Positions 1 to 64,000 of a stretch of 64,000 nt of DNA are shown here, one piece after another. The notes under the pieces were generated by a model. That model was not told the origin of the DNA. It was given only the letters and a program-made list of their open reading frames with translations, and searched no databases. Positions within the stretch are counted from its first letter, which is position 1. Every line of letters starts with the position of its first letter. A program made the position numbers and the translations under genes. This stretch comes from Brevibacillus brevis (GTDB lineage: Bacteria; Bacillota; Bacilli; Brevibacillales; Brevibacillaceae). The stretch lies in the NCBI RefSeq assembly GCF_031583145.1, contig NZ_CP134050.1:3919501-3983500 (forward strand), read 5' to 3'.

Positions 1-111
1 ACGCCTCTTCCCGGCTTGAAAATCGAGCTGGCCCCTACCGCACAGGAAAAGGAATCATGCAAGGCGTTTGGCGTTTCTTTCGTGGAGCTGTTCAGCACAG
101 AAACCGCCTGA
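1..111 (+). CDS. C-terminal end of an unidentified protein (partial)
   Basis: An open frame runs from the first base to a TGA at 109-111 and encodes about 36 residues ending in FVELFSTETA. The gene starts outside the window. The residues look like ordinary protein sequence, but too little is present to assign a family. The next gene on the same strand starts about 85 bases later with its own ribosome site. Confidence 0.5.
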   Translation, partial: TPLPGLKIELAPTAQEKESCKAFGVSFVELFSTETA

Positions 112-197
112 AACCCCTTTCATTCTCATGCTTCTCAAAGAGGGCGCCTTTATGATACACTGTCCATCCAGCACTTTTTTCCTAGGAGGTACTCAAG

Positions 198-746
198 ATG
201 AAACTGCATACAGACAGCATTTACTTGCGCCCTCTCACATGGGAAGACGCCGCCGAGCTTCTGGAGCTGCGACGGCGAAATCACGAATTTTTCCAACTTT
301 TTGAACCGATTCGCCCTGCTTCCTACCTTACATTGGAGGGGCAGCAGGAACTGATCGCCCAGGCCATAAGCGATTTTGCCAAGCAAACTGCCTTTGCGTT
401 CGGTGTTTTCTTGCGGGATAATGACCAGATGATCGGCCGGGTATCCCTGTCCAATGTAGCGCGGGGAGCTTGGCAAAACGCTACCTTGGGATACTTCCTC
501 GACAAGGAGCTCAACGGCAAAGGGTATACGACTGCTGCTGTCGGACTGGCTCTTCGGTACGCCTTTACCGACGGACAGCTCCATCGGGTACAGGCCGGCG
601 TGATGCCCCGAAACCTCGGCTCTATCCGCGTCCTCGAAAAAAACGGATTCCGATATGAAGGCCTCTCGCTACGTTACTTGCAAATCAACGGCAAATGGGA
701 AGACCACAACATGTACGCCATCACGGTCGAGGAGTGGGAGAAATAG
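198..746 (+). CDS. GNAT family N-acetyltransferase (RimJ/RimL type)
   Basis: This 182-residue protein looks like a RimJ/RimL-type acetyltransferase, which moves the acetyl group of acetyl-CoA to an amino group on a protein N terminus or small molecule. The N terminus has the family pattern of a short strand followed by YLRPLTWEDA. The C-terminal half carries the LGYFLDKELNGKGY acetyl-CoA region and the terminal GSIRVLEKNGF motif. The start ATG is preceded by CTAGGAGGT. Its last 26 bases overlap the convergent ecsC-like gene. The substrate cannot be told from sequence; the family call is firm. Confidence 0.88.
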   Translation: MKLHTDSIYLRPLTWEDAAELLELRRRNHEFFQLFEPIRPASYLTLEGQQELIAQAISDFAKQTAFAFGVFLRDNDQMIGRVSLSNVARGAWQNATLGYFLDKELNGKGYTTAAVGLALRYAFTDGQLHRVQAGVMPRNLGSIRVLEKNGFRYEGLSLRYLQINGKWEDHNMYAITVEEWEK

Positions 747-1557
747 ATTCGACTCCCGCGTTAGTCTCCCGCAGCCGCTCCAGAATGCGCCGTTTTCGGT
801 ACAGCATCATGCCTGCCTCCGCGACATCCTGCACGGACGAGCGGTTGATGTAGGCGCCAAACAAGATCCCGGCGATGGGAACCATCTGGAACAGTTTTTT
901 CCACCCGAAGTTTTCCGTATAGGTCAATACGACTTCTCGCCAGCCTTGGAGCTGTGCCATGACATCCTTCTCCGCAGCGGGATTGTCAAACTGAGCCAGC
1001 TCCTCGAGGATGGCTTTTTTTCCGACGATGTCAGAAGAAGCAAATTGCAGGCACTTGATCACGAATAACCGCTCTCTTTTCTCCTCGGGGCGATACCCGT
1101 AGCAGAGCGCCATTTCTTGCAAAACTTTCAGCGAGGTTCCCACCAACAGAGGGATGTCCAGCGCGAGGGTGAAAATGCCGCCAATACCGGTTGTGGCCCC
1201 CTGTACCGTAGCGAACGTAGCTCTGGACTCCTTCAAGTCACTCGCGACCGCATCCATCAGCGCCAGTGGCGTTCTCGCCATCTCATCCGCATCCGGCCCC
1301 TGCGCGAGCCCCATCCGACTGCGGAACTTGGCGTACACCGCTTCGTCTTTCGCCAGGTACTTCCCTCCCGTTTCCAGGAAGGCCGCCATTTCATCAACAG
1401 CCGCCCCGAGCTTCTCCCTCACCACCTTTGGCGTGATCCGATCCAGCAACACAAAGGGCAGCCTGCCCAGCTTTTCCCAAAACCACAAGTCTTTTTGCTG
1501 TGCCTCCCAGGCTTCCACTTCTCTCAACGCCTGATACAAGGACTCTCTCGTTTCCAT
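721..1557 (-). CDS. EcsC family protein
   Basis: This 278-residue protein resembles the EcsC family. EcsC was named as the third gene of the Bacillus ecs ABC transporter locus, but most members stand alone and their biochemical role is unclear. The N-terminal 100 residues are charged and helical (EVEAWEAQQKDLWFWEKLGRL). The middle has a glycine-rich, membrane-compatible stretch (TTGIGGIFTLALDIPLL) typical of the family. A GGAGAT ribosome site precedes the ATG. The 66-residue gene upstream ends 13 bases before this start, so the two are probably co-transcribed. The 3' end overlaps the convergent acetyltransferase by 26 bases. Confidence 0.82.
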   Translation of the reverse strand: METRESLYQALREVEAWEAQQKDLWFWEKLGRLPFVLLDRITPKVVREKLGAAVDEMAAFLETGGKYLAKDEAVYAKFRSRMGLAQGPDADEMARTPLALMDAVASDLKESRATFATVQGATTGIGGIFTLALDIPLLVGTSLKVLQEMALCYGYRPEEKRERLFVIKCLQFASSDIVGKKAILEELAQFDNPAAEKDVMAQLQGWREVVLTYTENFGWKKLFQMVPIAGILFGAYINRSSVQDVAEAGMMLYRKRRILERLRETNAGVESISPTPRP

Positions 1558-1570
1558 CCTCTATCTCCTT

Positions 1571-1771
1571 TCAAGAGCGACCGCCGTGTTCCCGCTTCCA
1601 CAGACATTGGTTGCGGAGCAAATGCTTCACGTATTGCTGCAGCTCTTCTGCCGACTTCATCCCGGCAAACTCCTCTATTCCTCTTACGATTCCGAGTTTG
1701 GAATGTTTCACTTCTTGGGCTTCGATCCGAAAACCGAACTTCTCCAGAACAGCTCTCTGTTCTTCTGTCAT
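1571..1771 (-). CDS. small conserved-looking protein, unknown function
   Basis: This 66-residue protein is acidic to neutral, with a helical N terminus (MTEEQRAVLEKFGF) and a C-terminal cluster of basic residues. It has no signal peptide, membrane segment or known motif that I can see. An AGGAGG sequence lies a few bases upstream of the ATG, which is good evidence that it is translated. It lies 13 bases upstream of the EcsC-family gene on the same strand, so the two probably form an operon. I do not recognise the family. Confidence 0.62.
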   Translation of the reverse strand: MTEEQRAVLEKFGFRIEAQEVKHSKLGIVRGIEEFAGMKSAEELQQYVKHLLRNQCLWKREHGGRS

Positions 1772-1788
1772 GCGCTTCTCCTCCTACA

Positions 1789-1815
1789 GCAAAACCCCCT
1801 GCATCGCAGAGGGTT
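1789..1815 (-). terminator. intrinsic terminator of the secreted-protein gene
   Basis: On the minus strand AACCCTCTGC and GCAGGGGGTT form a near-perfect stem with a 3-base loop, followed by TTGC. It lies just after the stop at 1827. Confidence 0.6.
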
Positions 1816-1826
1816 CGTCCTATTCT

Positions 1827-3878
1827 TTATTGTACGTCAATCGTGAGCGTTAAAGTCTGCTCCTGTTCGATAAAATCCGTGTCTTTCTTGTAGGATTTCA
1901 AATAAGATATGACCTTGCACGACTGATATCCAAGCGTATTTGTCACCTTGATCGTATACACGCCTGGTTTGCGGTCGTGAAAATCGATGATCTGCTTCAG
2001 GTCGAGCGAATCGACGCCCTCGTTTGCTTCCTTTTCCCCATCCGTGCGGAGAATCCTCGGCTTCAGCTTGGTGAGCACGTCGTCATTGTAGCTGATTTCC
2101 ACTTCATTGCTCGATTCCATCGTTCCTTGGCCCTGCGCAGCGCCCATGGGTGTTTTGCCGTCTTCCCAGACCAAATTGGGAATATGCACGTATCGCCGGT
2201 CCGTCTTGCTGGATTTATTGAGGGTGATTCGCTTCGTCCCCTTGCTTTCCACATGGGTAGACATCAGCTCCAGCTCTGACAAATCGCTCAAGTCGCTTTC
2301 TCCCTCTACCACGATCCGATCGCCGTCGCGATACTCTTTGCCCGATTTGCTTACGAAACGCATCTTTGTCGGTACGGGAGCGACTCCTGCCTCTCCCGGA
2401 TCACATACTGGCGCTGACGAAATCGGCGGCACATCTTCGATCACTTGGATGTACCCGCACCACGACTTGCTCGGTTCCCGTTTGCTGTAATAATTGATCT
2501 TGTAGCGCCCTGGATTGAGGCTGGACAGCTTGAGGGCCGTATGATCCCAGTTCAGCTTGGCGCTGTCCACTATAATGTTGTCCACCGCCCATACCCCGGG
2601 CCCTTCCTCGTCATCCGCCTCACTCCCGTACTTGACGTGATCCGCAGCTGTCGTCAGCCAGATCAGATGGATCGGATTTTGGTACAGCCTGACGGTCACA
2701 TCGGACGAATACAGGTCTTGCCGCTCCACGAGCAACGACGATTTCTCGTTGTTTTGCATCAAGACATCCATGGTCGCCGTAGCCGATGCAGGCCCGCATG
2801 CCTCCGGCGTACCGGGAATCTGGATCTGTACGGTAGACTCCGTACTCATCCAGTCATAGGAAGATTCCTGGTCCTGATTAGGCTGAAACGTTACATTGAT
2901 CTTCATGCCGGCGAGCATTTCCGGTATGGCGACCTCTATAGATTGCGAATCGGTCAGCGTTTGCCCGGTGCCGTTCACCCACCAGCGCCCGGGGAATGGC
3001 GAGTAAAGCTGTACCGATCCGGGAGCCTCTGGGGCGGTAATTAGTTGATTCTGCGAAAGCTTCTGCCCGTTCTCGTCTTTGCCCAGGTACAGCTCGGCCA
3101 GTCCTACCTGGATGGCGACTGACCATGGGGTAAGGCTCCCGTCATCCGGAAGAAACAGGAGCTCGTACTCTCCCTTTTGCAAGGTTCCCGTCGAGAATAG
3201 CGTACCCGCGACCGACCTCATCTCCGTCCCGGTCGTTTTGTTTGTCAGCTTCCACGTACCTTGAACTGCACTTGTAAAGCTTTTGGAGCCAAACAGCCCG
3301 AAGATCGCAGCGGTCCCTCCCGATGGCACCGTCTCTCCCGTCGGTTTTTCTCCTTCATAAATGAACGGGTAGTTTTGGGCTTCCACTCGGAACCGCACGC
3401 TAACTGTACTGCTTTGAGCGTTTCCGTCCTTCACGACAAAGGTCAAGGTATGTATGCCGGCAGTGAGCTTGGAGGAAGGAATGGTAAACCTCGGGACTTC
3501 CCATTTCAACGTGGACTGGTTGGCATGCTTCTCCCCTCGAAAGGCAGTCAGCTCCGTACCGTCGAGAAACACTTCGTAGCGATTCACGTTTGTGCCGCTT
3601 CCATACGTTGTTTGCGTGAGGTCAACATCCAGCGGAGTATCCGGCGGGAGAATAAACTCGTCGTTTTTCACCCAGTTCCACCCGCCCGTAGACAAGCCTG
3701 CAACCTGGTAGTCATTAAATACGATACGATCGTGAATCGGCTTCTGTACGGGTTTCGACACCTGACTGTTCCGCTTCATCGTTGTAGACGCCCCCAGTGC
3801 TGGCGAGACGGAAATGCCTGACAACAGGCTTCCAGTTGCCAGACACACCAAAAGCGCTGATACAACCCATTTTTTCAC
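1827..3878 (-). CDS. large secreted protein with signal peptide, unknown function
   Basis: This protein of about 683 residues starts with a classical Sec signal peptide: a KKW basic tip, a hydrophobic core (VSALLVCLATG) and a probable AxA cleavage near SPALGAS. The mature part looks like beta-rich, Ig-like modules; one segment (FDLDGTELTAF-like, then SKLTAGIHTLTFVVKDG) is typical of extracellular beta-sandwich domains. I see no catalytic motif or cell-wall anchor. The GTG at 3876-3878 is preferred because GAGAGG lies 7 bases upstream and the signal peptide begins there; an upstream ATG at 3908 has a poor ribosome site. It is a single transcription unit with a terminator after it. An extracellular structural or binding role is only inference. 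Confidence 0.7.
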   Translation of the reverse strand: MKKWVVSALLVCLATGSLLSGISVSPALGASTTMKRNSQVSKPVQKPIHDRIVFNDYQVAGLSTGGWNWVKNDEFILPPDTPLDVDLTQTTYGSGTNVNRYEVFLDGTELTAFRGEKHANQSTLKWEVPRFTIPSSKLTAGIHTLTFVVKDGNAQSSTVSVRFRVEAQNYPFIYEGEKPTGETVPSGGTAAIFGLFGSKSFTSAVQGTWKLTNKTTGTEMRSVAGTLFSTGTLQKGEYELLFLPDDGSLTPWSVAIQVGLAELYLGKDENGQKLSQNQLITAPEAPGSVQLYSPFPGRWWVNGTGQTLTDSQSIEVAIPEMLAGMKINVTFQPNQDQESSYDWMSTESTVQIQIPGTPEACGPASATATMDVLMQNNEKSSLLVERQDLYSSDVTVRLYQNPIHLIWLTTAADHVKYGSEADDEEGPGVWAVDNIIVDSAKLNWDHTALKLSSLNPGRYKINYYSKREPSKSWCGYIQVIEDVPPISSAPVCDPGEAGVAPVPTKMRFVSKSGKEYRDGDRIVVEGESDLSDLSELELMSTHVESKGTKRITLNKSSKTDRRYVHIPNLVWEDGKTPMGAAQGQGTMESSNEVEISYNDDVLTKLKPRILRTDGEKEANEGVDSLDLKQIIDFHDRKPGVYTIKVTNTLGYQSCKVISYLKSYKKDTDFIEQEQTLTLTIDVQ

Positions 3879-4095
3879 TTGATGTCCTCTCACTTTCTCT
3901 ATCTGCATCGTTCGTCTGAATCCTAATTCGACAAAATCAGCGCTTCTCCTTTTGTTTCCAGTCAGGAAAATGTTTCCGATCTGAAGAAAAGAACGCTATG
4001 CAAAGACTCATAGGATAAACCTATCAAAATAATAATTTATATAGATTTGACTAATATTCTCCTGGCTGGTAAAACAAGGGTAAGGAGGGGTTGAC

Positions 4096-4890
4096 ATGAG
4101 TCACACCATGCAATGGAACGCAGGCCACTACGATGAAAAAATGAACTTTGTCTCTCAGTATGGAAAAGGATTGATCGACTGGCTTGCACCGGTAGCAGGC
4201 GAACGCATTCTGGACCTTGGCTGTGGCACGGGTGATCTGACTGCTCAGTTGGCTGAGACCGGAGCCGTCGTGACAGGAAGCGATTTTTCCCCCGAAATGA
4301 TCGCAACCGCCCGCAGCAAATACCCGCACTTGTCCTTTGAGGTAGCGGACGCCCACACGTATCGCACGGATCAGCCATATGACGCCATCTTCTCAAACGC
4401 TGCCCTGCACTGGATGAAGGGTCCCGAGGAAGTAGCGAAGTCCGTTTGGCTGGCACTTGCTCCTGGCGGGCGGTTCGTGGCTGAATTCGGAGGGAAAGGC
4501 AACTGCGAGCAAGTGATCCAGGCACTGCGCTTCGCCCTCGGCAAGATCGGAATCTCGGCTGACGACAGACACCCGTGGTACTTTCCCAGTGTAGGGGAGT
4601 ACACCTCTCTGTTGGAGAGACAAGGCTTTCGCGTTGTTTTGGCCTCTCATTTCGATCGCCCCACCGTCATGCCAGACAACGACCGAGGTCTCAGACATTG
4701 GCTGGACTCGTTTTGCAGCCCCTTTTTTGCCGGTCTGACCGAAAACGAAATAGATGAGGCTTGCAGGGCTGCTACCGAATGGCTGCGCCCTACCCTTTAC
4801 TCGGGGGGTCAGTGGATCATCGACTACAAACGAATTCGCGTGATCGCCCGGAAAGAGTCGGCGACTGGCGATCAAGGGGCAGCGTCATGA
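4096..4890 (+). CDS. class I SAM-dependent methyltransferase
   Basis: This 264-residue protein is a cytosolic Rossmann-fold methyltransferase using S-adenosylmethionine. Motif I is ILDLGCGTGDLTAQL (about residues 35-50), followed by GSDFSPEMIATAR for ribose binding, and motif IV lies around DAIFSNAALHWM. The N terminus (MQWNAGHYDEKMNFVSQYG) and the ALHWM segment resemble the trans-aconitate methyltransferase group, but the acceptor cannot be assigned. AAGGAGG precedes the ATG. Its TGA overlaps the ATG of the next gene (ATGA), so the two are translationally coupled. Confidence 0.88.
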   Translation: MSHTMQWNAGHYDEKMNFVSQYGKGLIDWLAPVAGERILDLGCGTGDLTAQLAETGAVVTGSDFSPEMIATARSKYPHLSFEVADAHTYRTDQPYDAIFSNAALHWMKGPEEVAKSVWLALAPGGRFVAEFGGKGNCEQVIQALRFALGKIGISADDRHPWYFPSVGEYTSLLERQGFRVVLASHFDRPTVMPDNDRGLRHWLDSFCSPFFAGLTENEIDEACRAATEWLRPTLYSGGQWIIDYKRIRVIARKESATGDQGAAS

Positions 4891-5576
4891 AGCGAATCGC
4901 TTGCCTGCACGCGAACCATTCGAACATCCCGCTGTTGGACGAGGCGGTTGCCCCCTGGAACGCGGAGCTCGTGCATTACGTGGATCCGGGGTCGCTCTTG
5001 CAACACACAGGGGTATGCTCGCCCACAACCGAACAGTCCCATGACCGCTTGATCAGCCAACTGCTTTGGATGGAGGCAGCCAACCCGGACGCGATCGTCA
5101 TCACTTGTACGCAGTACGCTGCCGCCCTGAAGGCTGAGGACGAAGCGCGGCTACGTACGCCAGTCTTCACCATCGACGGCCCTTTTCTGGCAGACATAGC
5201 CGAACGCGAAGGCCCGCAAACCTTGCTGTTCGCCAATCCCGCGACGGTGACCCCGACCATGCAGCGCCTGCAAGCTTATGCTGCCGCTAATGGGCTGCGC
5301 CCTCAAATCGAAGTCCGGCAGCTTACGGGAGCGTTCGCTTTGCTCATGGAAAACAAGCAGGAAGCGTATCTGGAAGCTGTGCGCCGTGCACTCGACGAGC
5401 TTCTCTCGGCCACCGGTCAAGCTTCTCTGTCAGTAGCCCAGCTCTCCATGGTCCCCGTCGCCCGCCGGTTCACAGCGGAAACGGGTAGGGCCATCGGTCA
5501 TCCTCTGCAAAGTTTGACGACCCGGATAGTCCAAACGCTTCAACTTGAATGGGCCGAAAGCTCGAATCGCTCATAA
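4887..5576 (+). CDS. Asp/Glu racemase-like protein
   Basis: This 229-residue protein resembles the aspartate/glutamate/hydantoin racemase superfamily. A VITCTQYAAAL segment supplies one possible catalytic cysteine in the usual place. The second conserved cysteine of true racemases is not evident near LSMVPVARRF, so racemase activity is uncertain. The start ATG overlaps the stop of the methyltransferase gene (ATGA), although the frame stays open further upstream. Coupling to the methyltransferase suggests a shared small-molecule pathway. A strong terminator follows. Confidence 0.7.
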   Translation: MKRIACLHANHSNIPLLDEAVAPWNAELVHYVDPGSLLQHTGVCSPTTEQSHDRLISQLLWMEAANPDAIVITCTQYAAALKAEDEARLRTPVFTIDGPFLADIAEREGPQTLLFANPATVTPTMQRLQAYAAANGLRPQIEVRQLTGAFALLMENKQEAYLEAVRRALDELLSATGQASLSVAQLSMVPVARRFTAETGRAIGHPLQSLTTRIVQTLQLEWAESSNRS

Positions 5577-5579
5577 TAA

Positions 5580-5618
5580 ATCCCCGGTTCGGCCGTGCTG
5601 CCAAACCGGGGACTTTTT
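5580..5618 (+). terminator. intrinsic terminator after the methyltransferase/racemase-like pair
   Basis: TCCCCGGTT (5581-5589) pairs with AACCGGGGA (5604-5612) and is followed by CTTTTT. On the minus strand the stem is followed by TTTATT, so it may also stop the facing efflux operon. Confidence 0.8.
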
Positions 5619-5656
5619 CAATCGAAGTGCGCTTGCAGGGTTTCAGATACCTTTAC

Positions 5657-7171
5657 TTATGCGTTGGTCATCAGTACTTCATCGCCTTCGCTTAGACCAT
5701 CGGTAATTTCGATAAAGTCCGTGCCTTCCACGCCGATCTTCACTTCTTTGGGAGTCGGCTCACCCGATTGCGGATCCTTGACCATGACGGTGCCCTTTCC
5801 TTCTTCCATGACCTCCACGGCGTTTAGCGGGAGCCGCTTGACGTTTTCTTTCTGCTGCACGTAAATGTCGCAGTCTCCTGTCATGCCATGCTTCATCTCG
5901 GATGTCTCGCTCAGCTCTACCTTGACGGCAAAACGCACTGACTTGTCTTCCTTGGTCCCTTCTTTTGGGATATCGATGACTTTTCCTTTGAACGGACGAT
6001 TGCCAAAGGCAGTCACATATACGTCGACCGCCTGACCCAGCTTGATCGAAGGGATGTCAATTTCGTCCACCGCCGCCATGAAGTACACCGCGGACGTATC
6101 CATGATGACGACTGCCGGTTCGCCCGAGCCGGGGGTCTCTCCTTCTTTCACGTTCAGCTTTGTGATGACGCCGCTGATCGGCGCCTCCACTTGCTTTTTT
6201 GCGATCTCCCTTTTCTTTTGCTCCATGGTCAGCAGCGATTCTTTCAAAGCCAGCTCTTTTTCCCTCAGCTCCAGGTCGGACGACGTCATATCCATCTTGA
6301 ACAGCTCCTGTCCGACCTTGACCTCATCATCTTTCTCGACTTCCACTTTTCCGATCTTCCCGTGAGTGCCTGCGAGCAGCTCCATCTCGTCTGGGAGTTC
6401 GAATGGTGTCGGGATCTGGCTGGCGTACAGCACACCCTTGGGATCCGTGTACTGGACTTCCCCCATGTCTCCGACGTACAGAGCCCCCGGCTTTTTGACG
6501 AGCACCTCGACGTTGTGAACACCGCCGACCCCTTTTTCCTTTTGTCCGACGAGGTCGATGTGGGTGACCGTCCCCTCAATATAATAGAGAGAAGCCGTGA
6601 TGAACACCTTCACCTTTTGGCCGATGCGGAATTGTTCCGCTTCGTAGGCGCTGAATTTCCCGGTAATTTTCAAATAATCGGTATTGGTCAGTTTCGCGAC
6701 GACGGTGTCCGGGGTGACTACATCCCCTTCCTTCACCAGCACTTCCTTGATCTTTCCTTCTTTGTCCGCCTTGATCCGGTCTTTCTTGTCTTTCAGTTCC
6801 GCCAGTTCCTTTTGCGCTCGCAGGATGCCGAGCTCCTGCTTCTGCATTTCCAGCTGGGCGTCCGTACTGTCTACGGTAAACAGCACATCTCCTTTTTTCA
6901 CGGTCTGCCCTTCTTTGACCAGCAGCCGCTCCACTTTGCCGCTAAGCTCCGGCTTCACTTCCTCGCGGGCTTTGGCCTCCACTGTCCCGGAAGCAAAAAT
7001 CGTCTTTTTCACCGTCCCCACGTCGACGTTTGCCGTTGGAAACGACGGCTGCTCCGGAGGCGTTTCGGCGGTAGCCGCGTCCTTCGCTTTCAGGGAGGTG
7101 TAGCCGTAGTATCCACCTCCGCCCAACACGATTACGACTGCTGCCAGTATGATCCACTTTTTCTTGTTCAT
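5657..7171 (-). CDS. efflux adaptor subunit (MacA/HlyD/YknX-like)
   Basis: This 504-residue protein is the extracytoplasmic adaptor of a tripartite-like ABC exporter. It has an N-terminal membrane anchor (KKWIILAAVVIVLGGGGYYGY), a first biotinyl-lipoyl half (VEAKAREEVKPELSGKV), and charged helical segments that would form a hairpin (ELGILRAQKELAELKDKK and LELREKELALKESLLTMEQKK). A second lipoyl half follows (APISGVITKLNVKEGE), then beta-barrel and membrane-proximal domains. The interior holds two adaptor-like repeats, making it longer than a usual MacA of about 370 residues. It is the last gene of an ATPase-permease-adaptor operon and starts 20 bases after the permease stop. Confidence 0.85.
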   Translation of the reverse strand: MNKKKWIILAAVVIVLGGGGYYGYTSLKAKDAATAETPPEQPSFPTANVDVGTVKKTIFASGTVEAKAREEVKPELSGKVERLLVKEGQTVKKGDVLFTVDSTDAQLEMQKQELGILRAQKELAELKDKKDRIKADKEGKIKEVLVKEGDVVTPDTVVAKLTNTDYLKITGKFSAYEAEQFRIGQKVKVFITASLYYIEGTVTHIDLVGQKEKGVGGVHNVEVLVKKPGALYVGDMGEVQYTDPKGVLYASQIPTPFELPDEMELLAGTHGKIGKVEVEKDDEVKVGQELFKMDMTSSDLELREKELALKESLLTMEQKKREIAKKQVEAPISGVITKLNVKEGETPGSGEPAVVIMDTSAVYFMAAVDEIDIPSIKLGQAVDVYVTAFGNRPFKGKVIDIPKEGTKEDKSVRFAVKVELSETSEMKHGMTGDCDIYVQQKENVKRLPLNAVEVMEEGKGTVMVKDPQSGEPTPKEVKIGVEGTDFIEITDGLSEGDEVLMTNA

Positions 7172-7191
7172 GTCTCGTTCCTCACATTTCG

Positions 7192-8643
7192 TTATTCAGA
7201 TCGGATCGCCTGCAAGGCACTCAGGCGCGAAGCCCGAAACGCAGGGAAAATGCCTGCCAACAGGCCGATGATGAAAGAGAAACCGATGGCAAAGAGTGCC
7301 AGCCATACCGGGATGACTGCCAGCTTCGCCTCTCCCTGTTCGGGGCCTCCGCCTCTGTAGCCCATGTTCAGGCTATCCATGAGGCCGCCTGCCGCACCGA
7401 AGTAATTGACTAGCTCCACGGCGCCCCAGGCAAGTCCGAGTCCGGTCAATCCGCCGATCAGACCGATAAAGCCCGACTCCATCAAAAACAGCCAGCGGAT
7501 GTTGAGCACGGTTGCGCCAATTACTTTCATAATGCCGATTTCCTTTGTCCTCTCCAAAATCGACATGATCATCGTGTTGACGATCCCGATGGTCGCGACC
7601 AAGAGCGAGATGGCTGCGATTCCGCCCAGTACGATCTGGATCACAAAGAAAAACTTGTTGATGGTCTCCAGCTCGCGGGCAGGCGACCACACCTCATAGC
7701 CCTTTTCCTTCAAGGCTAGGACCACGCCCTCCACTTTTTCCCGCGACTCGACCTTCACTGTCAACTGGTCGAACTCGAAGTGATCCTGTTTGGCCTGCTC
7801 GCGGGTCCGTCTACCCGAGCCTTGGGTTTCGTCACCGCGGCCGCGGTTGACCCAGTCGTTCAACTCCTTGATCACACTGATTGGCACGTACACCGCGGTA
7901 GAATAGCGGTGGTTGTCCGATTTTTGCAGCTGGCCGACCACCCTCACCCGCATTTCCTTTTTCTCGTACTTCGGCTCGTCGTCGACTCGATACTCGCGTG
8001 TCAGGATGATCGTGGCGGCCTTGTCGACCAGATTCAGCGTCGCAGGCGCTCCTCCTCCCTCCATGTCAGGGGGGGCAAACGCACGCGGTCCCTTGTTTGC
8101 GGCATCGGCGTTGCGTCGGCGGGCCTCCCGCTGCTCCTTTTCCACGTCGCGCATCTCCCGGGCTACGTCGTACGCGACGACGACCTCTTGCGGGGAGCCG
8201 GACAAATATACTCCTTTCTCGATATCGTTCTTGCGGTAGGCGGCCGATTCATTGACATCCACACCGATCAGCTCGACGTATCCTTCTCGTCTGCCGACCT
8301 TCAGCTTGGCCTGCTCGTTCAGCCGTTTAACCGGCATGACCGCAGCGATGCCCGGGATCGCTTTCAGCTCCTGGACCGCTTCCATGTTCAGCTTTTTCCG
8401 CTCGTCGTCGGGAATGACCCGATCCTCCTCGGGAATGTAATACATCGGCTCTACGTCCATCTCCGTCAGGTTCCCGAAATTCTCCAGGCTCTTGACCGCA
8501 TTCTCCTTGAGCCCGAGACTCAGCGCGATCATGGCGACGATCGCCGCCGTCCCGATCATGACCCCTACCGAGGTGAGGGCCGTTCGCAATTTCATGCGCC
8601 ACAAGTTGCGCCATACTATTCGAAATGAATCCAATACTTTCAC
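7192..8643 (-). CDS. ABC transporter permease (MacB/YknZ-like, FtsX domain)
   Basis: This 483-residue protein has the MacB layout. A first membrane helix lies near the N terminus (LTSVGVMIGTAAIVAMIALSLG), then a large extracytoplasmic domain, then three C-terminal helices of the FtsX type. The conserved SILERTKEIGIMKVIGAT coupling motif and the terminal FPAFRASRLSALQAIRSE are clear. Members use ATP hydrolysis by a partner ATPase to drive mechanotransmission or export of peptides and drugs. The extracytoplasmic domain contains an Arg/Ala-rich insert (EKEQREARRRNADAANKG) followed by a Gly/Pro-rich stretch. It sits 23 bases after the ATPase gene. Confidence 0.88.
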   Translation of the reverse strand: MKVLDSFRIVWRNLWRMKLRTALTSVGVMIGTAAIVAMIALSLGLKENAVKSLENFGNLTEMDVEPMYYIPEEDRVIPDDERKKLNMEAVQELKAIPGIAAVMPVKRLNEQAKLKVGRREGYVELIGVDVNESAAYRKNDIEKGVYLSGSPQEVVVAYDVAREMRDVEKEQREARRRNADAANKGPRAFAPPDMEGGGAPATLNLVDKAATIILTREYRVDDEPKYEKKEMRVRVVGQLQKSDNHRYSTAVYVPISVIKELNDWVNRGRGDETQGSGRRTREQAKQDHFEFDQLTVKVESREKVEGVVLALKEKGYEVWSPARELETINKFFFVIQIVLGGIAAISLLVATIGIVNTMIMSILERTKEIGIMKVIGATVLNIRWLFLMESGFIGLIGGLTGLGLAWGAVELVNYFGAAGGLMDSLNMGYRGGGPEQGEAKLAVIPVWLALFAIGFSFIIGLLAGIFPAFRASRLSALQAIRSE

Positions 8644-8666
8644 TAACGTTCACCTCATACCCGCTG

Positions 8667-9368
8667 CTACGCTGGTCTTGTCCTTTTTTGTACGACTCGT
8701 CCGTCCTGCAAATAGATGACCCGGTCCGAATGTTCCGCCACTTCTTGTTCATGGGTAACGATAATGAACGTAGTCCCGTTTTCTTTGTTCATCTCTCTCA
8801 TGAGGGCAAGAATTTCCTGTTCTGTCTTGCTGTCCAGATTCCCCGTCGGTTCATCCGCCAGAATGATCCCCGGCTGGTTTACGAGGGCCCGGGCAATACT
8901 GACGCGCTGCTGCTGCCCGCCGCTCAGCTCGTTCGGCTTGTGATCGAGCCTTCCTTCCAGTCCGACCCTCTCGAGAATCGCCTTCGCCTTCTCGCGCCGT
9001 TTGCGAACCCCCTCTCCCGCAAAGATCAGAGGCAGCTCTACATTTTCCAGCGCCGTCAAGTTGGGGAGCAAATTGTACGATTGAAAAATAAAGCCCATGC
9101 TCTTGCGGCGAAACAGGCACAGTTCATTTTCGTTGTATCGCGAAATTTCTTCGCCGCTGACGATCACGCTGCCTTCGTCCGGTTTCGTCAAGCCCGCCAG
9201 CAGATTCAGCAAGGTCGATTTACCCGACCCTGATGAGCCGCACAACGCGACAAACTCTCCCTGCCCGATGTGCAGATTGATGTCAAACAGTACGGGCACC
9301 TTGATTTTCCCGGTACCGTAGCTGTGATTGACCCCCTTCACAGTCAACTCTCCTGCTGCATTCGTCAT
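8667..9368 (-). CDS. ABC transporter ATP-binding protein (LolD/MacB/YknY type)
   Basis: This 233-residue nucleotide-binding subunit has a Walker A at GSSGSGKST, a Q-loop in FIFQSYNLLPNLTALENVELP, the signature LSGGQQQRVSIARAL, a Walker B ending in IILADEPTGNLD and a switch histidine in IIVTHEQ. These are hallmarks of the LolD/MacB/FtsE subfamily. ATG 9368 is chosen over 9389 because GAGGTG lies 10 bases upstream. It is the first gene of the operon with the MacB-like permease and adaptor. Confidence 0.92.
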   Translation of the reverse strand: MTNAAGELTVKGVNHSYGTGKIKVPVLFDINLHIGQGEFVALCGSSGSGKSTLLNLLAGLTKPDEGSVIVSGEEISRYNENELCLFRRKSMGFIFQSYNLLPNLTALENVELPLIFAGEGVRKRREKAKAILERVGLEGRLDHKPNELSGGQQQRVSIARALVNQPGIILADEPTGNLDSKTEQEILALMREMNKENGTTFIIVTHEQEVAEHSDRVIYLQDGRVVQKRTRPA

Positions 9369-9587
9369 CTTTTGTTTGCACCTCATCACCGTTCAAATAT
9401 GAAAATTTTGGGTACTTCTCACTTTATAGACGTACCAGGCGCAAAAATGTAACTCAATTGGAAAAGGTTTTTTCGTTCACACAGATGCAACATGTTCTTC
9501 AAAAAAATGTAACATTGCCGTAACCTTTTCTTTCCTTTTCGTTGATACAATAGCGGTGTGAAGAAAACACGAGAGGGCAGATCAAAG

Positions 9588-9758
9588 ATGACCATCTACC
9601 GTTTTTTATTTGAAACAGCCAGCAAAAAATGGGTTGAAATCATCAAGGCACCCAGCATGTTTGAAGCCGCCAAAAAGGCCAAACAGCTCGCATCCACGCG
9701 CTCCAAGTCCATGTCTACGCCTATCCGCTTCTCCTTTCATCACGCCGCTTCCCTGTAA
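9588..9758 (+). CDS. small protein, unknown function
   Basis: This 56-residue protein starts at an ATG preceded by GAGGGCAG. It is basic, with a helix-prone middle (FEAAKKAKQLASTRSK) and an N terminus resembling a short strand pair (YRFLFETASKKWVEI). There is no signal peptide or membrane segment. Upstream, GTAACC near 9520 and CGTTGATA near 9540 resemble an ECF-sigma promoter, and a good terminator follows, so it is probably a single-gene transcript. I do not recognise the family. Confidence 0.55.
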   Translation: MTIYRFLFETASKKWVEIIKAPSMFEAAKKAKQLASTRSKSMSTPIRFSFHHAASL

Positions 9759-9774
9759 ATGCGCAGCTGCTGAC

Positions 9775-9809
9775 AACCGCTTTCCCCTTCACCGGGAGGC
9801 GGTTTTTTT
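9775..9809 (+). terminator. intrinsic terminator of the small-protein gene
   Basis: AACCGC (9775-9780) and GCGGTT (9799-9804) form the stem, followed by a run of seven T. Confidence 0.75.
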
Positions 9810-9885
9810 GCTATTTTGCTTCGCTCATTCCTTCCCTCCCCCCTTCTGTCTCACCCTAGTGGTTTTCTAATTTGCGGGGATATTA

Positions 9886-9914
9886 TTGACAGCGCCGTAT
9901 TTTTCCTTTTCAAT
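9886..9914 (+). promoter_or_regulatory. pdxK promoter (sigma-A type)
   Basis: A perfect TTGACA (9886-9891) is separated by 17 bases from TTCAAT (9909-9914, 4 of 6 matches to TATAAT). Two tandem near-identical 10-mers, AGTGCATTAC and AGTGCAGTAC (9921-9940), start about where transcription should begin. Confidence 0.6.
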
Positions 9915-10008
9915 AGAGGTAGTGCATTACAGTGCAGTACAGTTCGAAAATTAGCGTCCTATCGGGTACTGAATCTTTCCGATCCGACAACAAAGGGAGA
10001 TAATCAAG

Positions 10009-10827
10009 ATGACCATTCGCAAAGCACTCACGATTGCCGGCTCCGATACGAGCGGCGGCGCAGGTCTTCAAGCAGACCTCAAAACCTTCCAGGAGCTCGG
10101 CGTATTCGGCATGACCGCCCTCACCGTTATCGTTGCGCAAGATCCGCACAATAGCTGGTTCCACGAGGTGTTCCCTATCGACGTGGCCGTTCTGGAGAAA
10201 CAACTGGAAACCGTACTGGCAGGCATCGGCGTAGACGCGACCAAGACAGGCATGCTGGGCACGACGGAGCTGGTCGAACTGGCGGCCCGCAAAATCGAGC
10301 AGTTCCAGCTGAAAAACGTTGTCGTCGACCCTGTCATGATCTGCAAAGGCGCTGACGAAGCGCTCCATCCGGAGATCGCGGTCAGCTTGCGCGAAGTGCT
10401 GCTGCCTCGCGCGACAGTCGCTACTCCGAACCTGTTCGAGGCCGGCATTTTGAGCGAGCTCGGCGCACTGAAAAGCGTGGACGACATGAAAGAGGCGGCG
10501 AAACGCATCCACGATTTCGGAACGGCATACGTCGTCGTCAAAGGCGGAAGCAAGCTGCAGCACGGTCATGCTGCCGTAGACGTGTTCTACGATGGACAGT
10601 CGTTTGACGTACTGGAGTCCGAGCGTTTCGAAACCACCTTTACGCACGGCGCGGGCTGCACATACTCCGCTGCGATCTGTGCCGAACTGGCAAAAGGAAA
10701 TTCCGTACGCGATGCCGTTGCCGTTGCGAAGGATTTCATCACGGAAGCAATCCGCCACTCTTTTGCCCTGAACCAATACGTAGGACCGACCAACCATGGT
10801 GCCTATCGCCGCGCCATGCAAGCATAA
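10009..10827 (+). CDS. pdxK: pyridoxine/pyridoxal/pyridoxamine kinase
   Basis: This 272-residue enzyme phosphorylates B6 vitamers to their 5'-phosphates with ATP in the salvage route to pyridoxal phosphate. It matches the ThiD-like PdxK of Bacillus over its whole length. The substrate-binding start is LTIAGSDTSGGAGLQADLKTF, followed by GVDATKTGML, VVDPVMICKG and THGAGCTYSAAI with the catalytic GAGC. The related ThiD phosphorylates HMP; the KNVVVDPVMICKGADE region and the C-terminal NQYVGPTNH tail are closer to the Bacillus PdxK I remember, so the name is well supported but not proven. AGGGAGA precedes the ATG. It is monocistronic, with its own promoter and a shared terminator. Confidence 0.9.
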   Translation: MTIRKALTIAGSDTSGGAGLQADLKTFQELGVFGMTALTVIVAQDPHNSWFHEVFPIDVAVLEKQLETVLAGIGVDATKTGMLGTTELVELAARKIEQFQLKNVVVDPVMICKGADEALHPEIAVSLREVLLPRATVATPNLFEAGILSELGALKSVDDMKEAAKRIHDFGTAYVVVKGGSKLQHGHAAVDVFYDGQSFDVLESERFETTFTHGAGCTYSAAICAELAKGNSVRDAVAVAKDFITEAIRHSFALNQYVGPTNHGAYRRAMQA

Positions 10828-10853
10828 GCGCCACCAACGACAGAAAAGCAAAA

Positions 10854-10879
10854 ACTCCTGACGAAGCCTCGTCAGGAGT
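10854..10879. terminator. bidirectional terminator between pdxK and rarD
   Basis: ACTCCTGACGA and TCGTCAGGAGT form a perfect 11-bp stem with a 4-base loop. It is followed by TTTCTTTTT on the plus strand and TTTTGCTTTT on the minus strand, and lies between two convergent genes. Confidence 0.88.
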
Positions 10880-10893
10880 TTTCTTTTTGCCGA

Positions 10894-11802
10894 TCAAGCC
10901 TGCTTCTTGATCGCCACTTCGGACTTGACCGCCACAGGTGCCGATTTCTTTCTCATCGAACTGACCGTAAAGACGATCAGCGCTCCCCAAATCAGGGAAA
11001 AACTGACCAGATGCGTCAGCGTAAACGGCTCTCCGAACAAAAAGACCGCGCTCAGCAGTTGGATGGTCGGGGACAAATACTGAATGAAGCCGAGGGTGGA
11101 CAAGGGCAGACGTCTGGTTGCCTGAGCGAACCAGTACAAGGGCATCGCCGTCCCGACGCCTGCCAGCATCAGCAGGACGATCTTCCACCACTCCAGGGCA
11201 AATGCCGTTTCTGTCCCCGTCGTTTGCAGGAAGAGCAAGTACGCCAGCGCAATCGGCGCCACAAACACCGTCTCCCACGCAAGTCCGATCATCGCCTCCA
11301 GATTCACCAGCTTTTTGGCCAGGCCGTAAAAGGCAAAGGACAAGGCCAGAGACAAGGCGATCCAAGGAACGCGGCCGTACTGGACCGTGATGTAAATAAC
11401 CCCGGCTCCAGCCATCAGCAAGGCAACCCACTGTCCAAGCCGCATCTTTTCCTTTAAAAAAACCACGCCCAAAAGCACGCTGATCAGCGGGTTCATATAA
11501 TAGCCAAGGCTCGTCTCCATTACCTGGTCGTGGTTGACCGCCCAGATATAGAGCAGCCAGTTCGCGCTGATCAAAAGCGAGCAGAGCAGCAGCGCTCCTT
11601 TCAATTTGATGCCGGGCGCGGCGGCCAGCATGTGACCCAATCGTCTGGTACAAGCAAGGATCATCAGGACAAATAAGAGCGACCAGACGATGCGGTGAGC
11701 GAGAATTTCCCACGCCCCCATCATCTGAAATAGCTTCCAGTACACCGGAAGCAATCCCCAAGCCAAATACGCGACAATCCCGTACAAGACCCCTTGTTTC
11801 AT
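10894..11802 (-). CDS. rarD: EamA family transporter RarD
   Basis: This 302-residue polytopic membrane protein has about ten predicted helices. It belongs to the RarD branch of the drug/metabolite transporter superfamily, recognised by the N terminus KQGVLYGIVAYLAWGLLPVYWKL, by LAHRIVWS, and by LSTLGFIQYLSPTIQLLSAVFLFGEPF in the second repeat. Physiological substrates of RarD are uncertain. The ATG at 11802 is chosen because GGAGG lies 10 bases upstream; the frame stays open to 11892 without a ribosome site. Confidence 0.9.
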   Translation of the reverse strand: MKQGVLYGIVAYLAWGLLPVYWKLFQMMGAWEILAHRIVWSLLFVLMILACTRRLGHMLAAAPGIKLKGALLLCSLLISANWLLYIWAVNHDQVMETSLGYYMNPLISVLLGVVFLKEKMRLGQWVALLMAGAGVIYITVQYGRVPWIALSLALSFAFYGLAKKLVNLEAMIGLAWETVFVAPIALAYLLFLQTTGTETAFALEWWKIVLLMLAGVGTAMPLYWFAQATRRLPLSTLGFIQYLSPTIQLLSAVFLFGEPFTLTHLVSFSLIWGALIVFTVSSMRKKSAPVAVKSEVAIKKQA

Positions 11803-11992
11803 CTGTGTTTTGCCTCCAAACGTTCCTGTCTTATGGTAGTAGTGTAACGGAAATGCCAACGTTCCGCCATGTATTAACTGCGTGCATACCATTGGCGTGA
11901 ACCTTTTACCTCACTGCAATGGCAGCGTAGCAGCCTAGTAGCAATGCAGTTTTCTACCACAGCAGCACAATAAAGCGATTTACAAAATTTCA

Positions 11993-12021
11993 TTGTACCA
12001 ATAAAACACATGTAGTACAAT
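11993..12021 (+). promoter_or_regulatory. promoter of the EamA transporter gene
   Basis: TTGTAC (11993-11998) and TACAAT (12016-12021) are separated by 17 bases, 45 bases upstream of the ATG at 12066. Confidence 0.6.
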
Positions 12022-12065
12022 AGCCAATATATTTAAGTTCACTGTTTCGGAAAGGAATTTCACCC

Positions 12066-12974
12066 ATGTCTTACTGGAAATCGGTCTTATTGGTGTTAGC
12101 AGGTGCATGCAGCTACGGTGTCCTGTCTTTTTTTATGAAGCTTTCCTTTCAGATGGGCTTCACGCCTTATGAGATGAGCAGCAGCCAACTGATATTCGGC
12201 GGACTGATCATGACGATCGTCGCGGTATTTTTCTCCAAGCAAAAATTCCGCTTCCGCTATGTCCTGACTCTCATCCCGGTCAGCCTGATGATGGCTTCGT
12301 CCAGCTTTTTCTACCATCAGGCCGTCAGCCGCATGTCCGCTTCGCTCGCTATCGTCTTTTTCTTTCAATTCACATGGATTGGCGTCCTCCTGGAATCGAT
12401 CGCCCAGCGCAAATGGCCGACCGCCGAAAAGTGGATTTCGATCGTGATGCTGGGGATCGGCACCATCCTCGCCAGCGGCATCGGAGAGACAGGCATGCAG
12501 AACATCAATCTCTCCGGTATGGCTTGCGGACTTTTGGCGGGCACGACCTTCGCGTTTGTCATCTTTTTCAGCGGCCGGATCTTGCCGGACCTGAATCCTT
12601 ACTTGCGGAGTGCGCTTTCCATCAGCTTGGCAGCCGTGATGCTTTCGCTGGTTTATCCCCCGGCCTATCTCATCAACGGCCGCTTGTGGGAAGGGCTGCT
12701 GCCGCTTGGCCTGCTCGTGGCGCTGTTCGGGTCGGTCATTCCGATCTTCTGTCTGGCCGTCGGCGTCCCGCGCATCGGCAACGGACTCGCCACGATTCTC
12801 AGCGCAGCCGAGCTGCCCGCCGTCGTCTTGCTGTCCAGCTTTCTTTTGCACGAGCAAGTCTCGCTTCCCCAATGGGGCGGCGTGCTGATGATACTCGCTG
12901 CGATCGGTGTGCCGCAAATCAAATGGAAGCAGCTCATCGCTCCTTCCCATGCCATCCACAAAAAAAGCGCGTAA
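12066..12974 (+). CDS. EamA/DMT family transporter
   Basis: This 302-residue membrane protein has ten hydrophobic segments in two five-helix EamA repeats, as in drug/metabolite exporters. The N terminus (VLLVLAGACSYGVLSFFMKLSF) and the terminal repeat (ELPAVVLLSSFLLHEQVSLPQWGGVLMILAAI) are typical. It is not closely related to the neighbouring RarD. GGAAAGGA precedes the ATG, with a sigma-A-like promoter further upstream and a strong terminator after it. Substrate unknown. Confidence 0.87.
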   Translation: MSYWKSVLLVLAGACSYGVLSFFMKLSFQMGFTPYEMSSSQLIFGGLIMTIVAVFFSKQKFRFRYVLTLIPVSLMMASSSFFYHQAVSRMSASLAIVFFFQFTWIGVLLESIAQRKWPTAEKWISIVMLGIGTILASGIGETGMQNINLSGMACGLLAGTTFAFVIFFSGRILPDLNPYLRSALSISLAAVMLSLVYPPAYLINGRLWEGLLPLGLLVALFGSVIPIFCLAVGVPRIGNGLATILSAAELPAVVLLSSFLLHEQVSLPQWGGVLMILAAIGVPQIKWKQLIAPSHAIHKKSA

Positions 12975-13000
12975 TTCCATTGCCCGCGCTTTCATCCCGA

Positions 13001-13039
13001 AAGGCGTGCACGGTAAAACGGTACCGGCACGCCTTTTTG
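13001..13039 (+). terminator. strong intrinsic terminator of the EamA transporter gene
   Basis: AAGGCGTGC (13001-13009) pairs with GCACGCCTT (13027-13035), extended inward by CGGTA/TACCG, and is followed by TTT. Confidence 0.82.
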
Positions 13040-13097
13040 CTTTCTCCATCCTCCAGACAAAAAGAGCAGGCAGCCCATCGGCCCCTGCTCTTCGTTA

Positions 13098-14105
13098 TTA
13101 TTTCTTCCAGAGCAAATACAAGAAGTACGGTGCGCCAATCAACGCAGCCATGATCCCTGCCGGTATTCCGTCCGGATCCACCAGGTTTCGGCCGACCGTA
13201 TCAGCGACGAGCAGCAGGAAACCTCCGAGGACAATCGATACGGGAAGATTCAACTGATGTCGCGGGCCGACCAGCACCTTGGCCAGATGAGGGGCCAGCA
13301 AACCGATAAAAGCGATGCCTCCCGTGACAGAAACGGCAGCGGCAGCCAGAGCGACAGCCGTCAGCAGCAAAACCAGCCGCTCTTTTTCGATCGCCAGCCC
13401 GACCCCGATGGCCACCGGCTCGTTCAGTGCGAGCAAATTCAACCGGTTTGCTTTGAACAGCGCAAACGGAATCAGAAGGGCCATCCACGGAAGAATTGCC
13501 CAAATAAACGGCCAGTCCGTCCCCCAGATGTTTCCCGCCAGCCACTTGGCGATAAAATCCACCTTCTGCCGTTCGGCAGACGAGATGAGGACGATCATGA
13601 CCCCAGAGAGCGCCATCGAGAAGCCGATCCCAACCAGAACAAGCCTCACCGGCTGAAGTCCCGTGTCCTTTTTGTAGGAAAACGCATAAATGAAGAACGC
13701 TGTAAGCATGGCGCCCAAAAAGGCGACTACTGGAAGCCCGTATACGAAGGAGCCAGGCTCGATCGGGACAAACAAGAAGAACAAAGCGATGGCCACCCCT
13801 GCCCCGGAATTGATGCCGATCACGCCTGGCTCCGCGAGATCATTTCGCGTGATCCCTTGAAGAATCGCACCGGACAAGGCAAGCGCCATGCCTGCCAGCC
13901 ACGTGATGAGGAGCCGCGGCAAGCGGACGGAAAACAAGACAAACTCTTCCTTGAAGGTCCCTTGCCCGAGCAGGGTGGGGAGCAATCGGTCGTACGACAG
14001 CGACGCGTAGCCCAACCCCATGCCGATGACGACGACAGCGGCTGTCATCGCCACCAAGAGACAGAGGATCAACCGCTGCTTTCGAATTGCGGCTGGGTGA
14101 ATCAT
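13098..14105 (-). CDS. iron-siderophore ABC transporter permease (FecD/FhuG type)
   Basis: This 335-residue permease of the FecCD family has about nine to ten membrane helices and the family motifs GMALALSGAILQGITRNDLAEPGVIGINSGA and VSVTGGIAFIGLLAPHLAKVLVG. It would form the channel with the permease encoded just upstream. The ATG at 14105 overlaps the stop of that gene (ATGA). A longer open frame reaching 15083 exists, but its upstream part is out-of-frame shadow of the other permease. It is the last gene of the operon. Confidence 0.92.
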   Translation of the reverse strand: MIHPAAIRKQRLILCLLVAMTAAVVVIGMGLGYASLSYDRLLPTLLGQGTFKEEFVLFSVRLPRLLITWLAGMALALSGAILQGITRNDLAEPGVIGINSGAGVAIALFFLFVPIEPGSFVYGLPVVAFLGAMLTAFFIYAFSYKKDTGLQPVRLVLVGIGFSMALSGVMIVLISSAERQKVDFIAKWLAGNIWGTDWPFIWAILPWMALLIPFALFKANRLNLLALNEPVAIGVGLAIEKERLVLLLTAVALAAAAVSVTGGIAFIGLLAPHLAKVLVGPRHQLNLPVSIVLGGFLLLVADTVGRNLVDPDGIPAGIMAALIGAPYFLYLLWKK

Positions 14106-15124
14106 AAGAATGCCCTCCCCTTTTTGCGTACGATCAACAGGAAGAAGGGAAGTCCCATCATCGCTACGATGGCGGCTACCGGCGTCTCGTACGGCGCGTT
14201 GATGGTGCGTCCGAGGGTATCGGCGAAAAGCATGAAAGCGGCGCCAATCACGGCGGACATCGGAATAATCGAGCGGTAATCTGTTCCGACCAGCGCCCGT
14301 ACCACGTGCGGCACCATCAGTCCGATAAAAGCCATGTTGCCGACGAGAGCGACCGACGCTCCCGCCAGGAGGATCATGACGAGAAACAGGATGCTTTTGA
14401 TCCAGTAAGTTCTTTGCCCCAGTCCCACTGCCACCTCCTCGCTCAGGCTGAGGATCGTCAGTTGGCGGGACAAAATCAGCGCCAGTACGATCCCAAGCAC
14501 AATAAACGGGACGATGATTTGCAACTGGCTCCAGGTAGTCCCGACCACACCGCCGGCCGTCCACATGGACACGTCTTTCGAAATTTTGAAGGTAAGTCCT
14601 ATCCCTTCTGCGATCGCATACAAGAACGCAGACACTGCCGAACCGGCCAACACCAGTCTCAGCGGAGAGAATCCTCCCTTCTTCAGTGAACCGATGCCGA
14701 ATACCAGGAGAGACCCAACGGCCGCTCCCAGAAAGCAAGCTACCGTGATCCCCATGTAATTGGCCGTCGGAATCAAAGCCAGCGTAACAGCCAGCGCCGC
14801 ATTCGCTCCTGCCGTCAAGCCGAGCAAACCGGGATCGGCAAGCGGATTTCGCGTCATGCCTTGCATAATCGCCCCGGAGACAGCCAGCGCTGCACCCACG
14901 AACATGGCCGCGACCTCTCGGGGGAGCCGTATTTCCCGCAGCAGCGACAGCTTTTCGCTCGCGGTTTGGGAGGTCAGCGCCAGCCACACATCCATCAGGG
15001 AGGTGTCGGCAGCCCCGAAAAGCATCGCGATGACGAACATCGCGAGAAAGACCAGGAACGCTGCCGCCAGCTTCCATCCCCATAATGAAAAATGCCGATT
15101 TTTTTGTGTCATGTCGTCTCTCAT
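14102..15124 (-). CDS. iron-siderophore ABC transporter permease (FecC/FhuB type)
   Basis: This 340-residue FecCD-family permease has the paired motifs GAALAVSGAIMQGMTRNPLADPGLLGLTAGA and ALVGNMAFIGLMVPHVVRALVG, and an EAVA-like loop (LSLSEEVAVGLGQR) that contacts the ATPase. The start could be 15124 or 15112; the AAGGAAAG site is close to the first and GAGAG is well placed for the second. It is coupled to the second permease by an ATGA overlap. Confidence 0.92.
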   Translation of the reverse strand: MRDDMTQKNRHFSLWGWKLAAAFLVFLAMFVIAMLFGAADTSLMDVWLALTSQTASEKLSLLREIRLPREVAAMFVGAALAVSGAIMQGMTRNPLADPGLLGLTAGANAALAVTLALIPTANYMGITVACFLGAAVGSLLVFGIGSLKKGGFSPLRLVLAGSAVSAFLYAIAEGIGLTFKISKDVSMWTAGGVVGTTWSQLQIIVPFIVLGIVLALILSRQLTILSLSEEVAVGLGQRTYWIKSILFLVMILLAGASVALVGNMAFIGLMVPHVVRALVGTDYRSIIPMSAVIGAAFMLFADTLGRTINAPYETPVAAIVAMMGLPFFLLIVRKKGRAFL

Positions 15125-15185
15125 CTTTCCTTGCTAGAGTACTTGGAGAAGGAATCTCGATTCAGGGAACCCCGCTTCCCCTCGT

Positions 15186-16151
15186 TTATTTCTTACCAAG
15201 GAAATGCTCCTTGAAAAAGGCTAACTGGAGTTCCAGCGTGATCGGGTCGTTAAAGTAAAACGCTTTGGCATCCGTTTCGAACACATGATTGTTTTTGACA
15301 GCCGGTATGTTCTTGTACATCTCGGTTTCCTGGTAGGAGTTGTCCGTGTCCTTGTTTTTGCTGAGGATCACGTAATCACCCGCAAATTCGGGCAACACTT
15401 CGAGAGAAAGCGCGTAATACCCTTGCTTCAATGCCGTTTCCTTTACCTTGTCGGGCATGTTCAGCTTCATTTCCTGATAGAGGATCTCCGTGCCTCTTCC
15501 CCAGTTGTCGCCGTAGACGTACAGCTGTTTGTCGAAGTTTTCGATGACCGACACCGTCGCATTTTCTCCGATTTTCGCCTTGATTTCTTTCCCGGCCTCT
15601 TGGGCACGCTTTTTAAAATCTGCCACCCAGGCGCGGGCTTCCTGTTCTTTGCCGAGCAGCTTGGCAATCTCGATGTGCTGAGTCAGGTAATCGACTTTCC
15701 CGTATGTATAGGTCACGGTCGGAGCGATTTTGCTGATCTTGTCGTAGTTCTTCATGTTCGAAAGGCCGATGATCAGGTCCGGGTCCAGCTCAATGATTTT
15801 TTCGATGTTCTCGTCCGACACTTCCGCCACATCTTTCAGCTCTGTCTGAAAGCGCGGGTTCATTTTCGACCAGGAGTCCACACCGACCAAATTCACATGC
15901 AGCGCCAAGACGTTGCCTGTAAAGGATGAGAGCACGACCACCCGTTTCGGTTCAGCCGGCACTTCAATCGGCCCTGTTTCCGCCTGGTACGTGACCATCC
16001 CGCCTTTCGTCTCGGGAGTGAATGCCGACGTGTTGCCGGTGGATTTCCCGCTGTTCGTCGGGGAGGTGCCGCCGCCTGCAGAGGGCTGGCTCCCGCAAGC
16101 GCTGAGGAACAGGACGAAGATGAGAATGAATGGAATCCATATTTTTTTCAT
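15186..16151 (-). CDS. iron-siderophore ABC transporter substrate-binding lipoprotein
   Basis: This 321-residue lipoprotein captures ferric siderophore outside the membrane. The signal peptide (KKIWIPFILIFVLFL) ends in the lipobox LSAC, so residue 20 or so is the lipidated cysteine; a Gly/Ser/Thr-rich tether follows. The periplasmic-binding-protein fold of the TroA/FhuD type starts at PKRVVVLSS. The ATG at 16151 overlaps the ATPase stop (ATGA). The Fur box upstream of the operon supports iron as cargo; which siderophore is unknown. Confidence 0.92.
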   Translation of the reverse strand: MKKIWIPFILIFVLFLSACGSQPSAGGGTSPTNSGKSTGNTSAFTPETKGGMVTYQAETGPIEVPAEPKRVVVLSSFTGNVLALHVNLVGVDSWSKMNPRFQTELKDVAEVSDENIEKIIELDPDLIIGLSNMKNYDKISKIAPTVTYTYGKVDYLTQHIEIAKLLGKEQEARAWVADFKKRAQEAGKEIKAKIGENATVSVIENFDKQLYVYGDNWGRGTEILYQEMKLNMPDKVKETALKQGYYALSLEVLPEFAGDYVILSKNKDTDNSYQETEMYKNIPAVKNNHVFETDAKAFYFNDPITLELQLAFFKEHFLGKK

Positions 16152-16945
16152 GCTGATTCTCCTTTTGCCAAGTCGTAGGTAAGGCACATAGGTTTGTTCG
16201 TACGGGGATCGCGGCCGATTTGCGCGTCGATCTGGAATACTTGCCGAAGCACGTCCGGCTTCATCACTTCCTCGCAATCCCCCGCTTTGACCACTTCGCC
16301 GTTTTTCAATGCGATCATGTAGTCGGCGAATCGGGCCGCCTGGTTCAGATCGTGGAGGACCATGACGATGGTGCGCCCTTGCTCGACGTTGAGCTTTTGC
16401 AACAGCTCCAATACCTCCAGCTGGTGGGCCATGTCCAAATAGGTCGTCGGCTCATCCAAGAAAATGATTTCTGTTTCCTGCGCAAGTGCCATGGCGATCC
16501 AGACTCGCTGGCGCTGCCCCCCGGACAGTGCGTCGACAGGGCGGTATTTGAACTCTTTCGTCCCGGTAACCTCGAGCGCCCAGTCGATCGCCTCGTAATC
16601 TTTTTTGGAAAGCCGCCCAAGTCCGCTCTGGTAAGGGAAGCGGCCATACGATACGAGTTCGCCCACGGTAAGTCCGCTCGCGCTTTCGGGTGTCTGCGGG
16701 AGAATGGCCATTTTACGCGCGAGCACTTTCGTATTTTCTTTGGCAATGCTCTCCCCATCCAGTACGACAGCTCCCGATTGAAGGGAAATGATTCGGGTCA
16801 TTGCCTTGAGGAGCGTCGATTTCCCGCAGCCGTTCGAACCGATGATCGTCGTAATTTTCCTGTCGGGAATTTGTACGGTCAGCGCTTTGACGATGAGCCG
16901 CTCGCCGTACCCGATATGCAAATCTTCTGTATACAGTCGCGCCAT
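16148..16945 (-). CDS. iron-siderophore ABC transporter ATP-binding protein (FecE/FhuC type)
   Basis: This 265-residue ATPase has Walker A GSNGCGKST, signature LSGGQRQRVWIAMALAQ, Walker B IIFLDEPTTYLD and switch VLHDLNQAARF, the pattern of siderophore/B12 importers. GGAGGG precedes the ATG at 16945; the frame extends to 16975 but without a ribosome site. It is the first gene of the operon ATPase - binding protein - permease - permease, downstream of a Fur-box promoter. Confidence 0.93.
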   Translation of the reverse strand: MARLYTEDLHIGYGERLIVKALTVQIPDRKITTIIGSNGCGKSTLLKAMTRIISLQSGAVVLDGESIAKENTKVLARKMAILPQTPESASGLTVGELVSYGRFPYQSGLGRLSKKDYEAIDWALEVTGTKEFKYRPVDALSGGQRQRVWIAMALAQETEIIFLDEPTTYLDMAHQLEVLELLQKLNVEQGRTIVMVLHDLNQAARFADYMIALKNGEVVKAGDCEEVMKPDVLRQVFQIDAQIGRDPRTNKPMCLTYDLAKGESA

Positions 16946-16991
16946 AATTTCCCTCCATAGACAAAGTCGATGCAAGTGGTGAGAGAAGGTT

Positions 16992-17006
16992 TGATAATGA
17001 TTATCA
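16992..17006. promoter_or_regulatory. Fur box controlling the siderophore ABC operon
   Basis: TGATAATGATTATCA is a perfect match to the 7-1-7 Fur consensus. It lies just downstream of the minus-strand promoter, in the region where transcription should begin. Confidence 0.9.
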
Positions 17007-17018
17007 ATTTCGTATACT

Positions 17019-17048
17019 ACTATATCGAGTTCCCCATTTTTTTGTCAA
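17019..17048 (-). promoter_or_regulatory. promoter of the siderophore ABC operon
   Basis: On the minus strand TTGACA (17048-17043) and TATAGT (17024-17019) are separated by 18 bases, immediately upstream of the Fur box. Confidence 0.75.
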
Positions 17049-17061
17049 TAACGAATTTCGG

Positions 17062-17090
17062 TTGTCATTGGCAAAAAAACACTTTATAAT
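17062..17090 (+). promoter_or_regulatory. promoter of the ferredoxin-NADP reductase gene
   Basis: TTGTCA (17062-17067) and TATAAT (17085-17090) are separated by exactly 17 bases. A Fur box starts 4 bases after the -10 element. Confidence 0.85.
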
Positions 17091-17094
17091 CTGG

Positions 17095-17109
17095 TGATAA
17101 TGAGAATCA
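17095..17109. promoter_or_regulatory. Fur box controlling the ferredoxin-NADP reductase gene
   Basis: TGATAATGAGAATCA matches the 7-1-7 Fur consensus with one or two changes and covers the expected transcription start, so iron-bound Fur would block initiation. Confidence 0.85.
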
Positions 17110-17140
17110 ATTACATGACTTCCTCCAGGAGTGAATGAAT

Positions 17141-18199
17141 ATGGAGCCACGCGATTTGTTTGATGTCACCATCATCGGAGGTGGCCCAGCCGGGCTTTAC
17201 TCCAGTTTTTATAGCGGTCTGCGAGAAATGAAAACGAAGCTGATCGAGTATCAATCCGAGCTCGGGGGAAAATTGCACGTCTATCCGGAGAAGATGATTT
17301 GGGATGTCGGAGGCCAAACCCCGATCACCGGCGCCAAGCTGATGCGCCAGTTGATCGAGCAGGGCCTGACCTTTCAGCCCGAGGTCGTCCTGAACGAGAA
17401 AGTCGTTTCGATCGCTCGCGGCGAAGACGGTATATTCGTGCTGCGCGCCGCATCCGGCCGCTTGCATTACTCCAAAACGGTTATTATCGCGGTCGGCGGC
17501 GGGATTTTAACGCCGCAAAAGCTGGAGCTGGAAGGTGCGGAGAAATTTGAAGTGTCCAATCTGCACTATACGGTGAAGTCCATCCACTCCTTCAAGGACA
17601 AGACGGTCATCATCTCGGGGGGAGGGAATTCCGCTATCGACTGGGCGAACGAGCTCGAACCCGTTGCCAAAAAAGTATACGTGACGCATCGCAAAGAAGC
17701 GTTGACGGGGCATGAGGCGCAAGTCACCCAGCTTTTGAACAGCTCGGCCACGTGCTTTTTCCGCACGTCCATTACCAAGCTGATCGCTTCGGCCAGCCGC
17801 GAAGCCGTCGAAAGCGTAGAACTGACCCATCACGAGACAGGGGAAGTCACGATCCTCCCGATCGATGACGTCATCATCAGCCACGGCTATCAACGGGATG
17901 CAAGCCTGCTGGAAAGCAGCGAACTGGGTATCGCCATGGTTGACGATTATTACGTGGCAGGAAATGCGAACGGGGAAACCTCCATCCCGGGTTTGTACGC
18001 AGCGGGCGATATTATCAAATACGACGGGAAGCTCCATTTGATCCAGGGCGCATTCCAGGATGCCGCCAACGCGGTCAACAAGGCGAAGCAGCACGTCCAG
18101 CCCGAAGCGAACTCCTACGCCATGGTCTCGTCTCACAACGAAATTTTTCAACAGCGGAATCGCGAATTGGTCAAGAGAATGCTGCAAGGCCAGCCGTAG
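17141..18199 (+). CDS. ferredoxin--NADP(+) reductase, thioredoxin-reductase type (YcgT/YumC-like)
   Basis: This 352-residue flavoenzyme transfers electrons between NADPH and ferredoxin or flavodoxin. The FAD motif VTIIGGGPAGLYSSFYSG lies at about residues 9-26, the NADPH-binding motif VIISGGGNSAIDWANEL near residue 155, and the second FAD motif GLYAAGDIIKYDGK near residue 285. It lacks the CxxC of thioredoxin reductases, as expected for this class. Bacillus YcgT is a Fur-regulated member, and the promoter here carries a Fur box, so a role in reductive iron release is likely. ATG 17141 is preferred over 17135 because AGGAG is 9 rather than 3 bases upstream. Confidence 0.9.
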   Translation: MEPRDLFDVTIIGGGPAGLYSSFYSGLREMKTKLIEYQSELGGKLHVYPEKMIWDVGGQTPITGAKLMRQLIEQGLTFQPEVVLNEKVVSIARGEDGIFVLRAASGRLHYSKTVIIAVGGGILTPQKLELEGAEKFEVSNLHYTVKSIHSFKDKTVIISGGGNSAIDWANELEPVAKKVYVTHRKEALTGHEAQVTQLLNSSATCFFRTSITKLIASASREAVESVELTHHETGEVTILPIDDVIISHGYQRDASLLESSELGIAMVDDYYVAGNANGETSIPGLYAAGDIIKYDGKLHLIQGAFQDAANAVNKAKQHVQPEANSYAMVSSHNEIFQQRNRELVKRMLQGQP

Positions 18200-18218
18200 A
18201 AGGAAGCCCGAAAACACC

Positions 18219-18243
18219 GCTCCGCCTGGCTTATTGGCGGAGC
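18219..18243 (+). terminator. possible terminator of the ferredoxin-NADP reductase gene
   Basis: GCTCCGCC and GGCGGAGC form a perfect 8-bp stem about 20 bases after the stop, followed only by CCTTTCC, so termination may be weak. The rest of 18200-18345 shows nothing else. Confidence 0.45.
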
Positions 18244-18349
18244 CCTTTCCACCGGGGGATCAAGGGCCTCCTGCTCACTGCTCACGGCCGTTCGAAGTCT
18301 TGTCAGGTGGACACGACAGCAAATCGGACCGGGGAATTTTTCTTTTACG

Positions 18350-18394
18350 CAAAAAAGCCTAGCCAGGATGCCGTTTAGACATTCCAGCTAGGCT
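18350..18394 (-). terminator. terminator of the tRNA cluster
   Basis: AGCCTAGC (18356-18363) and GCTAGGCT (18387-18394) pair; on the minus strand the stem is followed by TTTTT. It closes the tRNA operon. Confidence 0.78.
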
Positions 18395-18443
18395 ATTCAT
18401 CATCGTAGCGGAAATCGGTGCAGGTCACACCTTGCGTATATAA

Positions 18444-18520
18444 TGGGGCGATCGATGGGAATCGAACCCACGAATGCCGGAGCCACAATCCGGTGCGTTA
18501 ACCCCTTCGCCACGACCGCC
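18444..18520 (-). tRNA. tRNA-His (GTG)
   Basis: A cloverleaf of 77 nt including the extra G at position -1, which pairs with discriminator C73 and is the identity mark of tRNA-His. The anticodon loop reads TTGTGGC (anticodon GTG), and CCA is encoded. It is the last gene of the tRNA operon. Confidence 0.95.
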
Positions 18521-18537
18521 ATATCGGTTGGTAAAAT

Positions 18538-18614
18538 TGGTAGCGGCGGAGGGAATCGAACCCCCGACCTTTCGGGTATGAACCGAACGCTCTAACCAGC
18601 TGAGCTACACCGCC
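18538..18614 (-). tRNA. tRNA-Met (CAT), elongator type
   Basis: A cloverleaf of 77 nt with anticodon loop TTCATAC and encoded CCA. The sequence closely resembles the elongator tRNA-Met of Bacillus; the G1-T72 pair and the lack of three GC pairs in the anticodon stem argue against the initiator. Confidence 0.9.
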
Positions 18615-18630
18615 ATAATCAAAAAGGGAA

Positions 18631-18657
18631 TCTTCATGGAGCGGACGACGGGTCTCG
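18631..18657 (-). repeat. 27-bp direct repeat copying the tRNA-Gly 3' end (copy 1)
   Basis: Bases 18631-18657 are identical to 18775-18801. The repeat holds the last 21 nt of tRNA-Gly (T-arm side, acceptor strand and CCA) plus 6 bases of flank. About 117 bases lie between the copies. Confidence 0.85.
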
Positions 18658-18774
18658 CTTCCACTGGCGCTTCCACCTCGAATTTCTTCTTGGCAAGCCA
18701 GATCTGCAGTACCCGAGCGTTGCTACCTGGTCTCACTTCGAGGGTGAACCCGGTACGGGTGAGAGACCTGATTT

Positions 18775-18801
18775 TCTTCATGGAGCGGACGACGGGTCTC
18801 G
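18775..18801 (-). repeat. 27-bp direct repeat at the tRNA-Gly 3' end (copy 2, in the intact gene)
   Basis: This copy is the genuine 3' end of the tRNA-Gly gene with 6 bases of downstream sequence. It is identical to 18631-18657. Confidence 0.85.
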
Positions 18802-18856
18802 AACCCGCGACCTTCGCCTTGGCAAGGCGACGCTCTACCAATTGAGCTACGTCCGC
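18781..18856 (-). tRNA. tRNA-Gly (GCC)
   Basis: A standard 76-nt cloverleaf with anticodon loop TTGCCAA (anticodon GCC), perfect acceptor stem GCGGACG/CGTCCGC and encoded CCA. A partial second copy of its 3' end follows about 125 bases downstream. Confidence 0.95.
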
Positions 18857-18880
18857 ATGCTGCATCCTTGTAGAATACAT

Positions 18881-18967
18881 TGGTGCGGTCGAGAGGACTT
18901 GAACCTCCACGGTGTTGCCACCACTAGAACCTGAATCTAGCGCGTCTGCCAATTCCGCCACGACCGC
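18881..18967 (-). tRNA. tRNA-Leu (CAG)
   Basis: An 87-nt type II tRNA with a long variable arm. The anticodon loop is TTCAGGT (anticodon CAG), the acceptor stem is GCGGTCG/CGACCGC, and CCA is encoded. Confidence 0.95.
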
Positions 18968-18984
18968 ATGCAAGAAAGGAAATA

Positions 18985-19060
18985 TGGTGGAGGCTGACGG
19001 GATCGAACCGCCGACCCTCTGCTTGTAAGGCAGATGCTCTCCCAGCTGAGCTAAGCCTCC
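18985..19060 (-). tRNA. tRNA-Val (TAC)
   Basis: A 76-nt cloverleaf with anticodon loop CTTACAA (anticodon TAC), acceptor stem GGAGGCT paired with AGCCTCC, and encoded CCA. Confidence 0.95.
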
Positions 19061-19066
19061 AGAGTT

Positions 19067-19118
19067 CCCCACAAAGTGACGTTTAAGCTCTGAAGCATAT
19101 TCCGAATACTTTGCGGGG
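19067..19118 (-). repeat. inverted repeat in the Glu-Val tRNA spacer
   Basis: CCCCACAAAGT (19067-19077) and ACTTTGCGGGG (19108-19118) form an 11-bp stem with one G-T pair, enclosing about 30 bases. It lies in the 89-base spacer between tRNA-Glu and tRNA-Val, the longest in the cluster apart from the Gly-Met spacer. Confidence 0.6.
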
Positions 19119-19149
19119 GCCCCAACAACTGACTTGTAAGGGCACTATA

Positions 19150-19226
19150 TGGTGACCCGTAGGGGATTCGAACCCCTGTATGACAGCGTGAAAGGCTGCT
19201 GTGTTAAACCGCTTCACCAACGGGCC
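19150..19226 (-). tRNA. tRNA-Glu (TTC)
   Basis: A 77-nt cloverleaf with anticodon loop CTTTCAC (anticodon TTC), acceptor GGCCCGT paired with ACGGGTC, and encoded CCA. It resembles the Bacillus tRNA-Glu. Confidence 0.94.
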
Positions 19227-19231
19227 AGGTA

Positions 19232-19324
19232 TGGCGGATGGAGTGGGATTTGAACCCACGAGACGGTTCTACACCGCCTACACGATTTCCAATCGTGCTC
19301 CTTCGGCCTCTCGGACATCCATCC
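19232..19324 (-). tRNA. tRNA-Ser (GGA)
   Basis: A 93-nt type II tRNA with anticodon loop TTGGAAA (anticodon GGA), acceptor stem GGATGGA/TCCATCC, discriminator G and encoded CCA. It is the first gene of the tRNA operon. Confidence 0.94.
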
Positions 19325-19352
19325 CTATTCGTTTGCCTGCTCGGCAAGAAAT

Positions 19353-19381
19353 AATCTATCATATCTCCCAATCGTTTTCAA
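19353..19381 (-). promoter_or_regulatory. promoter of the tRNA operon
   Basis: On the minus strand TTGAAA (19381-19376) and TAGATT (19358-19353) are separated by 17 bases, about 30 bases upstream of tRNA-Ser. Between here and 19676 the only other structure I see is a hairpin at 19435-19463 (CCCATTCT/AGAATGGG). Confidence 0.55.
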
Positions 19382-19676
19382 GAGCCATTTCAAAGATTTT
19401 TACCCCCTAAAAACTCGTAAAATCAGGCTTGAACCCCATTCTTTTTTTCAGCATGAGAATGGGTCCCTCCCCCTTCTCACAGACTCCGATTTTTCAATCA
19501 ATGGCAGGGTGTCTTATTATTCTTTTGGGCACCCTCCGGCCACGGATTGACGCCCCCATTTGACAGCCCCAGGCTTTTCCGTTCACACTTGCCGCAAATT
19601 AGGGCGTGTTTGCCTAAAGCACTCCAGCCTCCGCCCCAATAGTCTAACAGTAAATCCTTGAGGATGGTGATGACAG

Positions 19677-19958
19677 GTGGCCAGAAAAAGACGCCGTTCG
19701 TTCAGCATGCCTTGTATGTACGGCAATTGGTGCGGTCCAGGCTGCTCAGGGCCAGGGGCTCCCATCGACGACATTGATCGGTGCTGCAAAAGGCACGACC
19801 GGTGCTACGAGAGACGAGGGTACTTTTCCTGCAGCTGCGACCGTGAATTATTGAGGTGCCTCGCCGGCAGAAAACACGAGATCTCCTCGGAAAAAGGCAG
19901 AGCTGCCGCGATGATTTCCTCCTATTACGAGCGCTGCAAGTGCATCCCGGATCGCTAG
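19677..19958 (+). CDS. small phospholipase A2-like protein
   Basis: This 93-residue, cysteine-rich protein has the two hallmarks of phospholipase A2. One is a calcium-loop-like [11 protein letters not shown] at residues 15-25. The other is the catalytic helix [11 protein letters not shown] at residues 34-44, with the His40-Asp41 dyad. Known enzymes of this fold hydrolyse the sn-2 ester of phospholipids. There is no signal peptide; the N terminus is very basic (RKRRR). The start is GTG at 19677, since a stop lies two codons upstream in frame; a GAGG lies about 14 bases upstream. Activity and location are unproven; a spore or export role is possible. Confidence 0.72.
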
Positions 19959-20101
19959 AGTCTGCCTATTCACAGAATTGTCCGCTTAGTCGATTTTCAT
20001 ACAAAAATCGGTAACAACTTGGACAACATACCGCCATAAATTGCCTGCATTTCCCAGTGTAAATTTGGTACTCTAGGTAATGGCCAAGGAGGGTACACAC
20101 C

Positions 20102-20305
20102 GTGGAAATGCACATACGCACGGACGCCAGCATGGCATTGGCGTTAAAGAGAGAAATCATATGCCATGGGATTTCCCAATTTTATTTACGCCCTTTTGAA
20201 CATGATCAAGTCGAATTTATTTTCCTCGCACTCTCTGAACACCAGAAGAAGCTACTGTCCTATACATTGAGAAAATACAGCTACGTCCTAACCTATCTAG
20301 CATAA
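20102..20305 (+). CDS. small protein, unknown function
   Basis: This 67-residue protein begins at a GTG with AAGGAGGGT about 8 bases upstream; the ATG two codons later is badly spaced. The sequence (LALKREIICHGISQFYLRP, then LSEHQKKLLSYTLRKYSYVL) suggests a compact soluble fold without membrane segments. A perfect terminator follows 10 bases after the stop, so it is a complete single-gene transcript. I do not recognise it. Confidence 0.65.
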   Translation: MEMHIRTDASMALALKREIICHGISQFYLRPFEHDQVEFIFLALSEHQKKLLSYTLRKYSYVLTYLA

Positions 20306-20314
20306 GCGCGAACG

Positions 20315-20341
20315 ATTCCTCCCCCGTGGAGGAATTTTTTT
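20315..20341 (+). terminator. intrinsic terminator of the 67-residue protein gene
   Basis: ATTCCTCC (20315-20322) and GGAGGAAT (20328-20335) form an 8-bp stem followed by TTTTTT. Confidence 0.88.
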
Positions 20342-20443
20342 TGAAGACGGGATGAATCATGCTGCGTGCTTGTCCATCCCGCCACGCGCAATGCCGACTG
20401 CCGGCACCTCTCCTGGAGCCGACGGCTATCGACCTTGGCCGAT

Positions 20444-21253
20444 TTATTCGGCCTTCTCGATCGAGCCGAAGCGCCGCACATCCTCCGAAGTCAGCGCAGC
20501 AAGCTCGTTCAGGAACTGGACCTGGAAGCTTCCCGGGCCTTCGCCTGCTGCTTTCCGAGCGGCCGCTTCTGCTGCAACCCCGTAGCAGACCAACGCTGAA
20601 GCGCCAGCTGCCAGCATGTCCTTTTCTACCGCTGCAAACGCTCCCATGACAGAAGTGAGCAAGCAACCGGTACCTGTCACCTTGGTCAATATCGGATGAC
20701 CTCCGCGAATCAAAAAGGTGCGGGATCCGTCCGAGATCACATCCACTTTGCCGGTAATTGCAACGACCGTGTCTAGCATCGCCGCTGCCTTTTTTGCCAA
20801 AGAGGCGACATCCCCGTCTCCGGCTCCGGCGTCCACGCCTTTGATTTGCCATGCCTCTCCAATGACATTGGCGATTTCCGCCGCATTTCCACGGACGATG
20901 GAAGCCTTCACTTCCTTGACGATCTTCCGGGCCTCATCAGTCCGATACGGAGTAGCTCCTGCACCGACCGGATCGAACAGGACGGGTACACTGTGCTCAT
21001 TGGCCGATCGGCCGGCCAAGAGCATCGCTTCTACGACCCGCTCGTCCAAGGTCCCCATATTCAGCACCAGCGCCCCTGCGATCCGCGCCATATCCGCTAC
21101 CTCTTCACGGGCGTAAGCCATCACGGGGGAAGCCCCCAAAGCCAACAATCCGTTTGCCGTAAAATTCGTCACCACGACATTGGTGATATTATGGATCAAC
21201 GGATTTTGTTCACGTACCTTTTCCAGCAGTTGTCCGACGGTATCGACATTCAT
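20444..21253 (-). CDS. thiM: hydroxyethylthiazole kinase
   Basis: This 269-residue enzyme phosphorylates 5-(2-hydroxyethyl)-4-methylthiazole with ATP for thiamine salvage. Family marks are [29 protein letters not shown] at the N terminus, [14 protein letters not shown] [20 protein letters not shown], and the catalytic [15 protein letters not shown]. Length is normal. The ATG overlaps the stop of the upstream gene (ATGA). No thiE, thiD or TPP riboswitch is nearby, so thiazole salvage here is separated from the rest of the pathway. Confidence 0.95.
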
Positions 21254-21852
21254 CCCAGCTGTTCCCCTTCCGTGCTGCTCTTGGATTCCGGAATCATTTT
21301 GTGCACTTCCAATACCTCTCCATGCTCCGGATGATTCCTTCTGACCCCTATGATGATATAGGATTTGTTTTCGGGTGGCAAATGCCGGGCACTCCCCAGA
21401 ACGGCAGCAGTTTGTCCGCTTGAGCAGAGCACCTCACCGTAAAAATACGGATGTCCCTCTTTCCCCTGGATGATCTCGACTCGCTGCAAGACTCCGGTCA
21501 GTTTTTCGCGCTCATCCGCATATCCGATTTTGTTTTCTTCCACCCATTTCTCCTTCAGCTCTTCTACAGATAGCTCCTTCCATTTGTCCAAAAACGCCCA
21601 GTCGTTGGAATGAGGGAAGATATGTTTTGTTTTCTCTAAAAAGTCATTGTATTCCGTATGTAATTGATCTACGTAGTCATCCACTTCTTCGGAAATGACA
21701 CGTATGGAATCTTCTCCGCAGGTACGTATGTGATACGCCAGGTATTTAAAGGACTCAATCATGTCGAAATTTCCCCAGCCCCAGGCCTGCTCGCCGAAAA
21801 CTCCCCCCCGGGTTCGGCATTTTTGGCAAGTGAAGTAATAATATGTAGGCAT
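21250..21852 (-). CDS. protein of unknown function coupled to thiM
   Basis: This 200-residue protein starts with [14 protein letters not shown], where one CxxC pair could be half of a zinc knuckle; a single further cysteine follows near residue 45. The rest is acidic and helical, with a C-terminal beta-rich part ([24 protein letters not shown]). I do not recognise a family. Its TGA overlaps the thiM ATG, so the two are co-transcribed, but nothing in the sequence links it to thiamine. Confidence 0.62.
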
Positions 21853-22166
21853 TTTGTTCCCCTGTCTCCCTTTTTCGTCTCTTTTCTGGTATCGGATGTA
21901 AGTGCGAAGGGATTTATGTTACATTCGGACCTATTTTTTTACAGAGACGAGCCTTTTCGGCATTTTTTCTCCCTTATTGCCAGATTCGCTCCCGACGGGG
22001 ACTCTCCCTGCATTCTGGACCCGATGTTTTCAAAAAAACAGGAAGAAATGCCTGTTTTTCCATGCGCCTTAGGAAGGAGGCAGGCATAGGCAAGAAACAG
22101 GACGAAATGTTTGGAGCTGCTTTGTCTGATAAGACTGACAGCTGCTGAGATCCTCGTTGCAAGATG
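21853..22166. other. intergenic region between the thiM unit and the GNAT gene
   Basis: This stretch holds the upstream region of the 200-residue gene and one hairpin listed separately at 22035-22059. I see no convincing coding sequence; the short open frames lack ribosome sites. Confidence 0.5.
22035..22059 (-). terminator. terminator downstream of the GNAT gene
   Basis: AAAACAGG and CCTGTTTT form an 8-bp stem; on the minus strand the stem runs into TTTTTTT. It lies about 107 bases after the GNAT stop. Confidence 0.55.
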
Positions 22167-22706
22167 CTACACGCTATCGTGGCCGCCATAATCCTTCCTT
22201 GTTCGTGCATAGGATTTGCAAGGATTCCCATCATGCATGCCGTCGCCAACGTACGTAAGCCCTATTTTCTCTGCGACTCTTATGGACGATTGGTTTTCCG
22301 GATGAATGTCGGCGACAACACGATCCACCCCAGCCGTGTCAAAGGCATGTTCAAGCACTCTTCGCGCAGCTTCGGTTGCATAGCCTTTCCCCCATGCTAA
22401 CCGATTTAACCGCCAGCCTATTTCAATTTCCCGTCCATGACCATCATAAGGGATGAGCAGGATCCACCCGACAAATTGCGACGGCTGCTCCTTCGGGAAG
22501 ATCGACCAATAACCGAGTCCCGGACCAAAGGACTTCTTTATCCTCTCGGCAAGAAACTGTTCATGCTTGGCCGGGTCGCTCCACGGCCCCGGAATAAACT
22601 TGGTTACCTCTGTATCTCGGTCCATTGCCAAACATGCTTCCAAATCAGCCATCGTGCGTGGCTTGAGATATAAACGTTCTGTTTCAAAGCTCGGCAACAC
22701 AACCAT
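22167..22706 (-). CDS. GNAT family N-acetyltransferase
   Basis: This 179-residue protein is a RimJ/RimL-like acetyltransferase. It has the ETERLYLKPRTMADLEAC N terminus, the acetyl-CoA segment EIEIGWRLNRLAWGKGYATEAARRVLEHAF, and the closing NQSSIRVAEKIGLTYVG. The ATG at 22706 is chosen over an upstream TTG; AAGG lies about 9 bases before it. It stands alone. Substrate unknown. Confidence 0.9.
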   Translation of the reverse strand: MVVLPSFETERLYLKPRTMADLEACLAMDRDTEVTKFIPGPWSDPAKHEQFLAERIKKSFGPGLGYWSIFPKEQPSQFVGWILLIPYDGHGREIEIGWRLNRLAWGKGYATEAARRVLEHAFDTAGVDRVVADIHPENQSSIRVAEKIGLTYVGDGMHDGNPCKSYARTRKDYGGHDSV

Positions 22707-22914
22707 CCCCCCAAACCTTTTTACATTACCTGACAAGTCTGACGCGAAAGAATCGGCAGCTTTGATTTTCCGGGCCGGCCGAAAATTTGCTGGCGGTTGA
22801 ACATGACTGGCCCGACTGGATTGTCTCTCACATGTAATGGTACGGCATCTTGCTCTTCGATAAAAGAGGGGTTCCCGTGCGGAAAACGCGTCCTATGAAA
22901 AAAAGGTTCAAAAT

Positions 22915-23075
22915 ATGGAGGCGGATCTACTTGCTGATATAAAGAACACTACAACGACGAGCCGATTGCAGAAGAGTCATCGGCAGGTTCGATACCTCCC
23001 TACTATAAAGGCCTGAACAAACGAAGCGATGAAATCGCGATCTGCTGGTATCTCGTGCTCGACAAAACGCAAACC
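22915..23075 (+). pseudogene. frameshifted remnant of an unidentified gene
   Basis: From the ATG at 22915 the frame reads MEADLLADI, then stops making sense. One frame over, from about 22943, it continues as HYNDEPIAEESSAGSIPP and then YYKGLNKRSDEIAICWYLVL. The second part has convincing protein character but no start codon, and a stop lies just upstream in its own frame. A single-base loss near 22940 would join the two. The original function is not recognised. The remainder of 22707-23148 shows only the terminator at 23078-23110. Confidence 0.4.
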
Positions 23076-23077
23076 AA

Positions 23078-23110
23078 AAAACCTTGCCGCTGGCTGTGGG
23101 CAAGGTTTTC
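23078..23110 (-). terminator. terminator of the YitT-family gene
   Basis: AACCTTGCC (23080-23088) and GGCAAGGTT (23099-23107) pair; on the minus strand the stem is followed by TTTTTGG. Confidence 0.75.
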
Positions 23111-23148
23111 AGGGTTCGTATCTATGTGCATGTCGTCTTCGATTGCGT

Positions 23149-23814
23149 TTATCTGTGATTGATGGATACATGGCCATGTCCGGCGACTTCTTCTTCTTTT
23201 GCCTCGGCGGAAGCTTCTGCTCCCCTACCGACGGTCCACGTAATGACGCGGCTGGAAATCACCACAGCGAGAATCGTAAAAAACATCTCTTTGACAGGCA
23301 CGTACCAGAATGACAGCGTCAGCACCATACCGTCCAACAGAAGGAAAATGGTACCGATCGACAGTCCCGTGTACTTGCTGAGCAGCAGGGACAAAATATC
23401 GTCTCCCCCTGTCGCAGCGCCATAGCGAAGAACAAGTCCCGTCCCCAGTCCGGTCAATATCCCGGAGAGAATAGAGGCGACAGGCATCATCCCGCTAAGG
23501 TCCATCACAATCGGCGAATACCGCTCAAACAGATCGTAAAAGACCGTAAACGAAAGGGACGCGAAAATCGTATCCCAGATAAATTGGCGTCCTCGCACCA
23601 GCCAGGCTACCAAAAACAACGGGATGTCCAGCAAGATCATCATCGTCGCGGGCGACAGGTCGAAGGCATACTTGGCCAGCAGCCCCAGGCCGACGAATCC
23701 GCCTTCAGACAAGTGGTTCTGAAAATTGATGTGATAATACGTAAAAGCAAGCAAACAAGCACCAAACAAAATCAAACCGTATCGTCGAACTTTCTGCAGC
23801 GCTCTCCTCATCAT
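23149..23814 (-). CDS. YitT family membrane protein (DUF161)
   Basis: This 221-residue membrane protein has about five hydrophobic segments. It carries the family's FQNHLSEGGFVGLGLLAKYAF segment near the N terminus and GILTGLGTGLVLRYGAATGGDDILSLLL in the middle. Function of YitT proteins is unknown. It lacks the C-terminal DUF2179 domain of longer members and ends in a His-containing, acidic tail. A leader of roughly 215 nt with nested inverted repeats lies upstream, and a terminator follows. Confidence 0.85.
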   Translation of the reverse strand: MMRRALQKVRRYGLILFGACLLAFTYYHINFQNHLSEGGFVGLGLLAKYAFDLSPATMMILLDIPLFLVAWLVRGRQFIWDTIFASLSFTVFYDLFERYSPIVMDLSGMMPVASILSGILTGLGTGLVLRYGAATGGDDILSLLLSKYTGLSIGTIFLLLDGMVLTLSFWYVPVKEMFFTILAVVISSRVITWTVGRGAEASAEAKEEEVAGHGHVSINHR

Positions 23815-23907
23815 GAATTCCTCGCAGTTTTGTCGGTTTTGGCACAGACGTCCAACCGACCAGGGAGGAATATCGCAGGTACAAGTCGCTACTCATAAAA
23901 ATACCCC

Positions 23908-24022
23908 GCTTCCGTAGTAGGTTGGTCGTCCAAGTGACGATCGACTACTACGAAGCTAGATGTAGGAGAGGTCATACCGTTTCCAGATCGTCCTATAGGG
24001 ACGCATGGTATCCTGATCCTTT
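23908..24022 (-). promoter_or_regulatory. structured leader upstream of the YitT-family gene
   Basis: Read on the minus strand, ATACC (near 24010) pairs with GGTAT (near 23975), enclosing a CGTCC-CTATA-GGACG hairpin (24003-23989). Further down, GCTTCGTAGTAG (23956-23945) pairs with CTACTACGGAAGC (23920-23908), followed by GGGGTATTTTT like a terminator. A TATAAT lies upstream at 24044-24039. No known riboswitch class was recognised. Confidence 0.45.
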
Positions 24023-24056
24023 CCATTGCTTTTTTTCTATTATAACACAAAATCGG

Positions 24057-24088
24057 CAAAAAAGCGAATCAGGTCCATCCCGATTCGC
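24057..24088 (-). terminator. terminator of the btuFCD-cobU operon
   Basis: GCGAATC (24064-24070) and GATTCGC (24082-24088) pair; on the minus strand the stem is followed by TTTTTT. It lies immediately after the cobU stop. Confidence 0.82.
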
Positions 24089-24091
24089 GTC

Positions 24092-24664
24092 CTACACGAA
24101 AAACTCCCTGCTTTTCAATTCGATCGGAATTCCTGCCGTGACGAGAAAAACACGGTCGCAGACGCTTGCGACCCGTTGATTCATGACGCCAGCCACATCG
24201 CGAAAGAGGCGCCCTAACGGATAGTCCGGCACGATTCCGTAACCGACTTCATTCGTGACCACAATCAACGTGCCAGGGAATGAACGCAACGCAGCCTCCA
24301 GCTTTGCCAGCAGCGGCTCAAGCAGCTCCGTCGCCGCGTCTAGATCCGGCTCGATGCGCAGCAGCCAATTGGACAGCCACAGGATCAGGCAATCCACAAG
24401 CACGACCGTATCGTTTTCCCACAGCTCCCTCTTCCCGGCGAGCTGCTCCAGGATCGCACTCAGCTCGTACTGTTCTTCGACCGTCTCCCACGGGATAGCC
24501 GACTGTTTCCGCCGCTGCTGATGCTGTGCCACTCTTTCCTGCAGCTCTTCGTCGAAGACAGGGGAGGTGGCGATGTATATTCCCCGCGAACCGCAATGTG
24601 CCGCGTACTTTTCTGCGAATGCGCTCTTTCCGCTCTTGGCTCCACCTGTGATCATGACGACCAC
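24092..24664 (-). CDS. cobU: bifunctional adenosylcobinamide kinase / adenosylcobinamide-phosphate guanylyltransferase
   Basis: This 190-residue enzyme converts adenosylcobinamide to its phosphate and then to GDP-cobinamide in cobalamin salvage. It has the P-loop ITGGAKSGKSAFAE at the N terminus, the GIYIATSPVFDEELQERVAQHQQRR segment with the guanylylated histidine, LVDCLILWLSN, and VTNEVGYGIVPDYPLGRLFRDVAG. It is the last gene after btuFCD, 20 bases downstream of the ATPase gene, so imported cobinamide can be processed at once. Confidence 0.95.
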   Translation of the reverse strand: MVVMITGGAKSGKSAFAEKYAAHCGSRGIYIATSPVFDEELQERVAQHQQRRKQSAIPWETVEEQYELSAILEQLAGKRELWENDTVVLVDCLILWLSNWLLRIEPDLDAATELLEPLLAKLEAALRSFPGTLIVVTNEVGYGIVPDYPLGRLFRDVAGVMNQRVASVCDRVFLVTAGIPIELKSREFFV

Positions 24665-24684
24665 GGCGCTCCCTCCTTCTTCCT

Positions 24685-25461
24685 TTACGACCCGGATTGC
24701 AGCATGATCTGCGGCAAGCGTTGAACCGGGTGCTCCATCACAATCGGCCGTATTCCGTACACTTCCTCGATCAGACCGCTCTGCACAATATCCCGCGGCT
24801 CCCCTACCCGCACCTGCTTTCCTTGGTGCAGCATCAAAAGGCGGTCACAATAAAGCGAAGCCAGATTCAAATCGTGCAATACTGCCACTACCGTGACCTG
24901 GGTGTTTTTTTGCCAGCTGCGCACGATGTCCATGAGCTGGATCTGATAGCCGATATCGAGATAGGTCGTCGGTTCGTCCAGCAATAGCAGTCTCGGCTTT
25001 TGGGCAAGCGCTTTGCCCAGTGCGACCCGCTGCTTTTCGCCGCCGCTCAGCTCATCCAAGGTCCGCTCCTCCAACGCCGACAAGCCGAGCATCCGGATGA
25101 TGTCGTCGATCAGCGGTCCCGCATCCTCCGCTTCCTCCCCCAGCCAGTTTTGATAAGGAAACCTCCCCATCTCCAGCACTTCCCGGACGCGAAATCCGAC
25201 GGGCGGCAAGGCCTCCTGCTCCAATACGGCAAGCACGCGCGCGAGCTCTTTTCGTGAATACTTCTGAATCGGCAAGCCGTTTACCGCAATTTCTCCGGCA
25301 TCGCCGGAAACCACGCCGGAGATGATTTTCAGCAAGGTCGATTTGCCGCTGCCATTGGGACCGATGATGCCGAAAAATTCCCCGGCCGCCACGGAAAACG
25401 CTACATTTTGGAGCACCGGACGCGCACCATAAGACTTTTGCAGACCTGTCACCTGAATCAT
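24685..25461 (-). CDS. btuD: cobalamin ABC transporter ATP-binding protein
   Basis: This 258-residue ATPase has Walker A GPNGSGKST, signature LSGGEKQRVALGKALAQ, Walker B LLLLDEPTTYLD and switch VLHDLNLASL, the pattern of B12/siderophore importers. GGAGG precedes the ATG, which lies 4 bases after the permease stop. The cobalamin riboswitch upstream of the operon and the following cobU point to a corrinoid substrate rather than iron or haem. Confidence 0.9.
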   Translation of the reverse strand: MIQVTGLQKSYGARPVLQNVAFSVAAGEFFGIIGPNGSGKSTLLKIISGVVSGDAGEIAVNGLPIQKYSRKELARVLAVLEQEALPPVGFRVREVLEMGRFPYQNWLGEEAEDAGPLIDDIIRMLGLSALEERTLDELSGGEKQRVALGKALAQKPRLLLLDEPTTYLDIGYQIQLMDIVRSWQKNTQVTVVAVLHDLNLASLYCDRLLMLHQGKQVRVGEPRDIVQSGLIEEVYGIRPIVMEHPVQRLPQIMLQSGS

Positions 25462-25465
25462 CCGT

Positions 25466-26503
25466 CTACCTCCTTCCGGTCCGTTTTTGCTGTTTCAGCA
25501 AATATGCGAAAAAGGGAGCGCCAAGGAAAGCCGTCACGACCCCAAGAGGAATTTCGGTGGGAACCAGCAGCATCCTCGCCAGCGTGTCCGCCCACAGCAC
25601 GTAGACCCCGCCGAAAATCGCCGACATCGGCAACAGAATGCGGTAGTCCGGCCCTACCATCATGCGGACGAGATGGGGCACGACCAGACCCACAAAACCG
25701 ATGATCCCGGAAATGGACACCGCTGCCGCCGTCAGCAAAGTGGAAACGATCAGGACGGTCAGTTTGGTCCGATCCACATGCACGCCCAAATGCGCGGCCT
25801 GCCGTTCGCCCAGCGCAAACAGGTTGAGCGCGCGCGAGTAAGCGATCAGGACGGCGGCACCCGCGATCAGGTAAGGAACCAAGACGTATGTATAAGCCCA
25901 TCCCCGGAACGACAGGCTGCCCATCAGCCAAAACACGATTTCGTTGACGGTCTGATCGGACAACGAGACCATGAACGACACCCAGGAGCCGAGAAACGCC
26001 TGCACGACTACGCCTGACAAAAGCAGCGTCTCCGTCTGCAGCTTTCCCTGTGTATTCGCGAGCCGCAGCACCAGCCACAAGCTGACGAGACCGGTGAGGA
26101 AGGCTACTACCGGGGTACTCCAGCTGCCGAGAAAAGAGATTTGCAGACCGAACAAGATCAGAAACGCTGCCCCTACTGCCGAGCCGGACGCGACCCCCAT
26201 CGTGTACGGATCCGCCAAAGAGTTGCGCAGCACCCCTTGAAAGCCGGCACCTGCCAGAGAGAGACAAGCGCCGACCAAGACGGCAAGGACGACGCGCGGA
26301 AATCTCACTTTCATGACGATCTGCTCGGCGGACTCCGGCCAGGTCACGGACAGGAGATCCGCAAAGCCTGGCACCTGGTGAAGCAGAACCATCCACACCT
26401 GGGAAAGCGGCAGTTGGGCCGCTCCCAGAGAAACGCTGACGATGATCGAGGCGAGCAGCAACAATACGCCCGCTCCTCCCCACACAACCAGTCTCCCTCG
26501 CAT
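25466..26503 (-). CDS. btuC: cobalamin ABC transporter permease
   Basis: This 345-residue FecCD-family permease has about ten membrane helices. Motifs are GACLSLAGAGFQGVLRNSLADPYTMGVASGSAVGAA and SISGIIGFVGLVVPHLVRMMVGPDYR, with the ATPase-contact loop FALGERQAAHLGVHV. A slightly longer out-of-frame open frame overlaps it but lacks such motifs. It lies between the binding protein and the ATPase in the riboswitch-controlled operon. Confidence 0.9.
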   Translation of the reverse strand: MRGRLVVWGGAGVLLLLASIIVSVSLGAAQLPLSQVWMVLLHQVPGFADLLSVTWPESAEQIVMKVRFPRVVLAVLVGACLSLAGAGFQGVLRNSLADPYTMGVASGSAVGAAFLILFGLQISFLGSWSTPVVAFLTGLVSLWLVLRLANTQGKLQTETLLLSGVVVQAFLGSWVSFMVSLSDQTVNEIVFWLMGSLSFRGWAYTYVLVPYLIAGAAVLIAYSRALNLFALGERQAAHLGVHVDRTKLTVLIVSTLLTAAAVSISGIIGFVGLVVPHLVRMMVGPDYRILLPMSAIFGGVYVLWADTLARMLLVPTEIPLGVVTAFLGAPFFAYLLKQQKRTGRR

Positions 26504-26504
26504 G

Positions 26505-27497
26505 CTATTTCACCCGATCGGGGTAAATCGCCTTGGCCACTTCAATCAGCCCTTGGGTAATGCGCGGACCCGGACGGGACAATGTATTTTGATCCATGCC
26601 AAAAATCTGTTTGTCGCGAATCGCCTTGATTTTTTCCCAGCCGCTTCGCTGCGTGATGATGTCCTCCAGCTTCTTGCCGGTTTTGTCGTCCGTGATGCCG
26701 TTGGCGTAGAGAATCACATCCGGATCGTCCTTGACGATTTTCTCTTCGCTGATCGGGTTCCAGCCTTCTGTGTCGGAGGCAATGTTCGCCGCCCCGGCCA
26801 AGGTGATCAGCTCATCCAAAAATTCGCCTTTGCCGACCGTCCAGCCCGGCGAAAACTCGAGGTACACCTTTTTCCTTTCTTCCGGTTTGACGTCTTTGAC
26901 GGCATCCGTCACGCGTGCGATGTCTGCTTTCATCTGTGCGACCAGCTTTTCGGCCTGCTCCTGGCGATTGGTAATCGTCCCGATCGCCAAAATGTCTGAC
27001 ATGATGTCATCCAGCTTTTTCGGATGCGTCACGAAGACAGGCATCCCCATTGTCTTCAGCTTGTCAGCCACAGGCCTTTCCATGGAAATCCCGCCGATGA
27101 CCAGATCGGGACTCTGGGCCAGAATCGCCTCCTCGTTTGGCTTCACCACTCCCCCTACCTTGGGCTTCGATTTCGCTGCTTCCGGGTAATCGTCGTAATC
27201 GGACACGCCGACAATCTGCTGATCAAGACCCAAGGCAAACAGAATTTCGGTCTCGGCCGGAGACGTCGAGACAATGCGCTTCGGCTCCTTGGGAATCGTC
27301 ACTTCTTTCCCCGTGGAATCGGTAACAGTCAAAGGGTATGTGGTCTTACTCGCAGCAGTCTGTGTGGAATTGCCCTCGGCTGCTTGCTGCTCTGCGGTCT
27401 GCTGCTGCGCAGTTTGTGCGGGCTGGCTCTGCGTGCCGCAGCCGATCAGGCTCAAAGCGGCCAACAAAGGGACGGCCAGCTTCCAATATTGCTTCAT
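26505..27497 (-). CDS. btuF: cobalamin ABC transporter substrate-binding lipoprotein
   Basis: This 330-residue lipoprotein binds corrinoid outside the membrane. The signal peptide ends in the lipobox LIGC (Cys about residue 20), followed by a Gln/Ala/Thr-rich tether. The TroA-type fold then runs from PKRIVSTSPAETEILFALGL to the C terminus, with GISMERPVADKLKTMG typical of BtuF. GGAAAGGAAG precedes the ATG. It is the first gene after the riboswitch and its terminator. Confidence 0.9.
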   Translation of the reverse strand: MKQYWKLAVPLLAALSLIGCGTQSQPAQTAQQQTAEQQAAEGNSTQTAASKTTYPLTVTDSTGKEVTIPKEPKRIVSTSPAETEILFALGLDQQIVGVSDYDDYPEAAKSKPKVGGVVKPNEEAILAQSPDLVIGGISMERPVADKLKTMGMPVFVTHPKKLDDIMSDILAIGTITNRQEQAEKLVAQMKADIARVTDAVKDVKPEERKKVYLEFSPGWTVGKGEFLDELITLAGAANIASDTEGWNPISEEKIVKDDPDVILYANGITDDKTGKKLEDIITQRSGWEKIKAIRDKQIFGMDQNTLSRPGPRITQGLIEVAKAIYPDRVK

Positions 27498-27559
27498 CTA
27501 TACTTCTTCCTTTCCTCAGATGTATGTTCCATTCGCCGAAAGAGGCTTCCGGTCAGCAC

Positions 27560-27597
27560 GAAAAGACCCTTGCTTCCGGAGGCAGAAGCGAAGGGTC
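27560..27597 (-). terminator. terminator forming the riboswitch expression platform
   Basis: GACCCTT and AAGGGTC (27565-27571 and 27591-27597) with inner GCTTC/GGAAGC form a long stem followed on the minus strand by TTTT. It lies between the cobalamin riboswitch and btuF, where premature termination would shut off the operon. Confidence 0.82.
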
Positions 27598-27701
27598 GGC
27601 TTTTCAGGTCCCAAATGGCTGACCGATCATGGAGCCCATTTGCAATCGACAATCATTCCGGCCGCTCCTTTCCGCGAAGGAATACAGGCACGCTAGGCAA
27701 A

Positions 27702-27840
27702 CAGGCAGGTCTCCTGGCTTACGGGCAGGCATATCAAAGCACCCGTTTTACAGTGGCGGGACCGCGCCGGATTCGCACCGGCTTCCCTTTTCACCTCGGC
27801 CCGTTTCAGGCTCGAGGCACCTGCTTGCAACTCATATGGA
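27702..27840 (-). ncRNA. cobalamin riboswitch
   Basis: On the minus strand the conserved core is intact: AGGTGCCTCGAG near the 5' end, GGTGAAAAGGGAAGCCGGTG, AATCCGGCGCGGTCCCGCCACTGTAA, and the closing GAGCCAGGAGACCTGC-like segment (here AAGCCAGGAGACCTGC). These are the B12-box elements of the class. It sits upstream of a terminator and btuF. Confidence 0.95.
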
Positions 27841-27885
27841 ATTGTCCATCTGCTTGCATACCCCATCATGATAGCATTCCTTTCC

Positions 27886-27927
27886 CAAAAAAAGAAGAAC
27901 CAAAGCCGCTGCCGCGCTTCCGGTTCT
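27886..27927 (-). terminator. terminator of the metallo-hydrolase gene
   Basis: AGAACC (27896-27901) pairs with GGTTCT (27922-27927), with inner GC-rich pairing, followed on the minus strand by TCTTTTTTT. It lies about 35 bases after the stop at 27962. Confidence 0.72.
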
Positions 27928-27961
27928 CTCCCGCAATTTTGTTCCTGTTCATGCAAGACGC

Positions 27962-28903
27962 CTATTTTTTCTGCAGGTAATCCACAATCCCCATGGAACA
28001 GACCGACAGATCCAGCCGGATGACCTCATACACAGGATGATCGTCCGCGACTCCGTGGGACTGTAAATATTCGGTGACGCGTACCAATAGCCTCTGCGCC
28101 AGTTCGCGATCGCCGAGGCCTTCCGCCAGAACCTCCTCGCCTGTTGCGACAAATACAGGTAGCCATTCGCGAATGTGCCTGTAGACATCCTCCACCTGCT
28201 CCGTCATCCCGAAATGACCAAAGTAAATTCTGTCCAGATTCCGCTTCTCGTAGCGCTCGATGGAGCGTAGCATCTGGTCAGGATCGAACTGGTTGGGGGA
28301 AGTGGAGGGCAAAACGAAATGAATTCCTTCCTTTCGCAGCATGGGGTAGTGCACCCCGGCAGTATCTCCCGTAAACATGCCGTTTGATACGGGATCGTAA
28401 ATGCTGAAATGGTGGTTCGCATGGCCGGGCGAATCCATAAAATGCAGCTCGGAGTTCGGACCGATTCGCAGCGTATCTCCGTCTGTTTTTTGAACCAGCC
28501 GTTCCTCCGGTACAGGAACGATCGGGTCAAACAGCGCATCAAATTGTTCCTTGTACACCGCCCGGGCGCCAGCGATCAACCGGCTCGGGTCGATCAGGTG
28601 GCGCGCGCCTTTCGGGTGAACGACCAGCTTGGCATTGGGGCATTCCTGCAAAAACAGGCCGGCTCCCCCCGCGTGGTCCAGGTGAATATGTGTGACGATG
28701 ACGTATTTCACCTGATCTGGCGTGTAGCCCAATCTGGCCAGACCCTCCCGTATGTACGGCACAGAGGTGCTCGGTCCCGTCTCGATCAAAGTCAGTTCCT
28801 CTTCCGCAATGACATACGTGCCTGTCCGCTGTGGCCAGCCCATGTCAAAACCGTCGATCAGATGAATGCGCTGCCCCAAGTGGAGCGGTTCCTTCTGCTG
28901 CAT
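27962..28903 (-). CDS. MBL-fold metallo-hydrolase
   Basis: This 313-residue protein is a metallo-beta-lactamase-fold hydrolase. The first metal motif is THIHLDHAGG (HxHxDH), with further ligand regions MDSPGHANHHFSI, FTGDTAGVHYP and the late YFGHFG. The family includes lactonases, thioesterases and glyoxalase II; the substrate is not evident. The ATG at 28903 has GGAGG 10 bases upstream; the frame remains open to 29026. It is downstream of lhgO but separated by a terminator and about 390 bases, so its link to the hydroxy-acid locus is inference. Confidence 0.85.
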   Translation of the reverse strand: MQQKEPLHLGQRIHLIDGFDMGWPQRTGTYVIAEEELTLIETGPSTSVPYIREGLARLGYTPDQVKYVIVTHIHLDHAGGAGLFLQECPNAKLVVHPKGARHLIDPSRLIAGARAVYKEQFDALFDPIVPVPEERLVQKTDGDTLRIGPNSELHFMDSPGHANHHFSIYDPVSNGMFTGDTAGVHYPMLRKEGIHFVLPSTSPNQFDPDQMLRSIERYEKRNLDRIYFGHFGMTEQVEDVYRHIREWLPVFVATGEEVLAEGLGDRELAQRLLVRVTEYLQSHGVADDHPVYEVIRLDLSVCSMGIVDYLQKK

Positions 28904-29296
28904 TCGCACTGCGCCTCCTTTTGAATCCCTTTTTGTCTCTTTGTATTGCTTGAATATTTCCACTTTACCACATGCAAGGCAGCTTGTGGACAAACCAAGG
29001 CTCCAGATTGGATGCGAGTCAGGCAAGGGACAGCTCCAACGCCTTCACGGGCACACAGTATGCGGTCTTGGTGGCCGCCGGTTCAGGATCAGGACAAACG
29101 GTCCACCAGGCTGGCCGCGTACTCCTCCAGCCGCTTCGCGATCAGCGCGTCGGTCAGAAGTGTATTCTTCTCCCAACATCGTACAACGTTTGTCCATGCT
29201 GCGCCCCCTTTGTTTTTCAGAAAGAAAAAAGAGCAGCCCCAGCCATCTTCACGGCTTGCGGGATGCCCCTGGTGACTCTGTTCTCATACGTTCCCT
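28904..29296. other. intergenic region between lhgO and the metallo-hydrolase
   Basis: The lhgO terminator lies at its right end. A minus-strand frame ending at 29089 (…LLTDALIAKRLEEYAASL…) looks protein-like but has no start codon or ribosome site; it may be a remnant. Nothing else is supported. Confidence 0.4.
29222..29264 (-). terminator. terminator of lhgO
   Basis: On the minus strand an interrupted stem (GCA-CCC-AGCC with GGCT-GGG-TGC) is followed by TCTTTTTTTC, about 35 bases after the lhgO stop. Confidence 0.65.
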
Positions 29297-30508
29297 TTAC
29301 AAAGCAGCGGCAAGCAGATGCGTCTGCTCCGGAATACGGCTGACGATTTCCTTCCCGATTTCGATGGAAGCCGTGGCTGCCGGAGACGGAGCATTGCAGA
29401 CGTGGACGGTGCGCTTTCCCATGATGATATGGAAATCGTCGACCATGTTTCCGTCGCTCTTCAACGCTTGTGCGCGGACTCCGGCCGGCGCAGGGATCAG
29501 ATCGTCTTCCTGAATTTCCGGGATCAGCTCCTGGAGGCTGGCCGTGAAGCGCGCTTTGCTGAACGAACGGTAATACTCTTCCAGCCCCTCCTTCATGAAC
29601 TTGCCGGCCAGCTTCCAAAACCCGCCGTAGGTCAGCACTTCCGAGAGATCCGCCAGATTGATGTCCGTTTTCCGATAGCCTTCCCGCTTGAAGCTGAGCA
29701 CTGCATTCGGGCCTGCATCCACTTCTCCGCTGATCATCCGGGTGAAGTGGACGCCAAGAAACGGAAATTTCGGATTTGGCACCGGGTAAATCAAATTCTT
29801 TACGAGGTACCGCTTTTCCGGTTTGAGCTTGAAATACTCGCCGCGGAACGGCACGATTTTCATGTCGGTTTGATAGCCCGCAGCCGCCGCCACCCGGTCG
29901 CTGTGCAGGCCCGCACAGTTGATGACCAAGCGTGCCTTGACCGTACCGCGGTTCGTCTCGACGGTGACCACGTCCGCTTCTTCCCGGATGTTCATGACTT
30001 TGGTTTCCAGGCGGATTTCTCCGCCGTGCTCCCGGATGATGTCACCGAACTTTTCGCTCACCTGCCTGTAGTTCACGATGCCCGCCATTGGCACGCGGAT
30101 GGCCGCCAGTCCGTTTACGTGCGGCTCGATCTGCTTCAGTTCTTCCTTGGTAATCTTTTGGATGGCGAGCTCGTTTTGCAAACCGCGGGTGTACAGGTTT
30201 TCGAGCAGTGGCAGCTCTTCCGGCTTTGTGGCGACAATCACCTTTCCGCAGATGTCGTGATCGATCCCGTGGATCTGGCAAAATTCCGTCATGGACTTGC
30301 TTCCTTGCCGCGCAAAACGGGCTTTGAAGCTACCCGGCTTATAATAGATACCGGAGTGGATTACCCCGCTGTTGTGGCCCGTCTGATGCTCGGCCAGGGC
30401 CGCTTCTTTCTCGATGACGACGACTTTCGCATTCGGATAGCGTCGATAGAGAGCCATTCCGGTAGAAAGACCGACGATCCCTCCGCCGACGACCGCAAAA
30501 TCGTACAT
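29297..30508 (-). CDS. lhgO: L-2-hydroxyglutarate oxidase
   Basis: This 403-residue FAD enzyme oxidises L-2-hydroxyglutarate to 2-oxoglutarate, feeding electrons to the membrane chain or oxygen. It begins with the FAD motif FAVVGGGIVGLSTGMAL and has HQTGHNSGVIHSGIYYKPGS, the segment typical of LhgO/L2HGDH. VNCAGLHSD-like VINCAGLHSDR and the C-terminal HVCNAPSPAATASIEIGKEI complete the DAO fold. It follows glcD and glcF in the same direction, 37 bases after glcF, so it is probably the third gene of that operon. Confidence 0.93.
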   Translation of the reverse strand: MYDFAVVGGGIVGLSTGMALYRRYPNAKVVVIEKEAALAEHQTGHNSGVIHSGIYYKPGSFKARFARQGSKSMTEFCQIHGIDHDICGKVIVATKPEELPLLENLYTRGLQNELAIQKITKEELKQIEPHVNGLAAIRVPMAGIVNYRQVSEKFGDIIREHGGEIRLETKVMNIREEADVVTVETNRGTVKARLVINCAGLHSDRVAAAAGYQTDMKIVPFRGEYFKLKPEKRYLVKNLIYPVPNPKFPFLGVHFTRMISGEVDAGPNAVLSFKREGYRKTDINLADLSEVLTYGGFWKLAGKFMKEGLEEYYRSFSKARFTASLQELIPEIQEDDLIPAPAGVRAQALKSDGNMVDDFHIIMGKRTVHVCNAPSPAATASIEIGKEIVSRIPEQTHLLAAAL

Positions 30509-30545
30509 GTATTCTCCTCCTCATCCCGGACACATAGTTGTATGT

Positions 30546-31862
30546 CTACTTATCGCTGGATGCCGTGATCCCCGCCGCCTCCGCCAGGTATTCGACCAGG
30601 TGCAGGACGCGCACGGATCCGCTCAAGCCTTCCCGCTCCACGCCCAGCTTCATTTGCAGCAGGCAGCCGGGATTCGTCGTGATGATGACTGACGCATCCG
30701 TCTTCTTCGCCTGCTTCATCTTTTCATCCAAGATCTGCATGGATGCATCGTAATGGACGATGTTGTAGATGCCGGCCGAACCGCAGCACATCTCCGCCTG
30801 CTCCATCTCGATGTACTGGATTCCTGGAATAGACTTGATCAGCTCTACCGGTTCCCTCGTCACCTTCTGTACGTTCGTCATGTGGCAGGACCGCTGGTAT
30901 GTCACGCGTTCATTCGCCCGAGGAGCCAGCTGTGGCACGCCGCACTCTGCGAGAATTTGACTGATGTCTCTCGACTTGGCGGAAAAGGCAGCCGCCCGCT
31001 CTCTCCACGCGTCGTCCTCCGCAAGCAAATGCCCGTATTCCACCAGCATCGCGCCGCATCCGCCCGCATTGTTGACCACGAAATCCGCCTGTGACGCCTC
31101 AAACGCCTCGATATTCCGCTTGGCGAGCTCCCTTGCTTCCTCCATCTCGCCAGCGTGAGCGTGCAGAGCGCCGCAGCACGTCTGGTTCGGCACGACGAGC
31201 ACGTCGCACCCCGCTTCGGCCAGCAGCTGGATCGAGAGCCGGTTGATGCGGTGAAACATGGCATCCATAATACATCCCGTAAAAAAGGCCACCGTGTACT
31301 TCTTTTCCTTTCGGGATCGCACATGGGCGGCGGCGCTTCCTCTTTCCCCAGGAGATACGGCTCTTGGCACGATCGCCTCGAACGCTCCCAGGTTATAAGG
31401 CAGCTTTTCGGCCACTCCCGACCTGCGCAGCGCTGTTTGCAGTCCGCTTTTCTCGTACAGCCACATCGAGTGACCCGCGAGATTCATCAGCTTTCTGCTC
31501 GGGAACACCTTTTTCAGCATGGCCTTGCGCAGAAGGCGGACGGGTACGGTAAAACGCTTGCGCCTCACGATCGCAGCCCGGGTCGCTTCCAGGATGGCAC
31601 CGTATTCCACGCCGGTCGGGCAGGCCGTTTCGCAAGCCCTGCAGCCCAGGCACAAGTCGAAGGGTTCCTCCAGAACAGACAGATCGGAAATCCTACCCTC
31701 CCCGACCATTTTGACCAGATTGATCCTGCCGCGCGGCGAGTGCGTCTCTTTTCCAAACGTCGTGTACGTAGGACATACCGGCAGGCAGTAGCCGCATTGG
31801 ACGCATTTGTTTGTTTTGTCGTAAAGAAGCTCTTCCCTAAGTGCTTGGCGCGTTGGCTCCAC
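30546..31862 (-). CDS. glcF: glycolate oxidase iron-sulfur subunit (GlcF)
   Basis: This 438-residue subunit carries electrons from the FAD subunit to the membrane quinone pool. Two [4Fe-4S] motifs are clear at the N terminus: CVQCGYCLPVCP (about residues 20-31) and CLGCRACETACP (about 71-82). The C-terminal half has two CCG domains (TCCGALHAHAG and MCCGSAGIYN) that form the unusual cluster site. It starts 1 base after the glcD stop. Substrates of GlcDF relatives include glycolate and D-lactate. Confidence 0.93.
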   Translation of the reverse strand: MEPTRQALREELLYDKTNKCVQCGYCLPVCPTYTTFGKETHSPRGRINLVKMVGEGRISDLSVLEEPFDLCLGCRACETACPTGVEYGAILEATRAAIVRRKRFTVPVRLLRKAMLKKVFPSRKLMNLAGHSMWLYEKSGLQTALRRSGVAEKLPYNLGAFEAIVPRAVSPGERGSAAAHVRSRKEKKYTVAFFTGCIMDAMFHRINRLSIQLLAEAGCDVLVVPNQTCCGALHAHAGEMEEARELAKRNIEAFEASQADFVVNNAGGCGAMLVEYGHLLAEDDAWRERAAAFSAKSRDISQILAECGVPQLAPRANERVTYQRSCHMTNVQKVTREPVELIKSIPGIQYIEMEQAEMCCGSAGIYNIVHYDASMQILDEKMKQAKKTDASVIITTNPGCLLQMKLGVEREGLSGSVRVLHLVEYLAEAAGITASSDK

Positions 31863-31863
31863 C

Positions 31864-33279
31864 CTAACTCAACTCCAATTTTTGCCCCGGCTCGGGAAAG
31901 ATTTTCCCGGGGTTCATGATCTGATTGGGGTCCCATGCTTGTTTGATCCGCTTCATCATATCCAGGCCGCAGGCGCCGAGCTCCATCTCCATGAAGGGAG
32001 CCTTCATCGTGCCTATGCCGTGCTCGCCGGACAGTGTGCCCCCAAGCTCGACCGCCGCTTTGAAAATCTCCGCAACCGCTTGCTCGACCCGTCTCATTTC
32101 ATCCGGGTCGGACTTGTCGCAGATGATGTTCGGATGCAAATTGCCGTCCCCCGCATGTCCAAACACGACCAGATGAATCCCGTACCTTTCTCGGATGGCC
32201 TGCAGCCGCTCGCACATTTCCGGAATCTTGCTGCGCGGAACCGTAGCGTCCTCGGAAATTTTCGTCGGCTTGATCCTGACGATGGCCGGCGAAACGAGCT
32301 TGCGAGCCCGCCACAGCTCGGCCTCCTCCTTTTTGTCTTTGGCGATGCGCACTTCCCTGGCTCCGACCGCCCGACTCAGCTCGGCTGCCTGCTGGGCTTC
32401 CTCACGCAAAGCCAGCGGATGCCCGTCCAGCTCGATCAGGATGAGCGCCGCGGCATCCACCGGCAAGCCGAGCGGCTCGTACTGCTCGACAGCGGTCATC
32501 GAAGCCTGATCCAGCAGCTCCATTTTGGAGGGCAGAATTCCCGAGGACAAAATTTTGGAGATCGCGCTCCCCGCATCCACGAGTGAGTCGAAAATCGCCA
32601 TCAGCGTGGCAGTTTGCTGCGGTTTGGGGATCAGGCGCAGCACCGCTTTCGTGATGATGCCGAGGGTGCCCTCCGACCCGACGATCAGCTTGGTCAGATC
32701 GTAACCGGTTACATTCTTGACTGTTCTGCCGCCTGTCTGGATGATTTCCCCTTCGGGAGTGATGACCTCCAGGCCGATGACGTAGTCTTTCGTGACCCCG
32801 TATTTGAGCCCCCTGGGACCGCCCGAATTTTCCGCCAAATTCCCGCCGATGGTAGACACATGGGAGCTGCTCGGGTCCGGCGGGTACATGAGACCTTTTT
32901 GCTCGGCGGCTTTATGGATCTCCGCTGTAAGCACGCCTGGGGAAACGACCGCTACCAGGTCCTCCTCGTGTATTTCCAGGACGTCGTTCATGACGGACAG
33001 ATCGAAGACCATCCCGCCTTTTACCGGGAGTGGACCGCCGCTCAAGCTGGTCGATTGGCCGCGCGGATAAACCGGAATCTTCTCCCGGTTTGCGAGCTTT
33101 ACCAGCGCTGCGAGCTCCTGGACGCTTTTCGTCTGGATGACGACGTCCGGCAAAAACGTGCCGAATGATCCGTCGAACGAATAGCTGTATCGATCGCTCT
33201 CATCTGTCAGCACTCTGCCAGTGGCGACGATCGACTTGATTTCCGTCAGATGGTCGGCCGTCAACGCTTTCCAGTTCAT
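31864..33279 (-). CDS. glcD: glycolate/D-lactate oxidase FAD-binding subunit (GlcD)
   Basis: This 471-residue enzyme oxidises a 2-hydroxy acid (glycolate, D-lactate or a relative). The PCMH-type FAD domain contains PVYPRGQSTSLSGGPLP and SSSHVSTIGGNLAENSGGPRGLKYG. The catalytic domain ends in VVFGHAGDGNLHPNI and LSGEHGIGTMK, both diagnostic. ATG 33279 is chosen over 33285 because GAAGG lies about 7 bases upstream; the frame extends to 33465 but without ribosome site. An operator-like TTGCCTTACAA lies 50 bases upstream and TTGTATTACAA about 170 bases upstream. Confidence 0.93.
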   Translation of the reverse strand: MNWKALTADHLTEIKSIVATGRVLTDESDRYSYSFDGSFGTFLPDVVIQTKSVQELAALVKLANREKIPVYPRGQSTSLSGGPLPVKGGMVFDLSVMNDVLEIHEEDLVAVVSPGVLTAEIHKAAEQKGLMYPPDPSSSHVSTIGGNLAENSGGPRGLKYGVTKDYVIGLEVITPEGEIIQTGGRTVKNVTGYDLTKLIVGSEGTLGIITKAVLRLIPKPQQTATLMAIFDSLVDAGSAISKILSSGILPSKMELLDQASMTAVEQYEPLGLPVDAAALILIELDGHPLALREEAQQAAELSRAVGAREVRIAKDKKEEAELWRARKLVSPAIVRIKPTKISEDATVPRSKIPEMCERLQAIRERYGIHLVVFGHAGDGNLHPNIICDKSDPDEMRRVEQAVAEIFKAAVELGGTLSGEHGIGTMKAPFMEMELGACGLDMMKRIKQAWDPNQIMNPGKIFPEPGQKLELS

Positions 33280-33327
33280 TGGCATCCCTTCCTTCCCTGC
33301 TGTTCTTATTTGATAGAAAACAACAAT

Positions 33328-33338
33328 TTGCCTTACAA
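33328..33338. promoter_or_regulatory. candidate GntR operator upstream of glcD (site 1)
   Basis: TTGCCTTACAA keeps the TTG...ACAA ends and half of the centre of the motif repeated in this locus. It lies about 50 bases upstream of the glcD start. Confidence 0.4.
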
Positions 33339-33446
33339 ATAATATCCTCTTATACCTAATCAAGAATGTTAATCTATTAAAAATCCGTTGGTTTACACCC
33401 CAATCATACGCATCATTCCGCAATTTGGCAAGAGGAATCACAAGAT

Positions 33447-33457
33447 TTGTATTACAA
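33447..33457. promoter_or_regulatory. candidate GntR operator upstream of glcD (site 2)
   Basis: TTGTATTACAA is a perfect copy of the palindrome repeated upstream of the divergent operon. It lies between the regulator gene and glcD. Confidence 0.6.
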
Positions 33458-33529
33458 GTATCCACCTTGGCAATGCCCTGCAGATGCCCTCGCTACCCAA
33501 ACCGCAACGTCGGAGCTATCCTTCGCCCC

Positions 33530-33567
33530 TCAACAAAAGAAACCGCCTCGACAGATGCCGGGCGGTT
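33530..33567 (-). terminator. terminator of the GntR regulator gene
   Basis: AACCGCC (33541-33547) and GGCGGTT (33561-33567) pair; on the minus strand the stem is followed by TCTTTTGTT. It separates the regulator transcript from glcD. Confidence 0.72.
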
Positions 33568-33586
33568 ATTCGGACTGCTTCTTTGT

Positions 33587-34300
33587 TCACTCGATTCCTT
33601 CATCGTCGTTGAACAGCAGGAACAGCTTCTTCTCTGCATTTTTCAGATGAATGGAGCACTGGACACGGGCCAGCTCCGGTTCCTCCGCTTCGATGGCGAG
33701 GACGATGTTCTGGTGCTCCTTGTACACGATCTCCCGCTTTCGTTTGAGCCCGATGTTTTGCTTGAGTGTGATCGCCAGCGCGCTTTTGTACAGGGAGGAA
33801 AGGCTCTCCATCGTTTGGATCATGACGGGATTGTGCGTGGCCTGGATCAAGGCACGGTGAAATTCGAAGTCGGATTCCGCACCGGTCTTGTCATCCGAGG
33901 ATAAGTCGTCCTCCAGGAGCTTCAGCACCTTGTGCATGTTTTCCAGATCTTCGGGAGTCCGTCTCAGCGCGGCCAGATAGGCGGCTTGCGGCTCCAGGAT
34001 TTGCCTCATTTCAAACAAGTATTTGATGCCTTCCGCGCTTCCCCCGTGTATGTTCAAATGCTGAATCAATGAGAACGGCTGAATATCCTCGACATAGCTG
34101 CCGCCGCCTTGCTGCGACGTGATGATCCCCATCGCTTTCAGCACACTGAGCGCTTCGCGAATCGGTACCCTGCTCACGCCGAATCTCGCGCTCAGCTCCA
34201 TTTCCGTGGGCAGCTTCGAGCCCGGCGGAAACTTGCCTTCCTCAATCATTGCCAACAGCTCACGTGATATTTTTTGCGAGATCTTCTCTTTCTTCTCCAT
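33587..34300 (-). CDS. FadR/GntR family transcriptional regulator (FCD domain)
   Basis: This 237-residue DNA-binding regulator has the GntR winged helix (GKFPPGSKLPTEMELSARFGVSRVPIREALSVLKAMGI) and a C-terminal FCD ligand domain with the metal-binding pattern (EMRQILEPQAAYLAA, ESDFEFHRALIQATHNPVM). FCD members commonly sense hydroxy or keto acids (LldR, GlcC). ATG 34300 is chosen because GGAGG lies 6 bases upstream; 34306 would overlap that site. It lies between the glcDF-lhgO operon and a divergent hydrolase/transporter operon, and copies of TTGTATnACAA flank it. Confidence 0.92.
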   Translation of the reverse strand: MEKKEKISQKISRELLAMIEEGKFPPGSKLPTEMELSARFGVSRVPIREALSVLKAMGIITSQQGGGSYVEDIQPFSLIQHLNIHGGSAEGIKYLFEMRQILEPQAAYLAALRRTPEDLENMHKVLKLLEDDLSSDDKTGAESDFEFHRALIQATHNPVMIQTMESLSSLYKSALAITLKQNIGLKRKREIVYKEHQNIVLAIEAEEPELARVQCSIHLKNAEKKLFLLFNDDEGIE

Positions 34301-34467
34301 GTCCATCCTCCGCGATTGTGGTAAGTCGAATGTCAGCCGGGCCCAAGTACGCCTTTTACCCGCACCCTTCTCTACTGCCGCGCTTTCCTGATTGTAACGA
34401 TAGATCCCGTTTTTGCTCAAGATCATGGAAAGACAAAAGGAGAGGGATAGGAATCTGGCTAACAAAT

Positions 34468-34478
34468 TTGTATTATAA
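34468..34478. promoter_or_regulatory. candidate GntR operator (site 3), overlapping a -10-like TATAAT
   Basis: TTGTATTATAA overlaps a minus-strand TATAAT (34477-34472) that could be the regulator's own -10 element, so autoregulation is plausible. Confidence 0.45.
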
Positions 34479-34523
34479 TTTTCGAAAAACACGCAATAAA
34501 CAGTAGACAAATATTCCAAGCTT

Positions 34524-34534
34524 TTGTATTCTAA
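34524..34534. promoter_or_regulatory. candidate GntR operator (site 4)
   Basis: TTGTATTCTAA differs from TTGTATTACAA at two positions and lies in the divergent control region. Confidence 0.35.
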
Positions 34535-34595
34535 ACGAGTGAAAGCGCACTATATCCCCATTTTACACAAAGACCAGCAAGTAAACACGCATTAT

Positions 34596-34619
34596 TTGTA
34601 TGACAATTTTGTATTACAA
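34596..34619. promoter_or_regulatory. tandem candidate GntR operators (sites 5 and 6)
   Basis: TTGTATGACAA (34596-34606) and TTGTATTACAA (34609-34619) lie side by side, centred 13 bases apart, just upstream of the ribosome site of the divergent metallo-hydrolase gene. Confidence 0.6.
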
Positions 34620-34654
34620 CTGAAGTTTTCCTCTCGGTATCGAAAGGAGGTCCC

Positions 34655-35389
34655 ATGAAAGTCGACATCTTGTTTGAAGGCTTCCCGGGCAAATCAAGCA
34701 GAGGGTTTTTGGGCTGGAGCAGCTGCGTCCTCCTTCGTCCTGACCACGGCAAACCGATGCTGTTCGATACGGCCGGATTTAACGAAAGGTACGCGCTGCT
34801 ATCCAAGCTGGCTAAATTGGGAATTGACGCAGACGAAATTGGAAGCGTTTTTATCAGTCACTTCCACTTCGATCACGCCGTCAATTACCCCCTGTTTAGC
34901 CGGGCCCAGTTTTATCTGCACGAAGAGGAAGTTTCACACGTCCAAAAAAACGGCCGTGCCGATCTGGCTATTCCCGCTGAAATGTACCAGGCCTTGCACG
35001 GTACGGGGAGGCTGACGCTGCTCGCCGGCAGCGAAGGCGAGGTGCAAGGGATTCCGTGGCGTCTCACACCTGGACATACACCAGGACTGTGTTCGCTGTT
35101 TTTCAGGCAGGACGGCCAGAACTGGGTGCTGGCTTCTGACGCAGCCAAAAACAGGTATGAGCTGCTGAGCGAAAAAGCGGCCATGACCTGGGACGACGAT
35201 GCGAGCACGAAGAGCATCCAGGCGATCAAGGCATGGGCAGACATCGTCGTAACGGGACATGACGGAATCATCAAAATAGTCCGAGAGAGGGGTGACGTAC
35301 ACCTCGAACCGCTGACAACCCCCGCCGTGGAGATCACGCTGCCTTCCGAGCAGAACGGGGAGCCCGCTGTCATCTCACTAAAGCTGTAG
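34655..35389 (+). CDS. MBL-fold metallo-hydrolase
   Basis: This 244-residue protein has the metallo-beta-lactamase fold with SHFHFDHAVN (HxHxDH), LTPGHTPGLCS for the next histidine, VLASDAAKN for the bridging aspartate, and VTGHDG for the last histidine. The compact size and the TPGHTPG motif resemble N-acyl homoserine lactonase-like or glyoxalase II-like hydrolases. AAGGAGG precedes the ATG. It leads an operon with a DUF6282 protein and an MFS transporter, and is preceded by two tandem operator-like motifs. A hydrolase acting on a lactone or ester form of the hydroxy-acid substrate is a reasonable guess. Confidence 0.85.
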   Translation: MKVDILFEGFPGKSSRGFLGWSSCVLLRPDHGKPMLFDTAGFNERYALLSKLAKLGIDADEIGSVFISHFHFDHAVNYPLFSRAQFYLHEEEVSHVQKNGRADLAIPAEMYQALHGTGRLTLLAGSEGEVQGIPWRLTPGHTPGLCSLFFRQDGQNWVLASDAAKNRYELLSEKAAMTWDDDASTKSIQAIKAWADIVVTGHDGIIKIVRERGDVHLEPLTTPAVEITLPSEQNGEPAVISLKL

Positions 35390-35442
35390 CCTTCTTCGCC
35401 TTCCGTTTCCCACATCCCCCATCAAGGAGTTGAGCAGTCCGC

Positions 35443-36309
35443 ATGTTAGGTATCAAGGGTGCCATCGACATTCACGTTCATTCCAGTCCCAGCATTTTTC
35501 CCAGGTCCGTCGACGACTTCGAGCTCGCCGAGCAGGCGCGCGCTGCCGGTATGAGAGCCATCGTCCTCAAAGCACACGAGGAATCCACCGTATCGAGAGC
35601 AAAGATCGTGACGAAATTCGTTCCGGGCATCGAGGTCTACGGTTCACTCGTCCTGAACGAGTACGTCGGCGGTTTGAATCCGTATGCCGTAGACATGGCG
35701 ATCCAGCAAGGCGCCAAAATCATCTGGATGCCGACTGGCTCCGCCAAGCATCACCTGGATTACTATGGAGGAAAAAGTGATTACAAGGAACAAAAATCGT
35801 CCATCCGCCTCCTCCCGCAAAAGGGGATCACCATCTTTTCCGATGACGGACAAGTCCTTCCCGTCGTGTACGAAATCGTCGACTTGATCAAAGGCACCGG
35901 CGCCGTTCTCGCTACGGGTCACCTGTCTCCCCGGGAGACGAAGGCGCTCGTCCAGATCGCGTCTGAACGCGGTGTCGAGAAGATTTTGGTCGCCCATCCC
36001 GATTTGAAAATCAACAAGATGGAGCTCTCCCTTCAACTGGAGCTGGTGCAGTTGGGAGCGTACGTCGAAAAGTCGATGCTGACGCTCATGCCGAACTGGC
36101 AGTCGATCCAGCCGGATGAACTCGTCTACGGAATGCGAAAGCTCGGTTTCGACCGCTGTGTCCTCCAGACGGATTTCGGGCAAGTCAATCATCCGACGCC
36201 GACCGAAGGGTACTCGCAGTTCGTTCAACTGTTGTTTGATCACGGCTTAACGGAAGAAGAAATCAGGAAAATGGCTTGCGAGGTTCCCGCCGAGCTGTTG
36301 TCTCTGTAA
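35443..36309 (+). CDS. DUF6282 family protein (amidohydrolase-like)
   Basis: This 288-residue protein starts with IDIHVHSSPSIFPR, a metal-binding HxH motif of the amidohydrolase superfamily. LKAHEEST, ATGHLSPRETKAL, VAHPDLKINKM and a late LQTDFGQ supply further candidate metal ligands at the ends of a TIM-barrel. The family as named has no known function. It starts 53 bases after the metallo-hydrolase stop and 27 bases before the MFS carrier, so it belongs to one operon. Hydrolysis of a cyclic or amide compound is inference. Confidence 0.8.
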   Translation: MLGIKGAIDIHVHSSPSIFPRSVDDFELAEQARAAGMRAIVLKAHEESTVSRAKIVTKFVPGIEVYGSLVLNEYVGGLNPYAVDMAIQQGAKIIWMPTGSAKHHLDYYGGKSDYKEQKSSIRLLPQKGITIFSDDGQVLPVVYEIVDLIKGTGAVLATGHLSPRETKALVQIASERGVEKILVAHPDLKINKMELSLQLELVQLGAYVEKSMLTLMPNWQSIQPDELVYGMRKLGFDRCVLQTDFGQVNHPTPTEGYSQFVQLLFDHGLTEEEIRKMACEVPAELLSL

Positions 36310-36335
36310 AATCGCACGGAAAAGAGGTAGCGCAC

Positions 36336-37610
36336 ATGGAAAAAATCCCTCAAGCGGATATGGCATCCCGCTCTGTCCCCTGGTACCGAGAAATTACGTC
36401 CAAACAATGGAAGACGCTGGTAGCCGCGAGCACCGGCTGGATGCTGGATGCGATGGACGTCACCCTGTATGCCATGATTATCGTGTACATCATGGCTGAC
36501 CTGCAAATGACGCAGTCCACCGCTGGATTGCTGGCATCTCTCACCCTTCTGAGCTCGGCCTTCGGCGGTCTCATCTTCGGGATGATCGCCGATAAAAAAG
36601 GAAGAACGACCGCACTCATGATTAGCATGATAGTCTTTTCCTTGTTTACGGCACTCGGCGGCTTTTCCCAGTCCGTCACGCAGCTGGCCGTCGCCCGTCT
36701 GATCGTCGGCCTGGGCATGGGCGGCGAATGGGTAGCGGGAGCCGCACTCATCACCGAAAGCTGGCCGGCCAAGCACCGCGGCAAAGCCATGGGCTTGGTA
36801 CAAGGCTCCTGGGCGATCGGCTACGGGCTCGCTGCCATCATCGCCGGGCTCGTCCTTCCGACGTTTGGCTGGCGCGGCGTGTTCTTTGTCGGGATCATTC
36901 CCGCTCTGTTTGCGATCTGGGTACGCCTCGGAACGGACGAGCCCGACATTTGGGTAGAAAAGCAAAAAGAAGCCGAAAAGACGAACACCAAAGAAAAAGG
37001 CAGCCTCGTCAAGCTGTTTGATAAAAAAGTTCGGCGCTGGACCATTCTCGGCTCTGTCCTGAGTATCTGTGCCCAGTTTGGGTACTGGGGACTCTTTACC
37101 TGGATCCCGACATACCTGGCTACCCCTGTGGAAAAGGGAGGCGCCGGACTGGATCTCATGAAGCAGACGAGCTGGATCGTCATCATGCAGGTCGGAGCAT
37201 GGCTCGGGTACGTGATCTTCGGCCTTTTGGCGGACAAAATCGGCCGAAAAATCACGTTTATCCTGTTCTTTGCCTTGGCGGCGGTCCTCGTCCCTCTGTA
37301 CGGCTTCACTCATGATCCAGGCAAGCTGCTCTTGCTCGGTCCGCTGGTAGCCTTTTTCGGATCCGGATACTTCAGCGGTTTCGGGGCCGTGCTTGCGGAG
37401 CTCTTTCCGACCGCGATCCGGGCGACAGGCCAGGGATTCTGCTACAACTTCGGCAGGGCCGTCGCCGCATCCGCCCCGTTCACGATCGGCGTCCTCGCCA
37501 CCACGATGGGACTCGGTGTCGCATTCAGCATTACTTCCGTCGCTTTCGGGCTGGCTGCGGTCCTCGTTCTGCTGTTCCTCCCTGAAACCAAAGGAAAAGA
37601 GCTCGTCTGA
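36336..37610 (+). CDS. MFS transporter (aromatic acid/sialate:H+ symporter-like)
   Basis: This 424-residue carrier has twelve predicted helices. It has the MFS motif GMIADKKGRTTALM after helix 2 and GLLADKIGRKITF in the second half, with GLGMGGEWVAGAALITESWPAKHRGKAMG typical of sugar-acid and aromatic-acid symporters. AAGAGG precedes the ATG at 36336; the frame extends upstream into the previous gene. As the last gene of the divergent operon it is the likely importer of the acid oxidised by GlcDF/LhgO. Confidence 0.9.
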   Translation: MEKIPQADMASRSVPWYREITSKQWKTLVAASTGWMLDAMDVTLYAMIIVYIMADLQMTQSTAGLLASLTLLSSAFGGLIFGMIADKKGRTTALMISMIVFSLFTALGGFSQSVTQLAVARLIVGLGMGGEWVAGAALITESWPAKHRGKAMGLVQGSWAIGYGLAAIIAGLVLPTFGWRGVFFVGIIPALFAIWVRLGTDEPDIWVEKQKEAEKTNTKEKGSLVKLFDKKVRRWTILGSVLSICAQFGYWGLFTWIPTYLATPVEKGGAGLDLMKQTSWIVIMQVGAWLGYVIFGLLADKIGRKITFILFFALAAVLVPLYGFTHDPGKLLLLGPLVAFFGSGYFSGFGAVLAELFPTAIRATGQGFCYNFGRAVAASAPFTIGVLATTMGLGVAFSITSVAFGLAAVLVLLFLPETKGKELV

Positions 37611-37833
37611 TTTCCCCGACCATGCCTATGGCCCGTCTCTTTCGGCACATGCAGTCGGACTGAGCTTCTATGCTTCCAAAGTCGGTCACTCCGTGCAGGA
37701 GGACCGGCTTTTGTGTTTCTTCGCACTCGGCCACATTCTTCCCGCACGCCTAAAGGGGAAGAGAAATCCCTGGCGAATGTTTTCTATAGAATAGAGCAGG
37801 GCACTTACACCGCTATCGAACAGGAGGATAGGC

Positions 37834-38412
37834 ATGGCTAAGCTGTTTTCGGAAATTTCGCCTGAGCATAAAGCCTTCATCGAACGTCAGCGCATCTTTT
37901 TCGTTGGGTCTGCGCCATTGGATGCGGATGGGCACGTCAATTTGTCCCCCAAAGGGTATGATGTGCTGCGGATTTTATCTCCCACCGAAGTCGCATATCT
38001 GGACCTGACTGGAAGCGGAAACGAAACGAGCGCCCACCTGGCGGAAAACGGGCGCATCACGATCATGTTCATGGCTCTTGAAGGGGCGCCCATGATCTTG
38101 CGGCTGTACGGCAAAGGCCGTGTCATTTTGCCGGGCACATCCGAGTGGGAAGATATGGCGGGCCATTTCGAGCTGCTGCCAGGGGCTCGGCAAATCATTG
38201 CAGTTTCCTTGCACGCGGTGAAGACGTCCTGCGGCTTCAGCGTTCCCTACTTTTCCTACACAGGGGAACGCGACACCCTGCAAAAATGGGCGACCGCCAA
38301 AGGAGAAGACGGACTGGCTGCCTATCATCGGGAGAAGAACTGCACCAGCATGGATGGCATCCCCACGCCACTGGGGCGGCAGCTCGCAGGCTCCCCCGAC
38401 TCTCTCGTCTGA
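37834..38412 (+). CDS. pyridoxamine 5'-phosphate oxidase family protein
   Basis: This 192-residue protein has the split-barrel FMN-binding fold, with RIFFVGSAPLDADGHVNLSPKG at the N terminus and LDLTGSGNETSAHLAENGRITIMFMAL, the flavin-contact region. Members of this branch are flavin or F420-dependent reductases of mostly unknown substrate and do not make pyridoxal phosphate. It is a single gene; 37611-37833 before it shows no other feature. AGGAGGA precedes the ATG. Confidence 0.86.
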   Translation: MAKLFSEISPEHKAFIERQRIFFVGSAPLDADGHVNLSPKGYDVLRILSPTEVAYLDLTGSGNETSAHLAENGRITIMFMALEGAPMILRLYGKGRVILPGTSEWEDMAGHFELLPGARQIIAVSLHAVKTSCGFSVPYFSYTGERDTLQKWATAKGEDGLAAYHREKNCTSMDGIPTPLGRQLAGSPDSLV

Positions 38413-38451
38413 AGCGCGTCAGAACCAAGCGGCGAGAAAGGCATGCACTCA

Positions 38452-38865
38452 TCAGGCATGCCTTTCTCTCATCATGTGCAGGACTTCCTCCCAGCGCCGC
38501 TTCATCTCTTCCCGAACAGGTTGATCACGCAAATGCTCCTGATGAAAGCTGACAGTCGTTTTGACGCCATCGCTGCTCAAGAAGCGAATTTGCAACGTAC
38601 TGGGCTTTTCCCACTCCGGCTTTTTCCAGGTCAGCCGAATTTGCGAAGACGGCTTCACAATTCGAAATTCCCCCGTGATCCCCTCTTCCGTTTGAAACGT
38701 GCGCTTGGGCTCCAGCGTGACCGAAGACACCGTGCCCAGCCATCTGCTCAAGCCCTCGATAGACATCATCTCGTTCCACGCTTGTTCCGGGGATATGGGA
38801 ACCGTCCTCCTCACCCCGATTTGAAAGCCCACCGAGGCGGTTTGCCCGACAACCTTTCGTTCCAT
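38452..38865 (-). CDS. SRPBCC/AHSA1 family protein
   Basis: This 137-residue protein has the helix-grip fold of the AHSA1 branch of SRPBCC proteins: VRRTVPISPEQAWNEMMSIEGLSRWLG at the start, WKKPEWEKPSTLQIRFL in the middle and a long C-terminal helix (EEMKRRWEEVLHMMRE). Such proteins bind hydrophobic ligands; function here is unknown. ATG 38865 has GGAGAGG upstream; the open frame continues to 39057 inside the upstream gene. It follows the SDR gene by 26 bases, so both are probably one operon. Confidence 0.85.
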   Translation of the reverse strand: MERKVVGQTASVGFQIGVRRTVPISPEQAWNEMMSIEGLSRWLGTVSSVTLEPKRTFQTEEGITGEFRIVKPSSQIRLTWKKPEWEKPSTLQIRFLSSDGVKTTVSFHQEHLRDQPVREEMKRRWEEVLHMMRERHA

Positions 38866-38891
38866 GCTTTCCCTCTCCTTTTTCACGACGA

Positions 38892-39647
38892 TTACGATCG
38901 GTAAAATCCACCTTCCGAATTGATGACCTGGCCTGTAATCCACTTCCCTTCGTCGCTTGCCAAGAACAACGCCAAACGCGCAGCATCCTCCGGCTGTCCT
39001 ATCCGTCCTAGCAAAAACTTCGGCAGGAGCGCCTTCTCCAGTTCGGGCCACATCCATCCCGTATCGGTCGGCCCCGGATTGATGGCGTTCACGGTGATGC
39101 CATGAGGCGCGAGCTCAACGGACAAGGTGAGGGTAAAGGCGGAAATCGCTCCCTTGCTCGCCACGTAAGCCAGCTCCCCCGGCATGGGCCCTTGGGCTTG
39201 ACCGGATGTCAGATTGATAATTCTCCCGTTTGTCTTGCCGCTGCGCTGCAGCCGGCGGGCGAATTCGACGCTGAGCAAGCAGGCGGCCCGGACATTGACG
39301 AAATAATGCGCGTCCAGCGTCTCGGCGTCCAAGGCTTCAAAACCGTCGCGGGTCGAGTAGGCCGCGTTGTTTACGAGGATCGTCGGCACTCCCAATCGAG
39401 CGGCAGCCTCGTCCAGCAATCGAAACGGAGCGCGGGCATCCGACAAGTCGATTTCCATGCCTGCGCAACGAACGCCATACCCCGTGATTTCCTGCCGGAA
39501 GCGGCTTTCCCAGTCCGATCCGGCTTGCCAATGCGTGAAAAAGACATCGGCCCCTTCCTTGGCAAAAGTCCGTGCGATCGCTGCCCCGATGCCTCTTTCG
39601 TGGCTGACGCCGGTGATGACCGCGATCTGGCTTTCCAGTCTCATCAT
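38892..39647 (-). CDS. short-chain dehydrogenase/reductase (SDR)
   Basis: This 251-residue classical SDR has the cofactor motif ITGVSHERGIGAAIA, DL at the nucleotide position (EIDLSDA), the NNAA motif, catalytic Ser in NLTSGQAQG, and YVASKGAI (YxxxK). The ending GKWITGQVINSEGGF is typical. The first cofactor motif is GxxxxxGIG rather than TGxxxGIG, with an extra two residues (SHER), as in some FabG-like branches. GAGG precedes the ATG. Substrate unknown. Confidence 0.9.
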   Translation of the reverse strand: MMRLESQIAVITGVSHERGIGAAIARTFAKEGADVFFTHWQAGSDWESRFRQEITGYGVRCAGMEIDLSDARAPFRLLDEAAARLGVPTILVNNAAYSTRDGFEALDAETLDAHYFVNVRAACLLSVEFARRLQRSGKTNGRIINLTSGQAQGPMPGELAYVASKGAISAFTLTLSVELAPHGITVNAINPGPTDTGWMWPELEKALLPKFLLGRIGQPEDAARLALFLASDEGKWITGQVINSEGGFYRS

Positions 39648-39695
39648 TGCATCCCCGCCTCATTAGAGTATTTTTTCCAATCATGGAAGAAGGGA

Positions 39696-39724
39696 TTGAG
39701 TTCGCCCATTCGTTGCCCTACAAT
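39696..39724 (+). promoter_or_regulatory. promoter of the DUF3626 gene
   Basis: TTGAGT (39696-39701) and TACAAT (39719-39724) are separated by 17 bases, about 54 bases upstream of the ATG. Confidence 0.6.
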
Positions 39725-39777
39725 AAATGAACTTATGGTTATCGATCATTTTCCTGAATGAACAAGGAGGTCTCCAG

Positions 39778-40924
39778 ATGAGTGATACGAATCGTTCTGC
39801 GGAAGGATCTGTGTTGACCTCTGCCCAGACCCGGGCACTGGCCCATGTGCAGTCAACAGCAGAGCAGCACCGACAGCAAATGCGGAAGAAGTCCGAACAT
39901 ATTCTGGCGAAAGCCGGCGCGACATTCGTTACCGTGGATGATCTGCTCTCCATGGTCACCCGGCACGCCCGGATCACGCTCAACTTCCATCCCGATCGGC
40001 TGCTCCCCTCGGGCGTCACCGTCGTGGAAGGACTTCTCGCTGATGGCGTCTACCAAAGCCAGTTTATAACCGCTGTCTCAAACGGCAGCCCCACTGCCTT
40101 TCCAGGTGGAGACCGCGACTGCTGGGAAGAAAAACTGTTCGGGGGCAGCTACCAGTCGTCCCGCGTACAAGCCTCGGAACGTCCCAAATACGGAGCGCTC
40201 AATCTTATGGACTATGCGGACGGCGCCTCCCCTCGCTTCGGCTCCTGCTACATTCGGCTGCGGCCGCATACACTCGGACGTTGTACATTCACGTTTGGCG
40301 ACAGCCATACCGGTCCCGAGCATGTCGGCACGATCGGCTGCTTCGAGCCTGTGCTTGAGGCATTGCTCGACAGCGTCGCTCAAAGCGGCGAAGCACTCGG
40401 AACGCCGAACATGGATGTCCCTTCCTTGGTAGAGCGATTGCAGCTTGCAGCGCCTGCCGAACGCTGAAAAGGAAGCGGCTCCACCTATTCTCGGTCGCGC
40501 CCTCGATGACTATGTAGAAGCACAAATCCACGGTCCCATCGACCTGTCCACGGACGTCGAAGCGCTCGTAGCGGATCCGTCCTTTCATCACACGGAAACG
40601 GGACTGCAGCTTCAAAGGCTGTGCCAGCGGCATTCCATTCCGCTCCTCTGGCATCCCGGCTTTCACATGTCGGCGACGGCCGTGACAGACGACTTCCGCG
40701 GACCAGCCATGCCTCCTCTCGCCCAAAGAGTGACACAGCAGTTTGCGACATCTCCCGGCAGACTGGATGCGGCCGCAATCGGCAGAGCTGCTGCGGATCT
40801 GCACCGCTACCCGGACCGCTGGCAAGATTGGGGGACCCAGGTCTTGACATGGCAGCATCTCAAGCAGCTGTGGCATGTTCTCGTCAAGTACGGGGATCCC
40901 TTTTCCACTTTCGGATTGGATTGA
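39778..40924 (+). pseudogene. DUF3626 family gene split by a frameshift
   Basis: Two overlapping frames together make one DUF3626-like protein. The first (39778-40467, 229 residues) has AGGAGG before its ATG and contains FHPDRLLPSGVTVVEGLLADG, then GSCYIRLRPHTLGRCTFTFGDSH, and ends at LQLAAPAER. The second (40445-40924, 159 residues) lies in another frame and carries GRALDDYVEAQIHGPIDL, VEALVADPSF and WQHLKQLWHVLV, the expected C-terminal half. It would have to start at a TTG without ribosome site. A frameshift between about 40440 and 40465 is the simplest reading. It may be a real mutation, a sequencing error or programmed. Function of the family is unknown. Confidence 0.65.
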
Positions 40925-41038
40925 GCATCATCACGATTGATCGTATCGAGTGACGCGGCACCAACCAACTCGTGTCACCTTATGGGAAACCCTAATTTTC
41001 CCAAGAGTATAACAATTAGAGCAAGAAGGCAAGGATTC

Positions 41039-41143
41039 ATGAAGCTTGTGCATCGTGTCATTTTGGAGAAGAGGAGGGATCTGGAAAAACAATGGCATCG
41101 TCAGTTCTGGATGGTCCCGTCCCTTCTCCTGTGGTTCGGTTAA
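41039..41143 (+). CDS. possible 34-residue small protein
   Basis: A short frame from ATG 41039 encodes a basic peptide (KLVHRVILEKRRDLEKQW) ending in a hydrophobic FWMVPSLLLWFG. AAGGCAAGG lies a few bases upstream. It ends 17 bases before the next small membrane protein. It may be real and co-translated with it, or chance. Confidence 0.3.
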   Translation: MKLVHRVILEKRRDLEKQWHRQFWMVPSLLLWFG

Positions 41144-41160
41144 AAGATTGAGGTGATCCT

Positions 41161-41349
41161 TTGGATTTCATCGTAGGCTTGTCCGCAGTTTATTTGAACC
41201 CTTTTTTGGCGATTTGGCTCTTGGTCACCTTGACGAGGATCGTCCGCAAGATCGTCAAGGATGAAGACTACAGGTCTCAGCTGTGGTTGGCTTCCATTCT
41301 TCTGGCTTGGCTGGTTTTTACGTTTACGTATTTCTCGATCATGATCTAA
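41161..41349 (+). CDS. small membrane protein
   Basis: This 62-residue protein has two predicted membrane helices (LSAVYLNPFLAIWLLVTL and LWLASILLAWLVFTFTYFSIM) joined by a charged loop (RKIVKDEDYRSQ). The start is TTG 41161 with GAGGTG 7 bases upstream. A strong hairpin (41374-41399, AAGCTGCCTTC/GAAGGCAGCTT) follows but has no T run. Function unknown. Confidence 0.55.
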   Translation: MDFIVGLSAVYLNPFLAIWLLVTLTRIVRKIVKDEDYRSQLWLASILLAWLVFTFTYFSIMI

Positions 41350-41373
41350 CAACGTCCCGCTCCCAACGACTTT

Positions 41374-41399
41374 AAGCTGCCTTCCGAAGAAGGCAGCTT
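41374..41399. repeat. strong hairpin between convergent genes
   Basis: AAGCTGCCTTC and GAAGGCAGCTT form an 11-bp perfect stem with a 4-base loop; on the minus strand this is a C(TTCG)G tetraloop. Neither side has a T run, so it may protect transcript ends rather than terminate. Confidence 0.6.
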
Positions 41400-41445
41400 G
41401 AAACGTTTCGCCACGAAGAGGGCTCCTATAGCTGCTTGCTAGCGT

Positions 41446-42207
41446 TTACTCCTTACCGGCGTACACCATCACCGCATCCCGCAAAAAAGCAGCGATGCCC
41501 GGCTGGTCGCGGTCATAGTAGGCGGTAAACCGAGGGTCGTCCACGTACATCTGCGCGAGTCCCATGTGAGCCTCTTTGGTGTAGCCGTCCCAGTAAAAGG
41601 TCAGCCACTCCCGATGGAGCCGGACCGCCTGCTGTGCGAGCTCCGATGCCGGATCGCCCGTCGCATACGCTTCGGCAAGCGCTTCGCGAATGGATGCTTC
41701 CAGCTTCGACAGTCTCTCGTACTCTTCTTCGGTCATTCCTTTGATCTTTTGATTCGATCGGTCGACCTGCTCATCCCCGTATTTGGCACGGACTTCACTG
41801 CCGTACTGTCGTTCGTTGTCATCGATCAGCTTCTGTTTGAAGCCAGCAAATTTTTGTTTGTCGCTCATCGTTTTCTTCCCCTCTCTCTGGGCGAGCGTCT
41901 GATCGACGTTCGCGATCAGCGCGTCCAATTGTTCCCGTTTTTCCAGGAGCCTCTTGCGGTGCTCCCGCAGTGCCTGGTCGGCGTCGAAGTCGGGTGACGT
42001 GATGATCTCCTTGATTTCCTCCAAGCTCACACCCAGCTCTCGGTAAAAAAGGATTTGCTGCAACCGGTCGACCTCTGCCGGACCATAGATACGATACCCG
42101 GACGAATTGATTCTCGCCGGCTTGAGAATGCCAATTTCGTCGTAGTATCGGAGCGTCCGGGTGCTGACGCCCGCCAGGAGCCCCAGCTTTTGCACTGTAT
42201 ATTCCAT
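41446..42207 (-). CDS. MerR family transcriptional regulator (TipA-like)
   Basis: This 253-residue regulator has the MerR winged helix (LGLLAGVSTRTLRYYDEIGILKPARINSSGYRIYG) and a dimer coiled coil with EHRKRLLEKREQLDALIANVDQTLAQ. A C-terminal TipAS domain follows (LAQQAVRLHREWLTFYWDGYTKEAHMGLAQMYVDDPRF) that binds drugs in TipA/Mta/SkgA relatives. ATG 42207 is chosen because GGAGG lies 7 bases upstream. No efflux gene is adjacent, so its target is unknown; such regulators often control their own promoter. Confidence 0.92.
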   Translation of the reverse strand: MEYTVQKLGLLAGVSTRTLRYYDEIGILKPARINSSGYRIYGPAEVDRLQQILFYRELGVSLEEIKEIITSPDFDADQALREHRKRLLEKREQLDALIANVDQTLAQREGKKTMSDKQKFAGFKQKLIDDNERQYGSEVRAKYGDEQVDRSNQKIKGMTEEEYERLSKLEASIREALAEAYATGDPASELAQQAVRLHREWLTFYWDGYTKEAHMGLAQMYVDDPRFTAYYDRDQPGIAAFLRDAVMVYAGKE

Positions 42208-42372
42208 GGTCATCCCTCCTGACGAATTCATCGTACACATTTACGCACCGTCAATGTCAACGGGTATTCTCCACCCTTTTTTTGCATCTATTCAGGAACC
42301 TTTCTGCCGCGTCTTGCTACGATCCGCTTTTCCAGACTCGCTGGCTGCCCGCGAATAAACCGTGACGGGAGC

Positions 42373-42402
42373 AAAAAAGCTCGTCCCCCTGCGGAGACGA
42401 GC
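42373..42402 (-). terminator. terminator downstream of the GGDEF-like regulator gene
   Basis: GCTCGTCC (42379-42386) pairs with GAGACGAGC (42394-42402); on the minus strand it is followed by TTTTTT. Confidence 0.8.
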
Positions 42403-42404
42403 CT

Positions 42405-42506
42405 TCATGCCTGATCTTTTTTCGCTTTTTTTGCCATTGCGGCAACGATCCCGCGACCCGCTTCGATTCGAAACCGATACCAAATCGCTTCGATCGCCAG
42501 TCGCAC
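42405..42506 (-). CDS. possible 33-residue basic peptide
   Basis: Directly after the regulator's stop an open frame reads VRLAIEAIWYRFRIEAGRG and ends in a lysine-rich AKKAKKDQA. The only start available is a GTG without a ribosome site, so it is doubtful, but the amphipathic character is notable. The terminator follows its stop within a few bases. Confidence 0.25.
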   Translation of the reverse strand: MRLAIEAIWYRFRIEAGRGIVAAMAKKAKKDQA

Positions 42507-42520
42507 AGGCTTGACGCTGC

Positions 42521-43816
42521 CTACTCCAAACGGTATATTTTCCCGGGCCGTCCACGAGATGAAGTCGCCTTCTCCCCGACGCAGACCGCCAGCCCTACCT
42601 CCGCCAAGCTCGTGATAATGCGCCGGACATTGCGCTCGTCCAGATGGAGCTGAGTAGCCAGCTCCTTTGTGGAAAAAGTGGCCCAGCCCATTTTCCGGAC
42701 GAATGCGGCAATCTTGTTGTACGTCCGGATGCCCACATTCGCTTTTTTGAGCCGCTCCAGAAACTCCGGATCATCCATGCGGACCGAGTAGGAAAGTTCC
42801 TCGTCTTTTCCTGCCGATTCGATGACGGTGCCGTCTTCCTGAACGATCACAATCCCGGATTCGGCTTTTTCTTTCGAGTACTGGATGGCTGAAATCGCAT
42901 TGACCTCCGCGGAAAAGACCGTTTCCCCAAAGCCGATTCCGACTTCGACCGTCGATTCCGTCTCCAGCGCGAGCTGCTCGACCGTGTTTTTGAGCATGTC
43001 CAGCCTGCGCTCGATCGCTCCCCGAGAGCTGAAGATCACGTAGCGGCCGTTTCCCCGCTCCATGAGTGAGCCGTCGATCGTTTCGCAGAGGCGGATCAGC
43101 GCCTCCTTCAGCCGCAGCTCGAGGTATTGCAGCCGGTACGGGTTTCTTGCCTTCTCCGCGATTTTGTCAAATTCGTCGATCTCGATGATCTCGACGGCGA
43201 TTTGTGTATCCTTGAAATAAAAAGCCCGAACCCTTTCCGCCAGGATGCGCAGGGCCTGGTTGATCTCCAATTCGCTGGGGGTAAACCAATAGGCCGGTAC
43301 ACCCGCCTCTTTCAGCTGGAGATAGACGCCTTCGAAGCAGGTGATGGCGGCGTCCGTCTTGCCCTCGCGCCACAGCTGCAGGTGAAAGTCTAGCAGGTCA
43401 TCCGGATTCGTATCGATATCGTATGTCTTCACATAAAGGTCTTTGGCTGCGAAATCCAGCTGTCCGAGCGCGACCTCCAGCTGCGACTCGTACAGCTCGT
43501 CGATGCTTACGCGCTCGATGAATTTCCCCTGATGATACGCCATTAGCAGAAAGCAGCGGTACAGGCTGGACTCGGTATGCTGGATGTGCACGAGGTTTTC
43601 GTCCGTATGCAGGACATCCTCCGCGATCAAATAAGGCAGTTTTCCGGAAAAGAGCCACATGTCGACCTGGTCGTCGTTCTCTTGCACGATGCGGCGTGTC
43701 TCCTGAAATTCATGGTACGGCAAAGGAATAAATCGCATGATCGGTTCAAATTCCGCTGCCAGCCCCAGTATCCTGTCTACCGAAGTCTTTGGCCCAACAA
43801 CACCAATTTGATACAT
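42521..43816 (-). CDS. GGDEF-like/winged-helix transcriptional regulator
   Basis: This 431-residue protein has three parts. An N-terminal region looks like a ligand-sensing fold (IGVVGPKTSVDRILGLAAEF, ending near residue 180). A middle part resembles a degenerate nucleotide-cyclase/GGDEF-like fold (ERGNGRYVIFSSRG, STVEVGIGFGETVFSAEVNAISAI), without a GGDEF signature. A C-terminal winged helix (FSTKELATQLHLDERNVRRIITSLAEVGL) ends in GRPGKIYRLE. I do not recognise a named family member. It is the next gene after the nitroreductase, with its own upstream region and a terminator between, so it is a plausible regulator of the argH-to-nitroreductase operon. Confidence 0.7.
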   Translation of the reverse strand: MYQIGVVGPKTSVDRILGLAAEFEPIMRFIPLPYHEFQETRRIVQENDDQVDMWLFSGKLPYLIAEDVLHTDENLVHIQHTESSLYRCFLLMAYHQGKFIERVSIDELYESQLEVALGQLDFAAKDLYVKTYDIDTNPDDLLDFHLQLWREGKTDAAITCFEGVYLQLKEAGVPAYWFTPSELEINQALRILAERVRAFYFKDTQIAVEIIEIDEFDKIAEKARNPYRLQYLELRLKEALIRLCETIDGSLMERGNGRYVIFSSRGAIERRLDMLKNTVEQLALETESTVEVGIGFGETVFSAEVNAISAIQYSKEKAESGIVIVQEDGTVIESAGKDEELSYSVRMDDPEFLERLKKANVGIRTYNKIAAFVRKMGWATFSTKELATQLHLDERNVRRIITSLAEVGLAVCVGEKATSSRGRPGKIYRLE

Positions 43817-43955
43817 ATCGAAACCCCTTCGTGCCTATTTATTCATCGTTTCGTATTTTTCCATTATTCGTATATAATATCGCACTTATGGGATGAGCGT
43901 ATATATCTAGGCGAAAACTTTTGGCTGCTCAAACTTTTTGGCCAAGTCCCGAATC

Positions 43956-43976
43956 CGCCGAGAAGCTACCTCGGCG
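43956..43976. repeat. hairpin upstream of the regulator gene
   Basis: CGCCGAG and CTCGGCG form a 7-bp stem with a 7-base loop, next to the terminator of the preceding operon. It has no T run. Confidence 0.5.
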
Positions 43977-43978
43977 AT

Positions 43979-44025
43979 GAAAAAAAGAGCTCCGCTAATG
44001 GCAGCCATTATCAGAACTCTTTTTA
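43979..44025 (-). terminator. terminator of the argH-to-nitroreductase operon
   Basis: On the minus strand AAGAG...TAATGG pairs with CCATTA...CTCTT in a long stem followed by TTTTTTTC, just after the nitroreductase stop. Confidence 0.82.
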
Positions 44026-44029
44026 GTCC

Positions 44030-44767
44030 TTATTTCCTTAGAAGCCCTTGGTTTTCTACGTAGTTTTTGATGTTGGCCCGTCTGGCTCGATTGAAGTACT
44101 CCGCCATTTGCTTCGTCCAGCCATCTGTCTGTTTGCCGTTGGTGCGCCTGCGGTAGTAGTCTGCGGAGATCGCCTCATACTCCTCCAGCCCGGACAGCAT
44201 GTCCTCCGTGCGATAAGCATCCTCATGCACCACCACTCGCTGCGGCAATCTCGGTTTTTGCAGCGGTTCTTCCGCAGGATATCCCAGACACATCCCCATG
44301 ATCGGCATGGTGTAGCGAGGCAGGTCCAGCAGTTCGCTGACCGCTTCGGGATTGTCGCGTATGCCGCCGATCATGACTCCGCCCAGACCGAACGATCTGG
44401 CTGCGATCATCACGTTTTGCGCAGCGAGGGCTGTATCTACTGCGCCTACCAGCAAATCCTCCGGCTGGCCGAGCGTAAACGAGGTGGCGTGCATCTCGCA
44501 CGTCAGCTGCAACCGATAGAAGTCCGCGCAAAACACCAAAAACACGGGACTGGTAGCGATAAACGCTTGCGAGCAAAGCTCCGCCAAACGCTTTTGGATC
44601 GCTTTGTCCTTTACATGAACGATGCTGTAAGCCTGCACGTTGTGAGAAGTAGGCGCCCATTGGGCCGATGCGAACAATGCTTCGAGAATTTCCCGCGAAA
44701 CAGGCTCGTTGGTATACTTCCGGATGGACCTGTGGCTTTGGATCAGCCTCGTCGTCTCGTTCGTCAT
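44030..44767 (-). CDS. nitroreductase family protein (NfrA-like)
   Basis: This 245-residue FMN-dependent NAD(P)H reductase has the HRSIRKYTNEPVSREILEALFASAQWAPTSHNVQAYSI N terminus and the RSFGLGGVMIGGIRDN region of NfrA-type nitroreductases. NfrA-type reductases act on quinones, nitro compounds or flavins. The ATG at 44767 overlaps the stop of the deacetylase-like gene (ATGA), so it is translationally coupled to it and is the last gene of the operon. In this setting it might reduce a pathway intermediate; that is inference. Confidence 0.9.
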   Translation of the reverse strand: MTNETTRLIQSHRSIRKYTNEPVSREILEALFASAQWAPTSHNVQAYSIVHVKDKAIQKRLAELCSQAFIATSPVFLVFCADFYRLQLTCEMHATSFTLGQPEDLLVGAVDTALAAQNVMIAARSFGLGGVMIGGIRDNPEAVSELLDLPRYTMPIMGMCLGYPAEEPLQKPRLPQRVVVHEDAYRTEDMLSGLEEYEAISADYYRRRTNGKQTDGWTKQMAEYFNRARRANIKNYVENQGLLRK

Positions 44768-45606
44768 TTCTGTTGCCCCCGCATGGTAAACTCCGCCATC
44801 TGACGCGCCGTACAAATCCATACATCGTCCCTCTGGCGAATGTAGGCGAACAGCTTCTCCAGCAGTCCGATCCGTCCCGGAGTGCCGATCGTCTGCGGGT
44901 CAAACTGCGTGACGTAATGCAAGCCGTACTCGTAAAAACCGTCGAACTCCCGTTTCCAGGCGCTGAGGACTTGCGTGTAGTTCGCGATCCTGCCCTGTCC
45001 TGCTGGAAAAGCCGGGGTGTAGTTGAAAGCAAAGTACGGGAAGTCGTTTAACTCCCAATGCAGCGGGAGCTCGACCAGTGGCGGCCGTTGCCCGGAAAAC
45101 GCATGAATATACGGACGGTCGTCTCCGAACAGAGAGCTCGAATAAAGAAAGCCGAAATCCGCTAAAAGCTCCAGCGTCTCTTGGGTCATCTCTCCCTCCG
45201 GCGCGCGAAAGCCGACCGGGCGAGTGCCTGTGATCTCTTCCAGCACGTCCATGCCCCTCACGATCTCCTCACGCTGCCGATCCACGGAAAGATGTCCGAA
45301 GTTTTCATGCGTATAGCCGTGGTGAGCGATTTCATGGCCCCTCTTCACGATTTCCCGCACCTGCTCCGGATAGGTCTGTGCTGTTCGGCCAGGGATGAAA
45401 AAAGTGGCCGTGATCCCGTATTCGTCCAGCGCGTTCAAGACTCTCTGAAGCCCGCGATTCGGACCGTATTGCCCCATCGACAAGGTTTTCGGACGGTGGA
45501 TGCTATCCGGAAACATGCTGAGCCAAAAAAATTCCGCATCCAGATTGATGGTCACCGTCACGGCGCACTTGGCACGATTGGGCCAAACGATATGGTTGTC
45601 AGGCAT
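44764..45606 (-). CDS. polysaccharide deacetylase-like hydrolase (PuuE/cyclic imidase type), copy 2
   Basis: This 280-residue NodB-homology protein has the metal-site Asp in TINLDAEFFW (about residue 20) and the paired histidines in GHEIAHHGYTHENFG (about residues 95-108), then GFRAPEGEMTQETLELLADFGF. This is the PuuE allantoinase / HpPgdA / cyclic imide hydrolase branch, not the secreted sugar deacetylases: there is no signal peptide. It is a clear paralogue of the gene just upstream. AAGGAGG precedes the ATG at 45606. The neighbours favour hydrolysis of a cyclic amide or imide in the cytosol. Confidence 0.82.
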   Translation of the reverse strand: MPDNHIVWPNRAKCAVTVTINLDAEFFWLSMFPDSIHRPKTLSMGQYGPNRGLQRVLNALDEYGITATFFIPGRTAQTYPEQVREIVKRGHEIAHHGYTHENFGHLSVDRQREEIVRGMDVLEEITGTRPVGFRAPEGEMTQETLELLADFGFLYSSSLFGDDRPYIHAFSGQRPPLVELPLHWELNDFPYFAFNYTPAFPAGQGRIANYTQVLSAWKREFDGFYEYGLHYVTQFDPQTIGTPGRIGLLEKLFAYIRQRDDVWICTARQMAEFTMRGQQK

Positions 45607-45626
45607 GCTGTCCCCTCCTTCTCCTC

Positions 45627-46472
45627 CTAATACTTCTCTCTCCACCATTCGGCGATCTGCTCCCCGGTGGCAAACCATACGTCCGGATGGGACTTGATGT
45701 GCTGAATCAATTGTTCCAGCATCAGGATCCGGCCCGGCTTCCCGATGATTTGCGGGTGCATCATGAGCACGTAGCACAAGCCGTATCGGTAGTAGCCGTC
45801 GAATTCCTGCTTGAAGTTGTCCAGCACGTACTCATGGCTGCTGATCCGGTCTTGGCCGGCAGGTTCGGCCGGGTACAGGTTGTAGCCGAATTGCACGTAA
45901 TCGTCCAGCTCCCATCTTGGCGGAATCTCGATGAAATCGGATTCCTCGCCATTCAGCACGGTGCGATACGGACGGTCATCCCCGCGCATGGAGCTGGAGT
46001 AGAGGAAGCCCGCGTCGTGCAAGAGCTGCGGAGTCTGCTTGGCCCAGTCACCCGAAGGCGTCCGAAAGCCTCTCGCTTCTTTTCCGACCATTCGTTTGAA
46101 GATGTCTTGGCTGCGCTGGATGATGTCGAGCTGCTCTTCGGAGGACAGATCGACAAACCTTTCGTGAAGGTAGCCGTGATGCCCCAATTCGTGACCCTCC
46201 TTCGCAATCGCGACAAAAGGCTCCGGGTATGTTTCCGCCACCCATGCCGGGACAAAAAACGTAGCGGGAAGGTCGTATTTGCGCAGTAGCTCCAGAATTC
46301 GCGGCACGGAGCGCAGCGGCCCGTACTGCCCGATGGACAGGGAACGAATAAACTGGGAGCCTCCTTCTATATGCTTGTTTCCATTTGCCCAAATCGTTTC
46401 CGCATCCATATCGAAACTCAACATGACAGCACATCTGGCGCCGTTCGGCCATTGCAAACGCGGTTCGCTCAC
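45627..46472 (-). CDS. polysaccharide deacetylase-like hydrolase (PuuE/cyclic imidase type), copy 1
   Basis: This 281-residue protein has LSFDMDAETIW for the metal Asp and GHELGHHGYLHERFVDL for the paired His, then GFRTPSGDWAKQTPQLLHDAGF. Like its neighbour it lacks a signal peptide and belongs to the PuuE/HpPgdA/imidase branch. The start is GTG 46472 with AGGAGGTG about 9 bases upstream. Two paralogues in tandem suggest either two related substrates or a heteromeric enzyme. Confidence 0.82.
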   Translation of the reverse strand: MSEPRLQWPNGARCAVMLSFDMDAETIWANGNKHIEGGSQFIRSLSIGQYGPLRSVPRILELLRKYDLPATFFVPAWVAETYPEPFVAIAKEGHELGHHGYLHERFVDLSSEEQLDIIQRSQDIFKRMVGKEARGFRTPSGDWAKQTPQLLHDAGFLYSSSMRGDDRPYRTVLNGEESDFIEIPPRWELDDYVQFGYNLYPAEPAGQDRISSHEYVLDNFKQEFDGYYRYGLCYVLMMHPQIIGKPGRILMLEQLIQHIKSHPDVWFATGEQIAEWWREKY

Positions 46473-46494
46473 GTTCGTGGCACCTCCTTGTTGG

Positions 46495-47217
46495 TTAAAT
46501 CATTTTTTCCAGGAACTGTTTGGCACGCTCCGACTTCGGATTTTGGAAAAACTCGGAAGGCGAAGCGTCCTCCACCAGTCTTCCGCCGTCCAAAAAGCAG
46601 ATGCGGTCCGCTACTTCCCGCGCGAACGCCATCTCGTGCGTGACGAGCGCCATGGTGATCCCGGTATGGGCCAGCGCTTGAATTACCTGCAGCACTTCTT
46701 TGACCATTTCCGGATCCAGCGCCGAGGTCGGTTCGTCAAACAACATGACTTCCGGTTCCATCGCCAAAGCGCGGGCGATCGCCACCCGTTGCTTTTGGCC
46801 GCCGGACAGTTTTCCCGGGAACACATCCTGTTTGTCTTTCAGTCCAACCCGGGTGAGCAGTTCGATCCCCTTCTGCTCGGCCTGCTCTTTGCTCATGCCT
46901 TTCACCTTCATCGGCGCGTAGGTCATATTTTGCATAACCGTCATATGGGGGAACAGATTGAAGTGTTGAAACACCATCCCGATGTTTTGCCGCACCGCCA
47001 TCAGGTTGGTCTTCGGGCTGGTGATGTCCTGGCCCTTGATCATGACAGACCCGCTCGTCGGCGTTTCCAGCAAGTTCATGCAGCGAAGCAGCGTCGATTT
47101 CCCCGATCCGGACGGGCCGATAATCGCCACGACGTCTCCCTTGCCGATTTCAAGGGAAATGTCACGGAGGACTTCCAGTTGTCCAAAACGTTTTGAGAGG
47201 CCCTCTATTTTAATCAC
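46495..47217 (-). CDS. amino acid ABC transporter ATP-binding protein (GlnQ type)
   Basis: This 240-residue ATPase has Walker A GPSGSGKST, QHFNLFPHMTVMQNM, signature LSGGQKQRVAIARALAMEP, Walker B VMLFDEPTSALDPEMV and switch LVTHEM. The pattern is that of polar amino-acid importers. Its start overlaps the permease stop by 8 bases. With the permease and binding protein it forms a complete importer. Confidence 0.95.
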   Translation of the reverse strand: MIKIEGLSKRFGQLEVLRDISLEIGKGDVVAIIGPSGSGKSTLLRCMNLLETPTSGSVMIKGQDITSPKTNLMAVRQNIGMVFQHFNLFPHMTVMQNMTYAPMKVKGMSKEQAEQKGIELLTRVGLKDKQDVFPGKLSGGQKQRVAIARALAMEPEVMLFDEPTSALDPEMVKEVLQVIQALAHTGITMALVTHEMAFAREVADRICFLDGGRLVEDASPSEFFQNPKSERAKQFLEKMI

Positions 47218-47869
47218 TTCTGCGCACTCTCCTTTCCAGTTGCCGCGCGATGGAAGTCAGGATCATGACGAGAACGTAGTAGATCGCCGCCGCCAGGATC
47301 AGCGGTTCAAACGCCAGATACGTCTCGTTTTGAATCACTTGCGCCCCTCTCAAAATATCCATGACGCCGATGGTCGCCACCAGTGTCGAATCTTTCAAAA
47401 GCCCAATGCTTTCGTTCACAAGCGCAGGCAAAATGTGTTTCAATGCCTGCGGAAAAATAATGTCGAGCATCATTCGGCGGTACGGAACGCCGAGAGACAT
47501 CGCCGCTTCCCGTTGCCCTTTATCCACGGCGAGGATCCCGCCGCGGATGACTTCGGAGATATAGGCTGCAGAGTTCAAGCCAAATGTGAGAACGGCCGCC
47601 TCCAGGGCGGGAATGCTGTACCCCGTCAACTGCGGCGTCGCGAAGTACACGAGAAACAGCTGCACCAGCAAAGGCGTGCCCCGAAAAACGGACGTGTAGG
47701 CGATTCCGAACCAGGCGAGCGGCTTGATTCTGGAGATCTTGAAAAGCGAGAGAATGGTCCCCCAAATAAAACCCGCAATGGCAGAAAGCACGGTAAATTT
47801 CAACGTGACCAGTACTCCGTTCAAGAGGAACGGAATACTGGGAATAATTTGCTCAAATTGCAGATTCAT
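47210..47869 (-). CDS. amino acid ABC transporter permease (GlnP/HisM type)
   Basis: This 219-residue membrane protein has about five helices and the conserved SVFRGTPLLVQLFLVYF and EVIRGGILAVDKGQREAAMSLG motif, the contact loop to the ATPase. It lies 11 bases after the binding-protein stop and overlaps the ATPase gene. Confidence 0.95.
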   Translation of the reverse strand: MNLQFEQIIPSIPFLLNGVLVTLKFTVLSAIAGFIWGTILSLFKISRIKPLAWFGIAYTSVFRGTPLLVQLFLVYFATPQLTGYSIPALEAAVLTFGLNSAAYISEVIRGGILAVDKGQREAAMSLGVPYRRMMLDIIFPQALKHILPALVNESIGLLKDSTLVATIGVMDILRGAQVIQNETYLAFEPLILAAAIYYVLVMILTSIARQLERRVRRSD

Positions 47870-47880
47870 GGCTGACTCCT

Positions 47881-48675
47881 TTATTGTTGGTTGAATTCTT
47901 TACCGAGCCATTTCTCAATCAGCTTGTCCAATTCGCCGTTTTCTTTCATTTTCTTCAGTTCTTTGTTAAACGGCTCTACCCACTTGGAGCCTTTCGGGAA
48001 TGCGAACGCGAAGGTGTCGTCGGTAGCCGGCAGCAGGTGCATTTCCAGTTCCGGATACTTCTTCAGGAAGACGGCTGCCTGGGAGCCGTCGATAAATGCC
48101 GCATCTACACGCTTGTTGTTCAGCTCCTGAATGACGGCCGTGCTGTTGTCCAGACTGACGACATTGGCACCCTGGATGGCTTTGGCGTCTTTTTCATACG
48201 TCGTGCCGAATACGACAGCGATCTTTTTGCCACCGAGCTGATCCAGAGCGGAGAAGTTCGAGCCCTTGGGCGCCAGGATCGCATTGCGCGGGGAGAAGTA
48301 TGAGTCGGAGAAGTCGACGTTTTTCTTCCGTTCCTCTGTCGGAGACATGGCAGACACGGCGACGTCGGCACGTCCATCCATCAAGGAGCCGATCAAGCCG
48401 GAGAAGGCGATATCATTAATGGTCATGGTGACACCCAGATTGCTGGCAATTTGGTTCGCGATGTCAATGTCCAGACCGACGTACTTTTTCTCTCCGCTGG
48501 AGGTGTCTACGGATTCGAATGGCGGGAAGGTCGCATTGGTCACAACGACCAGCTCCTTGTCCGATTTCTTGCCATCCGCTTGCGGACTTGCCTGCTGGGA
48601 ACTTCCACAGCCCGCCAGCATGGCTACAGACAGTACGGCAGTCAACAACACACCTGCAAATGCTTTCTTTTTCAT
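47881..48675 (-). CDS. amino acid ABC transporter substrate-binding lipoprotein
   Basis: This 264-residue family 3 solute-binding lipoprotein has a signal peptide ending in the lipobox LAGC. TNATFPPFESVDTSSGEKKYVGLDIDIA is the canonical start of the binding domain, and an arginine for the carboxylate lies in DGRADVAVSAMSPTEERKK. ATG 48675 is preferred over TTG 48684 because GGGAG lies 9 bases upstream. Substrate is a polar amino acid or derivative. Confidence 0.93.
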   Translation of the reverse strand: MKKKAFAGVLLTAVLSVAMLAGCGSSQQASPQADGKKSDKELVVVTNATFPPFESVDTSSGEKKYVGLDIDIANQIASNLGVTMTINDIAFSGLIGSLMDGRADVAVSAMSPTEERKKNVDFSDSYFSPRNAILAPKGSNFSALDQLGGKKIAVVFGTTYEKDAKAIQGANVVSLDNSTAVIQELNNKRVDAAFIDGSQAAVFLKKYPELEMHLLPATDDTFAFAFPKGSKWVEPFNKELKKMKENGELDKLIEKWLGKEFNQQ

Positions 48676-48741
48676 GATGAACAACTCCCTTTTTATAATG
48701 AAAAATGAGATACCTGATAGAAGGCTTGCACCAAACCCAGA

Positions 48742-49473
48742 TCAGAGCTCTCCGCTGCTCCAGCTCCGATGCCGGAGCGGCGGTGACGGATAGGCGATGC
48801 GGCTGTGCGACAAGCGCTGGGCGTGAAGCAGCTCGGCCATGTTGATGGCGGCAAAAGCCGGATCGACGACGGGCGCGCCCGTGAGTTCGGAAACTTCCCG
48901 GCCCATCCCCGCAAAGCTGAGGCAGCCCAAAACAAGCACGTGCGCACGGTCTTTTTCGATACAGTCGCGTCCCGCTTCCGCAAGCAGTCGAATCGTATCC
49001 GGAATGTCGTGGCGCGGGTCGTCGGTTGGAAGCTCGATACTCCGTACGGAAGCGAGCCTGCTGGGGTCCACTCCCGAATAGCGAACCGATTCTTCTTTTT
49101 CGGGCATCCTCTTGTGCGAGGTGGTCAGCAGGGAAAAGCGATAGCCCAGCATGCCCGCTACGAGCATGGACGCTTGACCTCCTCCGATCACGGGGATTCG
49201 GACGACTTCCCGGCACGCCACCATCGCCGGGTCGCTCAGGCAATAGAGAACCACTGCATCATAGCCGTCTTGTTCGGCTTGCTTCGCACGCTTCACAATT
49301 TCGGCTCCCGCGAGAACGACGTCCAGTGCGGAGTCGATGGCCACGTGCGTGTCGGTCAGGCAGTCCATGGAGATGACCGTATCCGGCTTCGCAACCGCCT
49401 GCAGCATCCGCTCGCGGCTTCGCAAGGTCTCGTCGGACATGCCGAAGTCCGGGTTAATCACCTTGATACGCAT
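48742..49473 (-). CDS. Asp/Glu/hydantoin racemase family protein
   Basis: This 243-residue protein starts with IKVINPDFGMSDETL, the HydA-racemase-like entry, and has both expected catalytic cysteines, in VVLYCLSDPAM (about residue 78) and VLGCLSFAGMG (about residue 185). Hydantoin racemases interconvert D- and L-5-substituted hydantoins; relatives racemise free Asp or Glu. The frame ends in a proline/arginine/serine-rich tail. It lies 38 bases after argH and before the binding protein, in one operon. Confidence 0.9.
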   Translation of the reverse strand: MRIKVINPDFGMSDETLRSRERMLQAVAKPDTVISMDCLTDTHVAIDSALDVVLAGAEIVKRAKQAEQDGYDAVVLYCLSDPAMVACREVVRIPVIGGGQASMLVAGMLGYRFSLLTTSHKRMPEKEESVRYSGVDPSRLASVRSIELPTDDPRHDIPDTIRLLAEAGRDCIEKDRAHVLVLGCLSFAGMGREVSELTGAPVVDPAFAAINMAELLHAQRLSHSRIAYPSPPLRHRSWSSGEL

Positions 49474-49510
49474 TAAAATCCCTCCCCGGTTTTCCGATCT
49501 GTCTGTTTGC

Positions 49511-50830
49511 CTACTGCTTTAGAGCGACTTTCGTACCTTTGTTCAAAATATTGTGATAGTCAATATACTCATAAAGATCTTGATCGATCTTCTCTTCAAA
49601 CGACTGCAACTCTTCCAGCGAAAGGTCTTCGATTCCCTTGTGATGATCCTCGCAGTAGATGACGATGGATCCGACGATGCTGTGGGCGTCCCGGAATGCG
49701 ACTCCCTTTTTCACCAGGTAATCGGCAAGCTCGGTTGCGTTCAGGAAGCCCTTTTTCACGGCGGACTCCATGTTTTTGTGCAACACTTTCATCGAGGCGA
49801 TCATCTTGGCCATGATTTGCAGGCACGCGATCGTCGTATCCAGTGCGTTAAAGAACGCCTCCTTGTCCTCCTGCATGTCCTTGTTGTACGCCAGAGGCAA
49901 GCCTTTCATCGTCGTGAGCAGAGAAACCAGCGAGCCGTAGACGCGTCCCGATTTGCCGCGGATCAGCTCGGCTGCATCCGGGTTTTTCTTTTGCGGCATG
50001 ATGCTGCTCCCTGTGGCGTACGCATCGTCGATTTCGATGAATTTGAATTCCTGGCTGCTCCACAAAATCAGTTCCTCGCTCAGCCTGCTCAGGTGCATCA
50101 TGATGATCGAGAAATCGGCCATCAGCTCCAGCAAGTAATCCCGATCGCTGACCCCGTCGATGAAGTTGTCTACCGGTTTGGCGAAGTTCAGCTCGCGGGC
50201 CGTGATCTCCCTGTCGATCAGATGGGTCGTGCCGGCCAGCGCGCCGCAGCCAAGCGGGCTTTCATCCAATATTTCCATCGCGTTTCGAATCCGTTTCTTA
50301 TCCCGCTCCAGCATTTGCGCATACGCCAGCAGATGGTGCTTCATCGTCACGACTTGCGCCCGCTGCAGATGGGTATAGCCTGGCATGATCGAAGGATTTT
50401 CTTCCGCCTTGGTTTTCAGGCTCTCCTGCAGTTCCTCTACCGCTGCCAGCACGTCACTCGCTTTTCGCCTCGCATACAGGCGGATGTCTACGGCGACCTG
50501 GTCGTTTCTGCTCCGGGCCGTATGTAGTTTTTTGCCAGTGTCTCCGATGCGCTGGATCAGATGGCTCTCCACGAAGCTGTGGATGTCTTCGTACTCGCCT
50601 TCCAACGCCAGCGCGCCGCTTTCGATGTCTTGCAGAATGGACAAGAGTCCCTCGCGTATTTTCTCCCCTTCTTCCCGGGTCAGAATGGAACATTGCGTCA
50701 GCATGTTGACATGGGCCACGCTGCCGGAAATATCTTCGAGATACATGCGCCTGTCGACGTGCAGGGAACTGTTGAAATCCTCCATGAGTTTGTTTTCTTC
50801 CTTGCGAAAGCGCCCTCCCCATAGCTTCAT
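49511..50830 (-). CDS. argH: argininosuccinate lyase family protein
   Basis: This 439-residue protein belongs to the aspartase/fumarase superfamily and is closest to ArgH: KLWGGRFRKEENKLMEDFNSS at the start, HTARSRNDQVAVD, PGYTHLQRAQV with the catalytic His, and the signature GSSIMPQKKNPD with the catalytic Ser loop. True ArgH cleaves argininosuccinate to arginine and fumarate. No argG is nearby, although argG and argH are usually adjacent. The same fold is used by lyases that cleave other N-substituted aspartates such as EDDS. The operon context (racemase, importer, imidase-like hydrolases) makes a catabolic role possible. Confidence 0.85.
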   Translation of the reverse strand: MKLWGGRFRKEENKLMEDFNSSLHVDRRMYLEDISGSVAHVNMLTQCSILTREEGEKIREGLLSILQDIESGALALEGEYEDIHSFVESHLIQRIGDTGKKLHTARSRNDQVAVDIRLYARRKASDVLAAVEELQESLKTKAEENPSIMPGYTHLQRAQVVTMKHHLLAYAQMLERDKKRIRNAMEILDESPLGCGALAGTTHLIDREITARELNFAKPVDNFIDGVSDRDYLLELMADFSIIMMHLSRLSEELILWSSQEFKFIEIDDAYATGSSIMPQKKNPDAAELIRGKSGRVYGSLVSLLTTMKGLPLAYNKDMQEDKEAFFNALDTTIACLQIMAKMIASMKVLHKNMESAVKKGFLNATELADYLVKKGVAFRDAHSIVGSIVIYCEDHHKGIEDLSLEELQSFEEKIDQDLYEYIDYHNILNKGTKVALKQ

Positions 50831-50891
50831 TGCCGAAACTCCTCCTCAAATTCCTGCCAAATAAACAGCCAAATGCACAATCGTTAATATA

Positions 50892-50916
50892 AGGGTTATT
50901 TAAGGGTATTGACCCT
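50892..50916. promoter_or_regulatory. candidate operator for the argH operon
   Basis: Half-sites AGGGT at 50892 and 50903 are 11 bases apart, and an inverted ACCCT at 50912 makes the palindrome AGGGTATTGACCCT. It lies about 60-85 bases upstream of the argH start, next to a possible -10 element. Confidence 0.4.
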
Positions 50917-51116
50917 ATAAAACATCATACTCACTCGCTATCAACATTTCAATCATTTTCTATTTTCAGACTGATTAAAAAATATGCAGGAAAATGTGCA
51001 TGAACGCCTAACAAACCAGCATTCTCTCCACATGATGTTCCACGGATTTTCATGATCAGAATTTTTTTCGGGTTTATTTTTATGCAATAAAATGAAAAAC
51101 AACCGCATAAACGGCC

Positions 51117-51153
51117 ATAAAAAAAACTCGCACCCTTCCATCGGGCACAAGTT
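51117..51153. terminator. terminator of the APC permease gene
   Basis: AACTCGCACCC (51125-51135) pairs with GGGCACAAGTT (51143-51153) using some G-T pairs. T runs follow on both strands; on the minus strand it directly follows the permease stop. Confidence 0.78.
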
Positions 51154-51172
51154 TTTTCGTCCGGTTTCACCG

Positions 51173-52450
51173 TCAGCCTTTCGATCGTTTCCTCTGCTTG
51201 CTCCATTCCCAGACGCGCAGGAACAACAGAATCGCCACCGGATACAGGCCGGACCAACCGAGAAACGGATACAGTCCCAACGAGACGACCAGCGATATCC
51301 AGGCGCACAGTTTGCCCAGGCGCGAATCCCTCAGCAAGCGAACTGCGGCACAGCAACCGCCGATGTACGTGGCAAAAAAAGTGGCATTCGGCAGTTGGAT
51401 CAGCTGGGAGAACGAGATCATCCCACTGGCGAGCACGTAAAACACGATGGCAAAAGCTAGTGCGATAAAGGCGAGTCCCCCAACGGGTGTCCGGTACTTC
51501 GGATGCAGGATCCCGAACCATTTCGGTGCGATCCCTTCCTGGGCCAAAGCGTAGGCGATTCGGGAAGCGGCGCTGACGTAGGCGTTGGCCGAAGCGATAC
51601 AGATGAAGAGGGCTGTCACTGCCACGATCCAGCCGCCGACCGGCCCTAGGGACAGCCCTACCATGACGCTCAGAGACGCTGCCGACAACTGATTGCCGTA
51701 GCTGTGCGTCCCGACGGTCAGAAAGGCTACGCCGAAGTAGAGCAGCGCTACCGCCCCGGCGCTCCACAAAACTCCCCGGATCGCGTTTTTCTGCGGATCG
51801 ACGAATTCCTGCGACAAATGCGTGACCGCCTCCCAGCCGATGAAGCACCAGAACAGCAGCGCAGCCGACTGCATCACGCTGTACCAGCCGTGTGGCAAAA
51901 ACGGGGTGAGGTGCACCGGGTCGTAATGCGGGATAGCTGTGCAGATCGCGAGCAACAGAATGGCGATGATGAGGGATACGACGATCGTCTGCACTTTGCC
52001 TGCCAGCTGCAAGCCGAACACATTCATCCCCAGCACGACGAAAAAGATCAGAGCCGCCACCGCGTAGGTCTGGACGTCTCCCCAATTCAACAGAATCGCC
52101 ACATACTTGGCGCCGGTCACGGCCAGGATCGGACCCCCGATCGGTACCGCCAACAGAAAAAACCAGCCGACCGCGTTTCCGAAGCGATCCCCGAACGCAA
52201 GCCGCACGAAATGGGAAACGCCGCCCGAATGAGGATGCCTTGCAGATAAAAGCCCCATCGTGATGGCCATCGGGACGACCAGCACGGACATGACCGCCCA
52301 CGCCACGATCGAGGCAGGTCCTGCCATTTCCGCAGCCAGACCGGGGATGAGCAGAATTCCGGAGCCCACTACCGCTCCGATGTAGAGCGCGACGATTTGC
52401 GGCAAAGACAGCGTCTCTTGAAAAACCGAATGGACAGATGCTTGTTTCAT
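51173..52450 (-). CDS. APC family amino acid permease (YjeH-like)
   Basis: This 425-residue membrane protein has about twelve helices of the APC superfamily. The helix 1 motif GAVVGSGILLIPGLAA binds the amino acid, and WCFIGWEAVTHLSQEFVDPQKN is the conserved helix 6 region. It is closer to the YjeH exporter branch than to import permeases; direction is not certain. GAAAC and GGGGGAAACC precede the ATG. A terminator separates it from the downstream argH operon. Confidence 0.87.
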   Translation of the reverse strand: MKQASVHSVFQETLSLPQIVALYIGAVVGSGILLIPGLAAEMAGPASIVAWAVMSVLVVPMAITMGLLSARHPHSGGVSHFVRLAFGDRFGNAVGWFFLLAVPIGGPILAVTGAKYVAILLNWGDVQTYAVAALIFFVVLGMNVFGLQLAGKVQTIVVSLIIAILLLAICTAIPHYDPVHLTPFLPHGWYSVMQSAALLFWCFIGWEAVTHLSQEFVDPQKNAIRGVLWSAGAVALLYFGVAFLTVGTHSYGNQLSAASLSVMVGLSLGPVGGWIVAVTALFICIASANAYVSAASRIAYALAQEGIAPKWFGILHPKYRTPVGGLAFIALAFAIVFYVLASGMISFSQLIQLPNATFFATYIGGCCAAVRLLRDSRLGKLCAWISLVVSLGLYPFLGWSGLYPVAILLFLRVWEWSKQRKRSKG

Positions 52451-52550
52451 GGTTTCCCCCGCTTCTTTTCGAATCTCGAACGTCCCCTTTTGATGTGGGG
52501 CGGTTTTTCTTCATCATTTCTCCTATCTCTAATCATAGAAAAAAACTGCC

Positions 52551-52572
52551 CCTCTTGAAGGTGCAGTTTTTT
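52551..52572. terminator. terminator between the GH-like gene and the APC permease gene
   Basis: AAAAACTGC (52551-52559) and GCAGTTTTT (52563-52571) flank a very short loop if the whole is paired, and more plausibly pair as AACTGC/GCAGTT. A T run follows on both strands. It lies about 100 bases after the GH-like stop. Confidence 0.5.
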
Positions 52573-52671
52573 TGATTTCTACCGGGTCAATTTTCCGTGA
52601 AGACATCTGGAACCGCTCCAGCTTAAACGCCGTTGGACGTGCATCGTCCGCTTGTGTCTTTTTATCTGCCG

Positions 52672-53559
52672 CTACTCCTTCAATGCCTTCCAATGTTCAT
52701 ACGAGTGCACGGCAACTCCTCCGTAGGATGGATGATTCCCCACCAATGCCGGGAGCTTGGCCACCTCCTGGTTCAACTGCTGCAGGCCCTCCTCGTAGAA
52801 CGACACGAAGTCCCCTTCGCTGCTCTGCTTGGTTTCAACGCCGAGATAGATGGTTTTCCCAAGTCCGTCTCCCCAGCCCAGCTCTTCCGCAGCGAGTGAC
52901 GTGATGCTGTTCGGGCCCTCCGCCCGGTCTCGGTAGGACATGATTGCGACCTGGTCGTGCTTTCCGATGAGCCATTCGCCGAGTGCAGTACTCGGCGAGT
53001 CCGGCAGTGCCAGCTTATCCAGCCAAAAAGGAATGTCGCAGCCGATTTCCAGGCCCGGTTTTTGCCGCGCCAGGTCGGTGTAGGCCTCTACATTCTGCAT
53101 CCATTGCCGAATGACAGCCGGTTGATCGGCTTTCCATTCCGGCAGCAGGTATGGTTCGATATCGAGATGGATCCCGGTGAACTTTTCGTCCGAGGCCGCG
53201 AGCTGATTGTAGGCATGGACCCAATTTACCAGGGCCAAGACGTTCTGCCGCTTGTCCGCAAGCCCCCAAGCGGGACTGCCGCCAAGCGCATGGACGTCCA
53301 CGCCCCCCAGCCGGGCTTCCCGTATGAACGTCTGATAGGTTGACAGTGGTTGTTTCGTGTCGATCTGCAAATAGAGCAGGCTTACCCCCTGTTCCTTCAA
53401 AAAGGAGAGAATCTGTGCGGGCTCAGATGCGATGAGAGACGTGTTCCACAGCCACGTCGCCTTTCGCTTTTCTCCTTCAGGCGAGGAGAACCCGGTCAAT
53501 GCGACGAACATGAAGAACAGACACACGCACGCGATGATCATCCGTGATGCAGCTTTCAC
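52672..53559 (-). CDS. secreted protein with glycoside-hydrolase-like TIM barrel
   Basis: This protein of about 295 residues has an N-terminal hydrophobic segment (MIIACVCLFFMFVALTGF) acting as signal peptide or anchor, with no clear lipobox. The rest looks like a (beta/alpha)8 barrel: WLWNTSLI, VSLLYLQIDTKQP, GVDVHALGGSPAW, FTGIHLDIEPYLLPEW and VAIMSYRDRAEG follow at regular intervals. The DIEPY segment places a conserved acidic pair at a typical catalytic strand end. Start GTG 53559 has GGGGGAAG upstream. It may act on cell-wall or extracellular glycans; the substrate is unknown. Confidence 0.7.
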   Translation of the reverse strand: MKAASRMIIACVCLFFMFVALTGFSSPEGEKRKATWLWNTSLIASEPAQILSFLKEQGVSLLYLQIDTKQPLSTYQTFIREARLGGVDVHALGGSPAWGLADKRQNVLALVNWVHAYNQLAASDEKFTGIHLDIEPYLLPEWKADQPAVIRQWMQNVEAYTDLARQKPGLEIGCDIPFWLDKLALPDSPSTALGEWLIGKHDQVAIMSYRDRAEGPNSITSLAAEELGWGDGLGKTIYLGVETKQSSEGDFVSFYEEGLQQLNQEVAKLPALVGNHPSYGGVAVHSYEHWKALKE

Positions 53560-53698
53560 TTTGCTTCCCCCACAGCTGCCGGCCAAGGATACTCCGCCGC
53601 CGGCACCGATATTTTTTCCTTTTTGTCATATCGGTTTTTTTTCTCCCTTTCTGAAGGGCGGGATGGGAAACTTTGCAGGCATTTGCGACTTTTTTCTC

Positions 53699-55810
53699 TC
53701 AGATCGGCAAGGTGGTTGTCACTCGGGTCCCCCCGGTCTCCAGGTGTTCAAAGAAGCAGTGTCCCCCGAGCTCGGCCGCTCGTTCGCGAATGGACATAAG
53801 TCCGAGCCCTCCCTTTTCTGATGGCTTGGGCCGTGGGTGGATGCCAATGCCATTGTCCGTCACCTCCAGAACCAGCTGGCCGGAAGGGGAAATGTGGATT
53901 CGCACGGTGCAAGCGGTGGCATTTGCGTGGCGTACCACATTCACCAACAGCTCGGTGACGATGCGATAGGCTGCCACCTCGACAGCGGCAGGCAGGGGCG
54001 GAAGGCGATCCGGCGCTTGCAAGGCGATTCGCAGCCCTGCCTCCTCGCTTGCGGAGGGGAGATGGCGAGTGGACTTGTCGAGCACTGTGATCCGCTCGCG
54101 TACAGCCCCGATCAATCCCAATTCGTCCAAGGTAGGCGGGCGCAGATCGTGAACCAATGAACGAATCTCGTCGACAGTAGAACGGATGACGTTTCTCAGC
54201 TCGACCATCAACTCTTTGGCGGTCTCGGGGTTGTGCACGACGTGTTTTTCGGCGGCGGCGGCATTCAGCGCGAGCGCGGCCAAACGAGGTGCGAGGTCAT
54301 CATGCAGGTTGTGGCGAATGTGCCTGCGCTCTTCCTCGCGCGCCAACACGAGTTTTTCACGGGATTCCTGCAAGGCGTCCGCCAACAGCTTCATCCCGAT
54401 GGTCATATTCACGTTTTGGATGATCGGCCCCGATTGTGTGAGCAGAACATCGAGCAGCCTGTAGTCAGCTGCCGTGAACGGCTCGCCTGGCGAACGATTG
54501 GCCACGAGCAGCGTCCCCAGCTCCTCGCCCCGATGAATGATGGGAAACGACAGCATTTCTTCCGCGCGCTCCCCGGAGGAGGCCACCAGCGTGCTTTGGC
54601 CGTTGACGGAAATCGAGATGCCGGTATACGGCAGGCGGAGCGATTCCTTGATGGTCGTGACGACGACTTCCAGCATGGCTTCAGGGGAGAGCGGTTTGAC
54701 CAATTGGTTCCCGAGCTCCGCAAGTACAGCATACGGGTCATCGTGCCTCCCTTTCATTATGCGATTGACGAGCCGCTGCAGCCGTTCCTTCAACGGAGCG
54801 AACAGCACGGCGACCACGGACGTGGCAAGCAGGGAAATCACGACGTTGTCTTTTGTTTGGAACAAGCGGCTGAGGTACAGGACGGATAAAATATAGACCG
54901 CGACCACAAAAACGGACAGAGCGACATACACCAGCGTTCGTTTGACCAGCGGATCGATATCCCACAGGCGTAGCCGGACGATCGCGAACGTCAAGGTCAG
55001 CGGAATGATCAGGAGAAACAGCTCCAGGACCCCGTTCAGGTAAATATAGGCGACGGCGCCCCATTGAAACAGCGTGGGTTCAAACAAAAAACTGATGCCG
55101 ATGAAGCCGCCCAGCCCGCACGACATGCCGAATACGATCCATTTGGTCTGCTGACGCTGCAAAGGGAGCGACACTTTCCGGTACCGGTAAATCTGGGTAC
55201 CTACCAGCATGAGAACGATTGCGAGCAGCCAGACCCCCTTCGCGAGACTCGGCCATGATGTGAAAGTGAGGGCGGTATTCGGAAACAGGCCGCTATACAG
55301 GTACACCAGACAGATCAGGAGCAAGACTTTTGATGTCCAGGCTGGGACGAACTTCCCATCGGGAAAGAGGAGAAAGAATGTGAACAAGGTAATCCACCCG
55401 ATCATGCCCACGAGGTCGAACCACAGCCATAAGGCTGGAGTTGGCTCCGAGGCGGCCCAAACGAGCGAAGGGAATGTGGTTCCGAAAGACACCAGCATCA
55501 ATGAGGCGAGAAGGCCGAGCGGTTCGCGGAAACATTTCCACAAAATAATCAGGGCTGCGAGGTAAAACAATAGCGTGAAAGAGGCATCGATCACGGTGAA
55601 AACCAGGGCGTAGCTTTCGACAGTCAAGTGCTCCTGCTGCAGCACCGCGAGCGGCATTGGCGGAGCAGGCGCCACCTTGCAGGCGGACAAAATGCACGGG
55701 TCGACCAACCGTTCATAATAGCGGGGAATGCTGACGAGAAAACTGGAACCCACTGCAAGGTTGAATAGGATTACCATCATTTGAATCGGCAAAAGCCTGC
55801 GAACATTCAT
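53699..55810 (-). CDS. sensor histidine kinase (NarL/DesK-type, HisKA_3)
   Basis: This 703-residue sensor has an N-terminal half with about eight membrane helices (residues 10-400), then a GAF-like segment (LVKPLSPEAMLEVVVTTIKESLRLPYTG). The HisKA_3 dimer domain carries the phospho-acceptor in EERRHIRHNLHDDLAPRLAAL, and a HATPase_c domain follows with LLVNVVRHANATA, DNGIGIHP and GGLGLMSIRERAAELGG. ATG 55810 has AAAGGGG upstream; the frame runs to 55906 otherwise. The matching NarL-type regulator is encoded divergently at 56766. Signal unknown. Confidence 0.92.
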   Translation of the reverse strand: MNVRRLLPIQMMVILFNLAVGSSFLVSIPRYYERLVDPCILSACKVAPAPPMPLAVLQQEHLTVESYALVFTVIDASFTLLFYLAALIILWKCFREPLGLLASLMLVSFGTTFPSLVWAASEPTPALWLWFDLVGMIGWITLFTFFLLFPDGKFVPAWTSKVLLLICLVYLYSGLFPNTALTFTSWPSLAKGVWLLAIVLMLVGTQIYRYRKVSLPLQRQQTKWIVFGMSCGLGGFIGISFLFEPTLFQWGAVAYIYLNGVLELFLLIIPLTLTFAIVRLRLWDIDPLVKRTLVYVALSVFVVAVYILSVLYLSRLFQTKDNVVISLLATSVVAVLFAPLKERLQRLVNRIMKGRHDDPYAVLAELGNQLVKPLSPEAMLEVVVTTIKESLRLPYTGISISVNGQSTLVASSGERAEEMLSFPIIHRGEELGTLLVANRSPGEPFTAADYRLLDVLLTQSGPIIQNVNMTIGMKLLADALQESREKLVLAREEERRHIRHNLHDDLAPRLAALALNAAAAEKHVVHNPETAKELMVELRNVIRSTVDEIRSLVHDLRPPTLDELGLIGAVRERITVLDKSTRHLPSASEEAGLRIALQAPDRLPPLPAAVEVAAYRIVTELLVNVVRHANATACTVRIHISPSGQLVLEVTDNGIGIHPRPKPSEKGGLGLMSIRERAAELGGHCFFEHLETGGTRVTTTLPI

Positions 55811-55931
55811 CCGAAATATCCCCTTTGCGGTATGGCAATACGTGGATTCCATCATTATAGCAACGGCGAAAAAGCTTGAATACACCCCGTGAATACGTTC
55901 CCGCACGATTCCCGGAAGTGCGATTCACTCT

Positions 55932-56477
55932 TTACGATGCGGCTGTGATTTTGTTTGCAAATTTGCCGGTCCAGATGACATAGCCCATCCCGACATAAGA
56001 CAATCCCCAGAAAAAGGCAAACCATTCGTCCAGAACCAATGTGCACATCATGAGGACATGCAGGGCGACGATCCAACGCGGGTATACCCGCGCCCGAAAC
56101 GTCACGATCGCAAAGAGCAGCGTGCCAAGCATGGTTCCGACCATACTAATCAGGCGTGTAACCACGACAAAAACACCTGGATCTTCCGGTGCGAGACTGC
56201 CTAGCGCAAATACGCTCCATACCATGCTCGTGATGATTATATTGCCTATGATGATCAAGAGCGTCGCCCCAAAACCCACAATGCCTGTTTCCCGCGATTG
56301 CACCAGATACGTCCCGATCGTTCCCACGGACATCAATACGCAAGCGATAAAACCAAAGGTTAGCTCTTGCGGGCTGTCCGAGCCCCAGATCAAGGCGCAC
56401 GGGGTCATCCCCATCCGGGCGAGCCCTGCCAGCAAACAAATCATGCCTAACCATTTCACAACCGTTCTCCATTCCAT
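55932..56477 (-). CDS. six-helix membrane protein upstream of the histidine kinase
   Basis: This 181-residue membrane protein has about six hydrophobic segments (WLGMICLLAGLARMGM, LTFGFIACVLMSVGTIGTYLV, FGATLLIIIGNIIITSMVW and others) and no motif I recognise. GGAGGG precedes the ATG at 56477; the frame extends to 56792 over the divergent gene. It lies 121 bases before the histidine kinase in the same direction, so it may be co-transcribed and act as an accessory sensor or the protected target. Confidence 0.68.
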   Translation of the reverse strand: MEWRTVVKWLGMICLLAGLARMGMTPCALIWGSDSPQELTFGFIACVLMSVGTIGTYLVQSRETGIVGFGATLLIIIGNIIITSMVWSVFALGSLAPEDPGVFVVVTRLISMVGTMLGTLLFAIVTFRARVYPRWIVALHVLMMCTLVLDEWFAFFWGLSYVGMGYVIWTGKFANKITAAS

Positions 56478-56765
56478 AAAAAACCCTCCATCTGTACGAT
56501 TGATTTCTTTCTGAAGCAATCGTAGCAAGTGGAGTTTCCCGCCGTGCAGAGCAATGGCTGCCTTCTTTTCAGGGAAGCTGCTCGGGAACTTTCGGGAAGG
56601 TCCGATGTGGAGTGTTCGAAATTTTAGAAAGTTGCTATAATGGGTTACGCGATAAAAGGTGTTCCCGGTAGTCCTGCCAAAGTGACGTTGGCATTCGGAT
56701 CGTGCGGCAAGTCGCCGCCGTCCTTCCTTGCAGCATCGAGACGGAAAAGAAAGGAGTGATCCTCG

Positions 56766-57425
56766 TTGGACATTCTTGTCGCGGACGACCATCCCCTGTT
56801 TCGGGGTGGGGTCCGCAATCTTTTGCTTACCACGGAAGATCTGCGTGTAGTGGGTGAAGCGTCGACTGGCGAAGAAGCGATTGCTCTCGCTTCCAGTCTG
56901 CAGCCCGACCTGATTTTAATGGACATACGCATGCCTGGATGCAACGGCATTGAAGCGACCCGTCTGATCCTGGAAAAGCATCCGCACATGCAAATCCTCA
57001 TCCTCACCATGTTCAAGGACGACCAATCTGTTTTTACGGCCATGCGAGCAGGAGCACGCGGGTATGTTCTGAAGGATGCGGATGAAGCTGAGCTGATCCA
57101 ATCCATTCGCTTGGTAGGAAGCGGCGGGGCCGTCTTTGGCTCCAATATCGCTTCGCGGATGATTCATTATTTTTCAAATCCGACTCCCGTAGAGCCACTG
57201 CTGGATGCCAGCCTGTCCGAATTGACGAAGCGTGAACGGGAGATTCTCGAACGCATCGCGGAGGGGGACAGCAATGCCAAAATCGCATCCCGCCTTCAGT
57301 TGAGCACAAAGACTGTCGCCAACTACGTCTCGACCATTCTCAACAAGCTGCAGGTAGTTGACCGCAATGAAGCCGGACGTCTGGTGAAAAAGAGGCGGGA
57401 TGGGGATCCGCTCGATTTGACATGA
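56766..57425 (+). CDS. LuxR/NarL-type response regulator
   Basis: This 219-residue response regulator has an N-terminal receiver domain: DD at residues 7-8, the phospho-acceptor in LILMDIRMPG (about residue 54), T in LILTMF and K in GYVLKDA. The C-terminal LuxR helix-turn-helix is LTKREREILERIAEGDSNAKIASRLQLSTKTVANYVSTILNKL. The start is TTG 56766 with AAGGAG 10 bases upstream. It is the likely partner of the divergent sensor kinase, the promoters being in the 288 bases between this gene and the membrane-protein gene. Confidence 0.92.
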   Translation: MDILVADDHPLFRGGVRNLLLTTEDLRVVGEASTGEEAIALASSLQPDLILMDIRMPGCNGIEATRLILEKHPHMQILILTMFKDDQSVFTAMRAGARGYVLKDADEAELIQSIRLVGSGGAVFGSNIASRMIHYFSNPTPVEPLLDASLSELTKREREILERIAEGDSNAKIASRLQLSTKTVANYVSTILNKLQVVDRNEAGRLVKKRRDGDPLDLT

Positions 57426-57465
57426 GCAGCCAAATCCGTATCGAAGCCCGTATGGAAGAGAAACA

Positions 57466-57496
57466 GCCAGTCGCCCGTTGAATTCCGACGACTGGC
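57466..57496 (+). terminator. terminator of the response-regulator gene
   Basis: GCCAGTCG (57466-57473) pairs with CGACTGGC (57489-57496), followed by CTCTTT. Confidence 0.55.
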
Positions 57497-57563
57497 CTCT
57501 TTCGCTTGCAAGGTGTGGATCCCCGTCTGATGAACGGGAGACGGTCCCGAGAAAAACGCCGTC

Positions 57564-59039
57564 CTATGGCATGATCGGCACGATTTCGATCACGGAATCC
57601 GGAATGGCTACAAACAGACGAATGTCCTGCGTTGCTTTCTCTGTCTTAAACTTCACTTGATAGCCGTTCACCATCGAGTTGGTCAACTCTGTCTCATGCT
57701 CTACTTTTCCGTCCAAGGGGACCAGCTTATTGCCGTCCAGCAGGTAGACAAGCAATTCCGACGTCCGGACGGTTCCATTGCGGGCCCGAAGTGTCACTTC
57801 CTTCCCGTTTCGTTCCACTTTCACGGTCTTGTCATCGAACAGATCATAGCCGAGCTTGATATGCATGACATGCTTTTTCCCATTTGCCCCTTTCGCCGTA
57901 ACCGTGACAATATCCAGCGGGGAATACAGGTCGAAATTCTTTTGCAGGACGAAGCTTTTCTTGTCGTTGACCGGTACCGTTGAAGTCACGCCCGCATACG
58001 ACACATCGACCGATTTGATTTCGCTATCCAGCACAACGCCGTATAGATTCAGCCTCACCTGCGGGGTGGTCCCTTTCACGAAGGTGAGGTAACCGCCAGT
58101 CGAATCGACTTTAAGCAAATCGGCGTTTTTTTCATCGGTAACCGCCGTTTCCGCCGATGTCCGGGTTCTCTCCCCATTCACGCTTTCCATTACGTAATAG
58201 TTGCCGCCCTTGCTCGGCAATTTCGAAAAGACAATGCTCCCTTTGCTGTCCGCGGTCTTGGAGCCGTAATTGGAGAGGTAATTGTAGTTGCAATTCGCGC
58301 CGCCGTAGCAGACATTCTCTTGAAATAGCGTGATCGTTGCGCCTGGTGCTGCTCCTTGAACGGTGATGGTCCCCTGCCCGCCCGCAATCGTCAAATCCGT
58401 CACGGGAGCAGGAGCAGGAGTAGGTGCAGGAGTGGGTGCAGGTTTCGGATCAGGCGTTGTTTCGGCGCCGGCTGAGCCGTTCGTTCCCCCGCTTGCTGGA
58501 CCACTCATCGGCTCCCCGAACGTAATCGGCTGCGAAATGATCGTATCCTCGGGCGTCTCGATTTCCAGGACGTAATATTGTCCTTCCTTCATCGTCCCGT
58601 TGTCATTCGCAAACAAATCGAAGGAAACCGTCCCTTCAAACGTTCCGACTGGATCTTTCGGATTTGGACGGAATGCAGGCGTGATCACTTTCTCTCCCTG
58701 CACGATGCCCAATAGCCAGCCGACGCCCACACGGTTGGTCCTCCAGATTCCATGGTAGTTTTCTTTGCCGAATACATCGGTAGAACGCAGGACGATGGCA
58801 TTCACGACGGTTTTTTGCGAAAAGGCGATGCTCACTTGAAAATGCCCATCGCGCGTGCCATCCGGCTTGAATTCCGCGCTGCCCGTCTTGTCGAATTTCT
58901 TCTCCAGTAAGGCAAACTTCGTAATGCTAACACCTGCTGCCGATTGCGACTCTGCCGCAGCTGCAAACCCTCCAAATACGTGGATAAACATGGCGCACAG
59001 CCACACGCATGATGCTCTTTTTATCATGTTCCAGTTCAT
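57564..59039 (-). CDS. secreted modular protein with Pro-rich linker
   Basis: This protein of about 491 residues has a signal peptide (KRASCVWLCAMFIHVFGGFAAAAES, cleaved near AAA-ES). A first beta-rich domain follows (residues 30-170, KFDKTGSAEFKPDGTRDGHFQVSI). A linker of PAPTPAP repeats follows near residues 195-210, then further beta domains containing a small Cys pair (ENVCYGGANCNYNY). No catalytic motif, S-layer or sortase signal is seen. ATG 59039 is chosen with GGGAG 11 bases upstream; 59027 and 59066 are alternatives. A surface-associated or exported role is likely, the function unknown. Confidence 0.68.
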   Translation of the reverse strand: MNWNMIKRASCVWLCAMFIHVFGGFAAAAESQSAAGVSITKFALLEKKFDKTGSAEFKPDGTRDGHFQVSIAFSQKTVVNAIVLRSTDVFGKENYHGIWRTNRVGVGWLLGIVQGEKVITPAFRPNPKDPVGTFEGTVSFDLFANDNGTMKEGQYYVLEIETPEDTIISQPITFGEPMSGPASGGTNGSAGAETTPDPKPAPTPAPTPAPAPVTDLTIAGGQGTITVQGAAPGATITLFQENVCYGGANCNYNYLSNYGSKTADSKGSIVFSKLPSKGGNYYVMESVNGERTRTSAETAVTDEKNADLLKVDSTGGYLTFVKGTTPQVRLNLYGVVLDSEIKSVDVSYAGVTSTVPVNDKKSFVLQKNFDLYSPLDIVTVTAKGANGKKHVMHIKLGYDLFDDKTVKVERNGKEVTLRARNGTVRTSELLVYLLDGNKLVPLDGKVEHETELTNSMVNGYQVKFKTEKATQDIRLFVAIPDSVIEIVPIMP

Positions 59040-59201
59040 TTCTACACACACTCCCTGAGGAATCAATTTCGAATGGATTCACTATAACGGCGCGGGATTC
59101 CCAGGAACAAGGGAATCCCTTCCTTGCCGATTCGGGAAGTTTTCCAGGAGCGTTAGCCTTTGCAATAGAAGCCGACCATCTGATTGATCAAGGAAACAAA
59201 A

Positions 59202-59260
59202 AAGCCCCTTGTGAGCGTACAGAAACCCTATTCCTGATTCTGTCTGCTCACAAAGAGCTT
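59202..59260 (-). terminator. long hairpin with T run
   Basis: TTGTGAGC and GCTCACAA, extended by ACAGAA/TTCTGT and AAGC/GCTT, make a long stem; on the minus strand it is followed by CTTTTTTG. It is a second, downstream stop site after ppaC. Confidence 0.65.
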
Positions 59261-59347
59261 AGGCCAGGCGGCACACCAATGGTTGAAAAAGCCCCCCCCT
59301 TTGGAACGTCTTAAAACGGCGGACGTGGAAGCATATATTTTGCATGT

Positions 59348-59382
59348 AAAAAAGCCATCCGGATTACCAGATGGCTTTTTCT
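59348..59382. terminator. terminator downstream of ppaC
   Basis: AAAAAGCCATC and GATGGCTTTTT form an 11-bp stem with T runs on both strands, about 80 bases after the ppaC stop. Confidence 0.85.
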
Positions 59383-59463
59383 TACGTTGCTTTAAACATC
59401 GAACAACCTGTAACGCACTCTGAATTGGGGGGCCTGCCGTTTTACCGTTTGGACGGGCTTCCC

Positions 59464-60396
59464 TTACAGACTTGCGAACGTATCCGTCAGGACAGGGACA
59501 ATTTGTTTTTTGCGGGATACGACGCCTTTGAGGACGGCTTTGTTGTCCGCCAGCGTCACGTTGTACGCTTTCTCTACCGCATGGGCAGCTTTTCCGATCG
59601 CCACCGCAACTGAGTCGTTGTTCAGGATATCGGTCACGACGAAGACGAACAGATCCAGTCCTTTGTCCGATACGATCTTCGAGATGGCTGCTTCCAGTTC
59701 GACCTGGCGATTCAGCACGTCGTTCACGTCTACCGCATTCACCTGCGCGATTTCCACTTTGGCGCTCCCCATTTGGAATTCTTTCGCATCCAAAGACAGG
59801 AGCTCCGCGATGGTTTTCTCGCTCAAGTCCGCGCCAGCTTTCAGCATTTCCAGGCCGTACTGCTCCAGATTCACACCGGCGATCTCAGCCAGCTCGCGGG
59901 CAGCCGCTACGTCCTGCTCCGTGCAGGTAGGGGACTTCAACAGGAGTGTGTCGGAGATGATCGCCGACAGCATCAGCCCTGCGATGTCTTTCGGAATCTC
60001 CACGCCGTTTTCTTTGTACATTTTTTTCAGGATGGTCGTGGTGCAGCCGACTGGCTCCGCACGGAAGTACAGCGGATTGCTCGTTTCGAAGTTGGCGATG
60101 CGGTGGTGGTCGATGACTTCCACCACTTGCACTTGCTCGATGTCGTTCGCGCTTTGCTGGCGCTCGTTGTGGTCGACGAGGATGACTTCGTTTACTTCGT
60201 TTGCTACCGTCTCGACCTGGCGTGGCGCTGCTACCTTGAAGTAGTCCAGCACGAACTGTGTCTCGCTGCTCACTACTCCGAGGCGTACCGGCTCCACGTT
60301 CGCGCCCAGCTTCGTTTTCAGATCCGCGTAAACCAGGGCCGAGCAGATGGAATCCGTGTCAGGATTTTTATGACCGAAAATGAGCTTTTTTTCCAT
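59464..60396 (-). CDS. ppaC: manganese-dependent inorganic pyrophosphatase
   Basis: This 310-residue family II pyrophosphatase hydrolyses pyrophosphate to phosphate in the cytosol and is Mn-dependent. DHH-superfamily motifs are [14 protein letters not shown] (metal ligands), [25 protein letters not shown] (the DHH) and [10 protein letters not shown]. The C-terminal substrate domain carries [10 protein letters not shown] with the SRKKQ substrate motif. Length is normal, and it lacks CBS insertions. Confidence 0.96.
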
Positions 60397-60542
60397 GATC
60401 CATACTCCTTAGTCTTGTTTTGGCGAACAAATTATACCATAGGGCGGGCGATATTCCCAAGTAACATTATAGGTTCAAACGCCTTGATTGGAAATAAAGA
60501 ATAGCCTTTCGGGAAACAAATTATTTCGCCGGCGCGTGCATA

Positions 60543-60574
60543 TAAAAAAGGCCTCGGATTTCTCCGAAGGCCTC
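60543..60574 (-). terminator. terminator of the GNAT gene
   Basis: AGGCCTCGGA and TCCGAAGGCCT pair with one bulge; on the minus strand it is followed by TTTTTTAT, about 10 bases after the stop. Confidence 0.85.
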
Positions 60575-60582
60575 AGACAGCC

Positions 60583-61122
60583 TCACTGTTTCCAATGCAA
60601 AACTTCGTCCGGATTCGCAACCTCCCTGCCGTAATAGCGCTTCGCTCGGAAGTTGTGGATTTCCTCGCACGCTTTCGCCATTTTATCCAGGATCTCTTCT
60701 TGCGGCACATCCGTTTCCGGGCTCCAGTAGTAGACGATCATTTCGTACGGATCTCCGTTTTCGTCTTCCCTGCGGTACAAGATCCGGTCCGCTTTTTTGA
60801 ATCCGTTTTTCATGTAAAACCGTGCCCTTCGGACGGTGTCCTCATCTTCCTGATCGACCGGCTCCACTTCAAGCAAGATGGTTTTGCCTTTTTTCTTCAG
60901 TTTTTCCATGACTTTCGTGCCGATGCCTTTCCCCCTCGTATCCGGGTGAATCAACAGGTAATCGATGAACAGAAAGGTCGGAAACTCGGCGTACAGCAGC
61001 AAGTAGTCTTCGGTTTCTTCCTTGTGGTACACATCTTTGTCCTCGATCAGGGCTTGAAACTGACCGAGGTCTTTCATCTCGTGCTCCGGAAAGTAATCCT
61101 GCAACCGCTCGTACCAATCCAT
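60583..61122 (-). CDS. GNAT family N-acetyltransferase
   Basis: This 179-residue protein has the GNAT core FLFIDYLLIHPDTRGKGIGTKVMEKLKKKGKTILLEVEPV and a C-terminal YWSPETDVPQEEILDKMAKACEEIHNF helix. The arrangement RARFYMKNGFKKADRILY supplies the usual last strand. GGGGGAAGC precedes the ATG. Substrate unknown. It is a single gene with a good terminator; the upstream germination operon ends about 100 bases away. Confidence 0.87.
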   Translation of the reverse strand: MDWYERLQDYFPEHEMKDLGQFQALIEDKDVYHKEETEDYLLLYAEFPTFLFIDYLLIHPDTRGKGIGTKVMEKLKKKGKTILLEVEPVDQEDEDTVRRARFYMKNGFKKADRILYRREDENGDPYEMIVYYWSPETDVPQEEILDKMAKACEEIHNFRAKRYYGREVANPDEVLHWKQ

Positions 61123-61222
61123 GGATGCTTCCCCCTTCAGGCAGACTGTCCCGCTCTCGAGTTAGCTTCTCCCAGCAGGAGCCCTTCCACTCATTCCCGA
61201 TCCCGGCAGCATGGGCTCTTCT

Positions 61223-61420
61223 TCACATCACCCACACCCAGACAAAGAGCAAGGCTCCCAAAACGAGATTGAACCAGCCAAGAAACAGCGTCGTTTTCCC
61301 TTCCTTCGGCATCTCCATGATGATGTATTTTTTTACGTCCATGCGAAGCAGAAACGCCCCCGTGAGCAGGAGCAAAGGAATCACATAGGTGGAAGAGCCG
61401 GTGCTCCCTCCTGTAATCAT
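61223..61420 (-). CDS. small two-helix membrane protein of the germination operon
   Basis: This 65-residue protein has two hydrophobic segments (YVIPLLLLTGAFLLRM and TTLFLGWFNLVLGALLFVWVWVM) joined by a charged loop (DVKKYIIMEMPKEGK). It starts 33 bases after the GerC-like gene in the same direction. Small proteins with two helices (GerD-independent, GerK-D-like) are known to modulate germinant receptors in Bacillus; the position and shape fit such a role, but sequence identity cannot be shown. Confidence 0.6.
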   Translation of the reverse strand: MITGGSTGSSTYVIPLLLLTGAFLLRMDVKKYIIMEMPKEGKTTLFLGWFNLVLGALLFVWVWVM

Positions 61421-61453
61421 CAGCAGAAGCCTCCAATCGCGCTTTTTGAACCT

Positions 61454-62689
61454 CTATCTGGCTTTCATTCCTACCCGTCTGATCTCGATGTCCACCGTGA
61501 GATCCACCGTCACTTTTTTGTACATTTCCTGCCACTGCTTTTTGGTTTTCACTTTCTGATTCCAAAAACGGGGTTCTTTTCCGCGGACGTACTCGCCAAA
61601 CCCGAAAATATCTGCCCCCTTTTCTTGCGTCTGCTTGATCAGCCCCTTGTAAAACTTCACGGCAGCCTTTTCGTCCTGGCGCTCTATTTTTTCAATGAGC
61701 TCTGGCGTGATTACGAGCGTTTTTTCGTTGCTTTTCTCCTCCAAATTGACCTCGATAAAAGAATGGACACGGAAATGGGGAAGGCCGTCCCTGATCTCCA
61801 CCTCGGTCTGGGAATGGCGGTAGGTCGCATACAGATCGACGACGTTTGGTGTGTCATCCACGCGAACAAAGCTGCGGTACCCCGCCGGGTTCATCCCTTT
61901 GACTCCCATATAGGCGGCGATTTCAAACGGTTTGGTCACTCCCACCATCTTGTCATCCCGAAAATACGCCATTCCTTCGATTTCTACATTTTGAGCCGGC
62001 ATGATGCTGATGTACGGCAGGAAGGCTTCCTTTCCCTTTTTGGAAGAATCGCTCCAAAACATCCCGACGTAATCGGAGGGAAATTTGCCCATCCGGACGG
62101 CCTCGTCCAACGTTGCCATCAGGTACATCGTCGGCACGCGCTCGAGCTTCGGCGCTGCTTTCATCAACTGGGAGGCTTTTCCCTTCGAGATCATCATCCA
62201 GGCCATGCGCCGGACTTCTGGATTGCGGCGAAGGTAATCGTTCAGATTTTGCAGCCCTCGCTTTGCCATTTCCTCGGACACGATGATGACCCGCAGATGG
62301 CCGAAAAAGAGCCGTCCGGAAATTTGCTGCTGCAAATTCATCAGGGCATCGTCGATGGAATGGCCCACCACTTCAATGACCCAGACCGTGTTTTGCCCGC
62401 CTCCGCCCGTCTGCCCGCCTGACTCTCCCGGCCCGAGCGGAATTCTCCCGGGCAGCCCGATCTGCGCCGCCACGCGAATCATTTCTTTATTCGGCACAGG
62501 GTACTTCCCGCGCAGATGCGAAACCTCCCGCTCTTTCTTTTCCGCTCCCTTCTCCGCTACATCCACGGATATTCCCAGGACGACTGCCCGCTCTTCGATT
62601 TCCAGACGGTCCCAGCAACCCGCGAGAAACGGGAGAGCGAACGCGATGGCCATAACCAGCTTAGCTTGGCTTATCCATTGTTTTTTCAT
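61454..62689 (-). CDS. spore germination protein, GerC family lipoprotein
   Basis: This 411-residue lipoprotein is the C subunit of a germinant receptor. It has a signal peptide (KKQWISQAKLVMAIAFALP), the lipobox LAGC, and the family's start CWDRLEIEERAVVLGISVD. GHSIDDALMNLQQQISGRLFFGHLRVIIVSEEMA is the conserved middle and the C-terminal GerC domain follows. ATG 62689 has AGAGG upstream; it overlaps the GerB stop by 29 bases, so the genes are coupled. Confidence 0.93.
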   Translation of the reverse strand: MKKQWISQAKLVMAIAFALPFLAGCWDRLEIEERAVVLGISVDVAEKGAEKKEREVSHLRGKYPVPNKEMIRVAAQIGLPGRIPLGPGESGGQTGGGGQNTVWVIEVVGHSIDDALMNLQQQISGRLFFGHLRVIIVSEEMAKRGLQNLNDYLRRNPEVRRMAWMMISKGKASQLMKAAPKLERVPTMYLMATLDEAVRMGKFPSDYVGMFWSDSSKKGKEAFLPYISIMPAQNVEIEGMAYFRDDKMVGVTKPFEIAAYMGVKGMNPAGYRSFVRVDDTPNVVDLYATYRHSQTEVEIRDGLPHFRVHSFIEVNLEEKSNEKTLVITPELIEKIERQDEKAAVKFYKGLIKQTQEKGADIFGFGEYVRGKEPRFWNQKVKTKKQWQEMYKKVTVDLTVDIEIRRVGMKAR

Positions 62690-63782
62690 CACTGCGATCC
62701 TCTCTTTTCCCGCGAATGACAGCAACGATTAGCAAAATGGCCGGATATACAATGGTGATGAAGAGGCCAAGTCGGCTGATGACCTCGATGATGTCGTACA
62801 TTTGCATGATGTTTTGAGGGATCATCGCCACGATGAAGACAAACGGCAGAAGAAAAAAGGAAAACATTCTGTGATCACGCAATCGGAACAGCTTGCTGAT
62901 CGAATGAAGAGTCAAATAATAGCTGGAAAACAGTGTCGTAAAAACTGCCGTCACCCAGACTGCCAAAAACGCCGCATCCATCCGCTCCAAAATATTGGCC
63001 GGCAGCGATGTCGCCTTTGCCAGCTCAAGTGTCGGCCAAAGCAACTTCTTGACTTCTTCCGCACCGAACAACCCGACCGTCGCCGCGACAATCGTGATGT
63101 ACAGCCCGCCTGAAATGAGAATCGCCCACAGGCTTGCCGTCATCGCCCGCTGCGGATTGCGCATGGCGGGGATGACCATCGTCAATACGAAGGAGCCTTG
63201 AAACAACGCGGTTACGGTTAATATGCCTGTCATCAAATCTTTCTGTTCATTTCCCCAGAGCGGCAAAAGATTGATCGCTTCCGCGTTTTTGAGAGAGAGC
63301 GAAGCGATCACCAGGACAGGGAAGAGAAGGAACGGAAAGTAAAATTGGTGGATGTACGTAAACGTATAAATGTCATTCCGGGTGGAAATGGCAGCGAGGA
63401 ACAGCATGACAATGACCGTCACTTCCACAGGGGTGGATTTGAGTACCGACGTCACGACCACTTCCCCAAACTCTCGAGCTGTCAAAGAGGTCAGCACAGC
63501 GAAAAACACAATGATGAAGAAGCTGCCGATTCTCGAGAGCCACTTTCCGATGAGGTCTTCGCTGTACAGGATGATCGTTTTTCGGGGAAACCGCTTGCCC
63601 AGTACCGTAATGATTGCAAGGCCGACTATGGCTACCATGACACCGAGCAGTGTCACGAGAGGCGCACCAGATCCCGCTGTGCGCACCGTGAAAAGCGGGA
63701 GGGGAAGCACTCCCACCCCGATAATCGTGCTAACGAGAATCGTGATTGTTTGGATCACTGTTATCTGTTGAGGCACCTTCAC
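62661..63782 (-). CDS. spore germination protein, GerB family permease
   Basis: This 373-residue membrane protein of the APC superfamily has about ten helices and is the B subunit of a germinant receptor, believed to bind the germinant. The N terminus (ITILVSTIIGVGVLPLPLFTV) and REFGEVVVTSVLKSTPVEV are typical. The ATG overlaps the end of gerA by 53 bases and its end overlaps gerC by 29, the usual tight gerABC coupling. Confidence 0.92.
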   Translation of the reverse strand: MKVPQQITVIQTITILVSTIIGVGVLPLPLFTVRTAGSGAPLVTLLGVMVAIVGLAIITVLGKRFPRKTIILYSEDLIGKWLSRIGSFFIIVFFAVLTSLTAREFGEVVVTSVLKSTPVEVTVIVMLFLAAISTRNDIYTFTYIHQFYFPFLLFPVLVIASLSLKNAEAINLLPLWGNEQKDLMTGILTVTALFQGSFVLTMVIPAMRNPQRAMTASLWAILISGGLYITIVAATVGLFGAEEVKKLLWPTLELAKATSLPANILERMDAAFLAVWVTAVFTTLFSSYYLTLHSISKLFRLRDHRMFSFFLLPFVFIVAMIPQNIMQMYDIIEVISRLGLFITIVYPAILLIVAVIRGKREDRSDEKTMDKPS

Positions 63783-64000
63783 CCGCTATGTCCCCCTTTC
63801 CGACTTGAGAAGGGATCGTCGTATGGGCGCGATCTCCCGGGCTTTTCAGCTTCTCTTTCACTGTCTGGCCCAATCGCCTTTGGTCTTGGGGCTGTATAAA
63901 AACAGGCCTGCTTTTCAATGACCACAACGGTCCCCGCGTAAATAAGTCTTTCATCCCCTGAAAGCTTCCCGGCACGAGTGGACTGAGGTACGGCACACCA
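63730..64000 (-). CDS. spore germination protein, GerA family (C-terminal end, partial)
   Basis: The frame ending at 63730 runs off the right edge, giving about 89 residues. PYLSPLVPGSFQGMKDLFTRGPLWSLKSRP is the conserved C-terminal segment of GerA proteins, followed by a variable polar tail. The rest of the gene lies outside the window. It overlaps the start of gerB by 53 bases, as in other ger operons. Confidence 0.88.
   Translation of the reverse strand, partial: GVPYLSPLVPGSFQGMKDLFTRGPLWSLKSRPVFIQPQDQRRLGQTVKEKLKSPGDRAHTTIPSQVGKGDIAGEGASTDNSDPNNHDSR

Follow-up and report, generated by a model that had tools for sequence, protein, structure and literature searches.

What role does an argH have, with no argG adjacent, in a row of genes for a hydantoin-type racemase, an amino-acid importer, two NodB-fold hydrolases and a nitroreductase? 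We examined this row in a 64,000-nucleotide stretch of the Brevibacillus brevis genome (the window). The preliminary description had placed the genes on one strand in the order listed below and had named their families, and both were confirmed by profile searches and a reading-frame check. All frames in the row, which runs on the minus strand from 50830 to 44030, are open.

49511..50830, minus strand: argH2, 439 aa, member of the argininosuccinate-lyase family with a short C-terminus (TIGR00838, PF00206 and PF14698)
48742..49473, minus strand: RAC, Asp/Glu/hydantoin racemase family, 243 aa (PF01177, 113 bits)
47881..48675, minus strand: SBP, polar amino-acid binding protein of family 3 with a start like that of a lipoprotein (PF00497)
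47210..47869, minus strand: PERM, amino-acid ABC permease (PF00528; TIGR01726 HEQRo_perm_3TM above cut-off)
46495..47217, minus strand: ATP, amino-acid ABC ATPase, GTG start, 8-nt overlap with PERM (PF00005)
45627..46472, minus strand: PDA1, NodB-fold hydrolase, GTG start (PF01522, 87.7 bits; D21/D23/H99/H103/R137/H239)
44764..45606, minus strand: PDA2, paralogue of PDA1 (45% identical), base D to N and acid H to D; presumed pseudoenzyme subunit
44030..44767, minus strand: NTR, NfsA/NfrA-type FMN oxidoreductase (NF008033, 259.9 bits, cut-off 223)
43978..44028, minus strand: intrinsic terminator closing the operon; hairpin with U tract, -22.4 kcal/mol (z -5.25)
42521..43816, minus strand: REG, presumed one-component regulator (structure model and homologue at locus L028)

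Two junctions overlap, PERM/ATP by 8 nt and PDA2/NTR by 4 nt (ATGA), and the remaining gaps measure 11-66 nt; the four overlaps originally counted are thus reduced to two. The single terminator end held for the operon, which stops at 44030 with a hairpin, but not for the stretch on to 42521, which is the separate gene REG, 213 nt downstream and with its own hairpin (-29.3 kcal/mol, z -7.04). The operon hairpin was absent from a simple consensus scan and rests on the folding-energy z value; that scan gave no excess of promoter-like (5 versus 4.2 in shuffles) or terminator-like sites (11 versus 9.2). A search for the gene order in other genomes found a related order, the block RAC-SBP-PERM-ATP-PDA1-PDA2, at L028, L029 and L256 in three other genomes, and because of this recurrence the grouping is greater than chance.

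REG had no Pfam or NCBIfam match in the profile search. Foldseek matched its AlphaFold2 model (pLDDT 86.9) to PrpR (2pju, TMt up to 0.76) and to GGDEF/cyclase domains, and from the model we presume a PrpR-sensor-like N-terminal domain, a GGDEF/cyclase-like middle and putatively DNA-binding C-terminal helices. A homologue (60%) heads the L028 operon. In relatives REG homologues adjoin AbgT and M20 hydrolase loci, which share this gene with the present locus but have another class of hydrolase and no ArgH.

ArgH2 scored 586.5 bits against TIGR00838 (cut-off 279.5) and matched both PF00206 and PF14698. Fourteen positions which we take to be catalytic or argininosuccinate-contacting (S29, D33, R115, N116, T161, H162, S283, K289, N291, E296, Y323, Q328, D330 and K331, in what we assume to be duck numbering) were all identical in an alignment to those of canonical argininosuccinate lyases (ASLs), among them S29, Y323 and Q328, presumably the arginine-side residues. 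Two divergent ArgH paralogues in the same genome differ from this set, their letters near S29 being unsafe since that region shifts between two alignments. By score and residues ArgH2 is predicted to cleave argininosuccinate. The EDDS lyase of Chelativorans, a catabolic lyase of the ArgH superfamily which releases fumarate from an N-succinyl compound, has this chemistry in common with the proposed route, but its similarity to ArgH2 is much lower (161.9 bits to 6g3d, which we take to be EDDS lyase, versus 448.8 bits to the true ASL 1tj7), and this identity was rejected. An intact argG-argH pair of the usual kind was found elsewhere in the B. brevis genome, removing the possibility raised in the preliminary description that the ArgH studied here was the only one. 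ArgH2 therefore resembles the ArgH of arginine synthesis in family score, signature and catalytic and pocket residues, but is a second copy with a shorter C-terminus and no argG, accompanied by an importer, a racemase and predicted ring-opening hydrolases.

PDA1 and PDA2 had been described as two PuuE/imidase-like enzymes, a view that we replace with one ancient duplicated pair (from a tree made by a quick method with one support value) whose second member no longer has the catalytic base and acid. Both belong to the CE4/NodB group by NodB fold and PF01522. The six-residue active-site set is D,D,H,H,R,H in PDA1 and N,D,H,H,R,D in PDA2; when the pair loci were aligned, the base and the acid were both missing from PDA2 in 21 of 22 pairs, and PDA1 had all six residues in 19, the base being missing from PDA1 also at L033 and L255. 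Because the residues are lost in the one and kept in the other, PDA1 and PDA2 probably form a single heteromeric enzyme with PDA2 as pseudoenzyme subunit. The AlphaFold2 model of PDA2 (pLDDT 88.9) had 3rxz as top PDB match, and the nearest solved structures to the pair are of the 3rxz, HP0310 and PuuE types.

PuuE identity was rejected on two counts: TIGR03212 scored 101.5 bits for PDA2 (long reading frame) and 99.1 bits for PDA1 against a cut-off of 424.6, and the residue pattern of the pair is unlike the metal-free site as read from the PuuE-like 1z7a. That the pair are glycan or peptidoglycan deacetylases, as the superfamily names which are all that Pfam and NCBIfam give would suggest, is very improbable when no signal peptide was visible by eye in either N-terminus, the operon is shared with an amino-acid importer and ArgH, and the nearest solved relatives are those named above. 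For HP0310 a small substrate is favoured by its authors in the part of their paper available to us (PMC3084791).

The nearest solved structures to RAC are the hydantoin/allantoin racemases 3qvj and 5lfd. Its cysteine motifs YCLSDP and LGCLSF are conserved at L028 and L029 and align to the cysteines of 3qvj, presumably the active-site residues, and with its PF01177 score they place RAC among the hydantoin/allantoin racemases. SBP could be aligned to solved amino-acid binding proteins, and the top NCBIfam models for ATP were GlnQ, TcyN and EhuA, all under their cut-offs. The top PDB match of NTR was NfrA1 (5hdj); the scheme proposed below gives NTR no role.

The partners of the pair were then compared between genomes. 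Gordonibacillus kamchatkensis has the whole set, followed by LysR, arginase, ornithine aminotransferase and a second arginase, these two being the only arginase matches in its genome. PDA1-PDA2-argH occurs in eight clusters in seven clostridial genomes; six of the eight adjoin a malic-enzyme-like gene (its match to the NADP-malic enzyme model, like a YfcC match, being below cut-off), and of these six, two have a fumarase and two a racemase. A D-cysteine-desulfhydrase-like gene lies near six clostridial clusters, a neighbour which an arginine product does not predict. Further enzymes of guanidino or ring chemistry lie next to related genes: an ADI/DDAH-family member at L254, an arginase-family member at L258 and, adjoining an ArgH, an ATC-hydrolase-family member at L031. 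A second ArgH was found in at least 10 of 60 genomes in cassettes without adjacent argG, either REG-permease-ArgH (6) or REG-SBP-PERM-ATP-ArgH (4), both of which join an importer to a lyase. In the ArgH tree, the ArgHs linked to the pair come from three branches; the first tree had two very long outgroup branches and a program warning of long branches meeting, and without those outgroups the same three branches were obtained with some warnings remaining.

Among 94 sampled loci, argH was present at 10 of the 22 pair loci and RAC at 7, and neither at any of the 72 loci with a single PDA, one of which had a malic-enzyme match. Because the clostridial loci are closely related, the 10 are not independent events. 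The 94 comprise the best 80 stretches of at least 588 in at least 401 relatives, L171, 12 neighbourhoods chosen from PDA2 matches, and the window, and the counts are thus not a census; pairs were called by script as two PDA matches within 1.5 kb. Left outside were the lone PDA2 matches G668, G624:C12, G725:C28 and G885 and the six single-PDA loci L020-L025; no ArgH was seen at these six, and one of them (L022) had a REG homologue. L033, L034 and L248 are on short or cut contigs, L248 being a pair without argH truncated by the contig end. Neighbouring genes came from a simple ORF chooser; part of them were checked against families, and the others owe their names to BLAST against the operon or to inspection by eye.

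These counts bear on whether RAC, the ABC importer and the pair are a self-contained hydantoin or cyclic-imide operon with argH2 as a functionally unrelated neighbour. At L029 and L256 the block has no adjacent argH, and the place of argH is not fixed, being the first gene in the window and lying between PDA2 and NTR in Gordonibacillus. In the DNA examined argH was also lacking at L030 and L257 (PDA1 61-73% identical across these four loci) and at all 7 more distant pairs. The genome at L256 (G849) encodes another ArgH above cut-off which might serve there; in the L029 metagenome-assembled genome no ArgH scored above cut-off. With argH recruited from three branches and confined to pair loci in the sample, we regard the self-contained operon as improbable.

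The gene module is well supported, and import, ring opening and ArgH cleavage, as suggested in the preliminary description, are its likely logic. For its substrate we infer ring-closed argininosuccinate, and we tentatively read the operon, with rather less than even confidence, as a catabolic (salvage) route for this compound. Argininosuccinate forms five-membered-ring anhydrides, according to the part of the source available to us (PMC6918381). The ABC importer would take up the argininosuccinic 'anhydride', a 2-imino-imidazolidin-4-one (iminohydantoin) in which the guanidino group of the amino acid is closed on the attached succinyl group, and possibly argininosuccinate too. RAC would epimerise the ring carbon, as hydantoin/allantoin racemases do, and the PDA1/PDA2 heteromer would hydrolyse the ring amide to L-argininosuccinate, PDA1 being catalytic and PDA2 holding or shaping the site. 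ArgH2 would then give arginine, passing to arginase and ornithine aminotransferase, and fumarate, passing to fumarase and malic enzyme, with REG as putative substrate sensor. Because the ArgH pocket is kept and arginases follow the Gordonibacillus operon, argininosuccinate is favoured over succinimide, hydantoin and EDDS. Against this reading stand the loci without argH, the changes in clostridial ArgHs, the D-cysteine-desulfhydrase-like gene, and NTR, which lies outside the scheme.

Those clostridial changes are in keeping with a module of the same logic acting on another N- or S-succinyl compound, with a different amine, an EDDS-like ligand or a succinated thiol. ArgH A of Bacilliculturomica has Y323L and ArgH C has S29A and D33Y; RSRNDQVA in ArgH2 and Bacilliculturomica ArgH B and C is replaced by RSRNDQCQ or RSRNDQNV in ArgH A and in each of seven additional clostridial ArgHs. 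Because pocket residues and this motif are changed, the amine part of the substrate may differ in the clostridial clusters, where ArgH may also serve arginine synthesis. ArgH-superfamily lyases do cleave other succinyl adducts (EDDS lyase, 6g3d, and 2SL), the D-cysteine-desulfhydrase-like gene is nearby, and the top NCBIfam permease match is a cystine permease, under cut-off. In the part of the source available to us, 2SL cleaves N-acetyl-S-(2-succino)cysteine (PMC9706529). The yxe/2SC pathway itself was rejected, with no yxe-type acetyltransferase, YxeK/2SL or M20 or other deacetylase of that route among the ten window proteins scanned. Given also the much closer match of ArgH2 to true ASL, its kept S29, Y323 and Q328, and the Gordonibacillus arginases, we consider another succinyl compound somewhat unlikely.

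Locus L254 raises a further alternative: with no ArgH present, PDA1, PDA2 and RAC are joined there by a hydrolase of the ADI/DDAH family and an ABC importer of peptide type (named by eye). Hydroimidazolones have the same 2-imino-imidazolidinone ring and a racemisable carbon, and PDA1/PDA2 could open such arginine glycation products (MG-H1, for example) to carboxyalkyl-arginine, ArgH being one of several downstream enzymes. Carboxyethyl- and carboxymethyl-arginine are, however, without the second carboxylate required by ArgH chemistry, which leaves the ArgH at pair loci unaccounted for, and the L254 PDAs are only 36-41% identical; we give glycation products little probability as the substrate.

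Of known systems, purine catabolism with allantoin racemase and the PuuE allantoinase step likewise joins a hydantoin-type racemase to a NodB-fold hydrolase opening a five-membered ureide ring, but PDA1 retains a metal-binding set absent from PuuE and has a pseudoenzyme partner, and ArgH follows. The yxe locus likewise has an importer and a lyase-class-I enzyme (2SL) freeing fumarate from a succinyl adduct; its route uses N-acetylation and deacetylation, and the part of the source available to us names no racemase or NodB-fold pair (PMC9706529). We found no operon of this kind in the open-licence PMC literature (titles and abstract openings, among the matches listed), nor a paper there joining argininosuccinate lyase, hydantoin racemase, polysaccharide deacetylase and nitroreductase.

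If ring-closed argininosuccinate is the substrate, the breakdown route is probably one not previously described. ArgH, the usual mark of arginine synthesis, would have been re-used from several branches as a final catabolic step, and a gene pair currently named polysaccharide deacetylases would gain a function, as a heteromeric hydrolase one of whose subunits is a pseudoenzyme. More broadly, and with considerable doubt, PDA1/PDA2 may found a family of heteromeric NodB-fold hydrolases, each a catalytic and a pseudoenzyme subunit, dedicated to ring-closed arginine guanidino derivatives. In Bacilli and Clostridia their products would go to argininosuccinate lyase, and in other relatives to enzymes of the ADI/DDAH or arginase family, as a general bacterial route for iminohydantoins derived from arginine, with argininosuccinate anhydrides and perhaps also glycation products among them. 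In argininosuccinate lyase deficiency the anhydrides are measured together with argininosuccinate, according to the part of the source available to us (PMC6918381), and the operon would be a possible source of enzymes opening them.

The row of eight genes on one strand reported in the preliminary description holds, with corrected junctions and limits: of four claimed overlaps only two were found, the intergenic distances in gene order being 37, 66, 11, -8, 22, 20 and -4 nt. The features are:

50830-44030, minus strand: eight-gene operon, in the order argH, RAC (Asp/Glu/hydantoin-racemase family), SBP, PERM and ATP (amino-acid ABC importer), PDA1 and PDA2 (paralogous NodB-fold hydrolases), NTR (nitroreductase)
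operon end, minus strand: terminator, hairpin and U tract (-22.4 kcal/mol, z -5.25)
43816-42521, minus strand: REG (presumed regulator), a separate gene 3' of the operon with its own hairpin at the end

The label PDA is taken from the Pfam name and is not intended as a statement on substrate. On the strand of argH and upstream of it lies an APC-family permease gene (51173-52450); because it shares only 26% identity with the permease of REG-APC permease-ArgH cassettes in relatives, it is probably outside the system.

A normal argG-argH pair was sought elsewhere in the source genome (G000, Bacillota, 6.23 Mb) and found at C1:5631287-5633895. Four ArgHs of this genome exceed the cut-off of TIGR00838, the argininosuccinate lyase (ASL) profile, with the operon ArgH ranking second, and one arginase is over cut-off. 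The two further ArgH-like genes over the TIGR00838 cut-off (C1:4654544-4655857 and 3290082-3291365) are probably not ASLs, since their pocket residues are changed. Relatives of PDA1 were found in 3 of 119 genomes searched at E <= 1e-30, none other of the genus among them, and in 2 of 398 class members at E <= 1e-60, the source genome being counted both times, so that by these matches the operon is rare among relatives.

A search for the same gene order elsewhere, in which the best 80 of 401 relatives were examined in the scan of named genomes, recovered the whole set in one run in Gordonibacillus kamchatkensis (L028; Bacilli, Paenibacillaceae). Identities to the window were 60% (REG), 72% (RAC), 62% (SBP), 80% (PERM), 78% (ATP), 74% (PDA1), 68% (PDA2) and 51% (ArgH), and NTR was also present in two frames, a split (L028:13160-13911) which represents decay or a draft error. 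The operon is followed by a LysR gene (named by eye), an arginase, an ornithine aminotransferase and a second arginase; these arginases are the sole matches in a search of that genome, which also carries argG and argH separate from the operon. RAC-SBP-PERM-ATP-PDA1-PDA2 recurs in a Syntrophomonas MAG (L029) and in genome G849 (L256) without argH nearby. At L254:52-10694 a sigma-54-type regulator, an ADI/DDAH-family enzyme and a peptide-type ABC importer (by eye) accompany PDA1, PDA2 and RAC (36%, 41% and 36% identity); by its gene assignments this is a version with a guanidine hydrolase in place and no ArgH.

Bacilliculturomica massiliensis (G404, Clostridia) has three ArgHs inside about 19 kb, each cluster following a sigma-54 regulator:

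cluster A: AGCS carrier, PDA1, PDA2, ArgH
cluster B: ATC-hydrolase-family gene, ArgH, malic-enzyme-like gene, fumarase, MFS
cluster C: PDA1, PDA2, YfcC-like gene, M20, ArgH

Its argG is located elsewhere, and a genome search placed every ArgH over cut-off within these clusters. A third PDA pair in this genome (L258:327-11488) adjoins an amino-acid ABC importer; nearby, the opposite strand carries a gene of the arginase family and one for a protein of 437 aa that gave no Pfam hit and that, by eye, has a look-alike close to the PDA pairs at L063 and L035. Searching 297 genomes of its order with a PDA2 alignment gave matches in 11, G404 among them. Six fetched neighbourhoods (L247, L249-L253) each contained a regulator, carrier, PDA1, PDA2, ArgH and malic-enzyme-like gene; L251 additionally has both a fumarase and a racemase, L250 a fumarase and L249 a racemase. 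Every over-cut-off ArgH of these genomes is the cluster's own. In L248 (genome G569) the contig ends right after PDA2, and any link to the single over-cut-off ArgH, at the start of a different contig, would be conjectural. A D-cysteine-desulfhydrase-like PLP gene lies on the opposite strand near the pairs of L248-L253; that of L250 scored below curated cut-offs and the other five were recognised by eye. At L031:865-3535 an ATC-hydrolase-family gene immediately precedes ArgH, a malic-enzyme-like gene and fumarase. Known members of this family open a cyclic isothiourea, and the gene is possibly another ring opener beside ArgH.

As a control, uniform tblastn was run over 94 loci, 22 with a PDA pair and 72 with a single PDA gene (ArgH match, >40% identity over >250 aa). 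ArgH was found at 10/22 pair loci versus 0/72 single-PDA loci and RAC at 7/22 versus 0/72; the loci are mutually non-independent, and 12 clostridial and other neighbourhoods were picked by PDA2 match, not by ArgH. The pair loci without ArgH are L029, L030, L032, L033, L035, L063, L248, L254, L255, L256, L257 and L258; flanking DNA is scarce at L033 and L248.

In a quick tree of ten pairs, PDA1s and PDA2s form two clades, grouped with the lone L034 (support 99), and the Chloroflexi pair L032 branches first in each, a shape such as one duplication would give. The residues D,D,H,H,R,H are intact in PDA1 of 19/22 pairs (exceptions L032, L033, L255) and in 80 of 81 unpaired rows. In 21/22 pairs PDA2 has neither the base Asp nor the acid His (L032 is the intact exception), and in 10/22 the metal set is also partly or wholly gone. 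The retention of a stripped PDA2 beside an intact paralogue suggests a heteromeric enzyme. The PDA2 model (pLDDT 88.9) matched 3rxz best, followed by HP0310 and PuuE-type structures; PMC10967932 and PMC3084791 describe PuuE as a relative that works without metal on a small ring substrate.

The window ArgH clusters with six ArgHs that relatives carry in REG-APC permease-ArgH cassettes, the operon ArgH of Gordonibacillus with four from REG-SBP-PERM-ATP-ArgH cassettes and one argG-adjacent ArgH (L176), and the clostridial ArgHs form a third branch; given these separate groups, ArgH is, on this tree, drawn from three branches. At least 10 of 60 genomes contain a cassette that joins an importer to ArgH with no argG beside it. 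Pocket positions were read through alignment to delta-crystallin (duck numbering), with residue roles which we take to be those of ASL structures. All 14 checked positions are as in canonical ASLs in the ArgHs of the window, Gordonibacillus and Bacilliculturomica B, while ArgH A carries Y323L and ArgH C S29A and D33Y. Among seven further clostridial ArgHs, L247_2 has Y323L and L253 Y323F, and in all seven RSRNDQ is followed by CQ or NV versus VA in the window.

SBP aligns to solved amino-acid binding proteins and retains the Arg and Asp (Asp in 4zv1 and 6svf, Glu in 4ymx), presumably the ligand-site residues as in those structures; its ligand therefore probably has a free amino-acid head, which plain hydantoins and imides lack. 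REG gave no Pfam hit in a profile scan. Its model shows partial similarity to the PrpR sensor domain (TMt up to 0.76 and E about 1e-5 against 2pju) and, over other parts, to GGDEF/cyclase domains. In relatives, homologues of REG adjoin M20 genes that are accompanied by AbgT or MFS genes (L207-L211, L213; mostly by eye), and perhaps constitute an unnamed regulator family for N-substituted amino-acid utilisation.

The catabolic reading, namely uptake, ring opening and lyase cleavage of a cyclic or N-substituted amino-acid derivative, was partly supported and could be sharpened to opening of argininosuccinate anhydride and cleavage by ArgH. Argininosuccinate is described in a passage of PMC6918381 as losing water to form an anhydride with a five-membered ring, a ring which we read as an iminohydantoin. 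Beside the gene content, linkage and residue states observed in the module, we infer the substrate, the heteromer and this order of reactions: the hydantoin-type racemase would act on the iminohydantoin-type ring, allantoinase-like opening would yield argininosuccinate, the substrate of ArgH, and arginine and fumarate would be used by the products of the arginase, fumarase and malic-enzyme-like genes that adjoin the module in various genomes. Counting against this mechanism are the pair loci without ArgH, the clostridial pocket changes, the D-cysteine-desulfhydrase-like neighbour, an NTR without a role in the scheme and a substrate whose natural source is hypothetical. No description of the module was found among the matches listed from the open-licence PMC papers searched. 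We regard it as a variation on known ring-opening catabolism that is itself new.
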